Shown here: positions 1 through 64,000 of the stretch, in pieces | Numbering within the stretch: position 1 is the stretch's first letter | How the letters are laid out: every line of letters begins with the position of its first letter | Origin: Leptolyngbya ohadii IS1 | GTDB taxonomy: Bacteria; Cyanobacteriota; Cyanobacteriia; Elainellales; Elainellaceae | Direction: 5' to 3' | NCBI RefSeq assembly: GCF_002215035.1 | Contig: NZ_NKFP01000006.1 | Span: 1,810,530-1,874,529 of the forward strand | Length of the DNA: 64,000 nucleotides | The notes under the pieces: model-generated | The model's input: only the letters and a program-made list of their open reading frames with translations | Told to the model about the DNA's origin: nothing | The model's database searches: none | Translations under genes and position numbers: made by a program

Positions 1-60
1 GGTTAGGTTTTGTAAGTTGTGTTCTGAATTGTGGGAAAGTTGCCGCAGAAAGGGCATTTT

Positions 61-102
61 GTAACTTACGATACAAAACGTGGGTAGGTCAGTTCCTACG
101 AT
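61..102 (+). promoter_or_regulatory. NtcA-activated promoter of glnA
   Basis: A perfect GTA-N8-TAC box lies at 61-74. It is followed after exactly 22 bases by TACGAT (97-102), which matches the TAN3T -10 element. This is the canonical class II NtcA-activated promoter spacing known from cyanobacterial nitrogen-regulated genes, and it would place the transcription start near 109, about 190 bases before the glnA ATG. A second, wider GTA-N10-TAC overlaps at 84-99 and is probably not functional. The site and spacing are seen directly; NtcA control is inferred from the known regulon. Confidence 0.85.
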
Positions 103-298
103 GGTTCAGGTGTGTTACAGCCCGGTTCAGCTTACGAAATTCCTCTTGAATGCAGGTTAGTCCTCGCTTCAGACCATCCCTATTAGTTCACTAGTTAGCG
201 GGTGGGTGCGAGTGCATTGAATGCTTGAGTAATCCAGTCGAACCGCTCAGTTTCCACTCCACGAATTTCAATCGCTCATCGTTGCAAAGGAGCAGTTC

Positions 299-1717
299 AT
301 GGCGACCCCCCAAGACGTTCTTAATCTAATCAAAGAGCAAAATATTCAGCTCATCGACCTCAAGTTTGTCGATCTTCCCGGAACCTGGCAGCACCTCACC
401 CTTTATCACGACCAGATCGACGAGAGCAGCTTTAATGAGGGCGTACCGTTCGACGGTTCCAGTATCCGCGGCTGGAAAGCCATCAACGAATCGGACATGA
501 CGATGGTGCTGGACCCCAACACTGCCTGGATCGATCCCTTCATGGCGGAGCCGACCCTGAGCGTGGTGTGCAGCATTAAGGAGCCTCGCACGGGCGAACC
601 CTACTCCCGCTGTCCGCGCACGATCGCTCAGAAAGCCGTAGACTACCTGACCTCGACAGGCATTGGCGACACCGCTTTCGTGGGTCCGGAAGCAGAATTC
701 TTTATCTTCGATGACGTTCGCTTTGACCAGAACCAGCACGAGGGCTACTACCACGTTGATTCGATCGAGGGTCGCTGGAACTCCGGTCGCAAAGAGGAAG
801 GCGGCAACCTGGGCTACAAGCCTCGCTACAAAGAAGGGTACTTCCCCGTTGCACCAACCGATACCTCGCAGGATCTGCGGACGGAAATGCTGCTGACGAT
901 GGCGAAGTGCGGTGTGCCGATCGAAAAGCACCACCACGAAGTCGCAACGGGGGGTCAGTGTGAGCTGGGTTTCCGCTTTGGCAGGCTGGTTGAGGCAGCG
1001 GACTGGCTGATGACCTATAAGTACTGCATCAAGAACGTTGCCAAGAAGCACGGCAAGACCGTCACCTTCATGCCCAAGCCTGTCTTCAACGACAACGGTT
1101 CCGGGATGCACACCCACCAGTCGATTTGGAAGGACGGTCAGCCCCTGTTTGCAGGCGATCAGTATGCAGGTTTGAGCCAGATGGCACTGCACTACATCGG
1201 CGGGATTCTAAAGCACGCTCCGGCTCTGCTGGCGTTCACCAACCCCACGACCAACTCCTACAAGCGTCTGGTTCCTGGCTTTGAAGCACCTGTGAACCTG
1301 GCTTACTCCCAGGGCAACCGATCGGCTTCTGTGCGGATTCCGCTGTCCGGTACGAATCCAAAGGCGAAGCGTCTGGAGTTCCGTTGCCCGGATGCCACCT
1401 CGAACCCCTACCTGGCGTTTGCAGCAATGCTCTGTGCCGGCATCGACGGGATCAAGAACCAGATCGATCCGGGTGAACCGCTGGATGTGGATATCTACGA
1501 TCTCAGCCCTGAAGAACTGGCGAAAATTCCTTCGACTCCGGGATCGCTGGAAGATGCGCTGGAGTGCCTGGAGAAGGATCACGACTTCCTGACGGTGGGC
1601 GGCGTGTTCACGGAAGATCTGATCAATACCTGGATTCAGTACAAGCTGGACAACGAGGTGAACCCGATGCGTCTGCGTCCGCACCCCTATGAGTTCTCGC
1701 TGTACTACGACTGCTAA
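299..1717 (+). CDS. glnA: Glutamine synthetase, type I
   Basis: ATP-dependent condensation of ammonium and glutamate to glutamine, the entry step of the cytosolic GS-GOGAT cycle. The 472-residue product has the usual GSI length. It shows an N-terminal beta-grasp with the segment [11 protein letters not shown], the catalytic-domain segment [15 protein letters not shown], the [12 protein letters not shown] metal and ATP-binding region and the NRSASVRIP segment. The ATG has a strong Shine-Dalgarno (AAGGAG) eight bases upstream. Expression is probably driven by the NtcA promoter at 61-102, and a hairpin terminator follows. In cyanobacteria this enzyme is usually controlled by small inactivating proteins; none of their genes is visible in the window. 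Confidence 0.98.
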
Positions 1718-1803
1718 GGTTTGATCCCAGGCTGCTTGGGGATCGGTGAGACGATCGCCTTTCCTCGAAGGAGTCGAAAATTCTATCCATCATGCGAATC
1801 TTG

Positions 1804-1830
1804 AGGACGTGCTGCGGTGCGTCCTTTTTT
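1804..1830 (+). terminator. Rho-independent terminator after glnA
   Basis: A six-base stem, AGGACG (1804-1809) paired with CGTCCT (1820-1825), closes a ten-base loop and runs directly into a T tract to 1830. It lies about 90 bases after the glnA stop, on the coding strand of glnA. Confidence 0.8.
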
Positions 1831-1941
1831 GTTGGATTCCTTTCTTTCCTGTAGGGCAAGCTAAAATCGGGGCAATTCGGGGCAATACTGTCATTTCACG
1901 ATCCAGCCTGAATAGGGATTTGGAAATGAAAAGCAAAATTT

Positions 1942-2172
1942 ATGCAGCAGCAGGAATTCAGGATACTGGACGTTAATCTTCAGAAAAGACAACTCATTAC
2001 TTTCCGTGATTCCAAAGGTGATACTTTTTCGATCGCCGCGAATATAAAAACGGGGATCAATTACGCCTACTGCATTTCAGGAGATTGTCGTTTCGCTCGA
2101 TTGCGTGATTGGGTTACAGCCAGCATCAGTTGCTGTCGAGGTTTGACATTTGGAACAGAGAATTCAATCTAA
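1942..2172 (+). CDS. Possible small hypothetical protein (76 aa)
   Basis: An ATG-initiated 76-codon frame in the glnA downstream gap. The product is soluble, mixed in composition, and has four cysteines in its second half. The segment with LITFRDSKGDTFSIAA resembles a short beta-rich domain, but I do not recognise a family. There is no convincing Shine-Dalgarno, only AAGCAAAA a few bases before the ATG. No neighbour suggests a role. It could be a real lineage-specific protein or a chance frame. Confidence 0.25.
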   Translation: MQQQEFRILDVNLQKRQLITFRDSKGDTFSIAANIKTGINYAYCISGDCRFARLRDWVTASISCCRGLTFGTENSI

Positions 2173-2380
2173 AGAATTCTAACTTCGTGTAGATATTGAA
2201 TAAGATTCTTCTGCACAGGATTAATACATAGCAACTAGAATTTAGGTTTAAGATACAGCAGGGATAGATTGCGTCGCAGTAAAAGTGCCTTCGGGGAAAT
2301 CAAGAGAAAGTGACTGAGATCTCTCCTCACCTCAATGATCTAATCGCAGAATGAAGCAGGCTCAATTGTTAGAACGTCCG

Positions 2381-2428
2381 TTTACCTGAACGACGGTTTA
2401 CCTGAACGACGATTTGCCTGAACAATAG
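2381..2428. repeat. Three tandem 16-bp units
   Basis: Units TTTACCTGAACGACGG (2381-2396), TTTACCTGAACGACGA (2397-2412) and TTTGCCTGAACAATAG (2413-2428) follow head to tail. The first two differ at one base and the third has decayed. They lie about 270 bases upstream of the GH57 gene and could be replication slippage or a multi-copy operator. Confidence 0.75.
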
Positions 2429-2696
2429 TGCGATCAACTAGCACATCCAATCCTTCAGCAGCAGCACATCAACAATGAGAGTTTAGGAGTCCCTGCACTG
2501 CGCTAAAGCATCCTACGCCCATTCATTTCCTCAAGTATTTCTTTAAGTTTTCGTTGCCCAATTGCTAAAAAGATTTTGCTGAGAAGAGTCTCAAAGAGTT
2601 CCAGCCCGAATTTTAGAACGGCTAGCAGATTGTGATGGCTGAGATCAATTCCTGCCTCCTTTTTTGCTGCTGATTTGCCTTCCTACTCACACCCAT

Positions 2697-5417
2697 ATGA
2701 TTTTTGATTCCCTCAATTCCAATCATTCTGTGTCCGATTCTATTCATGCTGAAGCGATCGCAGAACTGGGTTCCCCTTCATCGATCGCTACAAATGTCGA
2801 TACAAGCACCGGGGATCACGCAGTTCAATCACGTCAGCCTAATCCAATTCAACAGGCTCATGGCGTTTACGTCACGGTTCACGGGCATTTCTATCAGCCA
2901 CCGCGCGAAAATCCATATTTGAACGCGATCGAGCGTCAGCCCAGTGCGGCTCCGTTCCACAACTGGAATGAGCGAATTCACTATGAATGCTATCGCCCCA
3001 ATGCCTTTGCCAGAGTGCTGAACGATCGGGGCGAAGTGCTGGGGATCGTGAATAACTACGAATATCTCAGCTTTAATATTGGTCCGACGCTGATGAGCTG
3101 GCTGGAACAGCATGACCTGGAAACCTACCAGCGCATTCTGGAAGCAGATCGGAAAAGCTGCGATCGGCTAAACGGTCACGGCAATGCGATCGCTCAGGTG
3201 TACAACCACATCATTATGCCGCTAGCGAACGATCGGGATAAGCTGACCCAAATTCGCTGGGGTAAAGCTGACTTTCGTGCCCGGTTTGGACGCGATCCCG
3301 AAGGAATGTGGCTGGCGGAAACCGCTGTGGATCAGGCAACGGTGGCGGCACTGATAGCAGAAGGCATCAGGTTTATTGTGCTGGCTCCCTCTCAAGCGCA
3401 GAGATGTCGTCCCCTCCCGACCGCAGAGTATCCCAATCCCCATTGGACGGAGGTGGGCGGCAGCCAGATTGATCCGATTCAGCCCTACCGCTGCTACCTC
3501 AAGCCTTCGGCGGATCTATCGAATGGTTTATCGGATACTCTGCCGGACTCAGACCGTCCCTACCTCGATATTTTCTTTTACGACGGTCCCATTTCTCGCG
3601 ATATGGGTTTTAACGATGTGTTGAGCAGTTCCCATCACTTCGTTGGTCGGTTAGGGCAGGCGGTAAGGGGGGATCATCGTCCAGCACAGTTAATCTCGGT
3701 GGCAACAGATGGAGAAACCTTTGGGCATCACAAGGGCGGCACAGAAAAGGCTCTCGCCTACGCCTTTACGGAGGAATTTCCGCGCCACGGCTGGACGGTG
3801 ACAAACTACGCCCATTACCTCAGCATTAATCCGCCGACCTGGGAAGTGGAGCTAAAGCCCGTGACTGCCTGGAGCTGTTCCCACGGAGTCGATCGCTGGC
3901 AAGAGGACTGCGGCTGTGGCGGAGGCGGACTGTGGAATCAGCAATGGCGGAAACCGCTGCGGGAGGCTCTGGACTGGCTGCGGGATCAGTTGGTGAAGGT
4001 CTACGAGGAGCAGGGGCGGAAACTGTTTCGCGATCACTGGAAGGCACGGGATGAGTATGTTCGCATCATTCTCGATCGCAGTCCTGCCAATGTAAATCGC
4101 TTCCTGACGGAGCATCAGCAGCACAAACTGACGGTGGGTGACCGCGTGGATGCCTTGAGACTGCTGGAAATGCAGCGGCATACCCTGCTGATGTACACAA
4201 GCTGCGGCTGGTTTTTCGATGAACTGTCCCGCCCGGAAGGAACGCAGATTTTGCGCTATGCGGCTCGTGCCCTGGAGTTAGCAGGAGATGTGGCAGGCGT
4301 TCAGCTTGAAAAGGCATTTATTAAGCGACTGACAGCTGCTCCCAGCAACGTCGAGTTTTTCCAGAACGGCGCGGAAGTTTATCGGCAGCTCGTAATTCCG
4401 GCACAGATTAGCCTGGAGCAGGTAGCGTCTCACTATGCAATTACGTCGCTGTTTACGCCCTACGCAAGGGATCAGCGAGTTTATTGCTACAGCGTGCATC
4501 AGATGGACTATCAAATGCAGCGGTTGGGATCGCTGACGCTGGCAGTCGGACAGATTCAGATTACCTCTGATCTAATTCGGGAAACGCGCCATCTGGTCTT
4601 TGCGGTGCTGCATCTGGGCGGCTGGGATTTTCACTGCTGCATTCAACCCTTTAGCGGACGGCGATCGTACACCCAGCTTCGAGATAGTTTGTTTGAGGCA
4701 ATGGCTCAGGCAAGCGCAGCCCGCACAATCCTGGCAATGAATCGCTTTTTTGGCAACCAGTCCTACAGTCTGCAAGATCTGTTTGCCGAGGAACGCCATC
4801 GAATTATGCGCCTGCTCAGCCAGGAAACCCTGACGCGGCTGGATCAGCTTTACACCCAGGTTTACCGCGACAACTACGGGGTGCTAATGGCGTTTCATCG
4901 GGATGCGCTAGAAGTCCCACAGGAACTCCAGGTCGCCGCCGAAATTTCTATCAGCCATCGTGCCCTGACTACGCTTCAGGCACTAGAGCGAGAAACCAGC
5001 GACTTCCCGTTCAGCAATCCCGAATTGTGCCAGAACTATCTGATTGAACTGGAAGCGATCGCCACCGAAGCCTCCCATCTGCACTGCCAGATCAAACCTC
5101 TGCAAATTAAGCAAACTTTGGAACGGCTGATCCTACGCTCCCTCTGGAATCTGCTCAACAACCTCAACTCGGAAACGATCGCCACCGATGCCGCCTGGAT
5201 CGATCGTCTGATTGCCCTGGGCACCCAATTGAATCTGGGACTTTCCCTCGATCGCGTCCAGGAACTCTACTTCCGTCACCTCCACGGTCATATCCTACCC
5301 GACCTAGCAGAACCCTCGGACGATCGAGCAGATGGAAAGTGGACGATCGATCAACTGCGTCCTTTGTTGAAGTTAGGGGAAACTCTGGCGATCGATCTGC
5401 GGGGATGGTCTGCTTAA
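2697..5417 (+). CDS. Glycoside hydrolase family 57 protein with DUF3536 region
   Basis: Probable cytosolic alpha-glucan hydrolase or transferase of the GH57 superfamily acting on glycogen or starch-like glucan. About 906 residues from the ATG at 2697; a TTG frame start at 2664 would add 11 residues and has no better support. The catalytic domain opens at about residue 60 with the family signature TVHGHFYQPPREN. A WLAETAVD segment near residue 202 supplies the candidate Glu nucleophile, and ATDGETFGHH near residue 335 the candidate Asp acid. The long C-terminal half matches the DUF3536 extension common in cyanobacteria. A Cys-rich loop with CGCGGGG follows the catalytic part. It overlaps the convergent argF by four bases. 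Substrate not proven. Confidence 0.88.
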   Translation: MIFDSLNSNHSVSDSIHAEAIAELGSPSSIATNVDTSTGDHAVQSRQPNPIQQAHGVYVTVHGHFYQPPRENPYLNAIERQPSAAPFHNWNERIHYECYRPNAFARVLNDRGEVLGIVNNYEYLSFNIGPTLMSWLEQHDLETYQRILEADRKSCDRLNGHGNAIAQVYNHIIMPLANDRDKLTQIRWGKADFRARFGRDPEGMWLAETAVDQATVAALIAEGIRFIVLAPSQAQRCRPLPTAEYPNPHWTEVGGSQIDPIQPYRCYLKPSADLSNGLSDTLPDSDRPYLDIFFYDGPISRDMGFNDVLSSSHHFVGRLGQAVRGDHRPAQLISVATDGETFGHHKGGTEKALAYAFTEEFPRHGWTVTNYAHYLSINPPTWEVELKPVTAWSCSHGVDRWQEDCGCGGGGLWNQQWRKPLREALDWLRDQLVKVYEEQGRKLFRDHWKARDEYVRIILDRSPANVNRFLTEHQQHKLTVGDRVDALRLLEMQRHTLLMYTSCGWFFDELSRPEGTQILRYAARALELAGDVAGVQLEKAFIKRLTAAPSNVEFFQNGAEVYRQLVIPAQISLEQVASHYAITSLFTPYARDQRVYCYSVHQMDYQMQRLGSLTLAVGQIQITSDLIRETRHLVFAVLHLGGWDFHCCIQPFSGRRSYTQLRDSLFEAMAQASAARTILAMNRFFGNQSYSLQDLFAEERHRIMRLLSQETLTRLDQLYTQVYRDNYGVLMAFHRDALEVPQELQVAAEISISHRALTTLQALERETSDFPFSNPELCQNYLIELEAIATEASHLHCQIKPLQIKQTLERLILRSLWNLLNNLNSETIATDAAWIDRLIALGTQLNLGLSLDRVQELYFRHLHGHILPDLAEPSDDRADGKWTIDQLRPLLKLGETLAIDLRGWSA

Positions 5418-6340
5418 ACAGCGCCCAACACACTCACCAGCAGCGCCTTCTGAGCATGAAGCCGATTCTCCGCCTCGTCCCAGACGCGGGATTGACTGCC
5501 TTCGATTACGCCATCGGTGATTTCCTCGCCCCGGTGAGCCGGGAGGCAGTGGAGGACGATCGCCTTTGAGTCGGCTTTGCTGAGTAAATTTTCGTTGATT
5601 TGGTAGGGCTGAAAGATGGGGATGCGGCTGTCTGCCAGATCCTCCTGTCCCATACTTGCCCAGACATCTGTGTAGAGGATTTGTGCGCCCCGGACGGCAG
5701 CTTGAGCATCTTGGGTTAGCGTCACTTCGGTTCGATCGCCTGCGATCGCCTTTGCCTGCTCCAGAATTCCGGCGTTGGGTTCAAATCCAACAGGGGAGGC
5801 AACCCGGACATTCATGCCGCTGAGGGCACAGCCTATCATCAGCGAGTTTGCCATGTTGTTGCCGTCGCCGACGTAGGTAAGGGTCAAGCCTTCCAACTGC
5901 CCAAATTCTTCCTTGATCGTCTGCAAATCCGCCAATACTTGACAGGGATGCTCCAGATCGGTGAGGGCATTAATAACGGGAATCTTAGCGTAGCGGGCGA
6001 AGGTTTCGAGTTCCTGCTGTTCGTAGGTGCGGATCGCCAGCACATCCAGATAGCGATCGAGGACTCGCGCCGTATCTTCTACGGGTTCCCCCCGACTGAC
6101 CTGCGTGACGCTCACATTCAGGTCTAGCACCTGTCCGCCGAGCTGATACATTGCTGCCGAAAAGCTAACCCTGGTGCGCGTCGAGGCTTTCGTGAACAGC
6201 AAGCCCAAAATTTTATCGCAGCGGGGATTTACCTTCTTCGCCTTTAGATCGATCGCCAGATCCAGCAAATCCCGCAGTTCCTCTACACTTAGATCCGCCA
6301 TGCTCAGCAGATCCCGCCCGTTTAATGTCGCTACGCTCAT
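5414..6340 (-). CDS. argF: Ornithine carbamoyltransferase
   Basis: Transfers carbamoyl from carbamoyl phosphate to ornithine to give citrulline in cytosolic arginine biosynthesis. The 308-residue length is normal. The carbamoyl-phosphate loop STRTR is at residues 53-57, HPCQ at about 133-136 and the ornithine-side motif HCLPAHRG at about 264-271, with the DVWASMG loop before it. This makes it an OTCase rather than an aspartate carbamoyltransferase. ATG start at 6340. Its TAA stop overlaps the stop of the convergent GH57 gene in the palindrome TTAA. The next gene in the same direction, a DMT-like protein, lies about 100 bases upstream. Confidence 0.97.
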   Translation of the reverse strand: MSVATLNGRDLLSMADLSVEELRDLLDLAIDLKAKKVNPRCDKILGLLFTKASTRTRVSFSAAMYQLGGQVLDLNVSVTQVSRGEPVEDTARVLDRYLDVLAIRTYEQQELETFARYAKIPVINALTDLEHPCQVLADLQTIKEEFGQLEGLTLTYVGDGNNMANSLMIGCALSGMNVRVASPVGFEPNAGILEQAKAIAGDRTEVTLTQDAQAAVRGAQILYTDVWASMGQEDLADSRIPIFQPYQINENLLSKADSKAIVLHCLPAHRGEEITDGVIEGSQSRVWDEAENRLHAQKALLVSVLGAV

Positions 6341-6441
6341 CTTGTGAAGCTATCTCGTAGGGAGTTCTAGAATTCCAGAAATTAAAACCCTACCAGATTT
6401 TTAGGCGATCGTGCAGTGCCCCGTTCTACGCTCTTACCCCT

Positions 6442-6819
6442 CTACCCCTGCGGCTTCTGCCAAATCACCAAAATCACGCCGCACACAATCAGACCGACGC
6501 CAACCACACGGGCAAGGGGAATCGTTTCGCGGAATAGAAAGTAGCCGATAATCACCGAGAAGACATAGCTCAAAGCCACTGCCGGACCTGCCACGCTTAG
6601 GTTCACTCGCGTCAACAGCAGAATATAAGAGATTGCGCCTAGGGCATATACGATCAAACCGCCAACCAGCTCAGGAATCGTGATAATTGCCAAAACGTGG
6701 CTAATCGCGTTTTCTGCGTTCACCTGACCAAGCTTTAAAGCTCCTGCTTTCAGCAGAAATTGACCGACGACGCTTGCCAGCACTGCGCCCAAAAGTAAAG
6801 CAAATTCGCTTGGAGCCAC
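6442..6819 (-). CDS. Small EamA/DMT-superfamily membrane protein
   Basis: A 125-residue protein with four predicted membrane helices, roughly residues 5-25, 45-70, 76-95 and 100-120. This is the size of half an EamA transporter or a small-multidrug-resistance subunit, which normally works as a dimer. Segments such as LSYVFSVIIGYFLFRETIPLARVVGVGLI are typical of the drug/metabolite superfamily; the SMR-type Glu14 is not evident. The start is GTG at 6819, supported by an AGGAG about six bases upstream. It lies just upstream of argF on the same strand, but no functional link is known. Substrate unknown. Confidence 0.8.
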   Translation of the reverse strand: MAPSEFALLLGAVLASVVGQFLLKAGALKLGQVNAENAISHVLAIITIPELVGGLIVYALGAISYILLLTRVNLSVAGPAVALSYVFSVIIGYFLFRETIPLARVVGVGLIVCGVILVIWQKPQG

Positions 6820-7030
6820 AGAAATCTCCTTGGCTGAGTTCTTTCGTAGTCTATCAGAATCGGGGGAACACTTCGGTTGACCGTCATGATGCCCCAGGTA
6901 TCAGGAGGAACGCTGGGATTAATAGAGGCTAAAGAAGTCTGGGAAGCCTGCAAACCTGATGTATAAAAGTCCCAGAAGCTTGTCCAGCACAATAAATGAT
7001 CCCAGCACAATGAATGACCAAGGAGGAGCT

Positions 7031-7717
7031 ATGGTTCAACAGGTCAAATCTTCCTACAGCGATCGCCAAATTGCAGTCTGGTTACGGGGACTGTTAACGA
7101 TCGCTTGGGCAGACGGACATTTCGACCCGGAAGAACAAGACCTGATTTTGCACCTGGCGGAAACAGAACTGGCACCCGAAACCAATTTGAAGGCGATCGA
7201 GGCAATTACGCCCATAGATTTGGCAGATCATTTGGGAGAAGGAAACCAGACTGCGGAAAATTTCATGCGAATGGCGGTCATGGTGGCGATCGTTGATGGG
7301 GTCTACTCGGAGTCGGAAGACAAACTGCTGCATGAGTTCTGCACTACCCTCGGCGTCGAGACTAAAATTCTGGAAGCTTTGCGGGTGACGTTGTCCTATT
7401 GCCCCACGGATGGAGTTGCCCCACCCTATGACAACAATGCCGATTTACACGACCATCATCTGCACCTGCTGAGACCGCTCCAGGAATGGATGGATGGGCT
7501 GGAAATTCACGATCCCCGGCTGGCACGTTTCCTGTGTAAGCTAATTCCGCCCCAATGCCCCTTTGAGCGGGATATCAAGCTGTTTGGACATAAGGTTGTC
7601 CATATCCCGCCCATGTGCAAACTGAATCCACTTTACGATCAGCTTGTAGGACTGCGGTTTCGCGCCCTCAGCTACCTGGCAGACGACTGCAAAGAGGACG
7701 TTTCCAAATATTGCTAG
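7031..7717 (+). CDS. TerB-like protein with Mo-dependent nitrogenase C-terminal domain
   Basis: 228 residues from the ATG at 7031, which has a very strong Shine-Dalgarno (AAGGAGGAGCT) right before it; the frame is open 24 codons further upstream but without a comparable site. Residues about 10-115 are helical and acidic, with the TIAWADGHFDPEEQDLI and VAIVDGVYSESEDKLL helix-Asp-helix motifs of tellurite-resistance TerB-like domains. Residues about 135-225 contain the Cys-rich motif region (PPQCPFERDIKLFGH, PPMCKLNPLYDQL) annotated in cyanobacteria as the Mo-dependent nitrogenase C-terminal domain. That name comes from fusions; such proteins occur in non-fixing strains and the role is unknown. 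No nif gene lies nearby. Confidence 0.8.
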   Translation: MVQQVKSSYSDRQIAVWLRGLLTIAWADGHFDPEEQDLILHLAETELAPETNLKAIEAITPIDLADHLGEGNQTAENFMRMAVMVAIVDGVYSESEDKLLHEFCTTLGVETKILEALRVTLSYCPTDGVAPPYDNNADLHDHHLHLLRPLQEWMDGLEIHDPRLARFLCKLIPPQCPFERDIKLFGHKVVHIPPMCKLNPLYDQLVGLRFRALSYLADDCKEDVSKYC

Positions 7718-7730
7718 CCGCTACAGATTT

Positions 7731-8798
7731 CTATTTCTCCGTTTCCGCCTCTTCGGGGTAAATCAAAATCTTCAGGGTGTCCGGCGTAGGAGCCACGGCT
7801 TTTTCGACCGCTGCCGCAAGATCTTTGAGGGAGAAGCGATCGCTCACCAGGGCATCCACATCGATCTGCTTGCGGAACACGATGTCTGCCGCCAACGCCT
7901 GCACCCGATAGGAGGAGCTATAGCTGCCCATCAGATCGATCTCGCGCCGATAGAGGACGTTGGGATTGATCGGGATTTCTAGCTCGTCAGGGAATTCGGC
8001 GAAGAAGAGAATCTTGCCGCCTTTGCGGGTGCAGTCGAGCGCCTGGAAGAATGCCTTTTCGCTGGGAACTGCCAGCAGGCTTACGTCTACCCCCATGCCG
8101 TTTGTCAGACCCTGAATTTTGGCAGGCAAATCGGGATCGCGAGCATCAAAAGCTGCCGTTGCGCCCACGCTCAAGGCTTTCTCAATGCGGGAAGGGATTA
8201 GATCGGTGGCGATCGCCTTTGCCCCAAAGTAGTTCACCAGCATGATGAACATTAAGCCGATCGGACCTGCTCCGGTAATGAGTACGGTTTGTCCGGGCTG
8301 GATCTGCGCTTTTTTGACGGCTTTCAGGCAGCAGTTCGTTGGCTCGACAAAGCTGGCTTGCTCGAAAGTGATGTCGTTGGGGATTTCAATCAGTCCGCCG
8401 TTTCGCACAATATGCCCCGGCACTTTCACATAGTCCGCAAACCCGCCGCCGCTCGGCGCAAATCCCGCTGTGGTGGAAATGTTCTTATACACATCGCACA
8501 TTGAGAAATTGTCGTTCAGGCAGTAGGCGCAGTGCATACAGGGAATGTGATGCAGCACCACCACCCGCTGACCCACCTCCCAGGATTTCACCTCCGACCC
8601 AACTTTGGCGATCGTCCCTGCCGTCTCATGTCCAAAAATGCGCGGCGGCTCATACAGCGGATAAAGAATTTTTTTAATATCCGACTGGCACAGCCCCACC
8701 ACATTCACGCGCACCAGGATCTCATCCGGCGCAACTTCGGGAATGGGAACCTCTTCGTAGCTCAGCTGATTAACGCCGCGAAATACCTGTGCTTTCAT
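7731..8798 (-). CDS. Zinc-dependent medium-chain dehydrogenase
   Basis: 355 residues, full length for the MDR superfamily, cytosolic NAD(P)-dependent alcohol or polyol oxidation. The GroES-like half carries the catalytic-zinc ligands (GLCQSD, GHETAG) and a structural-zinc cluster CMHCAYC followed by a fourth Cys. The Rossmann half has VLITGAGPIGLM near residue 172. The arrangement resembles sorbitol or threonine dehydrogenase-like members, but the substrate cannot be read from sequence. The ATG at 8798 is preferred to a GTG one codon earlier. It ends 13 bases from the convergent TerB-like gene. Confidence 0.9.
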   Translation of the reverse strand: MKAQVFRGVNQLSYEEVPIPEVAPDEILVRVNVVGLCQSDIKKILYPLYEPPRIFGHETAGTIAKVGSEVKSWEVGQRVVVLHHIPCMHCAYCLNDNFSMCDVYKNISTTAGFAPSGGGFADYVKVPGHIVRNGGLIEIPNDITFEQASFVEPTNCCLKAVKKAQIQPGQTVLITGAGPIGLMFIMLVNYFGAKAIATDLIPSRIEKALSVGATAAFDARDPDLPAKIQGLTNGMGVDVSLLAVPSEKAFFQALDCTRKGGKILFFAEFPDELEIPINPNVLYRREIDLMGSYSSSYRVQALAADIVFRKQIDVDALVSDRFSLKDLAAAVEKAVAPTPDTLKILIYPEEAETEK

Positions 8799-8896
8799 CA
8801 CTCCTAACCTCTCGTCATAACCTCTAGCGTCCCTGCGAAAACTTTACCATTTTGGCGGAACGTCTTCAGTGGAACGTCTCAGGTTAAGCGATCGGG

Positions 8897-9100
8897 CTAA
8901 GGTGCTAGGTTGGGGTCAATATGCTGAGATTTCGTTTGCGTCGGTGCAATTTGATCCGCTTCCAGCACGACTACCTTTCCATCCCGCCATATCGCGATCG
9001 ATTCACCTAATTTCCGGTGACGTTCAAGGGCTTGCCTAACTGCCGTTTCCACACCATTCAAAATGATTTGGCGACGAGATTCAGGACTATTGTTCGTCAT
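8897..9100 (-). CDS. 67-aa small protein overlapping the zeta-like kinase gene
   Basis: A 67-residue protein starting at the ATG at 9100, 14 bases inside the 3' end of the upstream kinase gene in another frame, so the two are almost certainly translationally coupled. The N-terminal half is helical (RRQIILNGVETAVRQALERH). The middle reads SIAIWRDGKVVVLEADQI, a short beta-hairpin-like segment found in many small cyanobacterial partners of toxin or kinase genes. No family name is known to me. It could be an antitoxin-like or regulatory partner of the kinase; that is inference from the overlap and size only. Confidence 0.7.
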   Translation of the reverse strand: MTNNSPESRRQIILNGVETAVRQALERHRKLGESIAIWRDGKVVVLEADQIAPTQTKSQHIDPNLAP

Positions 9101-9665
9101 TTGTCCCTCTATTGATTTGCTCCCAGAGTTCCTGATTATAGATAACGGGATCTTGATTAGCTCTACCTTCAGCAATAATGCGATATTCAGGCTCGGAGTT
9201 GTCAAAAATAAACCACTCGTCACATAGAGGCAGGTACAGTTCGACTAAATTCCTCCGACCCCGCTCATACCGCCGGCGAATGACCTCCTCTGGAATTGAA
9301 TGTCCACCGCTTGCTACTCGACGCGCAACTCGCTCTACTGCCAAATCGGGACTCCGCAGCCAAAAATACAGCAAGTTGATTGTGTAGCCTCTGCTGTTGC
9401 ACTGCTCAAGAAACGGAGCAAACGATCGGGCTGCAAGGGTTGTTTCAAACGCAAAATCAGCATTGGAACCCGCAAGCACTTTCAAGCGTTCCAGCATAAG
9501 CCGTCCTGCCTGTTGTGCCACGGATTCGGGATTTAAAGGCGATAGCCCTGCGGCGATTGCATCTGCATTCACGTACTCGGCTATCCCTAAATTGGGCAGA
9601 ATCGTCAGTGCAGAGGTTGTCTTCCCTGAACCGTTTGCACCGCCAATAAGATACAGCAGTGGCAT
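9087..9665 (-). CDS. Zeta-toxin-like P-loop kinase
   Basis: 192 residues with a P-loop at residues 8-17 (GGANGSGKTT) immediately after the first beta strand. A Zeta/AAA_33-type core follows: NADAIAAGLSP, FETTLAARSF near residue 75 and the Arg-rich lid RRRYERGRRNL near 135. Such proteins phosphorylate small molecules (UDP-N-acetylglucosamine in the founding zeta toxins) or other substrates. Cyanobacterial chromosomes carry many short copies whose substrates are unknown. The family is clear; toxicity is not. The partner gene overlaps the 3' end by 14 bases, unlike epsilon-zeta systems, where the antitoxin is upstream. Confidence 0.82.
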   Translation of the reverse strand: MPLLYLIGGANGSGKTTSALTILPNLGIAEYVNADAIAAGLSPLNPESVAQQAGRLMLERLKVLAGSNADFAFETTLAARSFAPFLEQCNSRGYTINLLYFWLRSPDLAVERVARRVASGGHSIPEEVIRRRYERGRRNLVELYLPLCDEWFIFDNSEPEYRIIAEGRANQDPVIYNQELWEQINRGTNDEQ

Positions 9666-9721
9666 AGCGTCTGAGTCTTGATTAATCCCCTCTAATAAAG
9701 ATGTTCCGGGTAATTCACAAG

Positions 9722-11302
9722 CTATGCTACTTCCTGCACGACGCCTGCTGGGGTTTGCTTTTCTGCCTGATGTTTTGCTTCCTCTGCCAGGTAAACGGCT
9801 AGCTGTGCCTCAATCTGATCCTTCACGATCTGGCGATATTCCAGGAAGTGTTCGTTGATGGCGCAGATGGAAAGGTAATGCTCCCACACGCGGGGATTCG
9901 TCTGCCAGATTTTGATCAGGTTGATCCAGAACTGGAAGCGCGTTTTCCGCAGGACACCCTGCCGCCAGAAGACAATCAGCATTGCCCGAATGCTTACCCA
10001 ACTGACCTTCCGCAGGCGAGACTTATGCTCAGGTGTGCCCAGCTTCTCGAAATGGCGATAGGTGCGGTTCAGGTATGCCAGCGGATCGTAAAGCTGCCAG
10101 AAAGCATCAATGTATTCCCGCGCAATCTGCTCTAGCGGACGGGTAGGCACATAGTTCATCAGCGTGGTCTGGTTGATGTTGCCGCTGCCTCTGAGTCGTC
10201 CCTCTTTTTCCAGACGATGCCAGAGCGCCGTATCGGGGAGTGCCTGCAACATACTGAAGAATGCCGTGGGAATCGCCGTTTTTTCCACGAATTGAACGAT
10301 GCGATCGCCCGCCCCCGGTTTTTCGCCATCGAAGCCGATGATAAACCCCGCCATCACGCGCAGACCCGATCGAATAATCGCATCCACCGCATCCGAGAGG
10401 GAATCGCGGGTGTTTTGAAACTTTTGCGTCAGGGCAAGGCTGTCCTCATCCGGGGTTTCGATGCCCAGGAAGACGGCGTTAAAGTTGCAGGCAACCATCA
10501 GATCCATCAGTTCCTGATCCTGCGCCAGATCCACGGAAGCTTCGGTGTTGAAGTGGAAGGGATAGCCGTGTTCCGCCATCCAGGGCTGGAGTTCCTTCAG
10601 CAGCAGTTTCACGTTGCGCTTGTTGCCGATGAAGTTGTCGTCCACCAGGAAGATCGTGCGTCGCCAGCCCAGTTCGTAAAGCCGTTCCAGTTCACCAATG
10701 AGCTGTGCTGGAGTCTTAGTACGGGGTTTGCGTCCGTACAGCACAATGATGTCGCAAAATTCGCACTGGAAGGGACAGCCCCGCGAAAACTGAACCGACA
10801 TATTATCGTAGGCGGAAAAGTCCAACAGATCGAATCTTGGCACAGGAGTTTCCGTGACGGCGGGTTTTTCACCATTTGCCCGGAAAACGCCCTGCTGATC
10901 GCCTCGCTCGATCGCCTCAATAAACATCGGCAGCGTAATTTCGCCCTCGTCCAGAATCAGATAGTCCGCTCCGGCTACTTCCTGGGGCAGGGCTGTGGCA
11001 TAGGGACCTCCCACCGCAACTTTTTTACCGCGCCGCTTTGCTTCCTGAATCTGTGCCAGGAAGTCCTCTTTCTGCACGATCATCGCAGACAGAATTACTA
11101 CATCTGCCCAGTTCCACTCTTCCTCCGTCACCGATCGCACATTTCGATCGACTAGCTTAAACTCCCAGGTCTGGGGCAGAATCGCCGCAACTGTCGCCAG
11201 CCCTAGCGGGGGGAGAAGTGCTTTGCGATCGACTAGTTCTAAGGCTTTCTCGAAAGACCAGAAACTCTTGGGAAATAGGGGATAGAGCAGCAGCACACGC
11301 AT
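9722..11302 (-). CDS. B12-binding radical SAM protein, HpnP/DUF4070 type (copy 1)
   Basis: 526 residues from the ATG at 11302, which has GAGGTG about ten bases upstream. An N-terminal cobalamin-binding domain (residues about 1-140) is followed by a radical SAM core with the 4Fe-4S motif CPFQCEFC near residues 178-185 in the context SRGCPFQCEFCDIIVLYGRKP. A C-terminal DUF4070 region follows. This is the architecture of the hopanoid C-2 methylase HpnP and of several paralogous methylases in cyanobacteria. The substrate is not determined by sequence alone and no hopanoid gene is adjacent. It lies tandem with a close paralogue 130 bases upstream, so the pair may be co-transcribed. Confidence 0.85.
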   Translation of the reverse strand: MRVLLLYPLFPKSFWSFEKALELVDRKALLPPLGLATVAAILPQTWEFKLVDRNVRSVTEEEWNWADVVILSAMIVQKEDFLAQIQEAKRRGKKVAVGGPYATALPQEVAGADYLILDEGEITLPMFIEAIERGDQQGVFRANGEKPAVTETPVPRFDLLDFSAYDNMSVQFSRGCPFQCEFCDIIVLYGRKPRTKTPAQLIGELERLYELGWRRTIFLVDDNFIGNKRNVKLLLKELQPWMAEHGYPFHFNTEASVDLAQDQELMDLMVACNFNAVFLGIETPDEDSLALTQKFQNTRDSLSDAVDAIIRSGLRVMAGFIIGFDGEKPGAGDRIVQFVEKTAIPTAFFSMLQALPDTALWHRLEKEGRLRGSGNINQTTLMNYVPTRPLEQIAREYIDAFWQLYDPLAYLNRTYRHFEKLGTPEHKSRLRKVSWVSIRAMLIVFWRQGVLRKTRFQFWINLIKIWQTNPRVWEHYLSICAINEHFLEYRQIVKDQIEAQLAVYLAEEAKHQAEKQTPAGVVQEVA

Positions 11303-11431
11303 CGGGCGGCACACCTCAATGATTAGGGACTGGACGATAGAGAGTTTTCGATGAGCTTATCATGCAAGCAGAAGCGAGATCCCGATTTAAGATTTTCTTC
11401 AGGATCGCTAGAAATGCCTTGGCAGGGAGGA

Positions 11432-13024
11432 TCAGGCAGACTGCGCTAAGGCTTTTGCCTCAGTTGTCTCGATCGCCTGAATTCTGGCTTCTTCCGCAGA
11501 GAATTCCTGAAGCTGTGCTTCAATTTCATCCTTCACGATTTGGCGATATTCGAGAAAATGCTCGTTGTGGGCACAAACGGCGAGGTAATGCTCAAACACG
11601 CCCGGATTCTGCCGCAAAATGCCAAACAGATGATGCCAGAAGGCCCAGCGAGTCGATCGCTTCACGCCCTGTCGCCAGCAGACGATCGCTAATGCCCGCA
11701 GATCGATCCAGCTTGGTAGCTTGGCAGGAGCTTTGCACTTGGGCGCACCCAACATCAGGAAATGGCGATAAACGCGATCGAGATAGGTCTGTGGCTCATA
11801 GATCCGCCAGAAAGCATCGACGTATTCCCGCGCAATATCTTCCAGCGGACGGGTCGGAATAAAGTTCATCAGCGTGGTCTGGTTGATGTTGCCATCCTTA
11901 CCGGAGCGCAGCCGACCTTCTTTCTCTAAGCGATGCCAGAGAGCCGTATTCGGCAATGCCTGAAGCATGGCAAACGTGGTCGTAGGAATTGTGGTCTGCT
12001 CCACAAATCGCACAATCCGATCGCCTGCCCCCTTTTGCTCTCCATCGAAGCCGATGATAAACCCTGCCATCACGCGCAGTCCAGCTCTGGTAATGGTTTC
12101 GATCGACTCTGCCAGCGAACTGCGAGTATTCTGAAATTTTTTGGTGAGGGACAAGCTATCTTCATCCGGGGTTTCAATGCCCACGAAGACCGCATCAAAG
12201 TAGCATTCCACCATCAGATCCATCAGTTCCTCGTCCTGCGCCAGATCAACGGAAGCCTCGGTATTGAAGCGGAAGGGATAGCCGTGTTCTTTCTGCCAGA
12301 CCTTGAGTTCCTTCAGCAGCAGTTTGACGTTGCGCTTGTTACCAATGAAGTTGTCGTCCACCATGAACACGCTGCGCCGCCAGCCTAGCTCATACAGGTA
12401 GTCCAGTTCCTTGAGCAACTGCTCTGGGGCTTTGGTACGAGGTTTGCGTCCATACAGCACAATGATGTCGCAGAATTCGCACTGGAAGGGGCAGCCCCGC
12501 GAAAACTGGATCGACATGGAATCGTAGGCGTCGAACTCCAGCAGATCAAACCGGGGCACAGGGGTTTCGGTCACGTCCGGCTTTTCCCCGTTCGATCGGA
12601 AAATGCCCTGCTGATCGCCTCGCTCGATCGCCTCAATAAACATCGGCAGCGTAATTTCGCCCTCATCCAGAATCAGATAATCCGCTCCGGCTGACTGCGG
12701 TACTTCTGGAACCGAGGTGGGGAATGGTCCGCCAACGGCAACGCGCTTGCCTCGACGTTTTGCCTCCTGAATCTGATCAATCAAATCCTCTTTCTGGACA
12801 ATCATTGCCGAGAGGATGACCACATCTGCCCATGCCCATTCCTCTTCTGTGACAGCTCGAATATTGCGATCGACGAGCTTAAATTCCCAAGTTTGGGGCA
12901 GAATGGCTGCTACTGTCACCAGTCCAAGCGGCGGCAGTAAAACTTTGCGATTCACCAGTTCCAGAATTTTTTCGTAAGACCAGAAGGTTTTCGGAAACTT
13001 CGGATAAACGAGCAGAATCCGCAT
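11432..13024 (-). CDS. B12-binding radical SAM protein, HpnP/DUF4070 type (copy 2)
   Basis: 530 residues, the upstream partner of a tandem pair. Its order is the same as copy 1: a cobalamin-binding domain beginning MRILLVYPKFPKTFWSYEKI, the radical SAM Cys triad CPFQCEFC near residues 177-184, and a DUF4070 C-terminal part. Large blocks are identical to copy 1, including ADYLILDEGEITLPMFIEAI, while the C-terminal 150 residues diverge more. That pattern suggests an old duplication with substrate divergence. Either copy could be HpnP or another B12-dependent C-methylase. ATG start at 13024 with no strong Shine-Dalgarno. Confidence 0.86.
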   Translation of the reverse strand: MRILLVYPKFPKTFWSYEKILELVNRKVLLPPLGLVTVAAILPQTWEFKLVDRNIRAVTEEEWAWADVVILSAMIVQKEDLIDQIQEAKRRGKRVAVGGPFPTSVPEVPQSAGADYLILDEGEITLPMFIEAIERGDQQGIFRSNGEKPDVTETPVPRFDLLEFDAYDSMSIQFSRGCPFQCEFCDIIVLYGRKPRTKAPEQLLKELDYLYELGWRRSVFMVDDNFIGNKRNVKLLLKELKVWQKEHGYPFRFNTEASVDLAQDEELMDLMVECYFDAVFVGIETPDEDSLSLTKKFQNTRSSLAESIETITRAGLRVMAGFIIGFDGEQKGAGDRIVRFVEQTTIPTTTFAMLQALPNTALWHRLEKEGRLRSGKDGNINQTTLMNFIPTRPLEDIAREYVDAFWRIYEPQTYLDRVYRHFLMLGAPKCKAPAKLPSWIDLRALAIVCWRQGVKRSTRWAFWHHLFGILRQNPGVFEHYLAVCAHNEHFLEYRQIVKDEIEAQLQEFSAEEARIQAIETTEAKALAQSA

Positions 13025-13360
13025 GGACAGTTTTCCTCACACAATGCCTGGATCGTATGGCAATCATGACGGATACGCAAGCCGTTCTGTGCCGCCTAAC
13101 GAAATAATTGAAGTGATGAGATGAGATGCTTACCTCGCGTAAACTCTATCCACAGAATAGGAATCTATCTAAAGGATAGAAATCGTCTTATGAAGACAGG
13201 CAGCGGCAATATTCTTTGGCAATCTCTGAGACAATGGCTCTGGATCGCTCAAGGAATCCATCAGGGAATCCACATGAGCAGCCAGACTTCAAGCAATAAT
13301 TAGAGAGAAATATCTTTTGCCTTCGTTTGTTCATTTTCTTGGGTAGCAGGTTCACCGAAT
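13025..13360. other. Divergent intergenic region, radical SAM genes and ftsY
   Basis: This region must hold promoters for both divergent units. A short hairpin CTATC-TAAAG-GATAG occurs near 13166-13180, and one sequence resembling a DnaA box (CTATCCACA) lies near 13146. No small gene or RNA is convincing. Confidence 0.45.
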
Positions 13361-15037
13361 ATGGCTCCTTTTAATTGGTTTAACCGCCAGCACAGCGAAC
13401 AATCCACCGACGAAACGGAAGCAGCGCAATCTACTTCCGCGCAACCATCGGTTGAATCTCCTACCCCTGCTGAGGAGCCAGAAAGCGCACCCCAGGCTGA
13501 AGTGGCGCAAGACTATCTCACCTGGGCAAAATCTGCGTACGAAAACATTCGCAAGCGGCAGCAGCAGGAAGCAGGCTCGATCGCTGAAGAGCAGGACAGT
13601 GCAAGTAGTTCCGAGACAGCACCCACTGCCGCAACCGAGAGCGCAGCATCCGAGACAGCAGCGGAAACTCCAGACGCCGCAGAAGTTGACGTAGTCCAAC
13701 CCGCCGCCCAGGAAATCATTGAGGAAGTCGCGCCAGCTACGATCGTCCCTGAACCCTCAGCTTCCGATCCTTCCCCTGCTGATAGTTCAGTTACCACAGG
13801 CGTCACAGAATCGATCGCCCCTGAATCCCCGACTGTACCCCCTGAACCCTCAACCCCTGAACCCGTTTCCCCTGTCACCGCATTCTGGGCACAGGCAGAA
13901 GCCGATCGTCTCGCCCGCTTGGAGCGTTTGCGCCAAGAAGCGATCGAGCAGGAAGAAGCAGAAGCACAGCTTACAGCCGTTCCCAGCCCGTTGCCTGACG
14001 CCACAGAACCCGTGATTGATGCGGGATTTGCGCTGGACGAAGGATTCCTCTGGTCGGCGGAAGTGCTAGCGGCGCAGGGACGACGGGCAGAAGACGTTTC
14101 GCTGGAAGAAATCACCTGGCTGAAGCGGCTGCGGCAGGGACTCGACAAAACCCGACGCAGTTTAGTCAATCAGCTTCGATCGATCGTCGGTCAGGGTCCG
14201 CTCAACCAGGATGCCGTCACCGAAATTGAATCTCTGCTGCTGCAAGCCGATGTGGGCATTGAAGCAACGGATTATATTGTCGAAGCCCTGCAATCCAAAC
14301 TGCGCGAGGAAGCACTGCCCCCGAATGAAGCGATCGCCTACCTGAAGCAAATCCTGCGGGATATGCTGGATAGACCCTTGCAGCAGTCCCACAACGTCAG
14401 TTTCGCCCCAGAGAAGGATAAGCTGAATATTTGGCTGATGACGGGCGTCAACGGGGCAGGGAAAACCACGACGATCGGCAAATTAGCTCACCTGGGCACC
14501 AAATCTGGCTACCGCTGTCTTATTGGGGCTGCGGACACTTTCCGGGCAGCGGCGGTTCAGCAGGTCAAAGCCTGGGGCGATCGCAGTGAAGTGGAAGTCA
14601 TCGCCAATCCGGGCAAGAATACCGACCCCGCTGCGGTTGTGTTTGATGCGATCACCGCAGCCCAATCTCGTAATACGGAGCTGCTGCTGATAGACACCGC
14701 AGGTAGACTACAAAACAAAAAGAACCTGATGGATGAGCTGAGCAAAATCCGCCGCATTATCGACAAAAAAGCTCCCGATGCCCATATTGAGGCGCTGCTC
14801 GTCCTGGATGCCACCTTGGGTCAGAACGGTCTGCGTCAGGCAGAGGTATTTTCGGAGGCGGCAAAGCTGAGTGGTGTAGTTCTCACAAAGCTAGACGGAA
14901 CCGCCAGAGGCGGAATTGCCCTCGCGGTTGTGCAGCAGCTAGGCTTGCCCATTCGCTTCATTGGAGCCGGAGAAGGCATTGAGGATTTACGTCCTTTCTC
15001 CAGCTATGAATTTGTCGAAGCATTGTTAAGTGGCTAA
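13361..15037 (+). CDS. ftsY: Signal recognition particle receptor FtsY
   Basis: SRP receptor GTPase that docks ribosome-SRP complexes at the membrane. It is 558 residues: an acidic, Ala/Glu/Pro-rich A domain of about 215 residues, then the helical N domain and the NG GTPase core. G-motifs are GVNGAGKTT near residue 362, DTFRAAA after it, DTAGR near 444 and TKLDGTARGG near 508. The repeat-rich low-complexity A domain is long but usual for cyanobacterial FtsY. ATG start follows a weak Shine-Dalgarno. It is separate from ffh, which is not in the window. Confidence 0.97.
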   Translation: MAPFNWFNRQHSEQSTDETEAAQSTSAQPSVESPTPAEEPESAPQAEVAQDYLTWAKSAYENIRKRQQQEAGSIAEEQDSASSSETAPTAATESAASETAAETPDAAEVDVVQPAAQEIIEEVAPATIVPEPSASDPSPADSSVTTGVTESIAPESPTVPPEPSTPEPVSPVTAFWAQAEADRLARLERLRQEAIEQEEAEAQLTAVPSPLPDATEPVIDAGFALDEGFLWSAEVLAAQGRRAEDVSLEEITWLKRLRQGLDKTRRSLVNQLRSIVGQGPLNQDAVTEIESLLLQADVGIEATDYIVEALQSKLREEALPPNEAIAYLKQILRDMLDRPLQQSHNVSFAPEKDKLNIWLMTGVNGAGKTTTIGKLAHLGTKSGYRCLIGAADTFRAAAVQQVKAWGDRSEVEVIANPGKNTDPAAVVFDAITAAQSRNTELLLIDTAGRLQNKKNLMDELSKIRRIIDKKAPDAHIEALLVLDATLGQNGLRQAEVFSEAAKLSGVVLTKLDGTARGGIALAVVQQLGLPIRFIGAGEGIEDLRPFSSYEFVEALLSG

Positions 15038-15974
15038 TGCTGAGCGGATAGGAAAACTCCTGGGTTTCAAGTGCTTCAACAGGAACGTGCCGCCGACTGC
15101 CGCCAATTCCAGAACAACCCCTGGCGCAAAAACACGCTCCGGATCGAATTTGCCTGTGCCTGCGTGAAGGTGTGGCTATTGCCTTCAACGCCACGTCCCG
15201 CTGTTTAATTACAACGTCCAATTACAACTTTGCTGAAGTTGCCATTTCGCTGAAGTTTTTGCCCGTCGAGAAGAAGTGAACAAAGCCATTGGCTTCTCCA
15301 CCAGACTGCTTTGCTCTTATAGGTGCTGCTCCTACAGGTGCAATGAAATTAATATCAGCCGTTGAGAAGGATTCGACCAGCCGATTGCTCCGCTGAAATT
15401 AAAGCAAATAATGCCATTATTCACATGTCTTCAATAAAGCTTCTGGGAAAAAACACGGGTTTTCTATAGCTTAATTATATCAAGAAAAAACCAATAACAG
15501 ATTGAACTATGAGTTTTTGGTAAAGCAAATATTTACTGAAAACAGGCAAAGAATGAAAGACAAGATTGATATCCGTAAATCAACTGATCGGATTCGGTTG
15601 ATTGCTTCGGTTTGCCTGGAATGACGCCATTTTGACGGCGTGGCAGATGCCGTGGGAATACGGTGGGCAAATTCATTTTGGCTTGAATAAATAGAGATAG
15701 AAAACACTTTTTAATCAGGCTAAGGCTGCTTTTCAATAATTGCTTAAAGGCTATTTGGAAGCAAATTTTCCCTAATTCTAAGTTTGCTTTTAGCCCAAAA
15801 GTCAGTCTGAATTATCCCTGAGCCATTCATGCCCTGTTGACTTTTCTTCTGCTGAGTTATTCTTCAGCATCACGCAATTTTTGCTAGAGCAATCCCCATC
15901 ATTTCTGGAAGTCCGATCCGTAGTTTGGGCATTCCGGGTGGATGTTTGTGCTTTATTTTGGAGTTTGGCAAACA
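15038..15974. other. Long intergenic region after ftsY
   Basis: More than 900 bases without a convincing gene. AT content rises sharply after about 15340. Short open frames here have no Shine-Dalgarno, no recognisable family and low-complexity or shadow character. A small GC-rich hairpin (ACGCC...GGCGT) occurs near 15624-15641. A small regulatory RNA or a decayed gene is possible but not shown. Confidence 0.45.
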
Positions 15975-17312
15975 ATGCGGATTTTGATTTATTCCTACAA
16001 CTACCATCCTGAGCCGATCGGCATTGCTCCACTAATGACAGAACTGGCAGAAGGGCTGGTTAGTCGAGGGCATGAGGTGAGAGTCATTACCGGAATGCCA
16101 AACTATCCCCAGCGGCAGATCTACCCCGAATATCGCGGCAAGTGGTTTTGCACGGAGGAGCGTAACGGCGTCATCATTCAACGCAGTACGGTCTGGATTC
16201 GTCCGAAGCCCGGTCTAATGACTCGAATGCTGCTTGACGGTAGCTTTGTCATGACGAGTCTGATTCAAGCCCTGCGCGGCTGGCGACCAGACGTTATTTT
16301 GCTGACAGTCCCCCCCCTCCCTGTTTCTATTTCTGCGGCACTGCTGGGCGCAATTTACGACTGTCCAGTGGTTCTGAATTTGCAGGACATTCTGCCGGAA
16401 GCGGCGGTTCATGTGGGGCTGATTAAGAATAAACTGGCGATTCGCGTCTTTGAACAGCTTGAGAAATTTGCCTACCGGACAGCCCATACTATCAGCGTCA
16501 TTACGGAAGGATTTACCGAGAACTTAGTGGGTAAGGGAATTCACCCCAGCAAAATTCGCTGCATTCCCAACTGGGTTGATGTGAACTTTATCCGTCCGCT
16601 TTCGCAGCAGGGCAACGATTTTCGCCGCGCCTACGGACTGGAGGACAAATTTGTGGTGATGTATTCCGGCAATATTGCCCTCACCCAGGGTTTGGAAACG
16701 GTCATTCGGACGGCAGCCCAGTTGTCCTACCTGCGGGATGTGGTGTTTGTGATTGTGGGCGAATCCCGTGCGCTAGAAACGCTGCGGCAAACCTGTGAAA
16801 AATACGGAGCGAAAAATGTACTGCTGCTGCCGTTTCAGCCCAGAGAACAGCTTCCGCAAATGCTAGCAGCGGCGGATGTGGGATTAGTAGTGCAGAAACA
16901 GCAGGTCGTTTCGTTCAACATGCCCTCCAAGATTCAGGTACTTCTGGCAAGTGGGCGTCCGATCGTCGCGTCTGTACCGCTCACCGGAACTGCTGCAAAA
17001 GCCATTCTTCAGAGTGGAGGCGGTGTTGTCGTTGCACCAGAACAGCCTGACCTGTTAGCCGATGCCATCGTAACCCTGTACGACGATCGCGATCGGGCAA
17101 TTGCGTTAGGACAGCAGGGCAGACGCTACGCCGAACAGCACTACGCCTTTGAAAATGCGCTCAGCCGCTACGAATCCCTGTTCTCCGAAGTGGCAGCCGC
17201 TCCTAAGACTGGATGGAAATTCCGGCTTCCGGCTCTGCCGCTACTGTCACCCAAGCCGCAGCCCGCTACTCCCGCAATCGTCCAGTCTGTACAGTCAGTA
17301 ACGCTGGAGTAG
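15975..17312 (+). CDS. Glycosyltransferase family 4, WcaI-like
   Basis: A cytosolic or membrane-associated GT-B sugar transferase for exopolysaccharide or a similar glycan. It is 445 residues from the ATG at 15975, whose MRILIYSYNYHPEPIGIAP opening is the typical first strand of WcaI/WbuB-like enzymes; an ATG at 15942 adds 11 residues with no family match. N-terminal acceptor domain to about residue 200, then a Glycos_transf_1 domain with VMYSGNIALTQGLE, LLLPFQPREQLP and the donor-binding segment FNMPSKIQVLLASGRPIVAS. The final 40 residues are Pro-rich. It stands alone, so the glycan is unknown. Confidence 0.9.
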   Translation: MRILIYSYNYHPEPIGIAPLMTELAEGLVSRGHEVRVITGMPNYPQRQIYPEYRGKWFCTEERNGVIIQRSTVWIRPKPGLMTRMLLDGSFVMTSLIQALRGWRPDVILLTVPPLPVSISAALLGAIYDCPVVLNLQDILPEAAVHVGLIKNKLAIRVFEQLEKFAYRTAHTISVITEGFTENLVGKGIHPSKIRCIPNWVDVNFIRPLSQQGNDFRRAYGLEDKFVVMYSGNIALTQGLETVIRTAAQLSYLRDVVFVIVGESRALETLRQTCEKYGAKNVLLLPFQPREQLPQMLAAADVGLVVQKQQVVSFNMPSKIQVLLASGRPIVASVPLTGTAAKAILQSGGGVVVAPEQPDLLADAIVTLYDDRDRAIALGQQGRRYAEQHYAFENALSRYESLFSEVAAAPKTGWKFRLPALPLLSPKPQPATPAIVQSVQSVTLE

Positions 17313-17559
17313 AAAAGGCCATCGGTTATCTTGTGTTCAGGGGGCATAGGCTGTAAATCGAACATTCTGGTAGAGCGGTAAATCGGGTAGGGGCAGCTTT
17401 GGCGGTACGGGAAATCCTACAGAGGCAGTCCGGGGCACATTCAATTGCCGCGTTAAAATAGAGAAACCAAAGAATAAGTCTGATGCTGTAGGTTCAATTC
17501 TTTGGTGATTCAATTCAGCAACAAAAGCAAATTGCCCGCTGTTTCCCCGAAAGCCCCGA

Positions 17560-18192
17560 ATGCAACAATCCCTGACCCTGCGTGACCCGGTTCTAGCCTG
17601 GCTTCACCAAAATGTTCCCCTTCCCCGAATTGAACACATTCTGCGGGTTGAGCAGATGGCGATCGATCTGGCAGAAGTTCATCAGGTGAATGGGGAAAAA
17701 GCGGCTCTCGCAGGGCTGATGCATGACCTGGCGAAATTCTTCAAGTCATCGCGGCTGCTGGAAATAGCTCGACAGTCAGGGCTACCCCTCGATCCGGTCG
17801 ATGAAGCCAACCCTCATCTGCTTCATGCAGACATTAGCGCGATCGTGGCAAGGGAAGAATTTGGTGTTGAGGATGCAGAAATTTTGAGTGCGATCGCCAA
17901 CCATACGCTGGGCAGACCGGGCATGGATGACCTGAGCTGCATTGTTTATTTGGCAGATACCCTGGAGCCGGGACGGGGAGACACGCCAGAGCTAAACTAC
18001 CTGCGGCAGGCAGCACAGCAGAATCTCGCGCAAGCCGTTTGGCAAACTTCAGATTACACCGTGCAATACCTCATTCAAACCCAGCGACTGATCCATCCCC
18101 GTGCCCTGCTAACGCGCAACTGGTTTCTTCAGCAAGCGAAAACGCAGCAAAAATTTACGGAATCTCCGAAGTCGCTGCCCGTCAGTTCTTAA
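17560..18192 (+). CDS. yqeK: YqeK-type HD-domain hydrolase
   Basis: 210 residues with an HD phosphohydrolase domain: RIEHILRVEQMA early, the metal motif GLMHDLAKFF near residue 52, HADISA and NHTLGRPGMDDL later. YqeK enzymes hydrolyse diadenosine tetraphosphate symmetrically to ADP and often sit beside nadD and rsfS. Here rsfS follows about 260 bases downstream on the same strand, which supports the identification. The C-terminal 25 residues are poorly conserved-looking. ATG start with a weak GAAAG upstream. Confidence 0.9.
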   Translation: MQQSLTLRDPVLAWLHQNVPLPRIEHILRVEQMAIDLAEVHQVNGEKAALAGLMHDLAKFFKSSRLLEIARQSGLPLDPVDEANPHLLHADISAIVAREEFGVEDAEILSAIANHTLGRPGMDDLSCIVYLADTLEPGRGDTPELNYLRQAAQQNLAQAVWQTSDYTVQYLIQTQRLIHPRALLTRNWFLQQAKTQQKFTESPKSLPVSS

Positions 18193-18451
18193 TCTGTCTG
18201 GGCTAGGGTTTGGGAGTCCAGTTCTACAGTCGGTCTATTTCCAGCTTCGGTAAATTTCGCTAATCTGCTGACAAACGCTCTGTTAGCCTGTACCGTTACT
18301 CCCATTTCCTCTCGTTTATTTCTTTAAGATAGGTTAGGCTCAGCACAGATTCATTGCTGCTCGATGTCCTCCGATCGCGAACGATAGTTTGTTTCGTGAT
18401 TCCAACCAGTTCTTTGATTTACAGCAAATCTACAGGAGAATTCATTTCTGA

Positions 18452-18943
18452 ATGACAAATTTCTCAAGGATTCAGACCAACGCTAACCAACCTTTTGACG
18501 CTAACGACATTAACAACGACGCAATCGATACCGATCTCCCCCCGGCTGATCCGGCTGAAGAATTCCGCCTCGGTACACCTCAATCCCGCAGCGACTCCGA
18601 AAGCCAACAGCTTGCCCAGACGATCGCCGAAGCTATGGACGATCGTAAAGGGGGCGATATTGCCGTGCTGCATGTATCCGATGTGTCCTACGTCGCAGAT
18701 TACTTTGTGATTGCAACGGGTTTCTCTAACGTGCAGGTGCGCGCCATTGCCCGTGCGATCGAGGATAAGGTCGAAACTCAGTGGCAGCAGTTGCCGCTAC
18801 GCGTGGAAGGATTTGGCGAGGGAAGCTGGGTACTGATGGACTACGGGGATGTGATCGCCCATATTTTCCTACCCAAAGAACGGGAATTTTATAGCCTGGA
18901 AGCATTTTGGGGTCACGCCGATCGCGTTTCGTTTTCGACTTGA
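18452..18943 (+). CDS. rsfS: Ribosomal silencing factor RsfS
   Basis: 163 residues. The RsfS/Iojap core (about residues 45-160) has IAEAMDDRKGGDIAVLHVSD, the DYFVIATGFSNVQVRAIA segment and the C-terminal MDYGDVIAHIFLPKEREFYSLE. RsfS binds ribosomal protein uL14 and blocks subunit joining in nutrient limitation. About 45 acidic, Asn/Asp-rich residues precede the core; such extensions are variable and the start may be further in, though the chosen ATG follows an AGGAG about 14 bases upstream. Neighbours yqeK and the CGLD27 gene are in the same direction. Confidence 0.95.
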   Translation: MTNFSRIQTNANQPFDANDINNDAIDTDLPPADPAEEFRLGTPQSRSDSESQQLAQTIAEAMDDRKGGDIAVLHVSDVSYVADYFVIATGFSNVQVRAIARAIEDKVETQWQQLPLRVEGFGEGSWVLMDYGDVIAHIFLPKEREFYSLEAFWGHADRVSFST

Positions 18944-18992
18944 CCAGAGATTCGTTAAAGTAAAGACACAGTCGCTTCTTGTGTCATCAGTT

Positions 18993-19487
18993 ATGCGATC
19001 TTCTCCGGTTTGTCCCGTCCCTGCGGAACAGCAGCCTATCAACGAATACCAGGATTTGAAAGAGTCCTGGTTTTTTGGCTGGGCAACCCTCGATCTGTGG
19101 GCGTATGTAAAACCTCTGATTATCCTCTGGACGCTAAGCTGGATGGTTTCGGCTCCGGTGTCAGCAGCAAGTTTTCCGATCGGCAAAGATCCCTTTCACT
19201 TCGTCTTAGGCGGGGCGATAGGGGCAATGGTACTGCCGATTCTGGCACTGGCGCGGCTTTACCTGGGCTGGATCTATGTTTGCAATCGCCTTTCCCAGCC
19301 AGCCGTGTTCTACGAGGAGTCGGGCTGGTACGACGGACAGGTATGGATGAAACCGGAGGAGGTTCAACAGCGCGATCGGTTGATTGTGACCTACCAGATC
19401 CAGTCCATCCTGACGCGACTGAAGCACACCTTTAGCGTAATTGCGCTACTGTTTTTAGGGGGAATCGTTCTCTGGAACATTCCTTAG
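18993..19487 (+). CDS. CGLD27/Ycf36-family (DUF1230) membrane protein
   Basis: 164 residues from the ATG at 18993; an in-frame GTG at 18981 adds four residues. The family (DUF1230) is conserved in cyanobacteria, algal plastids (ycf36) and plants (CGLD27), with a role in photosynthetic stress or iron-related acclimation suggested but not settled. The motif PINEYQDLKESWFFGWAT is the family hallmark. Hydrophobic segments lie near residues 38-58, 65-90 and 140-160, so it is probably a thylakoid or plasma-membrane protein. It starts 49 bases after rsfS and is followed 25 bases later by an asparaginase gene, suggesting an operon. Confidence 0.9.
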   Translation: MRSSPVCPVPAEQQPINEYQDLKESWFFGWATLDLWAYVKPLIILWTLSWMVSAPVSAASFPIGKDPFHFVLGGAIGAMVLPILALARLYLGWIYVCNRLSQPAVFYEESGWYDGQVWMKPEEVQQRDRLIVTYQIQSILTRLKHTFSVIALLFLGGIVLWNIP

Positions 19488-19512
19488 AATCTTTTATGGG
19501 CGGGTGGAACAG

Positions 19513-20466
19513 ATGACCAGAGGTAAACGCACCCAGACGGCGCAGATTGAAGTGCGGCTGCTGCGAGAAGGCATTGTGGAGTCGGTGCATCGCGTTCAGG
19601 CAGCGGTGGCAGACCATCGTGGGCGGGTGCTATCGGCGGCGGGGAGTGCAGAGACGGCATCCTTTGTGCGATCGGCTTTAAAGCCCTTTCAGGCATTAGC
19701 AGTCACATCAACAGGAACCCTCGATCGGTTTGGGTTAGACGATCGGGATCTGGCAATTATTTGTAGCTCCCATGCGGGAACGGTAGAGCAGGCAAGACAG
19801 GCGTTTAACATTCTCTGGCGAGCCGATATTGAGCCTTCTGCGCTTCAGTGTCCGATTCCTCCCGGCAAACGCAGTGCCCTGCAACACAACTGCTCCGGGA
19901 AACATGCAGGAATGCTGGCAGTCTGCCGTCAGATGGGCTATCCGCTGGGCAACTATACACAGCGCAGCCATCCGGTTCAGCAGCTTATTCTGGGGAAAAT
20001 TGCTGAGCTGTTAAGAATGCCGCCCGATGAATTTATTGGGGCACACGACGACTGCGGCGCACCCACCTACTTCATGCAAATCAGCCAGATGGCAACCCTC
20101 TACGCCCAGCTTGCCTCCGGCGATAACTTAGACATGGAACGCATTATCCGCGCAATGACTCATCATCCGCTAATGGTGGCAGGAGAAGGACAATTTGATA
20201 CAGAGCTAATGCGTCTGACCCAGGGAGAACTCGTCAGCAAATCTGGAGCCGAGGGAGTCCAGTGCATTGGGCGTGTGGGTGAAGGCTTGGGACTGGCGAT
20301 CAAAGTGATGGACGGCGCGAAGCGGGCAAAATATGCGGTGGCGATTCATCTGCTGCGACAAATGGGATGGCTGAGTCCAACGATCGCCGAAACTCTGACC
20401 GAGAATTTCATGACGCTGGATAACTTCAAGCGGCTGGAAGTTGTCGGAGAACTGGCACTGCTTTAG
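19513..20466 (+). CDS. Asparaginase (PF06089 family)
   Basis: 317 residues from the ATG at 19513; a GTG at 19504 would add three. The family opening EVRLLREGIVESVHRVQAAVAD, the SFVRSALKPFQALA segment and the HNCSGKHAGMLAVCR and AHDDCGAPTYF blocks mark the asparaginase II group that hydrolyses L-asparagine to aspartate and ammonium. No signal peptide, so cytosolic. It is tightly spaced after the CGLD27 gene and about 90 bases before chlD, with all genes in the same direction. Confidence 0.9.
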   Translation: MTRGKRTQTAQIEVRLLREGIVESVHRVQAAVADHRGRVLSAAGSAETASFVRSALKPFQALAVTSTGTLDRFGLDDRDLAIICSSHAGTVEQARQAFNILWRADIEPSALQCPIPPGKRSALQHNCSGKHAGMLAVCRQMGYPLGNYTQRSHPVQQLILGKIAELLRMPPDEFIGAHDDCGAPTYFMQISQMATLYAQLASGDNLDMERIIRAMTHHPLMVAGEGQFDTELMRLTQGELVSKSGAEGVQCIGRVGEGLGLAIKVMDGAKRAKYAVAIHLLRQMGWLSPTIAETLTENFMTLDNFKRLEVVGELALL

Positions 20467-20558
20467 GAAAATTTAGTGGGAATTTAACGAACAGATTCAG
20501 TCCAGAACGATCGGCTTCCTTGCTATGCTGAGAAATTGGACTCATGCACAAGGAAACC

Positions 20559-22631
20559 ATGCCCGCAGTTGCTAATTCCCTGAATCTCACGACTTTTCCT
20601 CTGACGGCAGTGGTCGGTCAGGAAGCGATTAAGCTTGCCCTGCTGCTGGCGGCGATCGATCCTCAGTTAGGCGGCGTTGTCATTGCCGGACGACGGGGAA
20701 CCGCAAAGTCCGTGATGGCGCGTGCCGTTCATGCCCTGCTGCCGCCGATCGAAGTGGTGGACGGCTCCTGCTGCAACTGCGATCCGGAACGCCCGGAGGA
20801 TTGGGACGACGATACGCGAGCCAGATTCACTGGAGAAGGAACGAACGGCAATGCGGCAAGTCTGCCGACGAAAATCATCCCGGCTCCGTTTGTGCAGATT
20901 CCCCTCGGCGTGACGGAGGATCGGCTGATTGGCTCGGTGGATGTGGCGCAGTCGATTAAGCGGGGCGAGAGCGTCTTTCAGCCCGGACTGCTGGCAGAAG
21001 CGCATCGCGGCGTGATGTACGTGGACGAGATTAACCTGCTGGATGACCAGATCGCCAACCTGCTGCTGACTAACCTGAGCGAAGGACGTAACCAGATTGA
21101 GCGGGAGGGCATTAGCTTTCAGCATCCCTGTAAGCCGTTGCTGATTGCCACCTACAACCCCGAAGAAGGCGACCTGCGGGAACATTTGCTCGATCGAATT
21201 GCGATCGCCCTTTCTGCGGATGCGGTACTGGGCTTGGATGAACGGGTAATGGCAGTGGATCAGGCAACGGAATTTGCCGATTCGCCCCAGGCATTTCTGG
21301 ATCAGTATGCCGAGGAAGTTGATAGCTTAAAAACGCAGATCATCCTGGCGCGGGAATGGCTGAAGGATGTGCGAATTACCAAAGAACAAATTGCCTATCT
21401 GGTTGCGGAAGCGCTGCGGGGTGGCGTACAGGGACATCGTGCGGAACTGTTTGCCCTGCGCGTTGCGAAAGCCCATGCTGCCCTCGATGGACGAACCGAT
21501 GTGAATGCGGATGATCTGCGAAAGGCAGTTGAACTGGTGATTGTGCCCCGTGCCACGATCGTCCAGACTCCCCCCGAAGAACAGCAGCAGGCTCCACCAC
21601 CTCCCCCACCCCCTGCGCCGCCGGAAGACCAGTCCGAGCAGGATCAGGACGAAGAAGAGGAAGAGGAAAACGAAGAGGAAAATGAGCCAGAACAGGAGCC
21701 GCCCAGCGTCCCGGAAGAGTTTGTCTTTGATCCAGAAGGCGTAATTTTGGACGATTCCGTCCTGTACTTCGCGCAAATGGCACAGCAGCGGGGTAAATCC
21801 GGTTCGCGCAGCATTATTTTCTCCGAGGATCGGGGACGCTACATTAAGCCAATTCTGCCCAGAGGACAGGTGCGCCGAATTGCGGTGGATGCCACGTTGC
21901 GATCGGCGGCTCCCTACCAGAAGGCAAGACGACAGCGGTTCGAGCAAACTCGGAGTTCCGGCAATACCAGCCGCAAAAAAGTGTTTGTGGAACAGGGCGA
22001 CGTGCGGGCAAAACGACTGGCACGAAGGGCGGGGGCGCTAATTGTGTTCGTCGTGGATGCCTCCGGCTCGATGGCACTGAACCGGATGAATTCTGCGAAG
22101 GGCGCTGTTTTGCGTCTACTCACCGAGGCATACCAGAACCGCGATCAGGTAGCGCTAATCCCCTTCCGGGGCGAACAGGCAGAAGTGTTGCTCCCTCCCA
22201 CGCGATCGATTACCTCCGCACGACGACGACTGGAAAAAATGCCCTGCGGCGGCGGTTCTCCCCTGGCTCACGGTCTGACTCAGGCAGTGCGAGTGGGCAT
22301 GAACGCCAAACAGTCCGGCGATATCGGTCAGGTCGTCCTGGTTGCCATTACGGACGGTCGCGGCAACATTCCCCTGGCACGATCGCTGGGCGAAACCCTC
22401 CCCGACGGCGAAAAGCCGGACATCAAAGCGGAACTGCTAGACATTGCAGGCAAAATCCGCGCTCTGGGCATTCAGCTTCTCGTAATCGACACCGAGAATA
22501 AGTTTGTCTCCACCGGATTCGCGAAGGAGCTAGCGAAGCAGGCAGGCGGCAAGTATTACCATTTGCCCAAAGCCACCGATCAGGCGATCGCGGCTATGAC
22601 GCAGGGGGCACTGAAGGAGCTAACTCGCTGA
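20559..22631 (+). CDS. chlD: Magnesium chelatase subunit D
   Basis: Subunit of the ChlHID complex that inserts Mg into protoporphyrin IX, the first committed step to chlorophyll. 690 residues from the ATG at 20559 (GGAAA just upstream); an ATG at 20544 adds five. An AAA+ module ([12 protein letters not shown] near residue 48) is followed by a Pro-rich then Glu-rich linker (about residues 345-395) and a C-terminal von Willebrand A domain with the MIDAS motif DASGS near residue 499. The order AAA+, Pro/acidic linker, vWA separates ChlD from ChlI. Full length. Confidence 0.97.
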
Positions 22632-22683
22632 TCGAAAGCTACAGTGCTATTGCAGTCCTGGGTTGAGCTGTGTAGCCCCTGTC

Positions 22684-22718
22684 GCCCCCTAAATCCCCCA
22701 ATTCTGGGGGACTTTGAA
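22684..22718. repeat. Dispersed CCCCCTAAATCCCCC-type palindromic repeat
   Basis: The core TCCCCCA-ATTC-TGGGGGA (22694-22711) is a perfect seven-base stem with a four-base loop. A near-identical 35-base copy sits at 46793-46827 inside the MITE. It lies between the convergent chlD and dehydrogenase genes and could act as a two-way terminator, although no long T tract follows on either side. Confidence 0.75.
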
Positions 22719-22748
22719 TTGTAAGTTGATAGTTCTGAACGTGAGGGA

Positions 22749-23783
22749 TTAGGGTTTGACCATCACCTTGATTGCTTCTCGATCGCTCATTGCTTTGTAA
22801 CCCGACGGCACACCCTCCATATCAACGGTGAGATCCAGGACGGGAGACGGGTCGATTTTTTCGGCGAGGACATCGCTCAGCAGTTCCGGAATATAAGCCC
22901 GTGCCGGAGCAACGCCGCCCTTTAGCGCGATGTTGGAAAGAAAGGTTCGCAGGAGATTAATTTTGCCGCTGCCGTGGGGCACTCCCACATAGCCAACCGC
23001 ACCTCCTGGACGGGCAATCCCGATCGCCGTATCCATTGCTGCCTCTGTTCCCACGCACTCTAACACTGCCTCTGCGCCACCTTTGGTTAGCTCCTGAACT
23101 GCATCGATCGCATCCTGACCGCGACTTGTCACCACATCCGTTGCGCCAAACTGACGGGCGATCGCCAGCCGTTTTTCATGCCGTCCCAGGATGATAATGC
23201 GATCGGCTCCTAATCTTTTCGCTGCCAGAACACCGCACAGTCCCACGGCTCCATCCCCCACTACGGCAACGATGCTACCTGGCTTGGCTCCGGCGGAAAC
23301 GGCAGCATGGTGTCCGGTTGCCATGACATCTGTGAGGGGCAGAATTTTGGTCAGCATTGCCTCATCGTTTTCCACTTGCGGAGGAACTTTCACCAGCGTT
23401 CCATCGGCAAAAGTGGCACGAATTGCTTCTGCTTGCCCTCCATCATTTGCTCCGCCCCAAAAGCCTCCCTGAAGACAGGAGGTTTGTAAGCCCTTGCCGC
23501 AAAATTCGCACTGACCATCCGAGAAAGCAAAAGGAGCCAGGACACGATCGCCTTTCTTAAAATTCCGCACCTCCGATCCCACCTCTTCCACAATGCCCAT
23601 CCACTCATGTCCGGTGCGCGATCCGGGCTGCCACTGGTCATACCCCTGGTAGAACCACAAATCTGAGCCGCAAATGCAGGCATGGGTAATCCGGGCGATT
23701 GCATCAGTTGGAGCTTGAATTTGCGGATCGAGAACCGTTTCAACCCGCACATCTCCGGCAGCATAGTAGACGGATGCTTTCAT
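22749..23783 (-). CDS. Zinc-dependent alcohol dehydrogenase family protein
   Basis: 344 residues, a full-length MDR enzyme different from the one at 7731-8798. Catalytic-zinc region HACICGSDLWFY and GHEWMGIVEEVG, a structural-zinc-like Cys group (CEFCGKGLQTSC), and the Rossmann motif VAVVGDGAVGLCG near residue 173. The Gly-Asp-Gly variant of the nucleotide loop, together with LGADRIIILGRHEKR, favours NADP(H) binding, but that is an inference. Substrate unknown. Convergent with chlD. Confidence 0.9.
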   Translation of the reverse strand: MKASVYYAAGDVRVETVLDPQIQAPTDAIARITHACICGSDLWFYQGYDQWQPGSRTGHEWMGIVEEVGSEVRNFKKGDRVLAPFAFSDGQCEFCGKGLQTSCLQGGFWGGANDGGQAEAIRATFADGTLVKVPPQVENDEAMLTKILPLTDVMATGHHAAVSAGAKPGSIVAVVGDGAVGLCGVLAAKRLGADRIIILGRHEKRLAIARQFGATDVVTSRGQDAIDAVQELTKGGAEAVLECVGTEAAMDTAIGIARPGGAVGYVGVPHGSGKINLLRTFLSNIALKGGVAPARAYIPELLSDVLAEKIDPSPVLDLTVDMEGVPSGYKAMSDREAIKVMVKP

Positions 23784-23875
23784 AGTCGCTTCCTTGGTGG
23801 GTGGATAGGCTAGTTATTCTAAGGCAGCAAAAATGAATTCCCGTCTGTTTACCGGAAGCTTTAACAGAGTCAACG

Positions 23876-24106
23876 CTAATTAGCTGAACGGGACGACCGA
23901 ATTTGATCCGCCAGTGGCGGCTGCGCGAAGCGATCGCGAAATTCCATCACCGCATCAAACTGTTCCGCAGGTTTAACGAAACTGGCAAGCATCTCAATAT
24001 CGAAGTCAGGTAGAAGTTCACTCACGGGAATCATCTCGTATCCAGTCGATCGCAGATGGTGAATGCAAAACTGCCCGTCCTGCCATTCCCAAACTCCAAA
24101 CTTTAC
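23876..24106 (-). pseudogene. C-terminal remnant resembling an Uma2-type nuclease
   Basis: A 77-codon reading stretch on the minus strand with no start codon near its upstream end, closed there by an in-frame TAG at 24107-24109. It encodes GVWEWQDGQFCIHHLRSTGY, then PVSELLPDFDIEMLASFVKP, then AVMEFRDRF and a tail. This has the look of the C-terminal quarter of the Uma2 (DUF820) nuclease-like proteins abundant in cyanobacteria: a strand pair, a P-x-L-x-I-x-x-L segment and a final helix. The N-terminal catalytic part is missing. Family assignment is by pattern memory only. Confidence 0.4.
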
Positions 24107-24256
24107 CTACCTAGAGAGAGGAAGAAACCCGATCGACTTGGGACAGTGGGGATAGTCAGTTGGGCGATCCCGAAGGGCTACGGGCATCGGTGCCCGGTCG
24201 ATCGCCTGAAGTTTTGCCAGAAATCACCTGCGGTCTAGAGAGCGATAGAAAGAGCT

Positions 24257-25270
24257 ATGGTCAAAATCGGCTATCACGCCTCCCACGAGCAGTTTAAGCC
24301 CAGCGATCTGTTGCGATATGTGCAAATGGCGGAGCAGGCGGGCTTTCACCTGGCGCTATCGTCGGATCACTTTACGCCCTGGAGTGAGCGTCAGGCACAG
24401 AGCGGTTTTGCCTGGTCGTGGCTAGGGGCAGCAATGCAGGCAACTCCCAAGCTTTCCTATCGAGTGGTGAATGCACCCGGTCAGCGATATCATCCGGCGA
24501 TCATTGCTCAGGCAGCCGCAACGCTGGCAGAAATGTTTCCAGAGCGATTCTGGATTACTGTAGGCAGCGGTCAACTGATGAATGAGTACATCACGGGCGA
24601 TAAGTGGCTCAGCAAAGACGATCGCAATACGCGGCTGAAGGAATGTGTGGACATCATGCGGGCACTGTGGAACGGCGAAACCGTCACCCACAAGGGCTTT
24701 GTCACTGTAGAGGAAACGAAGCTCTATACCCGTCCTGAAGTTGCACCCAAAATTATCGGGGCAGCGATCACGCCCAAAACCGCAGCGTGGCTGGCAGGCT
24801 GGGCAGACGGACTGATCACGATCTCGCAGCCAAAGGAAAAATTGCAGCAGGTAATTGATGCCTTCCGCAGTAACGGCGGTGCAGGAAAACCGATGCTGCT
24901 GAAAGTCCAGCTTTCCTACGCCAGGAATGAGGAAACGGCAAGGATGCAGGCACATGATCAGTGGCGCAACAACATCTTCGACAGCAAGGTGCTAACGGAG
25001 CTAAAGACGCCCGACCAGTTTGATGCTATGGGCAACATAGTACAGCCCGACGAACTCGATCCGTTTGTGCGAATTTCCTCCGATCTTCAGCAGCAGATTG
25101 ACTGGCTGCAACAGGATATGGAACTGGGCTTTGATGAACTCCTGCTGCATAACGTGAACCTTCAGCAGGAAGAATATATCGAGGATTTTGGCAGAGTCGT
25201 CATTCCGGCTTTAACGAGTTTGGCAACGAACCCGGACATGAGCGATCGCCCCTTTGCATTGGTGCGTTGA
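24257..25270 (+). CDS. LLM-class flavin-dependent oxidoreductase (TIGR03885-like)
   Basis: 337 residues, bacterial luciferase-like monooxygenase fold. The opening MVKIGYHASHEQFKPSDLL, the DHFTPW motif and the GSGQLMNEYITGDKW region match the TIGR03885 subgroup, predicted to use FMN rather than F420. Natural substrate unknown. Cytosolic. It leads a same-direction run with the baeRF3-like gene, a 65-residue disordered protein and a cupin. The ATG is preceded by GAAAGAG. Confidence 0.88.
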   Translation: MVKIGYHASHEQFKPSDLLRYVQMAEQAGFHLALSSDHFTPWSERQAQSGFAWSWLGAAMQATPKLSYRVVNAPGQRYHPAIIAQAAATLAEMFPERFWITVGSGQLMNEYITGDKWLSKDDRNTRLKECVDIMRALWNGETVTHKGFVTVEETKLYTRPEVAPKIIGAAITPKTAAWLAGWADGLITISQPKEKLQQVIDAFRSNGGAGKPMLLKVQLSYARNEETARMQAHDQWRNNIFDSKVLTELKTPDQFDAMGNIVQPDELDPFVRISSDLQQQIDWLQQDMELGFDELLLHNVNLQQEEYIEDFGRVVIPALTSLATNPDMSDRPFALVR

Positions 25271-25355
25271 TATTGCTGAACGAATAGCAGCGTGAACTGA
25301 AAATAGATTTTCAAATTCGGTGTTGATGAATTCGATAAGGAACGGAAATTCAGTT

Positions 25356-26522
25356 ATGAGCTTACTATCGATCGACGAATTAAAAGGACTGGTAGAACAG
25401 GCGGAGCAGCCCTGCGTGTCGCTGTATATGCCGACCGTGCGAGCAGGTTCCGAGACAATGCAAAACGGAATTCGCTTCAAGAATCTGGTGAGGCAGGCAG
25501 AAACGCAGCTCGAAAACTACGAAATGCGCTCTACCGAAATTCAGGACTTCTTGCAGCCCATGCGCGACCTGGATATTGAAGAATTCTGGCAAAACCAGGA
25601 CGAAGGTTTAGCAATTTTCCTGGCTCCCGGATTCTTGAAATATTACAAAGTGCCGATCGCCCTAAATGAACTAGTAGTGGTGAGCGATAGATTCCACCTG
25701 AAGCCCATCATGCCCCTGCTAACGGGGGACGGCAAATTTTTTCTCCTGACCCTGAGCGAGAAGGAAATCCATTTCTTTGAGGGAACCCGCTACAGCATCC
25801 GCGAGATTCAGCTAGAGGATGTTCCTACCAACCTGGACGAAGCCCTGCAATACGATCCCACGGCAAAAACTGGACAGTTCCGCATTAGTACGCCCAAGGG
25901 GGGTACCTCAAACTCGATGGTTCATGCGGGCAGCTTCCACGGACAGGGTAGCCCCGACCAGGACGAACCCCAGATGGAGATTGGGCAGTTCTTCCATGCC
26001 GTTGATGCCGGACTGCACAAATACCTCGTCGGACAGCGTGCGCCCCTGGTACTGGCGGGAGTCGATCGCCTTCTGCCCAGCTATAAGGAAGCCAACACCT
26101 ATGCCAATCTGGTAGACAGCGAGATTATCCCGATTAAAGATGGTGTGGTAGACGCGCAAGACCTGCACCCCAAAGCCTGGGCACTGGTAGAACCCTTCTA
26201 CACCCAGCAAAAGCAGGCGGCGATCGAGCATTATCACGAAATGAGCAACACGGGCAAAACCTCCACCCAGCTTGAGGAAGCCGTTTCAGCCGCCTATTAC
26301 GGACGGGTCGATCAGCTCTTTGTGGCAGTCGATGTGCAACAGTGGGGCAAATTCGATCCGCAGAACTCCGAGATGCAGCTTCACCCCGATCCCCAGCCCG
26401 GTGACGAAGATTTGCTTAACGCCGCAGCCGTACAAACGATTTTGAATGGCGGAATGGTTTATGCTCTGCCTCCGGATGCTGTCCCCGATGCTGCCCGAGT
26501 TGCTGCAATTTTCCGCTACTAA
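25356..26522 (+). CDS. baeRF family 3-like protein
   Basis: 388 residues from the ATG at 25356; the frame is open 12 codons upstream, but MSLLSIDELKGLVEQ is the usual opening. It matches the bacterial archaeo-eukaryotic release factor-like family 3: an N-terminal domain with CVSLYMPTVRAG and RFKNLVRQAETQL, a middle eRF1-like domain (residues about 130-270) and a C-terminal ribosomal-L7Ae-like domain ending with VQTILNGGMVYALPPDAVP. These proteins are predicted to act at stalled ribosomes or in stress, without direct proof. The following small gene starts 33 bases later, suggesting co-transcription. Confidence 0.85.
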   Translation: MSLLSIDELKGLVEQAEQPCVSLYMPTVRAGSETMQNGIRFKNLVRQAETQLENYEMRSTEIQDFLQPMRDLDIEEFWQNQDEGLAIFLAPGFLKYYKVPIALNELVVVSDRFHLKPIMPLLTGDGKFFLLTLSEKEIHFFEGTRYSIREIQLEDVPTNLDEALQYDPTAKTGQFRISTPKGGTSNSMVHAGSFHGQGSPDQDEPQMEIGQFFHAVDAGLHKYLVGQRAPLVLAGVDRLLPSYKEANTYANLVDSEIIPIKDGVVDAQDLHPKAWALVEPFYTQQKQAAIEHYHEMSNTGKTSTQLEEAVSAAYYGRVDQLFVAVDVQQWGKFDPQNSEMQLHPDPQPGDEDLLNAAAVQTILNGGMVYALPPDAVPDAARVAAIFRY

Positions 26523-26555
26523 TCCTCTCCTACTAATCCTCTCCAGGAGGTCAAA

Positions 26556-26753
26556 ATGACACAGGAGCATTCACAGTCAGAAACACGATCGCGTCAGCAA
26601 TCTAACACCCAGGGACAGCAGGACGTTGATGCCAGCTATCAGCCCGAACAGGGATCGCCGGATGATGTACAGGGAGATGCCGCACTGCGATCGAGTTCAC
26701 CCTTAAACGATCGAATGAATGAAAAGTCTGAGGAAGCCCTAGAGGAAGCCTGA
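26556..26753 (+). CDS. 65-aa disordered hydrophilic protein
   Basis: A 65-residue protein rich in Gln, Ser, Asp and Glu, with no hydrophobic core, cysteine or tryptophan. The ATG has an excellent Shine-Dalgarno (CAGGAGG) six bases upstream, so it is very probably translated. It sits 33 bases after the baeRF3-like gene and ahead of the cupin gene. Composition is that of a hydrophilin or desiccation-type protein; I recognise no named family. Confidence 0.7.
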   Translation: MTQEHSQSETRSRQQSNTQGQQDVDASYQPEQGSPDDVQGDAALRSSSPLNDRMNEKSEEALEEA

Positions 26754-26894
26754 GTTACATCATCGATATCCCATTTAGAGATTCCACAGGGAATTTGTGA
26801 ACTGCCCTTACCAGAGCCGCTTGAGATGTCTGAGTGATTTGAAAGGGCACAAGCTAAGCAAACGATCGTGCAAAAAATACATAGGAGTAAAACA

Positions 26895-27236
26895 ATGGTT
26901 GACAGCACAGTAAAGAAAATCGACGCAGAACATTCACCCCACGGTGACATGGGACAGAAGTACCTGGCATCGGGCAAGAAAGTTTCTATGCGTCTTTGGG
27001 AAAACGAACAGCCCGGAGAAGGCGACACCCGCGAATACAGCCGCGACTACGAAACCGTCGGCTATGTGATTTCCGGTCGGGCAGAACTGCATCTGGAAGG
27101 GCAAATGGTGATTTTGGAACCCGGTAACTCCTGGGTAGTTCCTCAGGGTGCAATGCACTGCTACAAGATCCTGGAACCCTTCACCGCAGTTGAAGCCACC
27201 TGCCCTCCCGCGCAGGTTCACGGACGGGACGAGTAA
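26895..27236 (+). CDS. Cupin-domain protein
   Basis: 113 residues from the ATG at 26895, with AGGAG about nine bases upstream; an upstream start adds nine residues without support. A single conserved beta-barrel: the first motif region GYVISGRAELHLEGQ and the second PGNSWVVPQGAMHCYKIL. Most of the usual first-motif His ligands are replaced, so metal-dependent catalysis is doubtful and a sensor or binding role is possible. It closes the run that starts with the LLM oxidoreductase gene. Confidence 0.85.
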   Translation: MVDSTVKKIDAEHSPHGDMGQKYLASGKKVSMRLWENEQPGEGDTREYSRDYETVGYVISGRAELHLEGQMVILEPGNSWVVPQGAMHCYKILEPFTAVEATCPPAQVHGRDE

Positions 27237-27439
27237 TTCGGCGATCGAATCATAGATCTCCAAATCTTTCACGGCAAATTCTTCACGGCGAATTTTTCAT
27301 AGCCAAATTCCTTGGGGTGGGCTTCTTGCCTGCCCCTTAGCGTTTATTCAACCCAGATAAAAGTGTATCTACCGATATTAAGCGCCAGAGATCAAGCAAC
27401 GCACGTCGATCAAAACGATCGATTATAGATTAACTGCCA

Positions 27440-29737
27440 CTAGTCATCTGCATAAAGGTATTCAATGTCCAGGTACTCAGCCATAGTACTCAGCAGCATA
27501 TCCGCCTGAAACGGTTTCGTCATGTAGGCATTGCACCCAGCAGCAAGGGCAAAAGCACGGTTATGGGGTAAAGCTTGAGCTGTAAGCGCAATAATCACTG
27601 TGGAACGGCAAGATTTTGAAACAGAAGAGTCACCAGTACGTCCTTGCTCCCCTCCTCCCCCGCTCTGCGCTCCCTCCTTCCCGCCTCCCATTTCTCGCTC
27701 TAGCGATCGAATCAGCCGCGTCACTTCATATCCATCCAGTCCCGGCAGTCTCATATCCATCCAAATCAGGTGGGGCTGCCACTTTTGCCATAGGGTTAAA
27801 GTTTCTTCGCCCGTTGCGGCTTCCCGGACTTCCAGCCCCAGGTTTTTCAATAGTTTGAGCAGGAGCAGGCGATTTTCTGGCTGATCGTCTACCACCAGAA
27901 TGCGGTAGTTTGGCTGATTGGGTAAAAGCCCAATGATGCGGCGATCGGCTTGGGAGTTCTCCGATGCAGTGGTTTCCACAGGCTGAACCGGAAGGGCAAA
28001 TTCAAATCGGCTGCCCTGCCCCAGAACACTATGAGCAGTGAGATCTCCGCCCATAGACTGTACTAGCCGGCGACTAATGGTGAGTCCCAGTCCAGTTCCC
28101 TCTCGTGCCTGCTGACCAGCGGAGGTTTGCACAAACGATTCAAAGACTGAATCCAAATCCTTTGCAGCTATGCCAACCCCAGTGTCCTCAACCTCGAAGC
28201 GAAGGGAAACTGGCTTGCTGTCGCTGTCGCTTTTCAGATTATGCAGGCTAATTCGCAGCGTCACGCTGCCTGTATGAGTAAACTTGATAGCGTTACTGAG
28301 CAGATTGAGCAGCACTTGCTTGAGCTTCTGAATATCAATAATGATATGCTGCGGCACGTCTGGCAAAATTTCGAGCTGAAACTGTAGCCTTTTTCGGCTG
28401 GTTTGTTCGCTCAGCAGGCTGCGGATCAGGAGTAGTTGATCAAACAAATCGATCGCCTGATTTTCCAGCGTCAACTTTCCGGCTTCAATTCTGGCAAGAT
28501 CAAGAATTTCGTTGATGAGCTTCAGGAGATGTCTGCCGCTTTTGTGAATCAGTTGCAGGTGTTCCTGGCTTTCGGAACCTCTTTCAGATTTAAGCTGCAT
28601 CAGCTCAGAAAAACCCAGAATAGAGTTCAGCGGTGTGCGAAGCTCGTGGCTCATATTGGCGAGGAATACGCTTTTTGCCTGGTTTGCTGCTTCTGCTGCC
28701 TCTTTTGCCTGCTGTAACTCTGTCGTGCGGGCTTCCACCTGTTCTTCCAGGGATGCCAGGGTTTTTTCCAGAGCGAACTGAGCTTCCCGTCGCTCCTGCA
28801 AGACTGCTGCCAGAATCAGGGTTGTAATTGAATACACCGAGACAAACGACTGGAGCAGCAATAGGGATTCGGCTTTCGATTCTGTGACAAAGGGACCGAT
28901 TCCCTGAACGGTCGAGACAATCGCAATCACAGAGATGAAGCTAATCATAATACTGGTAAAAAAGCTGCCCAGTCGAAAAGCCGACCAGATTAAGATGGGC
29001 AGCAAGCTGTACTCAACAGAGTAGCCCTGACCAAAAGCAATCCAGCTTAACCCCAGGCTGAAAATGACGATCAGTGCGGCTTCACCCCAATGGAACTGTT
29101 GGCGAAACTGCTTTTGCTCCGCCGTTTCTCGAAGGACGAATCGCTGTCGCCAAAGAATGAAAGGTGGTGTAAACAGCAAATCGGCAACTACGCCAGCAAA
29201 CCACCAGGTCAACCAGGAGATTGCATAGAACGCCCATGGAGAAGACCCGGCAAGACACAGCGCGGTGACACCGATCGTGGCAGAGGCAGCCGGACCCGCC
29301 AGCACAGCTAGCACAAACCCCACAACACTCCTCGTCCGGTTAAACGTGAGGGACTGGTGGGCGAACCGCTTAAACACCATGCTGGAGATTCCGGGACTGA
29401 GGCAATTGGCAAAGGCAAAGGTCAGGCTTAGAAAAAGAATGCCAGAAGCGGTCAGAGGCGGATTCATAGTGAACAAATCGGGGAGCAGCCCCACCAGTGA
29501 CCCCAGCGCAATTCCGGGCATTGTCCACAGTCCAAATCGCATGACCAGTCCAGTCGTCAAGCCGCAGGGTAGCCATATTGCTGTAACCTTGCCGGGGAGC
29601 GTGGCGAAATCGATGCTGAGTTTTGCAGAGACACCGTAAATGACGGCAACCATCAGCACCAAAGCGATTCGTTCGAGCGATCGGTTTGAAAATTGATTAG
29701 AAAACAAAGTTCTTCCAGAAGACAGAAAGGAGGGCAT
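27440..29737 (-). CDS. Hybrid sensor histidine kinase with MASE1 domain
   Basis: 765 residues. A MASE1 membrane sensor of about eight helices (residues 20-325) is followed by a short coiled coil ([22 protein letters not shown]). HisKA has the phospho-acceptor His in SHELRTP near residue 362. The HATPase domain has N-box [10 protein letters not shown]1 DTGVGIA and G2 [13 protein letters not shown]-terminal receiver has its Asp in WMDMRLPG near residue 659. A Gly/Glu/Ser-rich insert of about 25 residues interrupts the receiver between LIRSLERE and TVIIALTAQ, encoded by a purine-rich tract at about 27610-27695. Signal unknown; no output protein adjacent. Confidence 0.93.
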
Positions 29738-30038
29738 TTCCCAGGCGGAAAGTGAAATGTAGAGGTTTCATACAGAAGAATAAACGGGAAAGCAACCATT
29801 CCTACTTTAAGGTTGCCCATTAAAGTTGCTCATTTTTCTCGCTGCCCGTTCTGCTGATCTGCGTTTTCCCCGTTGCTCTCCTGGTTTTTACTCTCAAGCT
29901 CATCATTCCTTGACAATCAGTTGATAGTGAACACATTAGAGACAGTTCAGCCGATAATATATTGTCTCCCCGATTGAGTATTTACCCGATTGTGGGTAGA
30001 TTATTGCGGATGGGGAGATTGGCTGAGAGAGGAATGAC
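29738..30038. other. Divergent intergenic region, histidine kinase and argG
   Basis: About 300 bases that must hold promoters of both divergent genes. Repeated phrases such as AAGGTTGCCCATTAAAGTTGCTCAT are seen near 29811-29835. No small gene, riboswitch or clear operator recognised. Confidence 0.4.
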
Positions 30039-31280
30039 ATGAAAGCGCAAGACTTACAGGGAAAAACGATCGCCTTCGCAGGTTCCGGTGGATTAGATAG
30101 CTGCACCATCACCCGCTGGCTAACGGATCAGGGCGTGAAGGTGGTTTGCTTTACAGCAGATCTGGGACAGCCCGATGAAGACAATCCCGCCGATATTGAA
30201 AAGCGAATGCTGGCAGCGGGAGCTTCAGAATTTGTGCTGTTGCCCTGCCGCGAGCCGATCGCCGAAGCCGGACTTCAGGTAATTCAGTCGCAGGCTTGCT
30301 ATGAGGGACGCTACTGGAACACGACGGGCATTGCTCGCTGTGTGCTGACGGAAGCCATGATTCGCGAGATGAAAAAGCGCGGGCTGACCATCTTCAGCCA
30401 CGGTGCAACCGGGCGCGGCAACGATCAGGTGCGGTTCCAGCTCATCACGAATATGCTGGCTCCTGATTTTGAGGTGTATGCTCCCTGGCGCGACGAATCC
30501 TTCCTGGCACGATTCCCCGGACGCAGCGAAATGATCGATTTCTGTCAGGAAAATGGCTTAAGCGTCACTGCCACTAAGGACAAACCCTACTCCACCGACG
30601 CCAACCTGCTGGGACTCACCCACGAATCAGGAATGCTGGAAGCGTTGACCACTCCGGCACAGTTCGTCAAACCCATTATGGGCTGCTACCCGATCGAAGC
30701 ACCCGATCAACCCGAAGAATTCACTGTCCGGTTCGAGGCAGGTCGTCCTGTTGCAATTAACGGTCAGCCTGTAGATCTAGTGGAAGCCTTTTTGCAGACA
30801 AACGCGATCGGCGGCAAGCACGGCATTGGCATCGGCACCCATCTGGTCGAAAACCGCTTTGTGGGCATCAAATCACGAGGCGTTTACGAAAGTCCCGGCG
30901 TTGAGATCCTGGGAACCTGCTACGCCTATCTGTTGCAGCTTATCCTCGATCGCCGTGCCCGCGAATTCTACGACCAGCTTTCCCTCCTCGTCGCCAAGCA
31001 GATCTATCAGGGCTACTGGTTCGATCTGGCAACCCAGATGGCGCGTGAGGCGATCGGTCTAACCGCAGCCCTAGCAACCGGAACGATCACCGTTTCCCTA
31101 TACAAAGGAACGCTCTCGTTCGTCTCAGCTACCGATACACCCCATTCTCTCTACTCCGAGGAGAATGCTTCAATGGAAGGCGTCGGCGACTACAACCACT
31201 CCGACTCGGAAGGGCTGCTGCGCGTCTTCGGCGTGAGTGCGCGAGTCCTGGCAGCAACGGGGCAGGTGAAGCTGGAGTAA
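30039..31280 (+). CDS. argG: Argininosuccinate synthase, divergent type
   Basis: 413 residues. ATP-dependent joining of citrulline and aspartate in arginine synthesis. The PP-loop is AGSGGLDSCT (residues 15-24), then FTADLGQPDEDNP, HGATGRGNDQVRFQ, YSTDANLLGLTHE and NAIGGKHGIGIG, so the family is secure. It departs from the canonical cyanobacterial ArgG, which has an AYSGGVDTS loop, and in its middle looks closer to the longer E. coli-type branch. Residue Ser-Cys replaces the usual Thr-Ser after the PP-loop Asp. GAGAGGAATGAC before the ATG provides a Shine-Dalgarno. It lies far from argF in this window. Confidence 0.92.
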   Translation: MKAQDLQGKTIAFAGSGGLDSCTITRWLTDQGVKVVCFTADLGQPDEDNPADIEKRMLAAGASEFVLLPCREPIAEAGLQVIQSQACYEGRYWNTTGIARCVLTEAMIREMKKRGLTIFSHGATGRGNDQVRFQLITNMLAPDFEVYAPWRDESFLARFPGRSEMIDFCQENGLSVTATKDKPYSTDANLLGLTHESGMLEALTTPAQFVKPIMGCYPIEAPDQPEEFTVRFEAGRPVAINGQPVDLVEAFLQTNAIGGKHGIGIGTHLVENRFVGIKSRGVYESPGVEILGTCYAYLLQLILDRRAREFYDQLSLLVAKQIYQGYWFDLATQMAREAIGLTAALATGTITVSLYKGTLSFVSATDTPHSLYSEENASMEGVGDYNHSDSEGLLRVFGVSARVLAATGQVKLE

Positions 31281-31498
31281 AAGCGGAGCAGGGAAGCAAG
31301 AGGGCAGGGAGCGGGGGAGCAAGAAAGAGCGGAAATCCGTAGAAGGCGTGAAAGAGGAGAGTGCGATCGCTCCCCGATCAAAGTCCCCTTTCTACAAGGC
31401 AAACCCGAAATTTAGAAGAGGGAGAAAGGACTACCTCAAATCTAAACTCAGATCCAAACTTCTTCCCCGCCCCCTGCTCCCTCTCTCCCCTGCTTGCC
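31281..31498. repeat. Purine-rich and pyrimidine-rich imperfect inverted repeat
   Basis: Between the convergent argG and DedA genes, a G/A-rich tract (31284-31330, repeats of GGGAGC and GCAAG) is mirrored by a C/T-rich tract (31464-31500, CCCCTGC and TGCTTGCC phrases). The two are imperfect reverse complements and could pair as a long hairpin in RNA. Similar purine tracts occur at 27640-27690 and 46595-46672. Confidence 0.6.
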
Positions 31499-32137
31499 TT
31501 AGTCCTGCTGCTCCAGCCCCTTACCAAACTTCCGATGCTCCAGCCAGTAGGAGAGGGCAAGCCAGCCAATCACGATCGCTACGACAACGGCAGCGAATTG
31601 GGACATCCAGCTAATTAAAGTTTCCAGGGGAACGAGCATTCCGGCGAAATAGGCGGCGGTCAGGGTAACACTTGCCCAGATGCCTGCCCCAACTAGATTG
31701 CAGAGCAGAAATTGCGGATAGGGCATTCTGACGGTGCCTGCCAGCGGTCCGGCGAAGATGCGAAGTAGGGCAACAAAGCGACCGAAGATGACGGCTTTAG
31801 GGGCGTTTTGTGCGAACTGATCGCGGACGCTAATTAACTGTTCTTCCTTGATGCGGAACAGTCTGCTGACGCGAGTCACCAGCGACCAACCACCGTAGTA
31901 CCCCACCCAGTAACCAAAGTTATCGCCCAGAATGGCTCCGCCCAGGGCACTCACGAGAACCAGCCAAAAATCCAGCTCGCCGCTGCCCGCAAGAAAGCCG
32001 CCTACCAGGGTAATGGTTTCACCGGGAATCGGAATCCCTGTATTTTCGAGGAGAATGCCGCCAAACACCGCCCAGTAGCCATACTCACGCGCGATGTTCT
32101 GGATTGTTTCCAGGGGAATCAGTTCCACAGTAGTCAA
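31499..32137 (-). CDS. DedA-family membrane protein
   Basis: 212 residues, SNARE-associated/DedA family, involved in lipid flipping and membrane homeostasis. The conserved GILLENTGIPIPGETITLVGGFLA motif near residues 27-50, the GDNFGYWVGYYGG segment and FGRFVALLRIFAGPLAG are all present. About five hydrophobic segments. The start is TTG at 32137; a GTG four codons in is an alternative. Convergent with argG. Confidence 0.92.
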   Translation of the reverse strand: MTTVELIPLETIQNIAREYGYWAVFGGILLENTGIPIPGETITLVGGFLAGSGELDFWLVLVSALGGAILGDNFGYWVGYYGGWSLVTRVSRLFRIKEEQLISVRDQFAQNAPKAVIFGRFVALLRIFAGPLAGTVRMPYPQFLLCNLVGAGIWASVTLTAAYFAGMLVPLETLISWMSQFAAVVVAIVIGWLALSYWLEHRKFGKGLEQQD

Positions 32138-32356
32138 TAACCTTAAAAGTTTACAGAGACAGAACTTTACGAATTTTTGTGACAGCCTTTAATGATCCCT
32201 ATCTTGACGTAATACCAGGGATTGTGTCAATTCACAGCTGCTCCTAGTCATCCATCCTTTGCTTCCAGTCACCCATCCTTCCAGACGCTATCGAGCGATC
32301 GAATTTGGGATAAGATTTGAGGGCAATTTTCACCGCAGACGTTCCAGGATTCGATC

Positions 32357-32647
32357 ATGGCAGACGCATCTCAGCAAGACCAGCAGCATCCCCTCTGGAG
32401 TACCGATCGGGCGATCGTCAATTCCCTGCTTCAAGGCGAGCCCACGGATTTCAATCTGGCGGAGCTGGCGCGGCTGCGGATTCGCTATAACGGATTTCCG
32501 GGGGCGCGGGATATCCAGAAAGATCTCGATCGTGCCCTGGAGCAGTGGGGAATGGCGGAGGAGGAGCTGTTCAGCCGCACCAGGGAAATCCACAAGGCGG
32601 CTCAGGTATATCGCGGGCGCGGGTCGCAGCGGGAGGACTGGAGTTAG
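32357..32647 (+). CDS. DUF3288 family protein
   Basis: A 96-residue soluble protein with the cyanobacterial DUF3288 pattern: QQHPLWSTDRAIVNSLLQGE, then LAELARLRIRYNGFPGA and a helical QKDLDRALEQWGM segment. Function unknown; found almost only in cyanobacteria. It is followed 48 bases later by cobK on the same strand. Confidence 0.88.
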   Translation: MADASQQDQQHPLWSTDRAIVNSLLQGEPTDFNLAELARLRIRYNGFPGARDIQKDLDRALEQWGMAEEELFSRTREIHKAAQVYRGRGSQREDWS

Positions 32648-32695
32648 TCGTCCGGTCATGCCATTTGTTCAGGTTATTCAATCCCCCATCCCAGA

Positions 32696-33451
32696 ATGGC
32701 TCTTGTCTGGATTATTGGCGGAACACAGGAAAGCGCAGCACTGGTTCGATCGCTTGCTAGCACCGGGATTCCTTGCCTTGTCACCGTCACCACAGAATCG
32801 GCTCGATCGCTCTATCCAATTGATCCACAGGTTCAAGTTTGGGTTGGCAGGCTACAGCCCGAAACCCTGCCTGCGTTCCTTCAAGCCCACTCCATTTGCT
32901 GCCTTGTAGATGCATCTCATCCGTTTGCAGCTGCGGTTTCCCAGACGGCGATCGCGGCGTCGGTTAAGTATCAGATTCCCTATCTCCGCTACGAACGACA
33001 GGCGATTCCCGCTCAAGGCACCCACTTTGAGAGTTTCGAGGCGCTCCTGGCGAGTGACTGTCTTCAGGGGGAACGGGTTCTGCTGACGATCGGCTACCGT
33101 CCCCTAGCATTGTTTCAGCCCTGGCAAACCCGATCAACGCTCTTTGCCCGCATTCTGCCCTCTCAGATTGCTTTAGAAGCGGCACTTCAGGCTGGATTTA
33201 CGCCCGATCGTCTGATTGCCCTGCGTCCTCCGATTTCAATTGAGCTAGAACGTGCCCTCTGGAAACAGTGGCAAATCTCCCTAGTCGTGACAAAAGCTTC
33301 AGGCTCAGCGGGAGGAGAAGATACTAAACAGCAGCTCTCCGCTGAATTAGGCATCCCCCTCATCGTGATCGATCGTCCTCCAGTTCAATACCCTCAGCAA
33401 ACCCAGGACATCCAAACTACAATCGATTTCTGCCGGCGTCATCTTGCCTAA
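32696..33451 (+). CDS. cobK: Precorrin-6A reductase
   Basis: 251 residues. NAD(P)H-dependent reduction of the precorrin-6A (or cobalt-precorrin-6A) ring in cobalamin synthesis. Opening WIIGGTQESAALVRSL, the LVDASHPFAAAVS motif near residue 72, and the late SLVVTKASGSAGGEDTK segment are family hallmarks. ATG start 48 bases after the DUF3288 gene. It ends eight bases before the convergent pth stop. Other cob genes are not in the window. Confidence 0.92.
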   Translation: MALVWIIGGTQESAALVRSLASTGIPCLVTVTTESARSLYPIDPQVQVWVGRLQPETLPAFLQAHSICCLVDASHPFAAAVSQTAIAASVKYQIPYLRYERQAIPAQGTHFESFEALLASDCLQGERVLLTIGYRPLALFQPWQTRSTLFARILPSQIALEAALQAGFTPDRLIALRPPISIELERALWKQWQISLVVTKASGSAGGEDTKQQLSAELGIPLIVIDRPPVQYPQQTQDIQTTIDFCRRHLA

Positions 33452-33459
33452 CCAGAACC

Positions 33460-34110
33460 TTAGGAAGCCTGCGAGTTGGATTCCAGTTCGATCGTGCGAT
33501 TGTTGTATAGACTCATCGCCTTCGGAATGCCGTCTTTCATACTCAGCTCGATCGTCTTCAGCACCAGATCCAGCATTTCCTTCATGACGCGGTTCTCCGC
33601 TGCCGAGAATCTCCCCAGAACGTGATTCACGACCTGATTATCAGGATTTGCTGCCTTGCCTTTTGGACTACCAATGCCAATTCGCAGACGCGGAAAATTC
33701 TGGCTATTCAGGTGGGAGATCGTGGACTTCATACCGTTATGTCCACCTGCCGACCCCGACTGGCGCAACCGCATCCGACCGATCGGTAGATCCATGTCAT
33801 CGTAGATCACGAGAATGGCTTCCGGCGGAATCTTGTACCAGTCTGCCGCTGCCCGAATCGATTGACCGGACAGATTCATGTAGGTCTGGGGCTTCAGCAA
33901 CCGCACTTTTTCTCGATGGCTGCCCTGTCCTTCGCCAAAAATACCCTGGAACTTACGGTTTTCCGCCAGCGGTATTTTCCAGATCTGCGCCAGGTAGTCG
34001 ATCGCCTCAAAGCCAATATTGTGCCGGGTTTGCTCGTACTTTGTGCCCGGATTGCCTAGTCCCACAATAAGCTGTGGCTTCACCTCAGAGGAAGAAGTCG
34101 CGGATGCCAT
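33460..34110 (-). CDS. pth: Peptidyl-tRNA hydrolase
   Basis: 216 residues, cytosolic release of peptides from drop-off peptidyl-tRNA. The core begins GLGNPGTKYEQTRHNIGFEA, which contains the active Asn and His. TYMNLSGQSI, IYDDMDLPIGRMRLRQSG and GGHNGMKSTISHL follow. About ten extra N-terminal and ten C-terminal residues relative to compact Pth. It follows tatA 48 bases downstream on the same strand. Confidence 0.97.
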   Translation of the reverse strand: MASATSSSEVKPQLIVGLGNPGTKYEQTRHNIGFEAIDYLAQIWKIPLAENRKFQGIFGEGQGSHREKVRLLKPQTYMNLSGQSIRAAADWYKIPPEAILVIYDDMDLPIGRMRLRQSGSAGGHNGMKSTISHLNSQNFPRLRIGIGSPKGKAANPDNQVVNHVLGRFSAAENRVMKEMLDLVLKTIELSMKDGIPKAMSLYNNRTIELESNSQAS

Positions 34111-34158
34111 AGTTGATCAATAGTTGCGCTCAGAATGAATTGCGCTCAGAATGCGGGT

Positions 34159-34536
34159 TTAGCCCTGCTGAGAGTTCACGGTTTCGGGGGCGGCTTCAGG
34201 AGCAGTTTCAGGAGCAGCTTCAGGAGCAGCTTCAGCGGTCGTTTCTGCCGAGTCCGCGATCGTCGCTTCTACAATTTCTTCTTCCTTCGGCGAAGGCGTC
34301 AGTGCCTTAGGAGCCGGGGTTTCCAGCGTTGCTTTAATTGGCTCATTTACAGTCTTTTCCAGCCGCTCTGCTTCGCGCTTAAACTCATTCTCAAATTCCT
34401 TGGAAGCTTCCTGGAAGCCGCGCAGTGCCTTACCCAGGCTGCGACCAATTTCGGGCAGCTTCTTGGGTCCAAAAATCAGCAGTGCCAGCACCAGAATGAG
34501 GGTCATTTCGGGTAAGCCGATGCCGAAAAAATTCAT
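34159..34536 (-). CDS. tatA: Twin-arginine translocase subunit TatA/E
   Basis: 125 residues. One N-terminal membrane helix (residues 8-21) is followed by the hinge motif FGPKKLPEIGRSLGKALRGF and an amphipathic helix, then a long Glu/Ala/Pro tail. The tail ends with four four-residue repeats (EAAP, ETAP) encoded by a 12-bp tandem repeat. Acts with TatC in folded-protein export to thylakoid lumen or periplasm. pth lies directly downstream. Confidence 0.92.
   Translation of the reverse strand: MNFFGIGLPEMTLILVLALLIFGPKKLPEIGRSLGKALRGFQEASKEFENEFKREAERLEKTVNEPIKATLETPAPKALTPSPKEEEIVEATIADSAETTAEAAPEAAPETAPEAAPETVNSQQG
34193..34236. repeat. 12-bp tandem repeat inside tatA
   Basis: Units GCTTCAGGAGCA (34193-34204), GTTTCAGGAGCA (34205-34216), GCTTCAGGAGCA (34217-34228) and a partial fourth encode the EAAP/ETAP tail of TatA on the minus strand. 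Length variation here would stay in frame. Confidence 0.75.
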
Positions 34537-34628
34537 GCTTCTTCCTCGCTAAGCGATCGAACGTCTCAGATATATCTCTGATCTAGTGTAGTTTCCTGGC
34601 GGACAATTCAGGCTATTTCCTGAAATGC

Positions 34629-34655
34629 AAAAATCCCCAGACGAATCCGGGGATT
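34629..34655 (-). terminator. Rho-independent terminator of psbH
   Basis: AATCCCC (34632-34638) pairs with GGGGATT (34649-34655) around a ten-base loop. On the minus strand the stem runs into TTTTT (34633-34629). It is 27 bases after the psbH stop. Confidence 0.85.
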
Positions 34656-34681
34656 AAACCCAATTAAAAGAAATAATTCAA

Positions 34682-34885
34682 TTAGCTGCCGAGGCTCGAC
34701 CAGTCTACGTTCACGCCTTCCAGGATGAGCGAGGAGTTGTAGATCTGAAGAATAATCAGCAGGAACACAAAGAACAATCCCATAAAGACTGCCATCAGGG
34801 GCGTAGTTCCCCAACCGGGGGCAACCTTACCATATTCAGAGTTAAGGGGCTTAAGAACATCTCCCAAACGAGTCCGCTGTGCCAT
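34682..34885 (-). CDS. psbH: Photosystem II reaction centre protein H
   Basis: 67 residues, the small phosphoprotein-like subunit of PSII in the thylakoid. N-terminal cytoplasmic arm [26 protein letters not shown], one transmembrane helix (residues about 30-50) and the lumenal ending [12 protein letters not shown]. Length and sequence are typical. Divergent to psbN, as in most cyanobacteria, and closed by a strong terminator. Confidence 0.97.
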
Positions 34886-34965
34886 GTGTGTCCTTTTCTG
34901 AGCTTTCTAAGATTTTAACGATCCGTAATATTATAAGGATAATACTATTGATGACTTTCACAAAT

Positions 34966-35097
34966 ATGGAACCCGCAACAGTTCTTAGCATTACGATCGC
35001 CGTCTTCCTGGTTGCAATCACTGGGATCTCGGTCTACACCTCGTTTGGTCCCCCTTCCAAAGAACTAGAAGATCCCTTTGAAGATCACGAAGATTAA
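34966..35097 (+). CDS. psbN: PSII assembly protein PsbN
   Basis: 43 residues, single membrane helix (residues 5-25) and an acidic tail ending EDPFEDHED. In plants this protein is required for PSII repair and assembly rather than being a stable subunit. The conserved segment [20 protein letters not shown] fixes the identity. ATG at 34966; longer in-frame starts lack conservation. Divergent from psbH with an 80-base shared promoter region. Confidence 0.95.
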
Positions 35098-35123
35098 ACT
35101 TTTGAAAATAAATTTTGATTTTG

Positions 35124-35146
35124 ACCCTGCAAGGCAGGGTTATTTT
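35124..35146 (+). terminator. Terminator of psbN
   Basis: A perfect seven-base stem ACCCTGC/GCAGGGT (35124-35130 with 35134-35140) and three-base loop, followed by TTATTTTG. It is 27 bases after the psbN stop. Confidence 0.75.
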
Positions 35147-35185
35147 GTTGCGGAGAATTGCTTTTATGAGAGCATTGCGGTCGCA

Positions 35186-35548
35186 TTACATGACTGCGAC
35201 TTCTGCAAGCGCCTCTCTTTCCGTATCAAAAATCTGGAACACTGAGTCCATCATCGTGACTTCAAATACCAATCTCGCTTCTGGATGTACATCGCAGAGA
35301 CGAAAAGAACCGTTGCTATTGTCAGCATCTCGCATTCCAGCCACAAGCACCGCTAAACCCGAACTGTCGATAAAGCTCACCTGGCTTAAGTTGATGATCA
35401 CATGGGGACTAACTTTCGCAATACAGTCCTGAAGCTTTAGGCGAAATTGGGATGCCGTGGTAATGTCCAGCCGTCCAGTGGGGATTAGAACGGCGATCGG
35501 CTGACCAGACTGAGTTTGATGCAGGGTTTGCGCGACTGCGATTGCCAT
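35186..35548 (-). CDS. STAS-domain anti-sigma factor antagonist-like protein
   Basis: 120 residues, single STAS domain. The loop LSQVSFIDSSGLAVLVAGM carries the Ser-Ser that is the phosphorylation site in SpoIIAA-like proteins, so this is probably a partner-switching regulator controlled by an anti-sigma kinase or phosphatase. No kinase, phosphatase or sigma gene adjoins it. ATG start at 35548. The gene is set between the psbN terminator and the ndhN terminator. Confidence 0.88.
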   Translation of the reverse strand: MAIAVAQTLHQTQSGQPIAVLIPTGRLDITTASQFRLKLQDCIAKVSPHVIINLSQVSFIDSSGLAVLVAGMRDADNSNGSFRLCDVHPEARLVFEVTMMDSVFQIFDTEREALAEVAVM

Positions 35549-35774
35549 CTTAGTTACGGGAGCGAGACGACCGAACTTCCTGAACCTACTATGTCTTTGA
35601 ACTGCTCAAAATTGCAATCCCAAAAATGCAATCCTAAAATTGCAATCTCAGAGATCGCGCTCCAGGTTGAGCAAGTAGGGCAGGTCTGCTATTTAGATTT
35701 CCCGCTTCCTTCCCCATAAGAGACATGCAGTCCCAAAATGCTTCCTTGAACAAAAGTCGCCAGTGTACAGCAGC

Positions 35775-35827
35775 AAAAAAAACAACCCGTGCCAGGATAC
35801 ACCTTAACAGGGGTTGTTCAGTTTTTT
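35775..35827 (-). terminator. Strong bidirectional-looking terminator after ndhN
   Basis: AACAACCC (35781-35788) pairs with GGGTTGTT (35811-35818), loop 22 bases. On the minus strand it is followed by eight T (complement of A 35775-35782) and terminates ndhN transcription. On the plus strand it is followed by TTTTTT (35822-35827). Confidence 0.8.
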
Positions 35828-35880
35828 CTTTTACTCAAGCAGTTACTCAAGCAGCCAGCAACAGATCAGATAATGCTGTT

Positions 35881-36357
35881 CTAAGCAGCTGCAACATAGT
35901 CTTTTAAGGGTTTCCAAACGAAGCTGCGGGCACCCCCCATTTCCACAACAACCTTTACCTTGGGTTCGATCGTCGGCAGCGTGGTTAAAAACTCTAGCTC
36001 CTGCTGAGACAGCACAAATCCTTCAATCAGCCAGATCACCAGCCCTTTAGAATCCTTGGGCAGTGCCTCAAGCTGAGACTGAATTGCAGGCGGCAGGTAA
36101 TACACATAGCCCACTGCCCCTTCCCGTCCGGTCGTTTTCTTGCCCAGATGGGGAGGACGCACGCCATGAGTCCGCAGCAGGTAGGCAGGCAAATCGCCCA
36201 GCCCTCTCGCCGTAATATGCATCATGCCATAGCCCGCTGCCCGGAGCCGTCGCTGATACCGCCCTTCATGTCCGCCTTCCAGGGGCACAGAAACGCCGAG
36301 TGCGCCAGTGGACTCTAGTCCGCGAATAAAATCCTTTCCAGTCGTAATTAATGCCAT
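35881..36357 (-). CDS. ndhN: NAD(P)H-quinone oxidoreductase subunit N
   Basis: 158 residues, a peripheral subunit of the photosynthetic NDH-1 complex on the thylakoid, involved in cyclic electron flow and respiration. The N-terminal SGALGVSVPLEGGHEGRYQR-like segment, MMHITARGLGDLPAYLLRTHGVRP, and the C-terminal VVVEMGGARSFVWKPL are characteristic. Single gene; ATG start. A strong terminator lies about 60 bases downstream. Confidence 0.96.
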   Translation of the reverse strand: MALITTGKDFIRGLESTGALGVSVPLEGGHEGRYQRRLRAAGYGMMHITARGLGDLPAYLLRTHGVRPPHLGKKTTGREGAVGYVYYLPPAIQSQLEALPKDSKGLVIWLIEGFVLSQQELEFLTTLPTIEPKVKVVVEMGGARSFVWKPLKDYVAAA

Positions 36358-36433
36358 AAATCCTGCTTGACCTTATGAATAATAGGCAGAATGGCTATCC
36401 CATCATGACCTGACCAACCGCAACGCCCTAAAA

Positions 36434-36646
36434 ATGCCTAAGCCACAAGTATTTCAGGCAATCACTGCGGACTTACAACAAATTATAAAGGTCGCTGGAT
36501 CACCGGGCAACTCCAGTTCAACCCAGGACAGTCCTGAATTCTGGCAAATTTGTAATCATATCGATAAGCAGCATCAATGGATTCTGCACCTTCATCAGAA
36601 AGATTTCAGCAGCTTGCACTATCCTGCTCACAGGCTCCAATGCTGA
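36434..36646 (+). CDS. Possible small hypothetical protein (70 aa)
   Basis: A 70-codon ATG frame between ndhN and moaE on the opposite strand; its last 41 bases overlap the 3' end of moaE. The N-terminal MPKPQVFQAITADLQQII is a plausible helix, but the remainder is compositionally undistinguished and no Shine-Dalgarno is clear. Unknown family. Could be a chance frame. Confidence 0.25.
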   Translation: MPKPQVFQAITADLQQIIKVAGSPGNSSSTQDSPEFWQICNHIDKQHQWILHLHQKDFSSLHYPAHRLQC

Positions 36647-37109
36647 CCCAGCTGGTCGAGCCATCCTGCCAGTGTTCCTTTTTCCAGATCGGTGCATTGT
36701 GCTTCAGCGTGTCGATCGCATACTTACAGGCTTCAAACGCCTCCGTCCGGTGAGGGCAGCCCACTGCAACTAGAACGCTAATTTCGCCGATCGTTAGCCG
36801 TCCAGTCCGGTGATGGATTACCACATGGCTTACATCTGTCCAGGTTTGGCGAATTTCGTGGGCAATTTGCTTGAAGATCTCGATCGCCATTGGCTCATAC
36901 GCCTGATATTCGAGCGCCACCACAGCCCGTCCTTCCGTGTTGTTTCGTACCATGCCGCTCATCACAACGATCGCTCCATTTGCCGGATCATCTGCGAATT
37001 GATAAACCTCTTCCAGGGAGAGGGGCGCGTAGGTAATGGCAAAACTATCCCCCGCATAGGTGGGCGGACGCTGGGACGAAGGCGCAACGACAGAAGGACT
37101 GCTTTGCAT
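36606..37109 (-). CDS. moaE: Molybdopterin synthase catalytic subunit
   Basis: 167 residues. Transfers sulfur to precursor Z with MoaD to make molybdopterin. The core has GAIVVMSGMVRNNTEGRAVVALEYQAYEPMA, HHRTGRLTIGE, VGCPHRTEAFEACKYAID and the catalytic-lysine segment PIWKKEHW. About 20 extra N-terminal residues. moaD is not adjacent in this window. Confidence 0.95.
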   Translation of the reverse strand: MQSSPSVVAPSSQRPPTYAGDSFAITYAPLSLEEVYQFADDPANGAIVVMSGMVRNNTEGRAVVALEYQAYEPMAIEIFKQIAHEIRQTWTDVSHVVIHHRTGRLTIGEISVLVAVGCPHRTEAFEACKYAIDTLKHNAPIWKKEHWQDGSTSWVSIGACEQDSASC

Positions 37110-37234
37110 AGCAATAATTACGGCTGGATACGGGAGAGGGGCGATCGAGAAACGGAATATGTCAACGACACCGAGTAGAGCGAGAAGCAGGAACGATCAA
37201 TGAGTGATTTAGCCGTTCAGCCAGGACAGCGATC

Positions 37235-38317
37235 TTAGATTGAATAAATCTGTCCATCGATCAGTAGGCGAGTAATACCTTTTGCCTGAAGATAGGGCGT
37301 CACCTTCTGGAACATCCGCCCATCCGGGACTTTTACGATCCGCTGCATTCGCCGCAAAAATCGCTTCGCCACCCGATGATTGTCAAAAACGGGCAGCGTC
37401 TTTGCCTGAACTTCCTCTGGGGGAATTTGTCCCAGGTCGGCAAAATCCTTGAGCGGACGGGTGATTAGCTCCGCCGATCGATCGACAACCACATAGCAGG
37501 TGCGGGGAATCTGTGCCTCCGAGAGCGGCAACACATTGACCATGCCCTTGCCCTGGACATGAACCATCTCGATCGCACCATCGCCGTTCAGGTCATCGTC
37601 GAGATCATCCTCATCATCATCGTCATCACCGTCCAGATCATCATCCAGGTCATCCAGATCGTCCTCATCATCGAGGTCATCCAGATCATCCTCCTCCATC
37701 TGTTCCGCCTCGATCGGCTCTACAACCGTATCGCGAGAGACAAGAATGGGGGGCTGAATGCGACTGGGTTTGTCTATTTTCACAGGTTCCGGAATGCTGG
37801 ACTCCGGTTCTGCGGTTGCAGCATCCAATGTAACGTCGCCGAGGGACAGAACTTCAAGCTGCTTTTCCACAACAGGGGGAGTCACGGGGGCAGTCACTGG
37901 AACCGATTCAGACAGGGGAGAACGCGATCGTTTCCGCCGCCGCCGATTGCCGGAAGCCGTTCCCTCCTGCGACTCTTCCAATGCTTCTAGCTCGTCTAAT
38001 TCCTCCAGGGGCAGCTGGGCGATCGTCCCTCCTGCGGCATGGTCGGCTTTCATGACAACTGCCAGGGCTGCGCTAATTGCATCAATGTCTGGCAAGTCGT
38101 CCGACAAATCCTCTGTCTCTGAAGTTCTGCCCGCCGATCGCTTCTGCTGCACCAAAGCTTCATATTCCCGCTCTGGGATACTCTGCTTGAGTAATCGGCT
38201 CACGGTACTGGTGCTTACCCCGTACTGAGATGCCAAACTCGCTGCCGTCTCATCGGATTGACGATAGCGATTCAGAATATCCTGTTTGTCGGATTCGGAC
38301 AGTTTCTTCGGAGCCAT
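37235..38317 (-). CDS. HTH protein with poly-Asp/Leu linker
   Basis: 360 residues. An N-terminal helix-turn-helix (residues about 5-45, KQDILNRYRQSDETAASLAS then QYGVSTSTVSRLL) resembles transposase- or resolvase-type DNA-binding heads. A variable acidic and basic linker is followed by a striking Asp-rich tract (about residues 206-246, DDLDDLDDEDD-type repeats). A conserved-looking C-terminal domain (about 250-360) has CYVVVDRSAELITRPL, RVAKRFLRRMQRIVKVPDGR and TRLLIDGQIY. Probably a cyanobacterial conserved protein binding DNA or RNA; function unknown. No transposase catalytic triad and no terminal repeats around it. Confidence 0.75.
   Translation of the reverse strand: MAPKKLSESDKQDILNRYRQSDETAASLASQYGVSTSTVSRLLKQSIPEREYEALVQQKRSAGRTSETEDLSDDLPDIDAISAALAVVMKADHAAGGTIAQLPLEELDELEALEESQEGTASGNRRRRKRSRSPLSESVPVTAPVTPPVVEKQLEVLSLGDVTLDAATAEPESSIPEPVKIDKPSRIQPPILVSRDTVVEPIEAEQMEEDDLDDLDDEDDLDDLDDDLDGDDDDDEDDLDDDLNGDGAIEMVHVQGKGMVNVLPLSEAQIPRTCYVVVDRSAELITRPLKDFADLGQIPPEEVQAKTLPVFDNHRVAKRFLRRMQRIVKVPDGRMFQKVTPYLQAKGITRLLIDGQIYSI
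37584..37700. repeat. Imperfect codon repeats encoding the poly-Asp tract
   Basis: Runs of ATC/GTC/CAG-type triplets, such as CATCATCATCGTCATC, encode the DDLDD repeats of the HTH protein on the minus strand. Imperfect short period repeats, in frame. Confidence 0.7.
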
Positions 38318-38356
38318 GCCAGGTGTTCTCGTGCAAAATGAGATGCGTCTTACATT

Positions 38357-39349
38357 CTAACTGCGTCGCCGTCTGGTTTGCCGTCGAGTAGACAGGTCAT
38401 ATTCTAAAGCAGCCCCGATCGCAAACAAACAGCCGCTAAACACCCAGAATACCTCCGGCAATGCCCCGGTCTCGTAATCGGGAATGTAGTTGACTGCGTA
38501 GTTAAACCAGATATCTGCAATGTAGAAACAGATTGCCGCCGCCGCAATACATCGCCAGGATAAGGAAAATCGTCCACCCCAGAATGCCAGGAGCAGCATC
38601 GTTGCCATCACCACCAGAATCACGTCGCCCACAATGTAGAGCCAGCTCACAATTCCAGCAAAAGGCTCCAGCTGAGCTTCGAGAGCGATCGCCCACTCAG
38701 GGGCGGGGATTTCCGGTTCTGCGGTAGCTGGCTCAGGCGAGGGAACCGTATCCGCTACAGGGCTGGGTGCAGCGGCAAAAAGCTGTTCCTGCACCGGGAG
38801 ATGGGAATTCACACTTGAGACTGATCCGGGCATGGGCAGACTGGAACTGGCGGCACTGGACGGCGCAAACGCGGCTGCGATCGCAATCCCTGCAACCGTA
38901 ATAGCTGCCAGAATTCCCCACTGAATTGGAGTCAGGTTCAGGCGGCGCGTGAACACGGCTTGTAGCATTCCCCAGCCCAAAAACAGGTAGGTGAGAATAT
39001 AGAAAAAATCTCCAGGGGAGACTTCAGGGGATTTTCCCAAGCCCAGTTCCCAGTATCCCAGGATGAGATTGCCAATAAAGTAGGAGAACATCCCCAAACC
39101 GATCGCCAGCCAGACGGTGCGACCGCTCACAATTTGAGAACTGCGCCAGTTGCGGAAACAGAGCAAGCCCGCTGCCAGAAACGCAACCGACTCCAAAACA
39201 TAGGTGATGACGCCGTACCATTCCGGTCGTTCTCCACCCGATGGCGACACGCTAAACAATAGAAAAAAGAGAAGTGCCAGGACTGCCCAGGCGATCGCCG
39301 CTAAAACGATAGTCTGCACCGAGAGCGTAAGTTTAGATTTGGTATTCAA
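38357..39349 (-). CDS. Conserved multi-pass membrane protein
   Basis: About 330 residues with seven or eight hydrophobic helices, in two blocks separated by a Ser/Pro/Ala-rich stretch (about residues 165-210). The open frame begins with a TTG at 39364, but a second TTG at 39349 has GAGGAG seven bases upstream and is the better start. Segments GMFSYFIGNLILGYWELGLG and SPGDFFYILTYLFLGWGML resemble a small group of unnamed cyanobacterial membrane proteins. No enzyme motif seen. Function unknown. Confidence 0.7.
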   Translation of the reverse strand: MNTKSKLTLSVQTIVLAAIAWAVLALLFFLLFSVSPSGGERPEWYGVITYVLESVAFLAAGLLCFRNWRSSQIVSGRTVWLAIGLGMFSYFIGNLILGYWELGLGKSPEVSPGDFFYILTYLFLGWGMLQAVFTRRLNLTPIQWGILAAITVAGIAIAAAFAPSSAASSSLPMPGSVSSVNSHLPVQEQLFAAAPSPVADTVPSPEPATAEPEIPAPEWAIALEAQLEPFAGIVSWLYIVGDVILVVMATMLLLAFWGGRFSLSWRCIAAAAICFYIADIWFNYAVNYIPDYETGALPEVFWVFSGCLFAIGAALEYDLSTRRQTRRRRS

Positions 39350-39648
39350 GGAACGACTCCTCAAACAGCGAAGGGCAATAGACCGCAGAGCATTAAGTAG
39401 AGCATTCGGTAAAGCATCAAGAAATCATTAACAGGCAACAAAAGAAGATTTCATCATACAAAGCTTCAGCATTGAAGCAGCAGCAAAATAATTAATCAAC
39501 ACGAAACAGAGTGACAGGGCAGGGCGAATGAGCAGCACCGAAGGAGATTGACCGACTGCAAGCCTGAGACCGGAAATCTGATTCCGCAGCATCCGGAGGC
39601 TCACGAAAGAAGGATCGGGAAAATCAGGATCGGGAAAAGACCGGGGAA

Positions 39649-40323
39649 CTATTGCCAGAATTTGCCCCCCGGCGATCGCTTCAGCCAGGCAAAAAACTGG
39701 GTTCGCTCCTTCTCAGAGAGATCTTCCAGGGCATCCAAAACCCGATCGGTAAAGCTGGTATTGCCGAAATACTGCATTCCAAGCCGATGGAGTTCCCGCA
39801 GCAGCAGATTCAGGTGGGCTTCCTGCCAGGGCGGTGGCAAGATTCGCAGAGGATCAGCGCTGAGCAACTGCTGAACTTCGGGCGCAGTAATAGCTTTGGG
39901 AAATTTGCCCTGTTGAAACACAGCCATCATCTCTTTCTGAAAATTGCTGACCTGCCGCCCGCCCAGCAAATCCTCGATATCCAGATAAAGCGCTTGCAGC
40001 AGTACTAGACAAGCCTGAACAAGAACTGGAGCGGCTTCCGCCTGTCCTGCATCTGCCCCGCCATCCGAGCCGTCTAAAAGCTGTTCCAAACGAACTTTCC
40101 CCCAAACGCTGTACCGTTCAGGCTCCTCTAATAGCACACAGGCTTTGCCCCGGTTGTCAGTCAGGTCGCGCCAGAAGGCTTTGGCATCCTCTTCCTGCGC
40201 GGCGCTAAACACGCTAATCAGACGGAAGGTTTGACCCTGGTACTGAAGAATCGGAATCTGCTGCTCTTTCCTGGGGTGCTGAATATTAGAAATTTCAACA
40301 TCCTGCCGTTTAAGAATAAACAT
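39649..40323 (-). CDS. Npun_F0813-like conserved cyanobacterial protein
   Basis: 224 residues from the ATG at 40323; four extra codons are open upstream. Soluble and mixed alpha/beta. The opening MFILKRQDVEISNIQHPRKE and the QIPILQYQGQTFRLI segment match a conserved cyanobacterial family known by the locus name Npun_F0813, from memory and without a database check. The C-terminal half is helical and Leu-rich. No enzyme or DNA-binding motif. Neighbours give no clue. Confidence 0.7.
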   Translation of the reverse strand: MFILKRQDVEISNIQHPRKEQQIPILQYQGQTFRLISVFSAAQEEDAKAFWRDLTDNRGKACVLLEEPERYSVWGKVRLEQLLDGSDGGADAGQAEAAPVLVQACLVLLQALYLDIEDLLGGRQVSNFQKEMMAVFQQGKFPKAITAPEVQQLLSADPLRILPPPWQEAHLNLLLRELHRLGMQYFGNTSFTDRVLDALEDLSEKERTQFFAWLKRSPGGKFWQ

Positions 40324-40941
40324 GACGCGATTCAAGCACTCCTACAGGATCGGGATCGTAATTTAGCCTGACCAATTCAGCCTGACCAATTTATCCTGTC
40401 TATTTGCGGCAAAGGACACGATCGCCCGATGAGGGAGCCGGTTACAGAGCCGCTCATAAACTGGGGTTCGCCAAACTCCACCGTTGAAGATGGAATCGAA
40501 GATGGGCAAGGGTTATTCTGTACGAAAGGTTCGCCGGAAAGGTTGGTTTAAGTGTACCTCTGGACAGACAGCTTCAGAACCGTTCCTGTGGGAAAAGTAC
40601 AAACTCACGCCCGGATTGCCCAACTGCTCAGTCCGTTCGCCCGTTTGCTGCATAACCTGTCCTGGTGAACTTGCTTTTTTGCCTCTGCTTTCCCTGATGG
40701 ATGTTATAGTGATGCTCATTGGGAGCAATCCATCTTAGGTTGCCCAGACTTGACGAATTCTGCAACTTTTGCAAAAGATCAGATATAGCGAGATGTAGCG
40801 GTATAACAAAAGAGGTAGGAACGCAGAAATCGAACCAGCCAGATTTTGGAAGGGTAAGATTTAGAAAAGCGTTTTTACACTCTGCTTTTATACTCTGTAG
40901 GTTCTTACACTCTGTAAGGTGTAAGGTTTTACGTTCTGCAA
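40324..40941. other. Intergenic region upstream of tRNA-Arg
   Basis: About 600 bases with no convincing gene. Repeated phrases of the type TTACACTCTG and TACTCTGTAGG occur at 40877-40935 just before the tRNA. No promoter could be assigned with confidence. Confidence 0.45.
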
Positions 40942-41015
40942 GCTCCAGTAGCTCAGCTGGATAGAGCAATTGCCTTCTAAGCAATCGGTCGCAGGTTCGA
41001 GTCCTGCCTGGGGCG
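40942..41015 (+). tRNA. tRNA-Arg (anticodon TCT)
   Basis: A complete 74-base cloverleaf. The acceptor stem GCTCCAG pairs with CTGGGGC (one G-T pair), D-arm GCTCAGCTGGATAGAGC, anticodon stem ATTGC/GCAAT with loop CTTCTAA, and T-arm GCAGG-TTCGAGT-CCTGC. G is the discriminator base. The CCA end is not encoded. It reads AGA codons. Confidence 0.96.
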
Positions 41016-41407
41016 TTAAGTCATTCCTGGTTATCGGTCATTCCAACCAATATAGGTATTTGGTCAGTATCTAGATAGATATCTGCTCCAATATTCTCTG
41101 CATCCGAGCTTACCCGAAAGGATGAGGTCAGGCTTGGGCGATCGATCTATGCTAGGCATATCGATGAAACTTGACCCACTGGATCAAAAATGATCGATTC
41201 GTGGAATTCAGTTTCCCTGTTGGAGCCATCAAGTTTTCCCGAAGCATTAAATAAAAACCCCTAATCCAAAAAAAGCCGCACTTTCCGTAATGGCAAGTCT
41301 GGCTAGTGTAGTTATTCAACGCACCTGATCTCACTTCGATCTGCCGTGCCTGTATTCATCTCGAATGCTCTGTCTCGAACTGTCCGTCTCGAATAGGAAG
41401 GAAAGAT
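41016..41407. other. Intergenic region after tRNA-Arg
   Basis: About 390 bases. No gene recognised, and no clear terminator hairpin with a T tract after the tRNA. It holds the promoter of the pentapeptide-repeat gene; GGAAGGAAAG at 41396-41405 is its Shine-Dalgarno. Confidence 0.45.
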
Positions 41408-41848
41408 ATGCAAACTCGATACTTTGCGATCGCTGCAATCTTGACCGTACTGCCCGCCTTTGGGGGCAATCTATCTGCCCATGCCGCTGACCCATCGCAG
41501 GTGCAGCAGCTTCTAGAGACGGGGATGTGTCAGGGATGCGACCTGTCGGATGCCGATTTGCGGCAGGCTCACCTGATTGGTGCCGACCTGCGAGATGCCA
41601 ATCTTCAGGGTGCTAATCTGGCAGAGGCAAATTTAGAGGGTGCTGATCTCACGGGTGCAAATTTGAAAGACGCAGACCTGACTGAGGCATTTCTCACCAA
41701 TGCCAGTCTGAATGACTCTAACCTGACTAACGTCAACCTAACGCGGGCAACCGTGTACTTTGCCGATGTGTCGGGCGCGCTGATGCGAAATATGGATCTC
41801 ACCGATGCCGCTATTCTCGGTACGGGGATCAGTATCGGTAGTGATTAG
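41408..41848 (+). CDS. Secreted pentapeptide-repeat protein
   Basis: 146 residues. A clear signal peptide (residues 1-26, cut after AHA) is followed by a short helix with two Cys (CQGCDLSD) and about 16 A(D/N)LxX pentapeptide repeats that fold as a right-handed quadrilateral beta helix. Destination periplasm or thylakoid lumen. The CxxC near the repeat start is common in lumenal members. Function unknown, although lumenal pentapeptide proteins are abundant in cyanobacteria. Strong Shine-Dalgarno (GGAAGGAAAG). Confidence 0.9.
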   Translation: MQTRYFAIAAILTVLPAFGGNLSAHAADPSQVQQLLETGMCQGCDLSDADLRQAHLIGADLRDANLQGANLAEANLEGADLTGANLKDADLTEAFLTNASLNDSNLTNVNLTRATVYFADVSGALMRNMDLTDAAILGTGISIGSD

Positions 41849-42242
41849 AGTATTGATTGAAACAGTAGGCTATAACGGGTGAGTCGAGGGTTGCCTGCCG
41901 TTTTGCGTTTTTCAGCATCGGGGCTTTCAGGCACAATGCCTTCTGACTTATCTTTGATTTTGACTTGTGTTTTGGCTTGTCTTCCGGAGTGTAGGGTTAG
42001 TTTTCTATATGGAGAATCGCCCGCATCCTTTGCCCCATCTATTCGCTCGAACTATTTGTGATTGCGATATTTTAGGGGTACTTTCTAAATCAGGGGTGCT
42101 TTTGAGCGTAATTTTTGACTGCTACAGTCAGTTTGGTGCTGGTGTTTCCTGTGTTACCTATTAAACGCTCGTCTTTTCGGCTACGATCGAGTCCTCCTCT
42201 TTTCCTTGACCTCTAACAAATTGGTTAGAGCTATTTGGCTCC
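41849..42242. other. Intergenic region upstream of the Crp-type regulator
   Basis: About 390 bases, T-rich. Short frames overlap here on the plus strand but have no Shine-Dalgarno and no recognisable product. No operator with dyad symmetry was convincing. Confidence 0.45.
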
Positions 42243-42944
42243 ATGCACGATCGGTTCTCCTCCCGCGACTCCCGCGAATCGTTACTTATTCGTTCTGCCC
42301 CCTTCTTTGAAGGACTTCCTGAAGAGATCGTTGAAAAAGCAGTTGCCCATGTAGTGGTTCGGAGTCATCCTGCGAATCAGGTGATTCTGCTGGAAAACGA
42401 CTGGGGCACCTCGGTCTATTTCATCCTGGAAGGCTGGGTCAAAATTCGCACCTACAATCTTGACGGCAAGGAAGTAACGCTGAACGTACTGGGCAAAGGA
42501 GAGCTGTTTGGCGAAATGGCTCCCCTGGACGAAGTGCCGCGATCGACGGACGTAATTACCCTGGTGCCCACCCTGATTGGCAATATGCCCTCTCAGGATT
42601 TTGTAGACCTAATTCGCACCGAACCCGCTTCGGGAGTTAAGCTAGCTCAGCTGATGGCAAGACGGCTGCGGCAGGTCAACCGACGGCTTAGACTGCGTGA
42701 ATCCGATAGTATGTCTCGCGTCGCGGATATTTTGCTGTTCCTTGCCGATGGACAGGGTAAGCCCGGAGAGCAGGGCATTGAGATCCCTAATTTGCCCCAC
42801 CGGGAACTGAGCAGCCTCAGCGGACTGGCACGGGAAACGGTGACGCGGGTGTTAAGCAAGCTGGAAAAGAAAGGGCTGATCCATCGCGATCGCGATATTC
42901 TCTCTATTCCCGATATTAATGCTCTGGAGCGGATGCTGATTTAG
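42243..42944 (+). CDS. Crp/Fnr-family transcriptional regulator
   Basis: 233 residues. An N-terminal cyclic-nucleotide-binding beta roll (residues about 15-130) has GKGELFGEMAPLDEVPRSTDV, which matches the phosphate-binding cassette of cAMP-binding Crp proteins (GE, then RST). A dimerisation helix and a C-terminal winged HTH with ELSSLSGLARETVTRVLSKLEKKGLI follow. The intact cassette suggests cAMP sensing as in cyanobacterial SyCRP-type regulators, but this is inference. The stop overlaps the convergent alpha-amylase stop by four bases. Confidence 0.92.
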   Translation: MHDRFSSRDSRESLLIRSAPFFEGLPEEIVEKAVAHVVVRSHPANQVILLENDWGTSVYFILEGWVKIRTYNLDGKEVTLNVLGKGELFGEMAPLDEVPRSTDVITLVPTLIGNMPSQDFVDLIRTEPASGVKLAQLMARRLRQVNRRLRLRESDSMSRVADILLFLADGQGKPGEQGIEIPNLPHRELSSLSGLARETVTRVLSKLEKKGLIHRDRDILSIPDINALERMLI

Positions 42945-44482
42945 CCACCTGCCTGGAATTGCCTATGGATTGCAACGGCTTCCAGACTCTCAACGGTGAC
43001 GGTAATCTGTTTCTGCTCGTTGACGGTGACGATCGCCTCCGGGGGGCAATCCTGACCTCGTTCCAGTGCCAGCCCATTCGCCAGCACATTGCAATAGTTT
43101 CCGGGTGGCAGGTCGGTTTGCAGCGTTTGGGTGAGGGAGTTTGCTCCCCGGTTGATTACGACAAAGCCAGATGATCCCCGTCCGAAGGCAATCTGATCGC
43201 TGCCATTGCTCCACCAGTAGACGACCGGACTATCCACACCCACCTGATTTCGGAAATCAACCATCGCGGCGATCGCAGGGTGCCGATGCTCACAGACCCA
43301 TTCGCCAAAGCAATTGACCTGACCGTTTTGATAGACAGGCGTAGTGTTGCCCTGGGCATCCGCAGGCGGTCCTTGATCGGGGTCTGAGAAGGCATAGCTA
43401 GACATCACCTGGGGCGTACCGTAGGGATAAGCCAGCATAAACACATTTGCCAGGTCGTAGAGCCTGTTGTTCTTGTAGGTAAGATAGTTGCCGCCGCCCG
43501 CATGACCCCGCTGTTTGTCGTGGTTGTCGATAAACACAACGGCTTTTTCACTCGGTGCCAGTCCCCAACTTTCCCCCAGGGTTTCCAGTTGGGCGATCGA
43601 TTGCCCCTCAATGCCCATCAATTTCTCGCTCACCGTCCTGCCATATTCTGCTTCAATCACCCGTCCGTTAGCGTAGTATTCCTGCTTTTTGATCGCCTCA
43701 TTGCCGGGATCAAGCACCTCTTGATAAACGTAGGGATCGGGATCGACAGCCTGGTTGACGCGCTTGAGAATGGCGGCAATGTCCTGGGCAGCCATATGCT
43801 TGGCGGCATCAATCCGAAAGCCATCTACCCCCAGCCGCACCAGATCGATCAGGTGATTGGCAATCTGCTGCTGGACGGCGGGATCGCTGGTATTCAAATC
43901 CGGCAGTCCCACCAGTTCGCAGTTTGTCACCTGCTGGCGATCGTTATAGTTGTTGATGTTCTTGCGGCAGGTATGAAAATCCTTTGGCTCGTAAAGTCCA
44001 GGATAACGATAGCGATCGAACTGGGTGCCTGCACTGCCAATGCCGCTGGGATCGGCTGCCATGTGGTTAATCACCGCATCCGCATAGATTTTGACGCCCA
44101 CTTTGTGACAGCGTTCGATCATCCGGGCAAGCTGCGATCCGTTGCCGCTGCGGCTAATTAACTGGTAGCTCACGGGCTGATAGCGCTGCCACCAGGGGAA
44201 GCCCTTCTGGGGTAAAACGACATGTTCGGCAGCAGGGGAAATCTGAACGGCTCCGTAGCCGTGGGGCGCAAGGTAGCTCTCGCACTCCTGGGCAATATCA
44301 TCCCATCGCCACTCCAGCAAATGGACAAAGACTGCATGGGACTGAGGGGAAACTGATAGGGTTGGCGCAGCCGGATTAAACGGAGGGCGATGACAGCTGA
44401 CCGTCAGAACAAGGCAAAGGCTAGAAACAATTGCCCAACGTAGCCCTGCCCAGGGTAGCCAGGATTTCAACCGGGGAATCAT
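42941..44482 (-). CDS. Secreted alpha-amylase family lipoprotein
   Basis: 513 residues, glycoside hydrolase family 13. A signal sequence with a lipobox-like LTVSC at about residues 26-30 suggests a periplasmic or outer-surface lipoprotein. Catalytic elements are DAVINH (region I), GFRIDAAKH with the nucleophile Asp (region II), YVYQEVLD with the acid Glu (region III) and FIDNHDKQRG (region IV). This is the animal or Streptomyces-type alpha-amylase layout, with an all-beta C-terminal domain. It probably degrades external or leaked alpha-glucan. A small cupin gene lies 91 bases upstream on the same strand. Confidence 0.95.
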   Translation of the reverse strand: MIPRLKSWLPWAGLRWAIVSSLCLVLTVSCHRPPFNPAAPTLSVSPQSHAVFVHLLEWRWDDIAQECESYLAPHGYGAVQISPAAEHVVLPQKGFPWWQRYQPVSYQLISRSGNGSQLARMIERCHKVGVKIYADAVINHMAADPSGIGSAGTQFDRYRYPGLYEPKDFHTCRKNINNYNDRQQVTNCELVGLPDLNTSDPAVQQQIANHLIDLVRLGVDGFRIDAAKHMAAQDIAAILKRVNQAVDPDPYVYQEVLDPGNEAIKKQEYYANGRVIEAEYGRTVSEKLMGIEGQSIAQLETLGESWGLAPSEKAVVFIDNHDKQRGHAGGGNYLTYKNNRLYDLANVFMLAYPYGTPQVMSSYAFSDPDQGPPADAQGNTTPVYQNGQVNCFGEWVCEHRHPAIAAMVDFRNQVGVDSPVVYWWSNGSDQIAFGRGSSGFVVINRGANSLTQTLQTDLPPGNYCNVLANGLALERGQDCPPEAIVTVNEQKQITVTVESLEAVAIHRQFQAGG

Positions 44483-44573
44483 GCTTTAACTTATGTGGCT
44501 CGATAAACGGCAATTACAAGGAACAGCGAAGGATTGCTTTAGAATGCCCAGGATTTCTCCTTAAAAGCAAAAA

Positions 44574-44909
44574 TCAAACTCGTATCCCAAAATATGTGAG
44601 AACTAGCTCCTTGCTGCCCGTATTGCGAACTTCGTGGACTTCACCCTGCTCAACTGCGACACAGCCGCCTGCCGCCAAGGGATAAATCTGCTGATTAACT
44701 TCAATCTCACCCCGACCCGATTCCACAAAAAATACTTCGCACATATCGGCATGGGCATGGGCGGGCGCAACCTGACCGGGGGCAAACCGTGCCTGGGAGA
44801 AGTTGGTCAAATGGGGCAGATCACCAAAGCGCAGCATCACTTTCTTTTGGATTGCCGGGTTGTGCGAAACGGGTTCCAGAGGAAGGCGATCGAGATCGGT
44901 CTGTTTCAT
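44574..44909 (-). CDS. Cupin-domain protein
   Basis: 111 residues, one cupin_2 barrel. Motif 1 HAHADMCEVFFVESGRGEIEV keeps the His pair and Glu of the metal site, and motif 2 PLAAGGCVAVEQGEVHEVRNT keeps the third His. A metal-binding role is more likely here than for the cupin at 26895-27236. It could be an isomerase, a dioxygenase or a ligand sensor. It lies upstream of the alpha-amylase gene on the same strand. Confidence 0.88.
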   Translation of the reverse strand: MKQTDLDRLPLEPVSHNPAIQKKVMLRFGDLPHLTNFSQARFAPGQVAPAHAHADMCEVFFVESGRGEIEVNQQIYPLAAGGCVAVEQGEVHEVRNTGSKELVLTYFGIRV

Positions 44910-45159
44910 AGTCCTTCAGGATGGGTAGAGGTTAGGTGAATTTTTACGGAACCAGGGCTGCGGCAGCCGGATGCTGCTAGTTCTCCTAGTTGGAGAAGAA
45001 TAAATGGAGAAGAGTAGACTGGTTGTGTTCCTCCTGGTATAGATTTCTTCTGCTCCCCTTCTAAGGCATACTGACTGAGGAAGCCCATTCTGATGAGCCT
45101 CTGTCCTGCTCCCCTGAACTCTGCTCAATGCTCGACCTCACCTGCACGATAATTCATCC

Positions 45160-46104
45160 ATGATTGATTCTCAACTGCTTAGCGTTTCTACGTCCTCTGT
45201 GCCTGCGGCTCCCGTTAGCCAGTTTCATGCGGCGATCGCACGGGGAGACTTTCTCATTACGGCAGAAGTCATGCCGCCCAAAGGAGGCGATCCCTCCCAC
45301 ATGATCGAGATGGCAAATCTGCTGAAGGGGCGGGTTCATGCAGTAAATATTACGGATGGTAGCCGGGCAGTGATGCGGATGTCTTCTCTGGCAGCAGCAG
45401 TGCTTTTGAGTCAGCAGGGGGTTGAACCCATTTGCCAGATGGCTTGCCGCGATCGAAACTGCATTGCGCTTCAGGCTGACCTGATGGGAGCACAGGCGCT
45501 TGGGATTCGCAACGTTCTGGCACTGACGGGCGACCCAATCAAAGCCGGAGATCATCCCGATGCTAAGGGCGTCTTTGAGCTGGAGTCGGTGCGGTTGCTG
45601 AAGCTGATTGGCAAACTCAACCAGGGATTTGACTTTAACGACAAAGCCCTTCCGGATGGGGCAACCACGCTACTCGCAGGGGCAGCCGTTGATCCCCAGT
45701 GCGGAAGCTGGTCGGGGCTACAGCGTCGATTCGAGCGCAAGCTTGCCGCCGGAGCGCAGTTTTTTCAGAGTCAGCTGATCTCAGACTTCAATCGCCTCAG
45801 CAAGTTTATGGATCAGGTAGCAGTGGGCTGTCATACGCCTGTGTTGGCGGGCATCTTTCTGCTCAAATCCGCCAAGAATGCCCAATTCATCAACCGCAAT
45901 GTGCCAGGGGTACAAATTCCGCAGGACATTATCGATCGCCTGGAACGGGCTAGCGATCCCCTAAGAGAGGGAATGACGATTGCGGCAGAGCAGGTGCAGA
46001 TGGCACGGCAGATTTGCCAGGGAGTTCACCTGATGGCAGTGCGGCGAGAGGATCTGATTCCTGAGATTCTGGACATGGCAGGCGTTGAGGCGATCGTCCG
46101 CTAG
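45160..46104 (+). CDS. Methylenetetrahydrofolate reductase family protein
   Basis: 314 residues, MTHFR TIM-barrel. The opening ITAEVMPPKGGDPSHMIEMA, the VNITDGSRAVMRMSSLAAA region and LALTGDPIKAGDHPDA are typical. The usual role is NAD(P)H-dependent reduction of 5,10-methylene-THF to 5-methyl-THF for methionine synthesis. The late segment VLAGIFLLKSAKNAQFINRNVPGVQIPQ is typical of the MetF group. Single gene, ATG start. Confidence 0.92.
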   Translation: MIDSQLLSVSTSSVPAAPVSQFHAAIARGDFLITAEVMPPKGGDPSHMIEMANLLKGRVHAVNITDGSRAVMRMSSLAAAVLLSQQGVEPICQMACRDRNCIALQADLMGAQALGIRNVLALTGDPIKAGDHPDAKGVFELESVRLLKLIGKLNQGFDFNDKALPDGATTLLAGAAVDPQCGSWSGLQRRFERKLAAGAQFFQSQLISDFNRLSKFMDQVAVGCHTPVLAGIFLLKSAKNAQFINRNVPGVQIPQDIIDRLERASDPLREGMTIAAEQVQMARQICQGVHLMAVRREDLIPEILDMAGVEAIVR

Positions 46105-46183
46105 AAAACTCCAGGAGTTGGGCTGAAAATGCTGTACTCTGACTCCCCGTTTAATCTCTACTATTGGCTTCTGCCTTTACGAT

Positions 46184-46519
46184 TCAGCGATCGATCGAGA
46201 ATTCCGACAAATCCACGTCGGGCAGTTCCCGCTCCTGGTAATGGGAGCATTCGCTGCATGGACCCATCGGATTCACCGCACAGCGCATATAGCTGGATCG
46301 GGCGTTGAACTGGCAGGTCAGGTCGCCAATCATATAGCCGATGCCCTCCACGTAATGATGATCGGGAGAGAGTCCCAGACGGGGCAGTCCACGGGTTGAG
46401 GTCGATTCGATCGCAAGTCGCAGACGTTCCTGTGCCTGAGCATCCGCACGGCGCAAAATCCAAATAGAGGCTAGAGACGGTGTTAAACCCACAATAAAGA
46501 TAATGAGTGTGATAATCAC
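46184..46519 (-). CDS. DUF6464-like small membrane protein
   Basis: 111 residues. One N-terminal hydrophobic helix (residues 1-19) is followed by a soluble region with a pattern of cysteines (LTCQFNARSSYMRCAVNPMGPCSECSHY) that could bind metal or form a cluster. It matches the cyanobacterial DUF6464 family as I recall it. The start is GTG. Function unknown. Confidence 0.75.
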   Translation of the reverse strand: MIITLIIFIVGLTPSLASIWILRRADAQAQERLRLAIESTSTRGLPRLGLSPDHHYVEGIGYMIGDLTCQFNARSSYMRCAVNPMGPCSECSHYQERELPDVDLSEFSIDR

Positions 46520-46594
46520 AGCCGCTTCTAAAGTGGTTAAAGATGTTGATATGACTTACTTACAGCTTAATCAGCAAATTTAGTCTGTCAATAT

Positions 46595-46672
46595 GGGGGT
46601 GGAAGTAGGGGGTAGGGAATAGGGAGTAGGAAGGCGGGGGAGTAGGGGGTAGAGAGTGGGGAGTAAGTTGGG
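46595..46672. repeat. Purine-rich short tandem repeats (GGGAGTA-type heptads)
   Basis: Imperfect heptad units such as GTAGGGG, GGGAGTA and TAGGGAA run for about 78 bases. This is the type of short tandem repetitive sequence known in filamentous cyanobacteria. Related tracts lie at 31281-31498 and inside the receiver-coding part of the kinase gene. Confidence 0.75.
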
Positions 46673-46745
46673 GCGATCGCTTTGCTTGCATTCCGTATTT
46701 ATCTCTACCTTGTTCTAGTTCTTCTTCTTGTTCCAATGCTTTTTG

Positions 46746-46929
46746 GGCGTTGCTGAATTAAGGGATGAATGGTGCAAATCGAAGTCCTGCACGCCCCCTA
46801 AATCCCCCAAGTTTGGGGGACTTTGAAATCGGCAGAATTGCCTGCCGCTATGGAAATGCTGGCATTTGTTTGGTTTTCCCCAGAATTGGGGGGTTAGGGG
46901 GGCGATTCATACGCCTATTCAGCAACGCC
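46746..46929. mobile_element. 184-bp MITE with target duplication
   Basis: Perfect 13-base terminal inverted repeats GGCGTTGCTGAAT (46746-46758) and its complement (46917-46929) are flanked by an exact 8-base direct repeat GCTTTTTG (46738-46745 and 46930-46937). The interior is an imperfect inverted repeat: CCCCCTAAATCCCCC on the left, and GGGGGTTAGGGGGG on the right. No coding frame for a transposase. All signs of a non-autonomous insertion; the helper IS family cannot be named with certainty. Confidence 0.9.
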
Positions 46930-47124
46930 GCTTTTTGTTCTAATGCTTTGCGTTGAGATGCACGATAGAAGGCTCTGTCTCCCCCATACCTCCTGCTGCA
47001 AGTGGGAAAAATTCATACATTACATCCATACATCACAAAATTCCTCTCTCACCCAGCAATAGCGACAGGCGGGAGAGGGATTCAGGGTGAGGACGGCTTG
47101 GGACTATTTCCCTGGTATAACGCC

Positions 47125-49530
47125 TTATTCAGCCTCTTCTGCGGCGAGTTCTAGCGTCTCTTCCTGCAATTCGGCTTCCTCGCGGGTGATGGGTTCATCC
47201 ATTTCTTCGTCCGTGGCTTCGCTGCCGCCGCCCACAGCAACCAGATCGATTTGCTGGCGGTAGTAGTCTACGCTCTTGACCTGTACCTCAACCCGATCGC
47301 CTAACTTGTACTGCTTGCGGTTTTTGCGTCCAACTAGCTTTTGCTGGCGCGATCGATATTCGTACCAGTCGTCCTTGAGGGAACTGACGTGAACCAAGCC
47401 TTCTACGAGTAGTTCTTCGATTTCTACAAAGAAGCCGTAGGACTGGACACCCGTAATCAGCCCGTGGAAAACTTTTCCGGTGTGCTGCTGCATGAACTCA
47501 GCTTTCTTCAGCCCTTCCAGGTCGGCTTCGGCTTCCTGCGCCAGCTTTTCCTGCTCGGTCAGATGCACGACCACGGCGGCAAACCGTTCCTCTAGCTCCG
47601 ACTGAACTTCTGTGGGCAAAACGTTCCAGTTAATCTTGCCGTGACAGGAACTGCTGCGAAGGTTGACTCGATCTTTGGATCGGGTGGTGCGGCGATCGCG
47701 TCCATGCTCAAAGATAGCGTGTAGAACTCGGTGTACCAGGAGATCCGGGTAGCGGCGCAGCGGTGAGGTGAAGTGGGTATAGCCTTTTTCTAACGACAGA
47801 CCAAAGTGGGTTCCTGGAGCCGTGCTGTAAACGGCAGGCTTGAAGGTCGAAAGGAGCAGATAGGTCAGCACCTTCTCAGTCTTGGATTCGGCAAACTTCT
47901 GCACAAGCCGCTGGTAGTCCCGCGGATGCACCACGTCCTCCTGTTCCAGGTAGGCATCAATCCCCATATTGCTGACCAGCTTTAGCAATTCCTGCACGTC
48001 GCTGGGGTCGGGGGTACGATGCACGCGATAGATTGCCGGAACCTGCAATTCAATCAGGTGGGACGCCACCAGCTGGTTTGCCAGCAGCATCAGTTCCGTG
48101 ACGATCGATCGCGCCGGGAGGAAGGAAGACACCACCATTGCCCCCAGTGCGCCTTCGTCGTCGTACTGGAATTTAGTGGAAAGAAACTGGCTTAGCTCCG
48201 GGCTAACTTCATCCGGGAATACCTTTTCAGGCAGGTTGAGGTCAAATGCACCCCGATTAAGCCGCTGGGTGCGAATCGCCTGACTCAGCTTAAAGAGCTG
48301 ATCGAGCATTTCAAAAATTGGCTCGTAGGGCTTTAGTTCCTCCACTGGCGGCAATGGGTATGCCGGAGGACGCGCCGCTGCTGCTTCGGGGGTATCATGG
48401 CGCTGCACGATCGCCTGTGCCTGCTGATAGTCCAGCTTGTGATCGACGCGGATTACCGTGGGCTGAATCTCAAACTCCTGCACCTCCCCCTGACTATTAA
48501 CGCGAATCAGCACGGAAACCGTCAGCCGTTCCTGCCCCGCAGCCAGCGAACAGGACTGATGCGCCCGCTCCGGCAGCATCCGAATCACTTCATCACCCAG
48601 ATAGATCGAAGTGCCGCGCCGCCTTGCCTCAATGTCCAGATCGGTGTCGGGTTCAATGTAGTAGGAAATATCGGCGATGTGGATACCCACCAGCCAGCCG
48701 TCCGTTTCGTTTCCTTCGATCGTCAGTGCATCATCGATCGCGTGTCCCGCCGTTTTGCCGTCTATCGTAATCGTGGGCAGATCCCGCAGATCGAGCCGTC
48801 CTTTCAGATCCGCTTTGCGTAGCTTGTGGGGAAGCCCCTTTGCCGCCTGCTCTACGGATTCCGGGAACTGACGCGGCAGGTCGTGCTTGCAGCAGACAAT
48901 AATATATTCCGAAGCTGCCTGAGCATCGTTGCCCAGCACCATTGCCACCTTGCCCAGAGGCGGATGGGAACCCAGGGGATAGCGAACAATTTCTACATGG
49001 GCGAGCTGATCGATCGCTTCCTCCAGGTTGGTACCGTTGGACTTCAGCTCCACCTCAAACAGCAGGCGATCGTCCAGTGGCGTAGCGCGAAACGCTTCTT
49101 CTGCCTGTTTTACCCGCGCCAAAATCGAAGAGTTTGCCCGATCGAGAATTAGCTTCACTTCCCCTTCTGGGCTGCGGCGACGGGTGCCCTCCTTCGTGAC
49201 TTTTACCAGGACGCGATCGCCATTCCATGCTGTATTCAGATGGGATTCGCGAATGTAAATATCCTCCGACCCCTCCACATCCTGGATCGCAAAGCAAAAT
49301 CCCTTACTGGAGCAGCGCAGTTTACCCTCTACCACATCCTCTTCAAAAATGCGGCGATATTTGCCCCGGTCTTTGACCAGAATGCCAATCCGCTCCAGCG
49401 CATCCAGAACGATTTGCAGTTGGCGAATGCTCGCTTCATCTTTGCAGTTCAGCTTTTTTTCCAGTGCTTTCGGCGCAACGAGCTTATCATCTGTGAAGTT
49501 TGCAAGTAGCTCTGCAATTGAGAATTCCAT
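47125..49530 (-). CDS. rnr: RNase II/R-family exoribonuclease
   Basis: 801 residues from the ATG at 49530 (MEFSIAELL); the frame is open 27 codons upstream. Order: N-terminal winged-helix region, two cold-shock domains (about residues 60-230), RNB catalytic domain (about 240-610), and a C-terminal S1 domain with the segment GKVFHGLITGVQSYGFFVEI. The catalytic loop reads TIDGKTAGHAIDDAL near residue 258. The two adjacent Asp remain, but the Asp that normally comes six residues after IDG's Asp is His and one residue is inserted. RNA turnover in cytosol. Whether the variation is typical for the cyanobacterial group is unchecked. Confidence 0.92.
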   Translation of the reverse strand: MEFSIAELLANFTDDKLVAPKALEKKLNCKDEASIRQLQIVLDALERIGILVKDRGKYRRIFEEDVVEGKLRCSSKGFCFAIQDVEGSEDIYIRESHLNTAWNGDRVLVKVTKEGTRRRSPEGEVKLILDRANSSILARVKQAEEAFRATPLDDRLLFEVELKSNGTNLEEAIDQLAHVEIVRYPLGSHPPLGKVAMVLGNDAQAASEYIIVCCKHDLPRQFPESVEQAAKGLPHKLRKADLKGRLDLRDLPTITIDGKTAGHAIDDALTIEGNETDGWLVGIHIADISYYIEPDTDLDIEARRRGTSIYLGDEVIRMLPERAHQSCSLAAGQERLTVSVLIRVNSQGEVQEFEIQPTVIRVDHKLDYQQAQAIVQRHDTPEAAAARPPAYPLPPVEELKPYEPIFEMLDQLFKLSQAIRTQRLNRGAFDLNLPEKVFPDEVSPELSQFLSTKFQYDDEGALGAMVVSSFLPARSIVTELMLLANQLVASHLIELQVPAIYRVHRTPDPSDVQELLKLVSNMGIDAYLEQEDVVHPRDYQRLVQKFAESKTEKVLTYLLLSTFKPAVYSTAPGTHFGLSLEKGYTHFTSPLRRYPDLLVHRVLHAIFEHGRDRRTTRSKDRVNLRSSSCHGKINWNVLPTEVQSELEERFAAVVVHLTEQEKLAQEAEADLEGLKKAEFMQQHTGKVFHGLITGVQSYGFFVEIEELLVEGLVHVSSLKDDWYEYRSRQQKLVGRKNRKQYKLGDRVEVQVKSVDYYRQQIDLVAVGGGSEATDEEMDEPITREEAELQEETLELAAEEAE

Positions 49531-50108
49531 GTAGCGACTGATCCTTAATTGGGGTGAGGGACTGCCTGACCCGGACCATCTTGCTTGACGCGGTTGAGCT
49601 TGTTCTAGCAAGGCAGCAGGTTTCAGGGAGGTCGGTCAAGTGCGCCAGATCCAGAAATCGAAACTTTCTGAATAGCTCAGCTACAGCCTGTCTCACTTCA
49701 ACCTGCGTCACTTCAGCAACTGCATCCCAGACAGCGGGTTACGGATTTGAGCAAACCCGCACGCATGAATCTCGTAATGGCTCTGGGTAACCAGAGAGAC
49801 CAAAGAGAGAAGTTCTCAAAACTCATCGGCGTGAGCTTCGATCGATATTCATCCGTTAGCTGGAGCGGAGGCTGCGAAGTTTCACGTTTAGCCCACCTGC
49901 TTTCGATCGCTTGACCCTTTATCCTGCGTCGCTCCGCTTCGTTCCTTCAGAAAGGACTGCACCTTTCGCGTAAAGCCAGACCGCTCAGAAGGCGTATCAG
50001 TTGAGCCTCGAAAGCAAAGCGGAAATTAAAGTGAGTGCCAGATTTCACCTGATTTCGCACCGATTCCATTTTACGCACAATTCGCAATCGCAGCACTATA
50101 TTTTGCCT
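49531..50108. other. Intergenic region between phoU and the RNase R-like gene
   Basis: About 580 bases. A GCGGGTT...AACCCGC hairpin (49734-49760) without a T tract and several GCTTC-rich phrases are seen. Small frames on the plus strand lack a Shine-Dalgarno and family features. No RNA gene recognised. Confidence 0.45.
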
Positions 50109-50810
50109 CTACCGCTGCCCTGTCACAATATATGCCACCCGCTTACCGATATTCGTAGCGTGGTCTGCCATACGTTCCAAGTGGCGAATCACTAAGACCA
50201 GGAGGACGATCGGCTCGATAATCCCCGGCACGTCAGTCTGGTGTGCGAGCAGGTTGTACAGGGAGGCATAGTCATCATCGACGGCATCATCTTTCATTTT
50301 GATGTCCAGCCCGGACTCGGCATCCAGATCGGAAAGGGCAGCCAGCCCCATTGCCAGCATTGCCCGACAGCGATCGAGCATCACTTTGACCCGATCCATG
50401 CAGGAGTGAACGGGATAGGGAAAGAGTTTGATTGCAATTTCGCCCAGATCTTCGGCATAGTCGCCAATGCGTTCCAGGTCGCGAATTAGCTGCATCAGGG
50501 CACTGAGCAGGCGCAGATCTTGCGTGACTGGGGACTGAAGCGCCATGAGATTCACGCAGTCAAGCTCAATCTGGCGGTAGAGCTGGTCGATCTGTTTGTC
50601 CTGCACGGCAATTTGCTGCGCGGCTTCCAGATCGCGATCGAAGAGTGCCTTGCGTGCCAGCCAGCAGGAGTTTTCGACAAGCGCACCCATTCGCAGCACA
50701 TCTCGCTGAACGCGCCTTAGCTGTCGCTCAAACTGGAGTCGGGTAGGTTTAGCGCTTTCCAAATGAGGACTCAGCCGGGGGGATGGTGGACTGGATACGG
50801 GTTCAAACAT
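50109..50810 (-). CDS. phoU: Phosphate signalling protein PhoU
   Basis: 233 residues, two three-helix PhoU repeats. The metal-site motifs are RDLERIGDYAEDLGEIA (first repeat) and RHLERMADHATNIGKRVA (second repeat). PhoU links the PstSCAB transporter to the SphS/PhoR sensor kinase in the phosphate regulon. No pst genes adjoin. ATG start at 50810; the first 25 residues are Pro/Ser-rich. Divergent from psaM. Confidence 0.95.
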   Translation of the reverse strand: MFEPVSSPPSPRLSPHLESAKPTRLQFERQLRRVQRDVLRMGALVENSCWLARKALFDRDLEAAQQIAVQDKQIDQLYRQIELDCVNLMALQSPVTQDLRLLSALMQLIRDLERIGDYAEDLGEIAIKLFPYPVHSCMDRVKVMLDRCRAMLAMGLAALSDLDAESGLDIKMKDDAVDDDYASLYNLLAHQTDVPGIIEPIVLLVLVIRHLERMADHATNIGKRVAYIVTGQR

Positions 50811-50904
50811 GTTTCAAATACTGATAATGCCTTATCTTTCCTTGACCTGCCACTCTACACGGGTGAATTTTGCGGATGCAGATTAGGAGAGTTCGATCGC
50901 TTCT

Positions 50905-50922
50905 GTTACATCATGTGACAAA
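50905..50922 (+). promoter_or_regulatory. HLR1 (RpaB-binding) element upstream of psaM
   Basis: GTTACATC and GTGACAAA are separated by two bases, matching the direct-repeat HLR1 consensus (G/T)TTACA(T/A)(T/A)-NN-(G/T)TTACA(T/A)(T/A) with two mismatches. It lies about 108 bases upstream of the psaM ATG. RpaB is known to regulate PSI genes through such sites; here the assignment is inferred. Confidence 0.6.
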
Positions 50923-51029
50923 TCGTTCCAGAATGCAGTGATTTAGCAGACATTAATGTAGCGCTGGTATGCGTTTACGTTCTGTAAGCCGTGTCTGCGC
51001 TGACCATAACATCAGGAGTCCTTTAGCTT

Positions 51030-51125
51030 ATGTCACTAACGGATACTCAAGTCTACATTGCGCTGGTGATTGCCCTCATCCCCGCTGTGATGGCGTTCCG
51101 TCTGTCTACCGAACTGTACAAATAA
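51030..51125 (+). CDS. psaM: Photosystem I subunit XII PsaM
   Basis: 31 residues, single-helix PSI subunit at the trimer or monomer interface of the thylakoid complex. The sequence begins MSLTDTQVYIALVIALIP and ends FRLSTELYK, matching PsaM almost perfectly. AGGAG lies about 12 bases before the ATG. It is monocistronic, with an HLR1-like element upstream. Too short for routine gene callers. Confidence 0.95.
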   Translation: MSLTDTQVYIALVIALIPAVMAFRLSTELYK

Positions 51126-51986
51126 GCGACAGTTTTTAGGCAAATGGGTGCAGGTCTGCATCAGGCACGATAAATTTCCCTTAATTAAACTGGGATACAT
51201 CTGGTCTGGCGTTCCCTCCGGTTCCTCAGATCAGGGCTAAGCTCACACTAAACTCGAACAGAGAGCTGTCTTGCGGCATCAGTCTGCGATCGATTTTGCG
51301 ATCGGGATGGGTGCCATAGGAAGGCTCTCTGTTTTGCATGGAGGATTCGGGATGGAGGGTTCGGGATGAAGGATTACATGAAATATTGAGTATGACTGTT
51401 TGGCGCAATGAATATAGGGATAAGTGGCATGAGGGGTAAAAGGGCTTTGCCAGTCGCGCTTGGAGAATGCTTAACTGCGAAAATGCACGGCTTCTGCACT
51501 GTTGTTCTTCACCGTCTAATCTTTACCGTCAATTTCACTTTCCTACGGCACTCAATTTAGTGCGTTTGTATTAGCTGAAGCGACCCATTCAATAGTGCAG
51601 GTGTATTCAATCTAAGGAATAAAACTCGACTCAGAGAAAAAAGACTAAAAATTGTTCTTCTTAGCGAAATCAGTGCTAGAACTAAGCTAAAGTTGTTCTG
51701 CGATCGCAGGAACCGAACTCGATTGGTTCATCAAAAAGCTAGTTGAAAACCGCTCAGCCTAAGGGCGATCGCGACGGTGGAAAGATTTAGCGAATAAAGT
51801 CTAGATTAAATCTACCAAAAGGCATTGACCCTGTTAGAATTTCGCGTTTCAATAGGGCTTTGATTTCTGCGCTGGGATAGAGTCGCCTCAAGAATCGGGC
51901 AACTTAGATTAAAGCTAAAGATGACGAGCCGCGATCGGCACGAACGCTAAAACGAACTGCTCCTGTTACGAAGAATCGACGTTGTT
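51126..51986. other. Long intergenic region after psaM
   Basis: About 860 bases, AT-rich. It includes short dyads such as GAACC...GGTTC near 51709-51728. A phrase GGATTCGGGATGGAGG/GGTTCGGGATGAAGG is repeated near 51346-51375. No gene or known structured RNA was recognised. It carries the promoter of the coiled-coil protein gene. Confidence 0.45.
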
Positions 51987-52514
51987 ATGAATGCACTGCA
52001 ACCCTTACCGCCCGCCTCTCCACCCCCTCGACGTCGAGTAAAATCGCGACTGCGGCAGCGTCCTCGTACCCGCTCCCATCAGGCAATCGTCACAGAAATT
52101 ACGGTCAAGCTTGCCATTAATGGACTCCTGGCAGGAGTGGCGGCAATTGCGCTGACAAAGCTCATTCCCTACAATCTTCAGCAGCGGGAAGAATTGCGGC
52201 AGCTTCAGGCAGAGGTTGCCGAAGTGCAGCAGCGAGTTGACATCTTGCAGGCAGACCTCGATCGCCAGCTTGATCCACAGCAGGCAAATAGCATTATGCA
52301 GGAGCAGAGCTATCGCGTTGACCCGAATCAGCGTCAGGTGGTCTGGCTTACGCCCAGCAGTCGCACCGCAGACAGTTCCTCAGACGCATTGCCCACAGAG
52401 CCGCAGCAGGCAGAAGATTCTTCTGATTCGATCGTGCCTCAGCAAACGGAGACAGCTCCCGACAGATACCAGACCGCCTCTTTCCCTGATTCCCAGAATC
52501 CCCAGAATCCTTAG
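51987..52514 (+). CDS. FtsL/FtsB-like single-pass coiled-coil protein
   Basis: 175 residues. An Arg/Pro-rich cytoplasmic N-terminus (residues 1-40), one transmembrane helix (about 47-65, INGLLAGVAAIALTKLIPY), a Gln/Glu-rich coiled coil (about 66-105) and a Ser/Gln-rich low-complexity C-terminus. The central motif SYRVDPNQRQVVWLTP is conserved-looking. The topology resembles the divisome proteins FtsL and FtsB, but sequence alone cannot prove it. Its stop overlaps the convergent permease stop by four bases. Confidence 0.7.
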   Translation: MNALQPLPPASPPPRRRVKSRLRQRPRTRSHQAIVTEITVKLAINGLLAGVAAIALTKLIPYNLQQREELRQLQAEVAEVQQRVDILQADLDRQLDPQQANSIMQEQSYRVDPNQRQVVWLTPSSRTADSSSDALPTEPQQAEDSSDSIVPQQTETAPDRYQTASFPDSQNPQNP

Positions 52515-53536
52515 TAGCGAATGCGGGGATCGATGTAGGCGTTGATGATGTCGATCGCGATACTGGCAAGCACCACAATTACAGAGAAGAAGACCATCAC
52601 ACCCTGCACCACCGGATAATCTCGCTGGGAAATTGCCTCATACAGCCGATTTGCCAAACCGGGCCAGGAGAAAGTCACTTCCGTCAAAATTGCGCCGCCC
52701 AGCAGGGAAGCAAAGGTGAGTCCGAGAACAGTAATGACGGGAATTAGGGCATTTCTGAGGGCGTGGGCGACTACAATACGTCGTTCCGGGATGCCCCTCG
52801 CCCGTGCCGCTTCCACGTAGTCCGCTTTCAAGGTTTGCTTCAGGTTGACCCGCACCATCCGCTCGAAGATGCCGCTCAGCAGCAGTCCCAGCGTAAAGCT
52901 TGGCAGTGCCAGATAGTACAAACTGGTAAAGAACTGGGGAAGACTGCCGCTCAGCATACTGTCAATCGTATAAAGCCCTGTAATTGCAGGAGGCGGCTGT
53001 ATTGAGAGGGGAAAGCGAGTCCCGATCGGGAACCAGCCTAGCTGCACAGCAAACACAAGCTGCAACAGCATCCCAAACCAGTACATCGGCACCGCGTAGG
53101 TAAAGATGCCAAACAGCCGTCCTCCCACATCGATCGGCGTATTGGGTCTAGAAGCTGCTAATGCCCCGATCGTCATGCCCACCACCACAGAGATGAGCAG
53201 GCTAAACAGCGCTAACTCCACCGTTGCCGGAAAGTGATCGCCAATAATTTTCCAGACGGGCTGCCCCTGACTGGTGAGCGATGTCCCCAGATCAAACCGC
53301 AGCAGATCTCCCAGATAGCGCAAATACTGAAGCCATAGGGGGGCATCTAAACCGAGATTTGCCCGGAGTGCCTGTTTAGCAGCTTCCGGCGCACGGGGAC
53401 CCAGCAGCACATCGATCGGATCACCGGGAGTCGATCGCAGCAGCAGAAAAATCAGCGTTGTGATCGTCCAGATCATCAGCGGCGCAAGCAGCAGCCGGGA
53501 GAGGACGTAGGTGCGGAGGGCGGAGGAGCGGGACAT
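52511..53536 (-). CDS. Oligopeptide/dipeptide-type ABC transporter permease (DppB/OppB family)
   Basis: 341 residues, six membrane segments. The family signature is LRSTPGDPIDVLLGPRAPEA near the N-terminus, and the EAA loop is EAARARGIPERRIVVAHALRNALIP near residue 265. It forms the inner-membrane channel of a binding-protein-dependent importer of peptides, nickel or similar. It follows the binding-protein gene by only ten bases on the same strand, so they form an operon. The usual second permease DppC and ATPases DppD/F are not adjacent. Confidence 0.92.
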   Translation of the reverse strand: MSRSSALRTYVLSRLLLAPLMIWTITTLIFLLLRSTPGDPIDVLLGPRAPEAAKQALRANLGLDAPLWLQYLRYLGDLLRFDLGTSLTSQGQPVWKIIGDHFPATVELALFSLLISVVVGMTIGALAASRPNTPIDVGGRLFGIFTYAVPMYWFGMLLQLVFAVQLGWFPIGTRFPLSIQPPPAITGLYTIDSMLSGSLPQFFTSLYYLALPSFTLGLLLSGIFERMVRVNLKQTLKADYVEAARARGIPERRIVVAHALRNALIPVITVLGLTFASLLGGAILTEVTFSWPGLANRLYEAISQRDYPVVQGVMVFFSVIVVLASIAIDIINAYIDPRIRY

Positions 53537-53546
53537 TAGAGTTTAC

Positions 53547-55211
53547 CTACTTCTTGATTTGCCACAGCAAAAACTGCTGCGTCGGCTGGATACTCACACC
53601 CTGAACATTCCCTTTGGCAAATACATAGTCCTTGCTCTGCCAGAGGGGAACATAGGGGGCATCCGTGGCGGCGAGGTCTTGCAGTTGACCCAGGAGTTTA
53701 TCGCGGGTGGCAGCGTCCTGTTCTGTGCGCTGCTGATCGATTAGCTTATTTGCCTCAGGGCTGTAGTAGAAGGAGCCGCCTGCCTGGCTTTGACCTTCCT
53801 CGCAGCCTGCCGTGGGAGAACCCTTATCGCAGGAGAGGAAAGGATGCACAAAGGTATCGGCATCATAGAAGTCGGGATACCAGTCCAGCAGAACGGCGGG
53901 ATAAGTTCCCTTGTCCAGGTTGCCAAATAGGGTGGCAGATTCGACGCTATCCAGCTTCACGTTCACCAGACCGGGGAGATTTTGCTCGATCGCCGCTTTC
54001 ATCGTAGAGGCAATCAGGTTCCGGGTTGTAGACGTAGAGGAGTACCAGATTTCTAAGTCCAGCGGATTCGCCTCGGTGATACCTGCCTCATTCAGAAGGG
54101 TTTTGGCTTTCTCGTAGTTGCCGTCCCCAAACTGGGTTTCAAACACGGGCTTCGAGACTGGAAAAGTATTAGGAATCAGCGTGTAAAGCGGTTCTGCCTG
54201 TCCCTGAAACACCCGATCGACCAGCAGTTTTCGATCGATCATGGCGGCGATCGCCTGACGCACCTTCGGGTTATCCAGGGGTTTAACCTTCTGGTTTAGC
54301 ACCATGTAGTTAATCGTATTGGTGCCTGCCTCGATCACCTGCCAGCCGCCCTTATCCTTTTCGCTCACCAGGCTGCGAATCTGATCCGGGTCGAGGGTCT
54401 GATAAGCAACGTCCAGCCCGCCTGTGCGGAAGGTGTTGTACAGGTTCGCCGGACTGCTGATGATCTGGATATCAACGCCCTGATTACCCGGCTTTTCGCC
54501 CCAATAGGTTTCATTGACATCTAGCCGCACCGCATCTGTGCCAAACTGCGCCAGCTTATAGGGACCCGTTCCGACAAAGGTATCGGGCTTGAACTTACCG
54601 GAGCCAATTTCGTAGGCTTTAGGAGAAACGGGAGTCATGCCCGAAAAGGTGAGCATGGCAGGAAAGGCGGCGAAGGGCTGCTTGAGTTTGATGGTCAGTT
54701 CGTTCTCACCCGTTGCCGTCACCGTATCGATTTTGTCGGACATCAGGAAGGCAGGTCGTCCTCCGTTCTCGATAAATCGCTGGATCGAGAAAGCCATTGC
54801 TTCAGCGTTGAAGGGTTCGCCGTCGTGAAACTTGACGCCTTCGCGGAGGGGAATGGTATAGGTCAAGCCATCACTGCTCACCTTCGGTAGCTCTGTCGCC
54901 AACTGGGGCACCAGTTCCGTTGTCCCTGGTTTATAGGTATAGAGCCGATCGCCCAGGTTGTAGAGCAAAATGCCGGGGAAGGTTTCGTAGGCATCGGCAG
55001 GATCGATCGTCCTTACTTCCAGCGTCGTGCCCATCGTCACCCGTCCGTTCCCCGCCTCCGTTCCCCCTGTCGGTGAGGTGGAAACCCCGGACTGAGTTCG
55101 TCCACAGCTTACGGACAGCATCAGACACACGGTAAACAGTCCAGCAAACTGAAGCCAGCGGCGACGATTGCTCCGCCATTGCGTCATAGAACGCCAGAAA
55201 CCGAATTTCAT
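53547..55211 (-). CDS. Oligopeptide-type ABC transporter substrate-binding lipoprotein
   Basis: 554 residues, SBP_bac_5 family. Signal sequence with lipobox LSVSC near residues 32-36, so lipid-anchored in the periplasm. The family segments TYTIPLREGVKFHDGEPFNAE and VGTGPYKLAQFGTDAV are present. It delivers a peptide or metal chelate to the permease encoded ten bases downstream. The true ligand is not visible. A weak alternate start exists inside the signal region. Confidence 0.93.
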   Translation of the reverse strand: MKFGFWRSMTQWRSNRRRWLQFAGLFTVCLMLSVSCGRTQSGVSTSPTGGTEAGNGRVTMGTTLEVRTIDPADAYETFPGILLYNLGDRLYTYKPGTTELVPQLATELPKVSSDGLTYTIPLREGVKFHDGEPFNAEAMAFSIQRFIENGGRPAFLMSDKIDTVTATGENELTIKLKQPFAAFPAMLTFSGMTPVSPKAYEIGSGKFKPDTFVGTGPYKLAQFGTDAVRLDVNETYWGEKPGNQGVDIQIISSPANLYNTFRTGGLDVAYQTLDPDQIRSLVSEKDKGGWQVIEAGTNTINYMVLNQKVKPLDNPKVRQAIAAMIDRKLLVDRVFQGQAEPLYTLIPNTFPVSKPVFETQFGDGNYEKAKTLLNEAGITEANPLDLEIWYSSTSTTRNLIASTMKAAIEQNLPGLVNVKLDSVESATLFGNLDKGTYPAVLLDWYPDFYDADTFVHPFLSCDKGSPTAGCEEGQSQAGGSFYYSPEANKLIDQQRTEQDAATRDKLLGQLQDLAATDAPYVPLWQSKDYVFAKGNVQGVSIQPTQQFLLWQIKK

Positions 55212-55616
55212 AGTTTTCCCCTTCCCTTCAATTCAGCAAGGCGCGATTCAGTTTTATTTAGAAGGGCACGATCGCAGCCTTCAAACGCGATTCTAATCTC
55301 AAGATCTAGCGTCAAGATCCAACTCACACTTTATACAATGCGAGGGGCATTTTCTCAATCGCAGGTTATCGATTGATTAACTGAATTCGCGGAATAAGGG
55401 GCGATCGAGCTGGGGAATTCTGGTGTTCAGGCTCAGCCCGGATGCGGATCGGAGGCAGCTCTGCCGCAAATTGATTGAAGAGGAGGCAGAACCTCCCAAC
55501 AGCATTCCAACGCAGAGCATTGAAACGAGGACATCCGAGGACATCCTACAAACCCTCGATCGCTCCACCCCAAAAATCGATCACCCAGGAATTCGGACAA
55601 CCCTAAATTGAGGAGC
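55212..55616. other. Intergenic region between cysA and the binding-protein gene
   Basis: About 400 bases on the same transcriptional direction. Two overlapping short frames, one per strand, cover 55377-55611; neither has a Shine-Dalgarno and neither product is recognised. It must hold the promoter of the binding-protein operon. Confidence 0.45.
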
Positions 55617-56633
55617 CTAAATTGAGTAATACAGCGGAAATGCCTTCGCTTCCTTCGGCTTCACATACACCCGCTGACTAGGAGATAGATTCAGTTCGTC
55701 AAACCGTTCGCGGGTCAGGTGCGCGGTCACAACCTGTCCATCATCCAGCGTCAGTTCTGCCTGGATTTCCCAGCCCAGGTGAATAATGCGGCTAACCCGT
55801 GCCGGGGTAGCATTGCCGTTCTGCTGTACCTCGATCAGCACATCTTGGGGACGCAGGAAAACCTCCGGGTGGGGCGAATCGAATCCGTTTGCCTCAAAGA
55901 TGCGAGAGGTGCTGGGTAGGACGTTCACCGGACCAATAAAGCTCATCACAAACGCCGAAGCCGGATTGTCATAGATCTGGGCAGGGGTGCCGACCTGCTC
56001 GATCTTGCCGTTGTTCATCACCACAATTTCGTCTGCCACTTCCATCGCTTCTTCCTGGTCGTGGGTTACAAAAACGGTTGTAACGTGGACTTCATCGTGG
56101 AGCCGCCGCAGCCATGCCCGCAGATCTTTTCTCACCCGCGCATCCAGTGCGCCGAACGGCTCATCCAATAGCAACACCTTCGGTTCAACTGCCAGTGCTC
56201 TCGCGAGCGCCACCCGCTGCCGTTGACCGCCGGAAAGCTGGGACGGATAGCGATCGCCCAAGCCACCCAACTGCACCAGTTCCAGGAGTTCATCGACGCG
56301 ATGCTTGATTTTGTCCTTGGGATATTTCTGGATCTCCAGTCCAAAGGCAATATTTTTGCGAACGGTCATGTGCTTAAACAGGGCATAGTGCTGAAACACA
56401 AAGCCGATGTTGCGCTCCTGCACCGACTGGTAGGTGGCATCGCGTCCGGTGAGCAGTACCCGCCCGGAGTCCGGCATTTCCAGACCCGCAATCAGGCGAA
56501 GCAGCGTTGATTTTCCAGAACCCGAAGGACCGAGCAGAGCAACCAGCGAGCCAGTTTTAATCTCCAGGCTGACATCGTTCACCGCCTGAAAGTCACCGAA
56601 TCCCTTGGATACCTGTTCAACAACAATTCCCAC
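55617..56633 (-). CDS. cysA: Sulfate/thiosulfate-type ABC transporter ATPase
   Basis: 338 residues. Walker [10 protein letters not shown] (residues about 36-44), Q-loop [13 protein letters not shown], signature [15 protein letters not shown], Walker [15 protein letters not shown] and H-loop VTHDQEEA are all intact. A TOBE-type C-terminal regulatory domain follows. The set fits CysA. sbpA, cysT and cysW are not adjacent, so the partner permease is elsewhere; the neighbouring binding protein is of the peptide type. ATG start. Confidence 0.9.
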
Positions 56634-57010
56634 GACAACTGACCTCTGTTAATGAAATGGCGAGAGAGCAATCCAGAACAATAAGCAGTACGCAATAGAG
56701 ACTCAAAGTAGAAAACGCAGATATCTAACCAGTTGGGTAGGCACCCGCCGATCGCTCGTGGGAAGCCTTCTATAGAGTTTCGGCTCGTTTGACCCGGATG
56801 AAATTTCAATCCACCCTGCATCAAAACGCCTTTATTGATACTAATTCCTACTTTACCGCTGTACTTACTGTAGTTTTTTATAGCATGTTCCGCCCTCAAT
56901 GCTGCTGTTTCCCTGAATTGTCTCTGGAATCCCGATCGCCAATGAACTTCTGTAAAGCGGTTAAAGACTGTTTATGATAAGGAAAAGCACACCCCTGCCA
57001 GCCAAGATCA
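56634..57010. other. Divergent intergenic region, cysA and M20 gene
   Basis: About 380 bases with promoters for both divergent genes. A TA-rich TACTGTAGTTTTTTATA stretch near 56866-56882 may be a core promoter. No operator or small gene recognised. Confidence 0.4.
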
Positions 57011-58183
57011 ATGCTTAGCCGGATAAAAGACATTGCCGATCGCCTCGCTCCCCGATTGATTGAGATTCGTCGGCATCTGCACAGCCACCCGGAGCTAAGT
57101 GGGCAGGAATATCAGACAGCAGCCTATGTGGCAGGGGTTTTGTCCTCCTGTGGGCTGCACGTTCAGGAACTCGTGGGCAAAACGGGGGTAGTAGGACACC
57201 TCAACGGCGACAGCACCGATTCGCGGCTGTTAGGTATTCGGGCGGATATGGACGCGCTGCCGATTCAGGAGCGGACTGGACTTGAATTTGCCTCCCATCA
57301 GCCGGGAATTATGCATGCCTGCGGGCACGATGTGCATACCACGGTTGGACTGGGTACGGCGATGATTTTATCTCAGTTGGGAACCCTCCCCGGCACAATT
57401 CGCTTTTTGTTTCAGCCCGCCGAAGAAACCGCCCAGGGCGCAAGCTGGATGATCCGCGATGGCGTGATGGAGGATATTGACGCCGTTCTGGCGACCCATG
57501 TGTTTCCCACGATTCCCGGTGGATCGATCGGCATCCGCTATGGGGCACTGACAGCAGCAGCAGACGATCTGGAAATTACAATTCTGGGAGAGTCAGGGCA
57601 TGGGGCACGTCCTCACGAAGCGATCGACGCAGTTTGGATTGCTTCCCAGGTGATTACCAGCCTCCAGCAGGCAATTAGCCGTACCCAAAATCCCCTGCGC
57701 CCCGTAGTTCTCACGATCGGGCAAATCAACGGCGGACGGGCACCCAACGTCATTGCGGATCAGGTGCGGCTGCTGGGAACGGTGCGATCGCTCCATCCCG
57801 AAACCAGTGCCATGCTGCCAGAGTGGATCGAGGGCATTGTGTCAAATGTTTGCCAGACCTACGGCGCGAAGTACGAAATGAACTATCGGCGGGGCGTGCC
57901 CTCCGTCCAGAACGATCCCTACCTGACTAAGATTGTCGAGGATGCGGCGCAGGAAGCCTGGGGGAGCGATCGGGTGCAGCTGCTGATGGAGCCATCCTTA
58001 GGCGCAGAGGATTTTTCGCTGTATCTGAATCACGCGCCGGGAACGATGTTTCGCTTAGGGGTCGGCTTTCGCGATCGCCCCAACTATCCGCTGCATCACC
58101 CGCAGTTTCACGTCGATGAGAGTTCGATTATTACGGGCGTGGTGACGATGGCGTATGCGGCTTACAAGTATTGGCATGAGTGA
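57011..58183 (+). CDS. M20-family amidohydrolase
   Basis: 390 residues, M20D peptidase-amidohydrolase group (hippuricase, IAA-amino acid hydrolase and N-acetyldiaminopimelate deacetylase type). Metal ligands: MHACGHDVHTTVG near residue 100, the acid Glu pair QPAEETAQGAS near 135 and THVFPTIPGGSIGIR near 165. A dimerisation domain (about 185-295) precedes the final GAEDFS segment. It probably deacylates an N-acyl amino acid; the exact substrate is not known. Cytosolic. Confidence 0.92.
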   Translation: MLSRIKDIADRLAPRLIEIRRHLHSHPELSGQEYQTAAYVAGVLSSCGLHVQELVGKTGVVGHLNGDSTDSRLLGIRADMDALPIQERTGLEFASHQPGIMHACGHDVHTTVGLGTAMILSQLGTLPGTIRFLFQPAEETAQGASWMIRDGVMEDIDAVLATHVFPTIPGGSIGIRYGALTAAADDLEITILGESGHGARPHEAIDAVWIASQVITSLQQAISRTQNPLRPVVLTIGQINGGRAPNVIADQVRLLGTVRSLHPETSAMLPEWIEGIVSNVCQTYGAKYEMNYRRGVPSVQNDPYLTKIVEDAAQEAWGSDRVQLLMEPSLGAEDFSLYLNHAPGTMFRLGVGFRDRPNYPLHHPQFHVDESSIITGVVTMAYAAYKYWHE

Positions 58184-58334
58184 TTCGTAGCGTAATTGCC
58201 TAACCAGTCATTGCTTAGCCAGTGATTGGCTAACCAGTAATGCCTAACCAGGCCAATCAAATGTCACGTCAGATAGACGATCGCTCGCAAACCCCTCTGT
58301 TATTCTTTGGGAAATCGTTTACCTTTCAGGCACT

Positions 58335-58589
58335 ATGGCTGCTTCCCAACCGCTTACGGGCATTGAACTTGTTGACTGCGCTAAAGCCAACGCCGAGCAG
58401 GGAGTCTCGGTTGCGGCAGAACTGTGCGGCTACGGTCAGGATATTCCCCGCTTCCAGCAGGCACTTCAACAAGCCTGCCATCAGATCGGCGTTGAGATTT
58501 CCTCGCTGCGGGACTTAATTACTGACCAGCAAACGGTAATTCAGACGGGCGGCATCGAAGTCGCACCCGACACGCCTAACGAGCTATAG
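58335..58589 (+). CDS. Small conserved-looking hypothetical protein (84 aa)
   Basis: 84 residues, soluble and helical. LTGIELVDCAKANAEQGVSVAAELCGYGQD followed by PRFQQALQQACHQIGVEISSL, with two cysteines in the first half and one later. I recognise it as the type of small cyanobacterial protein without a name. A competing frame (58240-58518) overlaps it and looks less protein-like. Near the convergent DMFase-like gene (five bases apart). Confidence 0.65.
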   Translation: MAASQPLTGIELVDCAKANAEQGVSVAAELCGYGQDIPRFQQALQQACHQIGVEISSLRDLITDQQTVIQTGGIEVAPDTPNEL

Positions 58590-58594
58590 ACAAG

Positions 58595-60271
58595 CTATAA
58601 ACCTTGTGCCTGCTGCCTGGCTGCTGCTTTCAAATGTGCCAGTACGTTGCGGGTCATCTGTTGAGCAGCTTGACTCAGATAGGACGATCGCAAAGTGGGC
58701 GCGTTAAAGTCATCCAGTCCCCAGCTCCACTGCATCGATCCGGTGGCGAAGACGGCAGCAGTTTTCGTCTCATACATCGTCATGTCCGAGAAACGGGTTT
58801 GGCGACGCCAGTGAAAGGGCGAATGGGCAATCGTCTTAATGCCGCTGGGACTCGCAGAGGAAATGCGATCGACCTCGTAGCCTAACAGTCCTGCCAAACG
58901 GCTTCCGGGCTTCAGGTTCGTGCTGGCAAGAATCCAGTCGGGTGCAGTTGGGGCGATCGTGATATCCCCCAGCACCGGATCGACATCGTACATCACGCCC
59001 AGTAATTCAGCTTCGGGACGGTTCACTCGCCGATCGCGCCATTGAGTGGTGATTCGCCGATCGTTGGTTTCCACGCGGTCACGCATGACTGGATCAAGGC
59101 TTGCCCATTCCTTATATGCCACGATCGTCCGATCCGGCATGAAGCGGTTAAATCCATAAATTCCCGGCTCCAAACGGATTTGCCAGTAGCAGGTATTAGA
59201 CGAAAAAAAGCCCAGACTCACGCCTGCATCTCTGGCAGCTTCCACATTTTGCCGCATTTCCCACGACCAGTATTCATCATGTCCCACCGAGAGAAAGACT
59301 CGATGCGATCGCAGTAAGTTGGGATTGGCATGGGTATCGATATCTGTGGCGTAGGTGATGTCATAGCCTTCCCGTTCCAGCCAGCGCACCATGTTGTACT
59401 CCCATCCCGCACTGAAAACCCGGCGATGGGGCTGCACATTGGTTAAAAACTCACCTGCTCCCACACCATACGCCGCTGCTGGATTAGGACTGGGTGCGTA
59501 GGGACGGTTGAACGATACTTTCAATGCCTGTCCGCCCCGACTATTCCAGCGGTAGAGCGATTTTCCGCCCCAGTTGTTATACGCCTGAAAGGTCGTGACG
59601 CTGGACTGAAACAAATAGTCCGAGGGGCGATCGTCCTGCCGCACCACAAAAATGATATAGCTCTGTTTCTGGCTGCGGTTGGCGGTCAGCTTTGCCAGAT
59701 ACACGCCGCTGATCCAGCCCGATTTCGCATCCGTTGGAATTGTTAACCAGTAAGGATCTTGCCAGTTGCACTCAATGATTCCCGTCAGCGGATCGATCGC
59801 AGGAAGCGGTTGAGAAACGCTCGATCGCAGAATCGGCTCACCCATGCGTCTGGCTCCCTTGCCACCATACCAGCCCATCCGAAACAGCTCAATCTTATAC
59901 TCCGGATCAGGAGTATTTACGTAGAAGGCGATCGACTCTCCCCGATTTACGCTGGTTCGGGAAGCATAGCCTTCAATTTCATGGTGCAGTCCAGGTCGGG
60001 AAAGCTGCCAATCGGTTGTGCCGGGTCGCCTATTTTCTGCAACGGTTGGGTTGGGTACTGGCTCCGCTGCCTGAACGGTTGCTAAAGCTCCGCAAAAACT
60101 AATTACATCCACTACCCCGCAGGGAACCCTGCTTTGTATTGCTCGACTGATAAAAACAGCTGCTAAGAAAAAAACAATAAACTGAATCTTTAAATTGGGT
60201 TTTAACTTTGGTTTAAAGTGAGGAGAATTCAGGGGTGGAGAGAGAGTGAAGTAGGCGCGAAGACTTCTCAT
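58595..60271 (-). CDS. N,N-dimethylformamidase large-subunit-like protein
   Basis: 558 residues. A hydrophobic N-terminal segment (about residues 28-45) and a second one near 50-68 suggest a signal anchor or export signal. The remainder matches the DMFase beta-subunit family: IEGYASRTSVNRGESIAFYVNT (a beta-sandwich), FRMGWYGGKGARRM, YIIFVVRQD and a domain with the segment VFLSVGHDEYWSWEMR that contains conserved His/Asp/Glu. In bacteria such proteins occur mostly without the small subunit and their substrates are unknown. Hydrolysis of a formamide is only a family label here. Confidence 0.82.
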   Translation of the reverse strand: MRSLRAYFTLSPPLNSPHFKPKLKPNLKIQFIVFFLAAVFISRAIQSRVPCGVVDVISFCGALATVQAAEPVPNPTVAENRRPGTTDWQLSRPGLHHEIEGYASRTSVNRGESIAFYVNTPDPEYKIELFRMGWYGGKGARRMGEPILRSSVSQPLPAIDPLTGIIECNWQDPYWLTIPTDAKSGWISGVYLAKLTANRSQKQSYIIFVVRQDDRPSDYLFQSSVTTFQAYNNWGGKSLYRWNSRGGQALKVSFNRPYAPSPNPAAAYGVGAGEFLTNVQPHRRVFSAGWEYNMVRWLEREGYDITYATDIDTHANPNLLRSHRVFLSVGHDEYWSWEMRQNVEAARDAGVSLGFFSSNTCYWQIRLEPGIYGFNRFMPDRTIVAYKEWASLDPVMRDRVETNDRRITTQWRDRRVNRPEAELLGVMYDVDPVLGDITIAPTAPDWILASTNLKPGSRLAGLLGYEVDRISSASPSGIKTIAHSPFHWRRQTRFSDMTMYETKTAAVFATGSMQWSWGLDDFNAPTLRSSYLSQAAQQMTRNVLAHLKAAARQQAQGL

Positions 60272-60419
60272 CTAAAAGGGATTCGGGGAAAAAGTCAAAT
60301 GCTAACCAAAAATTTATGCAATCGGCGGAATTCTACGGTCGTCTTCCTGACACCGTCTCTTCTACACTAGAGTTTAGTCGGCAGAGTGCGCTTCATCTTC
60401 AGTGATTGTTGATCCCGAT

Positions 60420-60848
60420 ATGAGTCCTGCTTTAAGTCCTGCTTCTGCGATGATGCCTCCCCCCAATCCTCCACGGGAGGACTCTTCAATGCTCGAATCC
60501 TCAATGCTCTATGTGGATGCGGTTATTGGTGCAGCCATCTTCGATTTGAATGGGTTGCCCAAGGAGTATCTAACCTCTAAAGAAAGCCAGGATTTGGGCT
60601 GGGTACAAACGGTTTTTCAGGCACTTGGCTTGCAGTCCCTGCTCATGTCCTCGCTGCGGCTAGAAGGGCTACGCCATGTGGTAGTCCACGGACTGGATTT
60701 TCAGGCGATCGTCGTACGGCAAGAAACCTGCTATATTGCCCTGCTGCTTCGGAGCGTCCCCCCCCACCTTGACCCGCAATTTATCCAGTGGGCGAGGAAT
60801 CTAGAGCCTGCTACTTTGCGAAAAAGTCCACGATTGCAGTCACATTAG
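60420..60848 (+). CDS. Roadblock/LC7-like conserved protein
   Basis: 142 residues from the ATG at 60420; a GTG at 60402 adds six residues. After a Pro/Ser-rich stretch of about 25 residues, a beta-alpha-beta domain (AAIFDLNGLPKEYLTSK, VQTVFQALGLQSLL and VHGLDFQAIVVRQETCYIALLL) resembles the Roadblock/LC7 fold used in small GTPase regulation, but this is fold-level pattern recognition. Function unknown. Hlip lies 150 bases downstream. Confidence 0.6.
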   Translation: MSPALSPASAMMPPPNPPREDSSMLESSMLYVDAVIGAAIFDLNGLPKEYLTSKESQDLGWVQTVFQALGLQSLLMSSLRLEGLRHVVVHGLDFQAIVVRQETCYIALLLRSVPPHLDPQFIQWARNLEPATLRKSPRLQSH

Positions 60849-60998
60849 CAGATTCCCACCCGCTTCTAACTGCCTCTAATTGCAGCTATAGCCGTTATAA
60901 GAAATTAAAACAGACGATTCTCTGGCGGCTTCCGCCCGTTCTGGGGAAAACCCCTCTAAAATAAAGATGAAGTTTTGTAAACTCATCGTATTAGAGCT

Positions 60999-61172
60999 AT
61001 GGTTTCTCCCTCTCAATCCACAATTACGCCCAATCTACCGGAACCGAAATTTGGCTTCAACGGTTACGCAGAGCGCCTCAATGGTCGAGCCGCTATGATT
61101 GGTTTTGTGGCAACGATCGCGATCGAATACTTGACCGGACAGGGTTTACTTTCGTGGCTAGGACTTCTGTAG
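60999..61172 (+). CDS. hliP: High-light-inducible protein (one-helix Hlip)
   Basis: 57 residues. It contains the chlorophyll-binding helix ERLNGRAAMIGFVATIAIEY with the ERxNGRxAMxGF signature and a C-terminal TGQGLLSWLG. Hlips bind chlorophyll and carotenoid in the thylakoid, quenching energy and assisting PSII and chlorophyll-synthase assembly. No Shine-Dalgarno is obvious. A GATGA-GTTT/AAAC-TCATC hairpin (60966-60986) lies just before the ATG. Ends 13 bases from the convergent permease gene. It is below usual gene-length cut-offs. Confidence 0.93.
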   Translation: MVSPSQSTITPNLPEPKFGFNGYAERLNGRAAMIGFVATIAIEYLTGQGLLSWLGLL

Positions 61173-61185
61173 ATCGCATCGACGG

Positions 61186-62529
61186 CTATCGCCACAGAAA
61201 AAATCTCCCTACTATATAGATGGCAGCGATAAGCAGCTGCATCAGCATCACCGGAATCCCGTAGCGCAAAAAGGTTTGAAACGAAATGCGCTTGCCGTGC
61301 TGTTCGGCAATTCCGGCTGCCACAATGTTTGACGATGCGCCCACCAGCGTTCCATTACCGCCCAGAGTTGCACCGTACATCATGGCGTAGAACAGGGGCA
61401 GTACCTCCGCCGGGAACTGTCCCTCAAAGCCAGGACTCAGGACTTCGGTACCCACCAGTCCCACACTCACAACATACTGCTTTAGGAGCGGCACCATTGC
61501 TACGACGAGGGGAATATTTGGTACAACGCTGGAAATCAGTCCCACAAAAAGCAGCAGCACCAGAGAACCCAGCAGAATGTTTTGTCCCAGAATAACGGCA
61601 AGCAACCCCGACAAACTGCCGATAATACCCGTTTTTTCCAGTCCGCCAATCAGGACGAAGATACTCATAAAAAACAGCAGCGTACTCCAGTCCACGTCCC
61701 GCAGGATGTTGTGAACGGTGTCGATTTTGCTCTGGTGTGCCAGCAGAAGCGCAAGGGCAGCTCCCAGCAGGGCAGAGGCAGCGGGAGAAACGCGAATGGG
61801 GAGAAGTTCGCCGACGACGAAAAAGGTCAGCACCGCAGCGACGATGATTCCCCCCAGCGCCAGTACACGCGGGTGGTTCACCTTAGGATGGGGCAGGTGT
61901 TCCAGGTCAGTTAGCCGTTTGTTCCATATGGGAGCGAACAGGAAGGGAATTATCAGAACAAGGGTGACGATCGCCAGCGCCCCTCCCAAACTCAGCCGCA
62001 TCAGGTAGTCCATAAAGCTGAGATTGATGGCATCCCCCACAATAAAGGTTGCCGGATCGCCCACAATAGTCAGCAGTCCGGCACTATTTGCCACAAACAC
62101 CATCAGAATTAGCAGCGGCACAAAATCAACCCCAACCTCCTCTGCCATTGGCGGAATTAGCGGAGCCAGCAGCATCACGGTCGTTGCGTTGGGCAGTACG
62201 GCACAGATGGGGGTGGTAATCGCCACAATTCCCAGCAGCAGCCGTTTTCCCTGCCCCTTCGCCAGAATTACCATCTGGGTCGCCAGATAATCGAAGATTT
62301 TGGTAGGTTCAAAGGCACGAACCAGCACCATGACCCCAAAAAAGAGTGCCAGTGTGGAATAGCTGCCGCCAACATATTCGATCGCCTCTGTCAGGGTCAT
62401 AACGTTGGCAAAGACCAGCAGCAGTGCCCCCAAAAAAGCTGCCACCGTCAGGTGAATCCACTCGGTCATGACGAGCAAGATCACGCTCAAAAATGTCGCC
62501 CCTGCGACCCACGCCTGCCAATTTTCCAT
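61186..62529 (-). CDS. SLC13/ArsB-like ion transporter
   Basis: 447 residues from the ATG at 62529 (MENWQAW); an eight-codon extension is open. About ten to twelve membrane helices. Blocks CAVLPNATTVMLLAPLIPPMAEE and VGDPATFIVGDA (first half) and GNGTLVGASSNIVAAGIAEQHGKR (second half) match the IT superfamily (ArsB, NhaD, SLC13). The two re-entrant loops, NAT and GNGT, are symmetric. Substrate could be Na/H, dicarboxylate, sulfate or arsenite; no neighbour decides. Confidence 0.9.
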   Translation of the reverse strand: MENWQAWVAGATFLSVILLVMTEWIHLTVAAFLGALLLVFANVMTLTEAIEYVGGSYSTLALFFGVMVLVRAFEPTKIFDYLATQMVILAKGQGKRLLLGIVAITTPICAVLPNATTVMLLAPLIPPMAEEVGVDFVPLLILMVFVANSAGLLTIVGDPATFIVGDAINLSFMDYLMRLSLGGALAIVTLVLIIPFLFAPIWNKRLTDLEHLPHPKVNHPRVLALGGIIVAAVLTFFVVGELLPIRVSPAASALLGAALALLLAHQSKIDTVHNILRDVDWSTLLFFMSIFVLIGGLEKTGIIGSLSGLLAVILGQNILLGSLVLLLFVGLISSVVPNIPLVVAMVPLLKQYVVSVGLVGTEVLSPGFEGQFPAEVLPLFYAMMYGATLGGNGTLVGASSNIVAAGIAEQHGKRISFQTFLRYGIPVMLMQLLIAAIYIVGRFFLWR

Positions 62530-63140
62530 GTTCCTCGCTTCTCCAATAAACAAACCACACCTGGGAAGCTGAGGAGCCAGATCCTTGCAGCCGTCTATTT
62601 TCCAGAAAAGCGTTCGAGAAAAGGACGAATAGAACGGTACAAAAATGCTGTCTCTTCAGTCTTCTCCCGCTGCCGACGGAGTTAGCTGACGGGCTAAGGC
62701 TGGGAGATGCCCTTCTGCGATCGCTGTACAAACCGGAATTTATCTCCGCTGTACCGCCGCAAATACGCCCCAAGAGATGGTTCCTCCGTTTCGATTGCCC
62801 GATTAAGCAGGTTCAGGCGATCGAATTAGGCTGACTTTTTGATGTCACTTTCTATTTCTAACTTTATTCCTTTCAACCCAATTCAGGCGACGCGAAGCCG
62901 TTCCCTCTTTGAGGTCATCAGATTGGCGATCGTCCAAATTGGCTTCATCGTACCACTGTCCTCCAAACAGGAGTGTTATCCGCAGATTGAATGCAGATTT
63001 TCCCGTTCCCTGAAATCGATGCACGCAAGTGGATGGAGACAAACCAATGGAGACAAGGTAATCGGGCAAGTCGATCGGGGCAAGTCGATGCAGGCAAGTC
63101 GATTACAATCAAGGGGATTGCTCTTTCCGCTTGAGGCGTT
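62530..63140. other. Intergenic region upstream of lgt
   Basis: About 600 bases with no gene recognised. It includes a 14-bp tandem repeat (63065-63103) and several overlapping spurious frames. Promoter for lgt expected near its 3' end. Confidence 0.45.
63065..63103. repeat. Three 14-bp repeats before lgt
   Basis: GGCAAGTCGAT occurs at 63065-63075, 63079-63089 and 63093-63103, exactly 14 bases apart, with variable three-base spacers. The array ends about 38 bases before the lgt ATG, so it may overlap its promoter or 5' leader. Confidence 0.75.
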
Positions 63141-64000
63141 ATGCAATTGAACTGGCACCTAAACTGGCAATTCGACTGGCTCTCGCCAGCTGTTTTTACT
63201 TCCCCCGGTCCCATGGTTGGACCCCTGCCGATCCGCTGGTACGGATTGCTGATTGCCTCTGCTGTCCTGATCGGGGTAACGCTATCGACCTATCTGGCAA
63301 AGAAACGGGGTGTCAATCCTGACTTGATTAGCGATTTAGCGATCTGGCTGGTGGTGGCAGCGATTCCATCGGCGCGGCTCTACTATGTGGCATTTGAGTG
63401 GGACAAGTACGCCAACAATCCAGCGGAGGCTCTGGCGATCTGGCACGGCGGCATTGCGATTCACGGTGCCATTATTGGGGGGGCGATCGCAGCGCTAATT
63501 TTTGCCAAGCTAAATAAGGTTCCCTTCTGGCAGCTGGCGGATCTGGTGGCTCCTTCCCTGATTCTGGGACAGGCGATCGGGCGATGGGGAAATTTCTTTA
63601 ACTCCGAAGCCTTTGGACGACCAACGGATTTGCCCTGGAAGCTCTACATTCCTCTGGCGCAGCGTCCTCCCGGCTACACCCAGTTTGAATATTTCCATCC
63701 GACGTTTCTTTACGAATCGCTGTGGAATTTGGGCGTATTCGCCATCCTGATGGTGCTGTTTTTCCGGGGACTGCGCGGCAAGCCTGCGCTAAAGCTGGGA
63801 ACTCTGTTTCTCACTTATCTGATGTGCTACAGCCTGGGGCGCTTCTGGATTGAGGGGCTGCGAATGGATAGCCTGATGCTGGGTCCGCTGCGAATTGCCC
63901 AGGTGGTGAGTCTGGTGGGCGTGGCGATCGGGGCGATCGGCTTACTGTGGCTCTATGGGCTAAATCGGTTTTTGCCGGATGTGGTGTCGAGCGAGGAAGC
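63141..64000 (+). CDS. lgt: Prolipoprotein diacylglyceryl transferase (3' end beyond window)
   Basis: The first 286 codons of an open frame that runs off the window end. Lgt is an inner-membrane enzyme that transfers diacylglycerol from phosphatidylglycerol to the lipobox Cys of prolipoproteins. Seven membrane helices are expected. Signature blocks [19 protein letters not shown], the [12 protein letters not shown] loop, and [20 protein letters not shown] are present. The window itself contains two lipoprotein candidates (binding protein and alpha-amylase). The final codons visible (LPDVVSSEE) suggest the gene is near its end. Confidence 0.95.

Follow-up and report, generated by a model that had tools for sequence, protein, structure and literature searches.

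The usual explanation of a MITE is that it is a shortened copy of a single parent transposon. Among the MITEs described from cyanobacteria, Nezha is cited in PMC10969869, Anabaena sp. 90 has 147 MITEs that were reported without a matching IS (PMC3542288), and a Microcystis MITE of 187 bp with imperfect ends of 9 nt has been assigned to ISL3 (PMC11448079). Here we describe an element found in a stretch of 64,000 nt (the window) from Leptolyngbya ohadii IS1 (GCF_002215035.1, contig NZ_NKFP01000006.1, positions 1,810,530–1,874,529; a genome of 7.9 Mb in 8 contigs, referred to as G000). On comparative sequence grounds, this is very probably a MITE mobilised by IS1, whose core is common to MITEs belonging to three unrelated transposase families (table 1).

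Table 1. Features of the MITE and its target site, in window coordinates.
Feature	Position	Strand	Evidence
Complete MITE, 184 bp, type A (IS1-type ends)	46746–46929	.	TIRs, sisters, duplications
Target duplication, left copy, 8 bp, GCTTTTTG	46738–46745	+	
Target duplication, right copy, 8 bp, GCTTTTTG	46930–46937	+	
Left TIR, 13 bp perfect (GGCGTTGCTGAAT), 25 bp at 80%, subterminal ATGAAT block	46746–46770	+	matches IS1-family ends
Right TIR	46905–46929	-	matches IS1-family ends
Left linker, ends TCCTGCA; same linker beside the core in IS5-type MITEs	46771–46791	+	
Shared GC-rich two-hairpin core (CGCCCCCTAAAT ... TAGGGGGGCG)	46792–46904	+	
Core hairpin 1, AAATCCCCCAA-GT-TTGGGGGACTT	46800–46823	+	
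Core hairpin 2, CCCC-AGAATT-GGGGGG	46878–46893	+	

The first-pass annotation of this DNA had proposed a complete MITE with perfect terminal inverted repeats (TIRs), a target duplication and mirrored C-rich blocks, and its coordinates proved exact. The 13 bp repeat GGCGTTGCTGAAT at 46746–46758 has its exact inverse at 46917–46929, GCTTTTTG stands on both sides, and the inverted match extends beyond 13 bp, at 80% over 25 bp. The mirrored blocks are likewise present: a second inverted match of 27 bp at 81% (46792–46818/46878–46904) forms the C-rich/G-rich interior. Folding z-scores against shuffles are −8.0 and −7.7 for the strands. The ORF listing has no reading frame of 80 aa or longer in the element and no transposase, no Rfam family reaches its gathering score there, and a search for carriage by phages returned no match. 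Being short, with paired TIRs and without a transposase, the element is a MITE by definition. What had escaped the first-pass annotation is that the mirrored blocks are a widespread cyanobacterial repeat, common to IS5-type and IS4-type MITEs.

The flanks have features of their own. Joining them on the minus strand (window 46745–46930) restores a short reading frame that contains a charged repeat (QRKALEQKALEQEEELEQGRDKYG), and the insertion may have broken a small coiled-coil gene or gene remnant. Just upstream of the MITE (window 46601–46665) lies a degenerate G-rich repeat (GGGAGTAGGGGGTAGGG...), reminiscent of the short heptamer repeats that occur in tandem in cyanobacteria; runs resembling it also adjoin two copies of the core elsewhere (L024 and L210).

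Eight copies of the element, including that of the window, are present in the genome at 97–100% identity, and one other copy is identical to it. Each of the eight has its own exact 8 bp duplication, all different in sequence and for the most part AT-rich (GCTTTTTG, AAAACTTC, AAAAATCT, CTTTTTTG, GGATTTTC, CAAAATAT, GTAAATCG and GGATTTGC). Together with the folding scores, these copies and their duplications place the observation far outside chance. About half a dozen older relatives (146–209 bp, about 70–87% identity) occur in the same genome. Empty sites were sought by comparing the joined flanks of all eight copies with 36 genomes. The flank of sister L006 is duplicated in the same genome (L134), where 220 bp at 95% identity are element-free and hold a single CAAAATAT, which shows the insertion event. 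An uninterrupted flank of sister L008 was found in genome G006 (L135), a less clean case with a 1-base gap within the duplicated word. No empty site of the window copy was found in the relatives among these 36 genomes, because its own flanks are too poorly conserved there. The empty-site comparison proposed at first pass thus succeeded for two sisters and failed for the window copy, while the absence of any other copy, which was to have counted against a MITE, is contradicted by seven near-identical sisters. The multiple copies, the exact duplications and the empty sites, the last taken from L006 and L008, are those of a MITE and support the recent insertion of a non-autonomous element, as originally suggested.

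Three variant arrangements of the IS1-type ends were observed in the same genome. Sister L004 carries an extra 15 bp left end (GGCGTTGCTGATTTG) within its target duplication (L004 1486–1500; G000:C1:871324–871338), making a doubled terminus. A 43 bp unit at G000:C1:1418158–1418200 consists of two IS1-type ends facing each other with no core between them. Finally, a solo IS1-type end lies at C6:1466907, between genes judged by eye to be TnsB-like and TnsC-like (L046 600–2406, G000:C6). The region is possibly a decayed Tn7-like transposon; the position of the end between the two genes led us to reject it as part of such a transposon, and it is probably a truncated MITE end.

The family's genomes were searched for a helper with PF03400, followed by inspection of the element ends. 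Related genomes contain IS1-family elements of approximately 754 bp whose ends match those of the MITE (GGCGTTGC...ATGA); typically the left end reads GGCGTTGCATAAT...ATGA and the right end GGCGTTGCTGAAT...ATGA, and perfect 8 bp duplications flank three of them (L114, from the same genus, L120 and L121). IS1 joins its InsA and InsB frames by frameshifting, and the two were joined by hand to make a query protein. This protein matches PF03400 (E = 1.1e-27) and the NCBIfam IS1 model NF033558 (E = 1.5e-79), with a weak score of 22 bits against the ISL3 model (cut-off 180). At L075, a degraded IS1 reading frame leads directly into GGCGTTGCTGAATTAAGGGATGAA, an end identical over its 24 bases to the left end of the MITE. 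The MITE ends are identical to the IS1 right end in up to 23 of 26 bases, and both contain TGAAT, as does the IS right end, the left end of the IS having ATAAT instead. The target duplication is 8 bp long in the MITE and in the matching IS1 elements alike.

L. ohadii IS1 itself has five IS1 hits, whose ends, where readable, are of another (GGTAGTG) type and whose transposases share at most 37% protein identity with that of the matching-end IS1. A cognate IS1 was not found in this genome by PF03400, by translated search or by end pairs, none of which (matches with up to 2 mismatches) lie 0.6–3 kb apart. The cognate helper is therefore absent here, and its identity is taken from relatives. The genome search for the ends suggested at first pass accordingly yielded the seven sister MITEs, at 97–100% identity, but no full-length IS. 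By end match and duplication length we class the window MITE as IS1-family-derived, with its cognate IS absent from the same genome, and its copies appear to have been made by a helper that the genome no longer has.

A GG start and an 8 bp duplication occur also in ISL3 and IS6, and a likeness to ISL3 had been suggested by the first-pass annotation. A helper from that family, or another unrelated transposase also making 8 bp duplications, would fit both features and the absence of a cognate IS1 from this genome, and finds a parallel in the 187 bp Microcystis MITE assigned to ISL3 (PMC11448079). However, the full-length elements that were found with these ends encode IS1-family transposases and have the same 8 bp duplications, so that ISL3 is not supported as the helper and an origin of this kind is very unlikely.

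The interior of the element also occurs apart from its ends. Over 20 additional loci in the genome, all without IS1-type ends, match element positions 40–163. The core string TAAATCCCCCA-N4-TGGGGGACTTTGA, allowing one mismatch, is present in 71 of 242 genomes of the class, in none of which the reversed pattern occurs, and the core is also found on plasmids of Synechocystis PCC 6803, Pseudanabaena and Gloeocapsa. The paired ends read in 136 sampled copies of the core fall into three classes: A (IS1 type), B (AGAGGATGTYTGARAAGT) and C (CTACSGTGTACACACAAGT). Each has its own target duplication. For type A this is 8 bp (at most one mismatch in 8 of 12, versus 0 of 132 swapped pairs), for type B 3 bp of the form TNA (exact in 10 of 13, versus 40 of 156) and for type C about 10 bp (at most one mismatch in 7 of 22, versus 0 of 484). 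Searches with B ends led to a full-length IS5-family element, L349 (892 bp, TTA duplication), and searches with C ends to two of the IS4 family, L347 (1478 bp, GACCTAGAGG duplication) and L348. In the laboratory model strain Synechocystis PCC 6803, plasmid pSYSM carries a 112 bp core element with IS5-type (B) ends and TTA flanks (L206 1400–1600). Judged by these ends and their full-length counterparts, the same core moves with three sets of ends, those of the unrelated transposase families IS1, IS5 and IS4.

Low-complexity C/G runs converge easily, and C-rich/G-rich hairpins could conceivably have arisen independently in the three MITE families. This is extremely unlikely given that the 24 specified core bases include the non-palindromic TAAAT and ACTTTGA, that the reversed pattern is missing from all 242 genomes, that the core-adjoining linkers (CCTGCATYC and CCGAACC) are common to the end types, and that whole-core identity reaches 0.91 across end types. 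Between different genomes, core identity is 0.731 for copies with the same ends versus 0.721 for copies with different ends, and thus does not track end type; for copies with different ends in the same genome the mean is 0.783, a comparison of just 12 pairs that offers no more than a hint that each host exchanged ends independently. Covariation in the hairpin loop is weak (108 standard pairs versus 88.6 expected).

Another possibility is that insertions favour the core as a target, or that it functions as a DNA or RNA element such as a two-way transcription terminator, and that its three sets of ends came from separate nested insertions and not as parts of mobile units. Recognised ends are indeed lacking from 67 of the 136 sampled core copies, and C-type MITEs lie nested within, or adjoining, units with B-type ends at L223, L224 and L226. 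Against this, end-to-core spacing is constant or nearly so within each type, whole units are mostly 142–210 bp and the duplications lie outside the ends; the ends and core therefore moved together. Nor is there an Rfam match at gathering score, and we regard this explanation as unlikely. The core copies without recognised ends may be decayed, or may have ends of types not yet recognised. A shared core with changing ends is the reading we prefer, with the reservation that the constant junction spacing suggests a rare origin for each combination of end and core.

Other arrangements of the core were noted in passing. C-type MITEs (L192, L243, L248 and similar) are often inserted in palindromes of the form CCCCTT...AAGGGG, a hint that structure or sequence guides the choice of target. 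Pseudanabaena plasmid ABRG53a (L204 1490–1750) has two near-identical tandem copies of the core and one on the opposite strand, with none of the three end types.

The combination of an IS1-type end with the core was traced by an exact scan of genome contigs, which gave at least 110 stretches; among the matches listed all are cyanobacterial, from genera including Moorena, Okeania, Calothrix, Phormidesmis, Oculatella, Stenomitos, Drouetiella and Pegethrix. The 69 such elements with a right end among the matches listed are usually 147–149 bp long, and have an exact 8 bp duplication in 40 cases and one with at most one mismatch in 51. Swapped flank pairs gave 35 of 4692, and neighbouring lengths almost nil. 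The 184 bp form of the window is a longer-spacer subfamily. On contigs of Okeania and Moorena, B-type copies with the core were seen near A-type copies (L375 and L428).

We propose that an IS1-family transposase would act in trans on the element, recognising both ends (GGCGTTGCTGAAT with the subterminal ATGAAT block) and joining it, by cuts staggered by 8 bases, to an AT-rich target, and that repair of the gaps would leave the 8 bp duplication. Movement by this IS1 transposase is deduced from the match of ends, and the cognate IS1 would once have been present in this genome and then been lost. An origin by internal deletion of IS1 does not seem to fit the element: each of its ends has more in common with the right than with the left end of the IS, and a separate GC-rich two-hairpin core makes up the interior. 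As that core also occurs in IS5-type and IS4-type MITEs, the family most likely arose by acquisition or exchange of ends: either the core gained IS1-type ends, or ends were swapped between MITEs that shared it. From the present-day mosaics we infer that the copies of the core share an ancestor and that their ends have been exchanged. It is probable, with less assurance than for the identity of the window element, that the core has been fitted with IS1, IS5 and IS4 ends and spread by each, so behaving as a modular, mobile passenger that switches transposase by switching ends.

Should end exchange prove real, a passenger without coding capacity could survive the loss of any single transposase, which would help to explain the persistence of MITEs in helper-less genomes such as that of L. 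ohadii IS1. The B-type copy on pSYSM in Synechocystis PCC 6803 makes this idea testable. MITEs and IS1-family ends are known kinds, while the core shared across three families is provisionally new: the literature that could be searched, with incomplete coverage, yielded no relevant paper for the end and core strings and no report of a core common to MITEs of three transposase families, and the published cyanobacterial MITEs were compared by their descriptions rather than their sequences and may overlap the present core. Like those MITEs (Nezha and those of Anabaena sp. 90 and Microcystis), the window element is short, non-coding and present in many copies, with strong stem-loop folding. It resembles the IS1 family (PF03400, NF033558) in its GGCGTTGC...ATGA ends and 8 bp duplications, and differs in having no transposase, an unrelated interior and two ends that both resemble the right end of the IS. 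With the IS5-type and IS4-type MITEs the likeness is reversed: the two-hairpin core and linkers are the same, whereas the ends are AGAGGATGTYTGARAAGT or CTACSGTGTACACACAAGT, the duplications 3 bp (TNA) or about 10 bp, and the apparent helpers IS5 (L349) or IS4 (L347 and L348). The interior is thus not tied to the ends, the same core being found with target repeats of 8 bp, 3 bp or about 10 bp according to end type.
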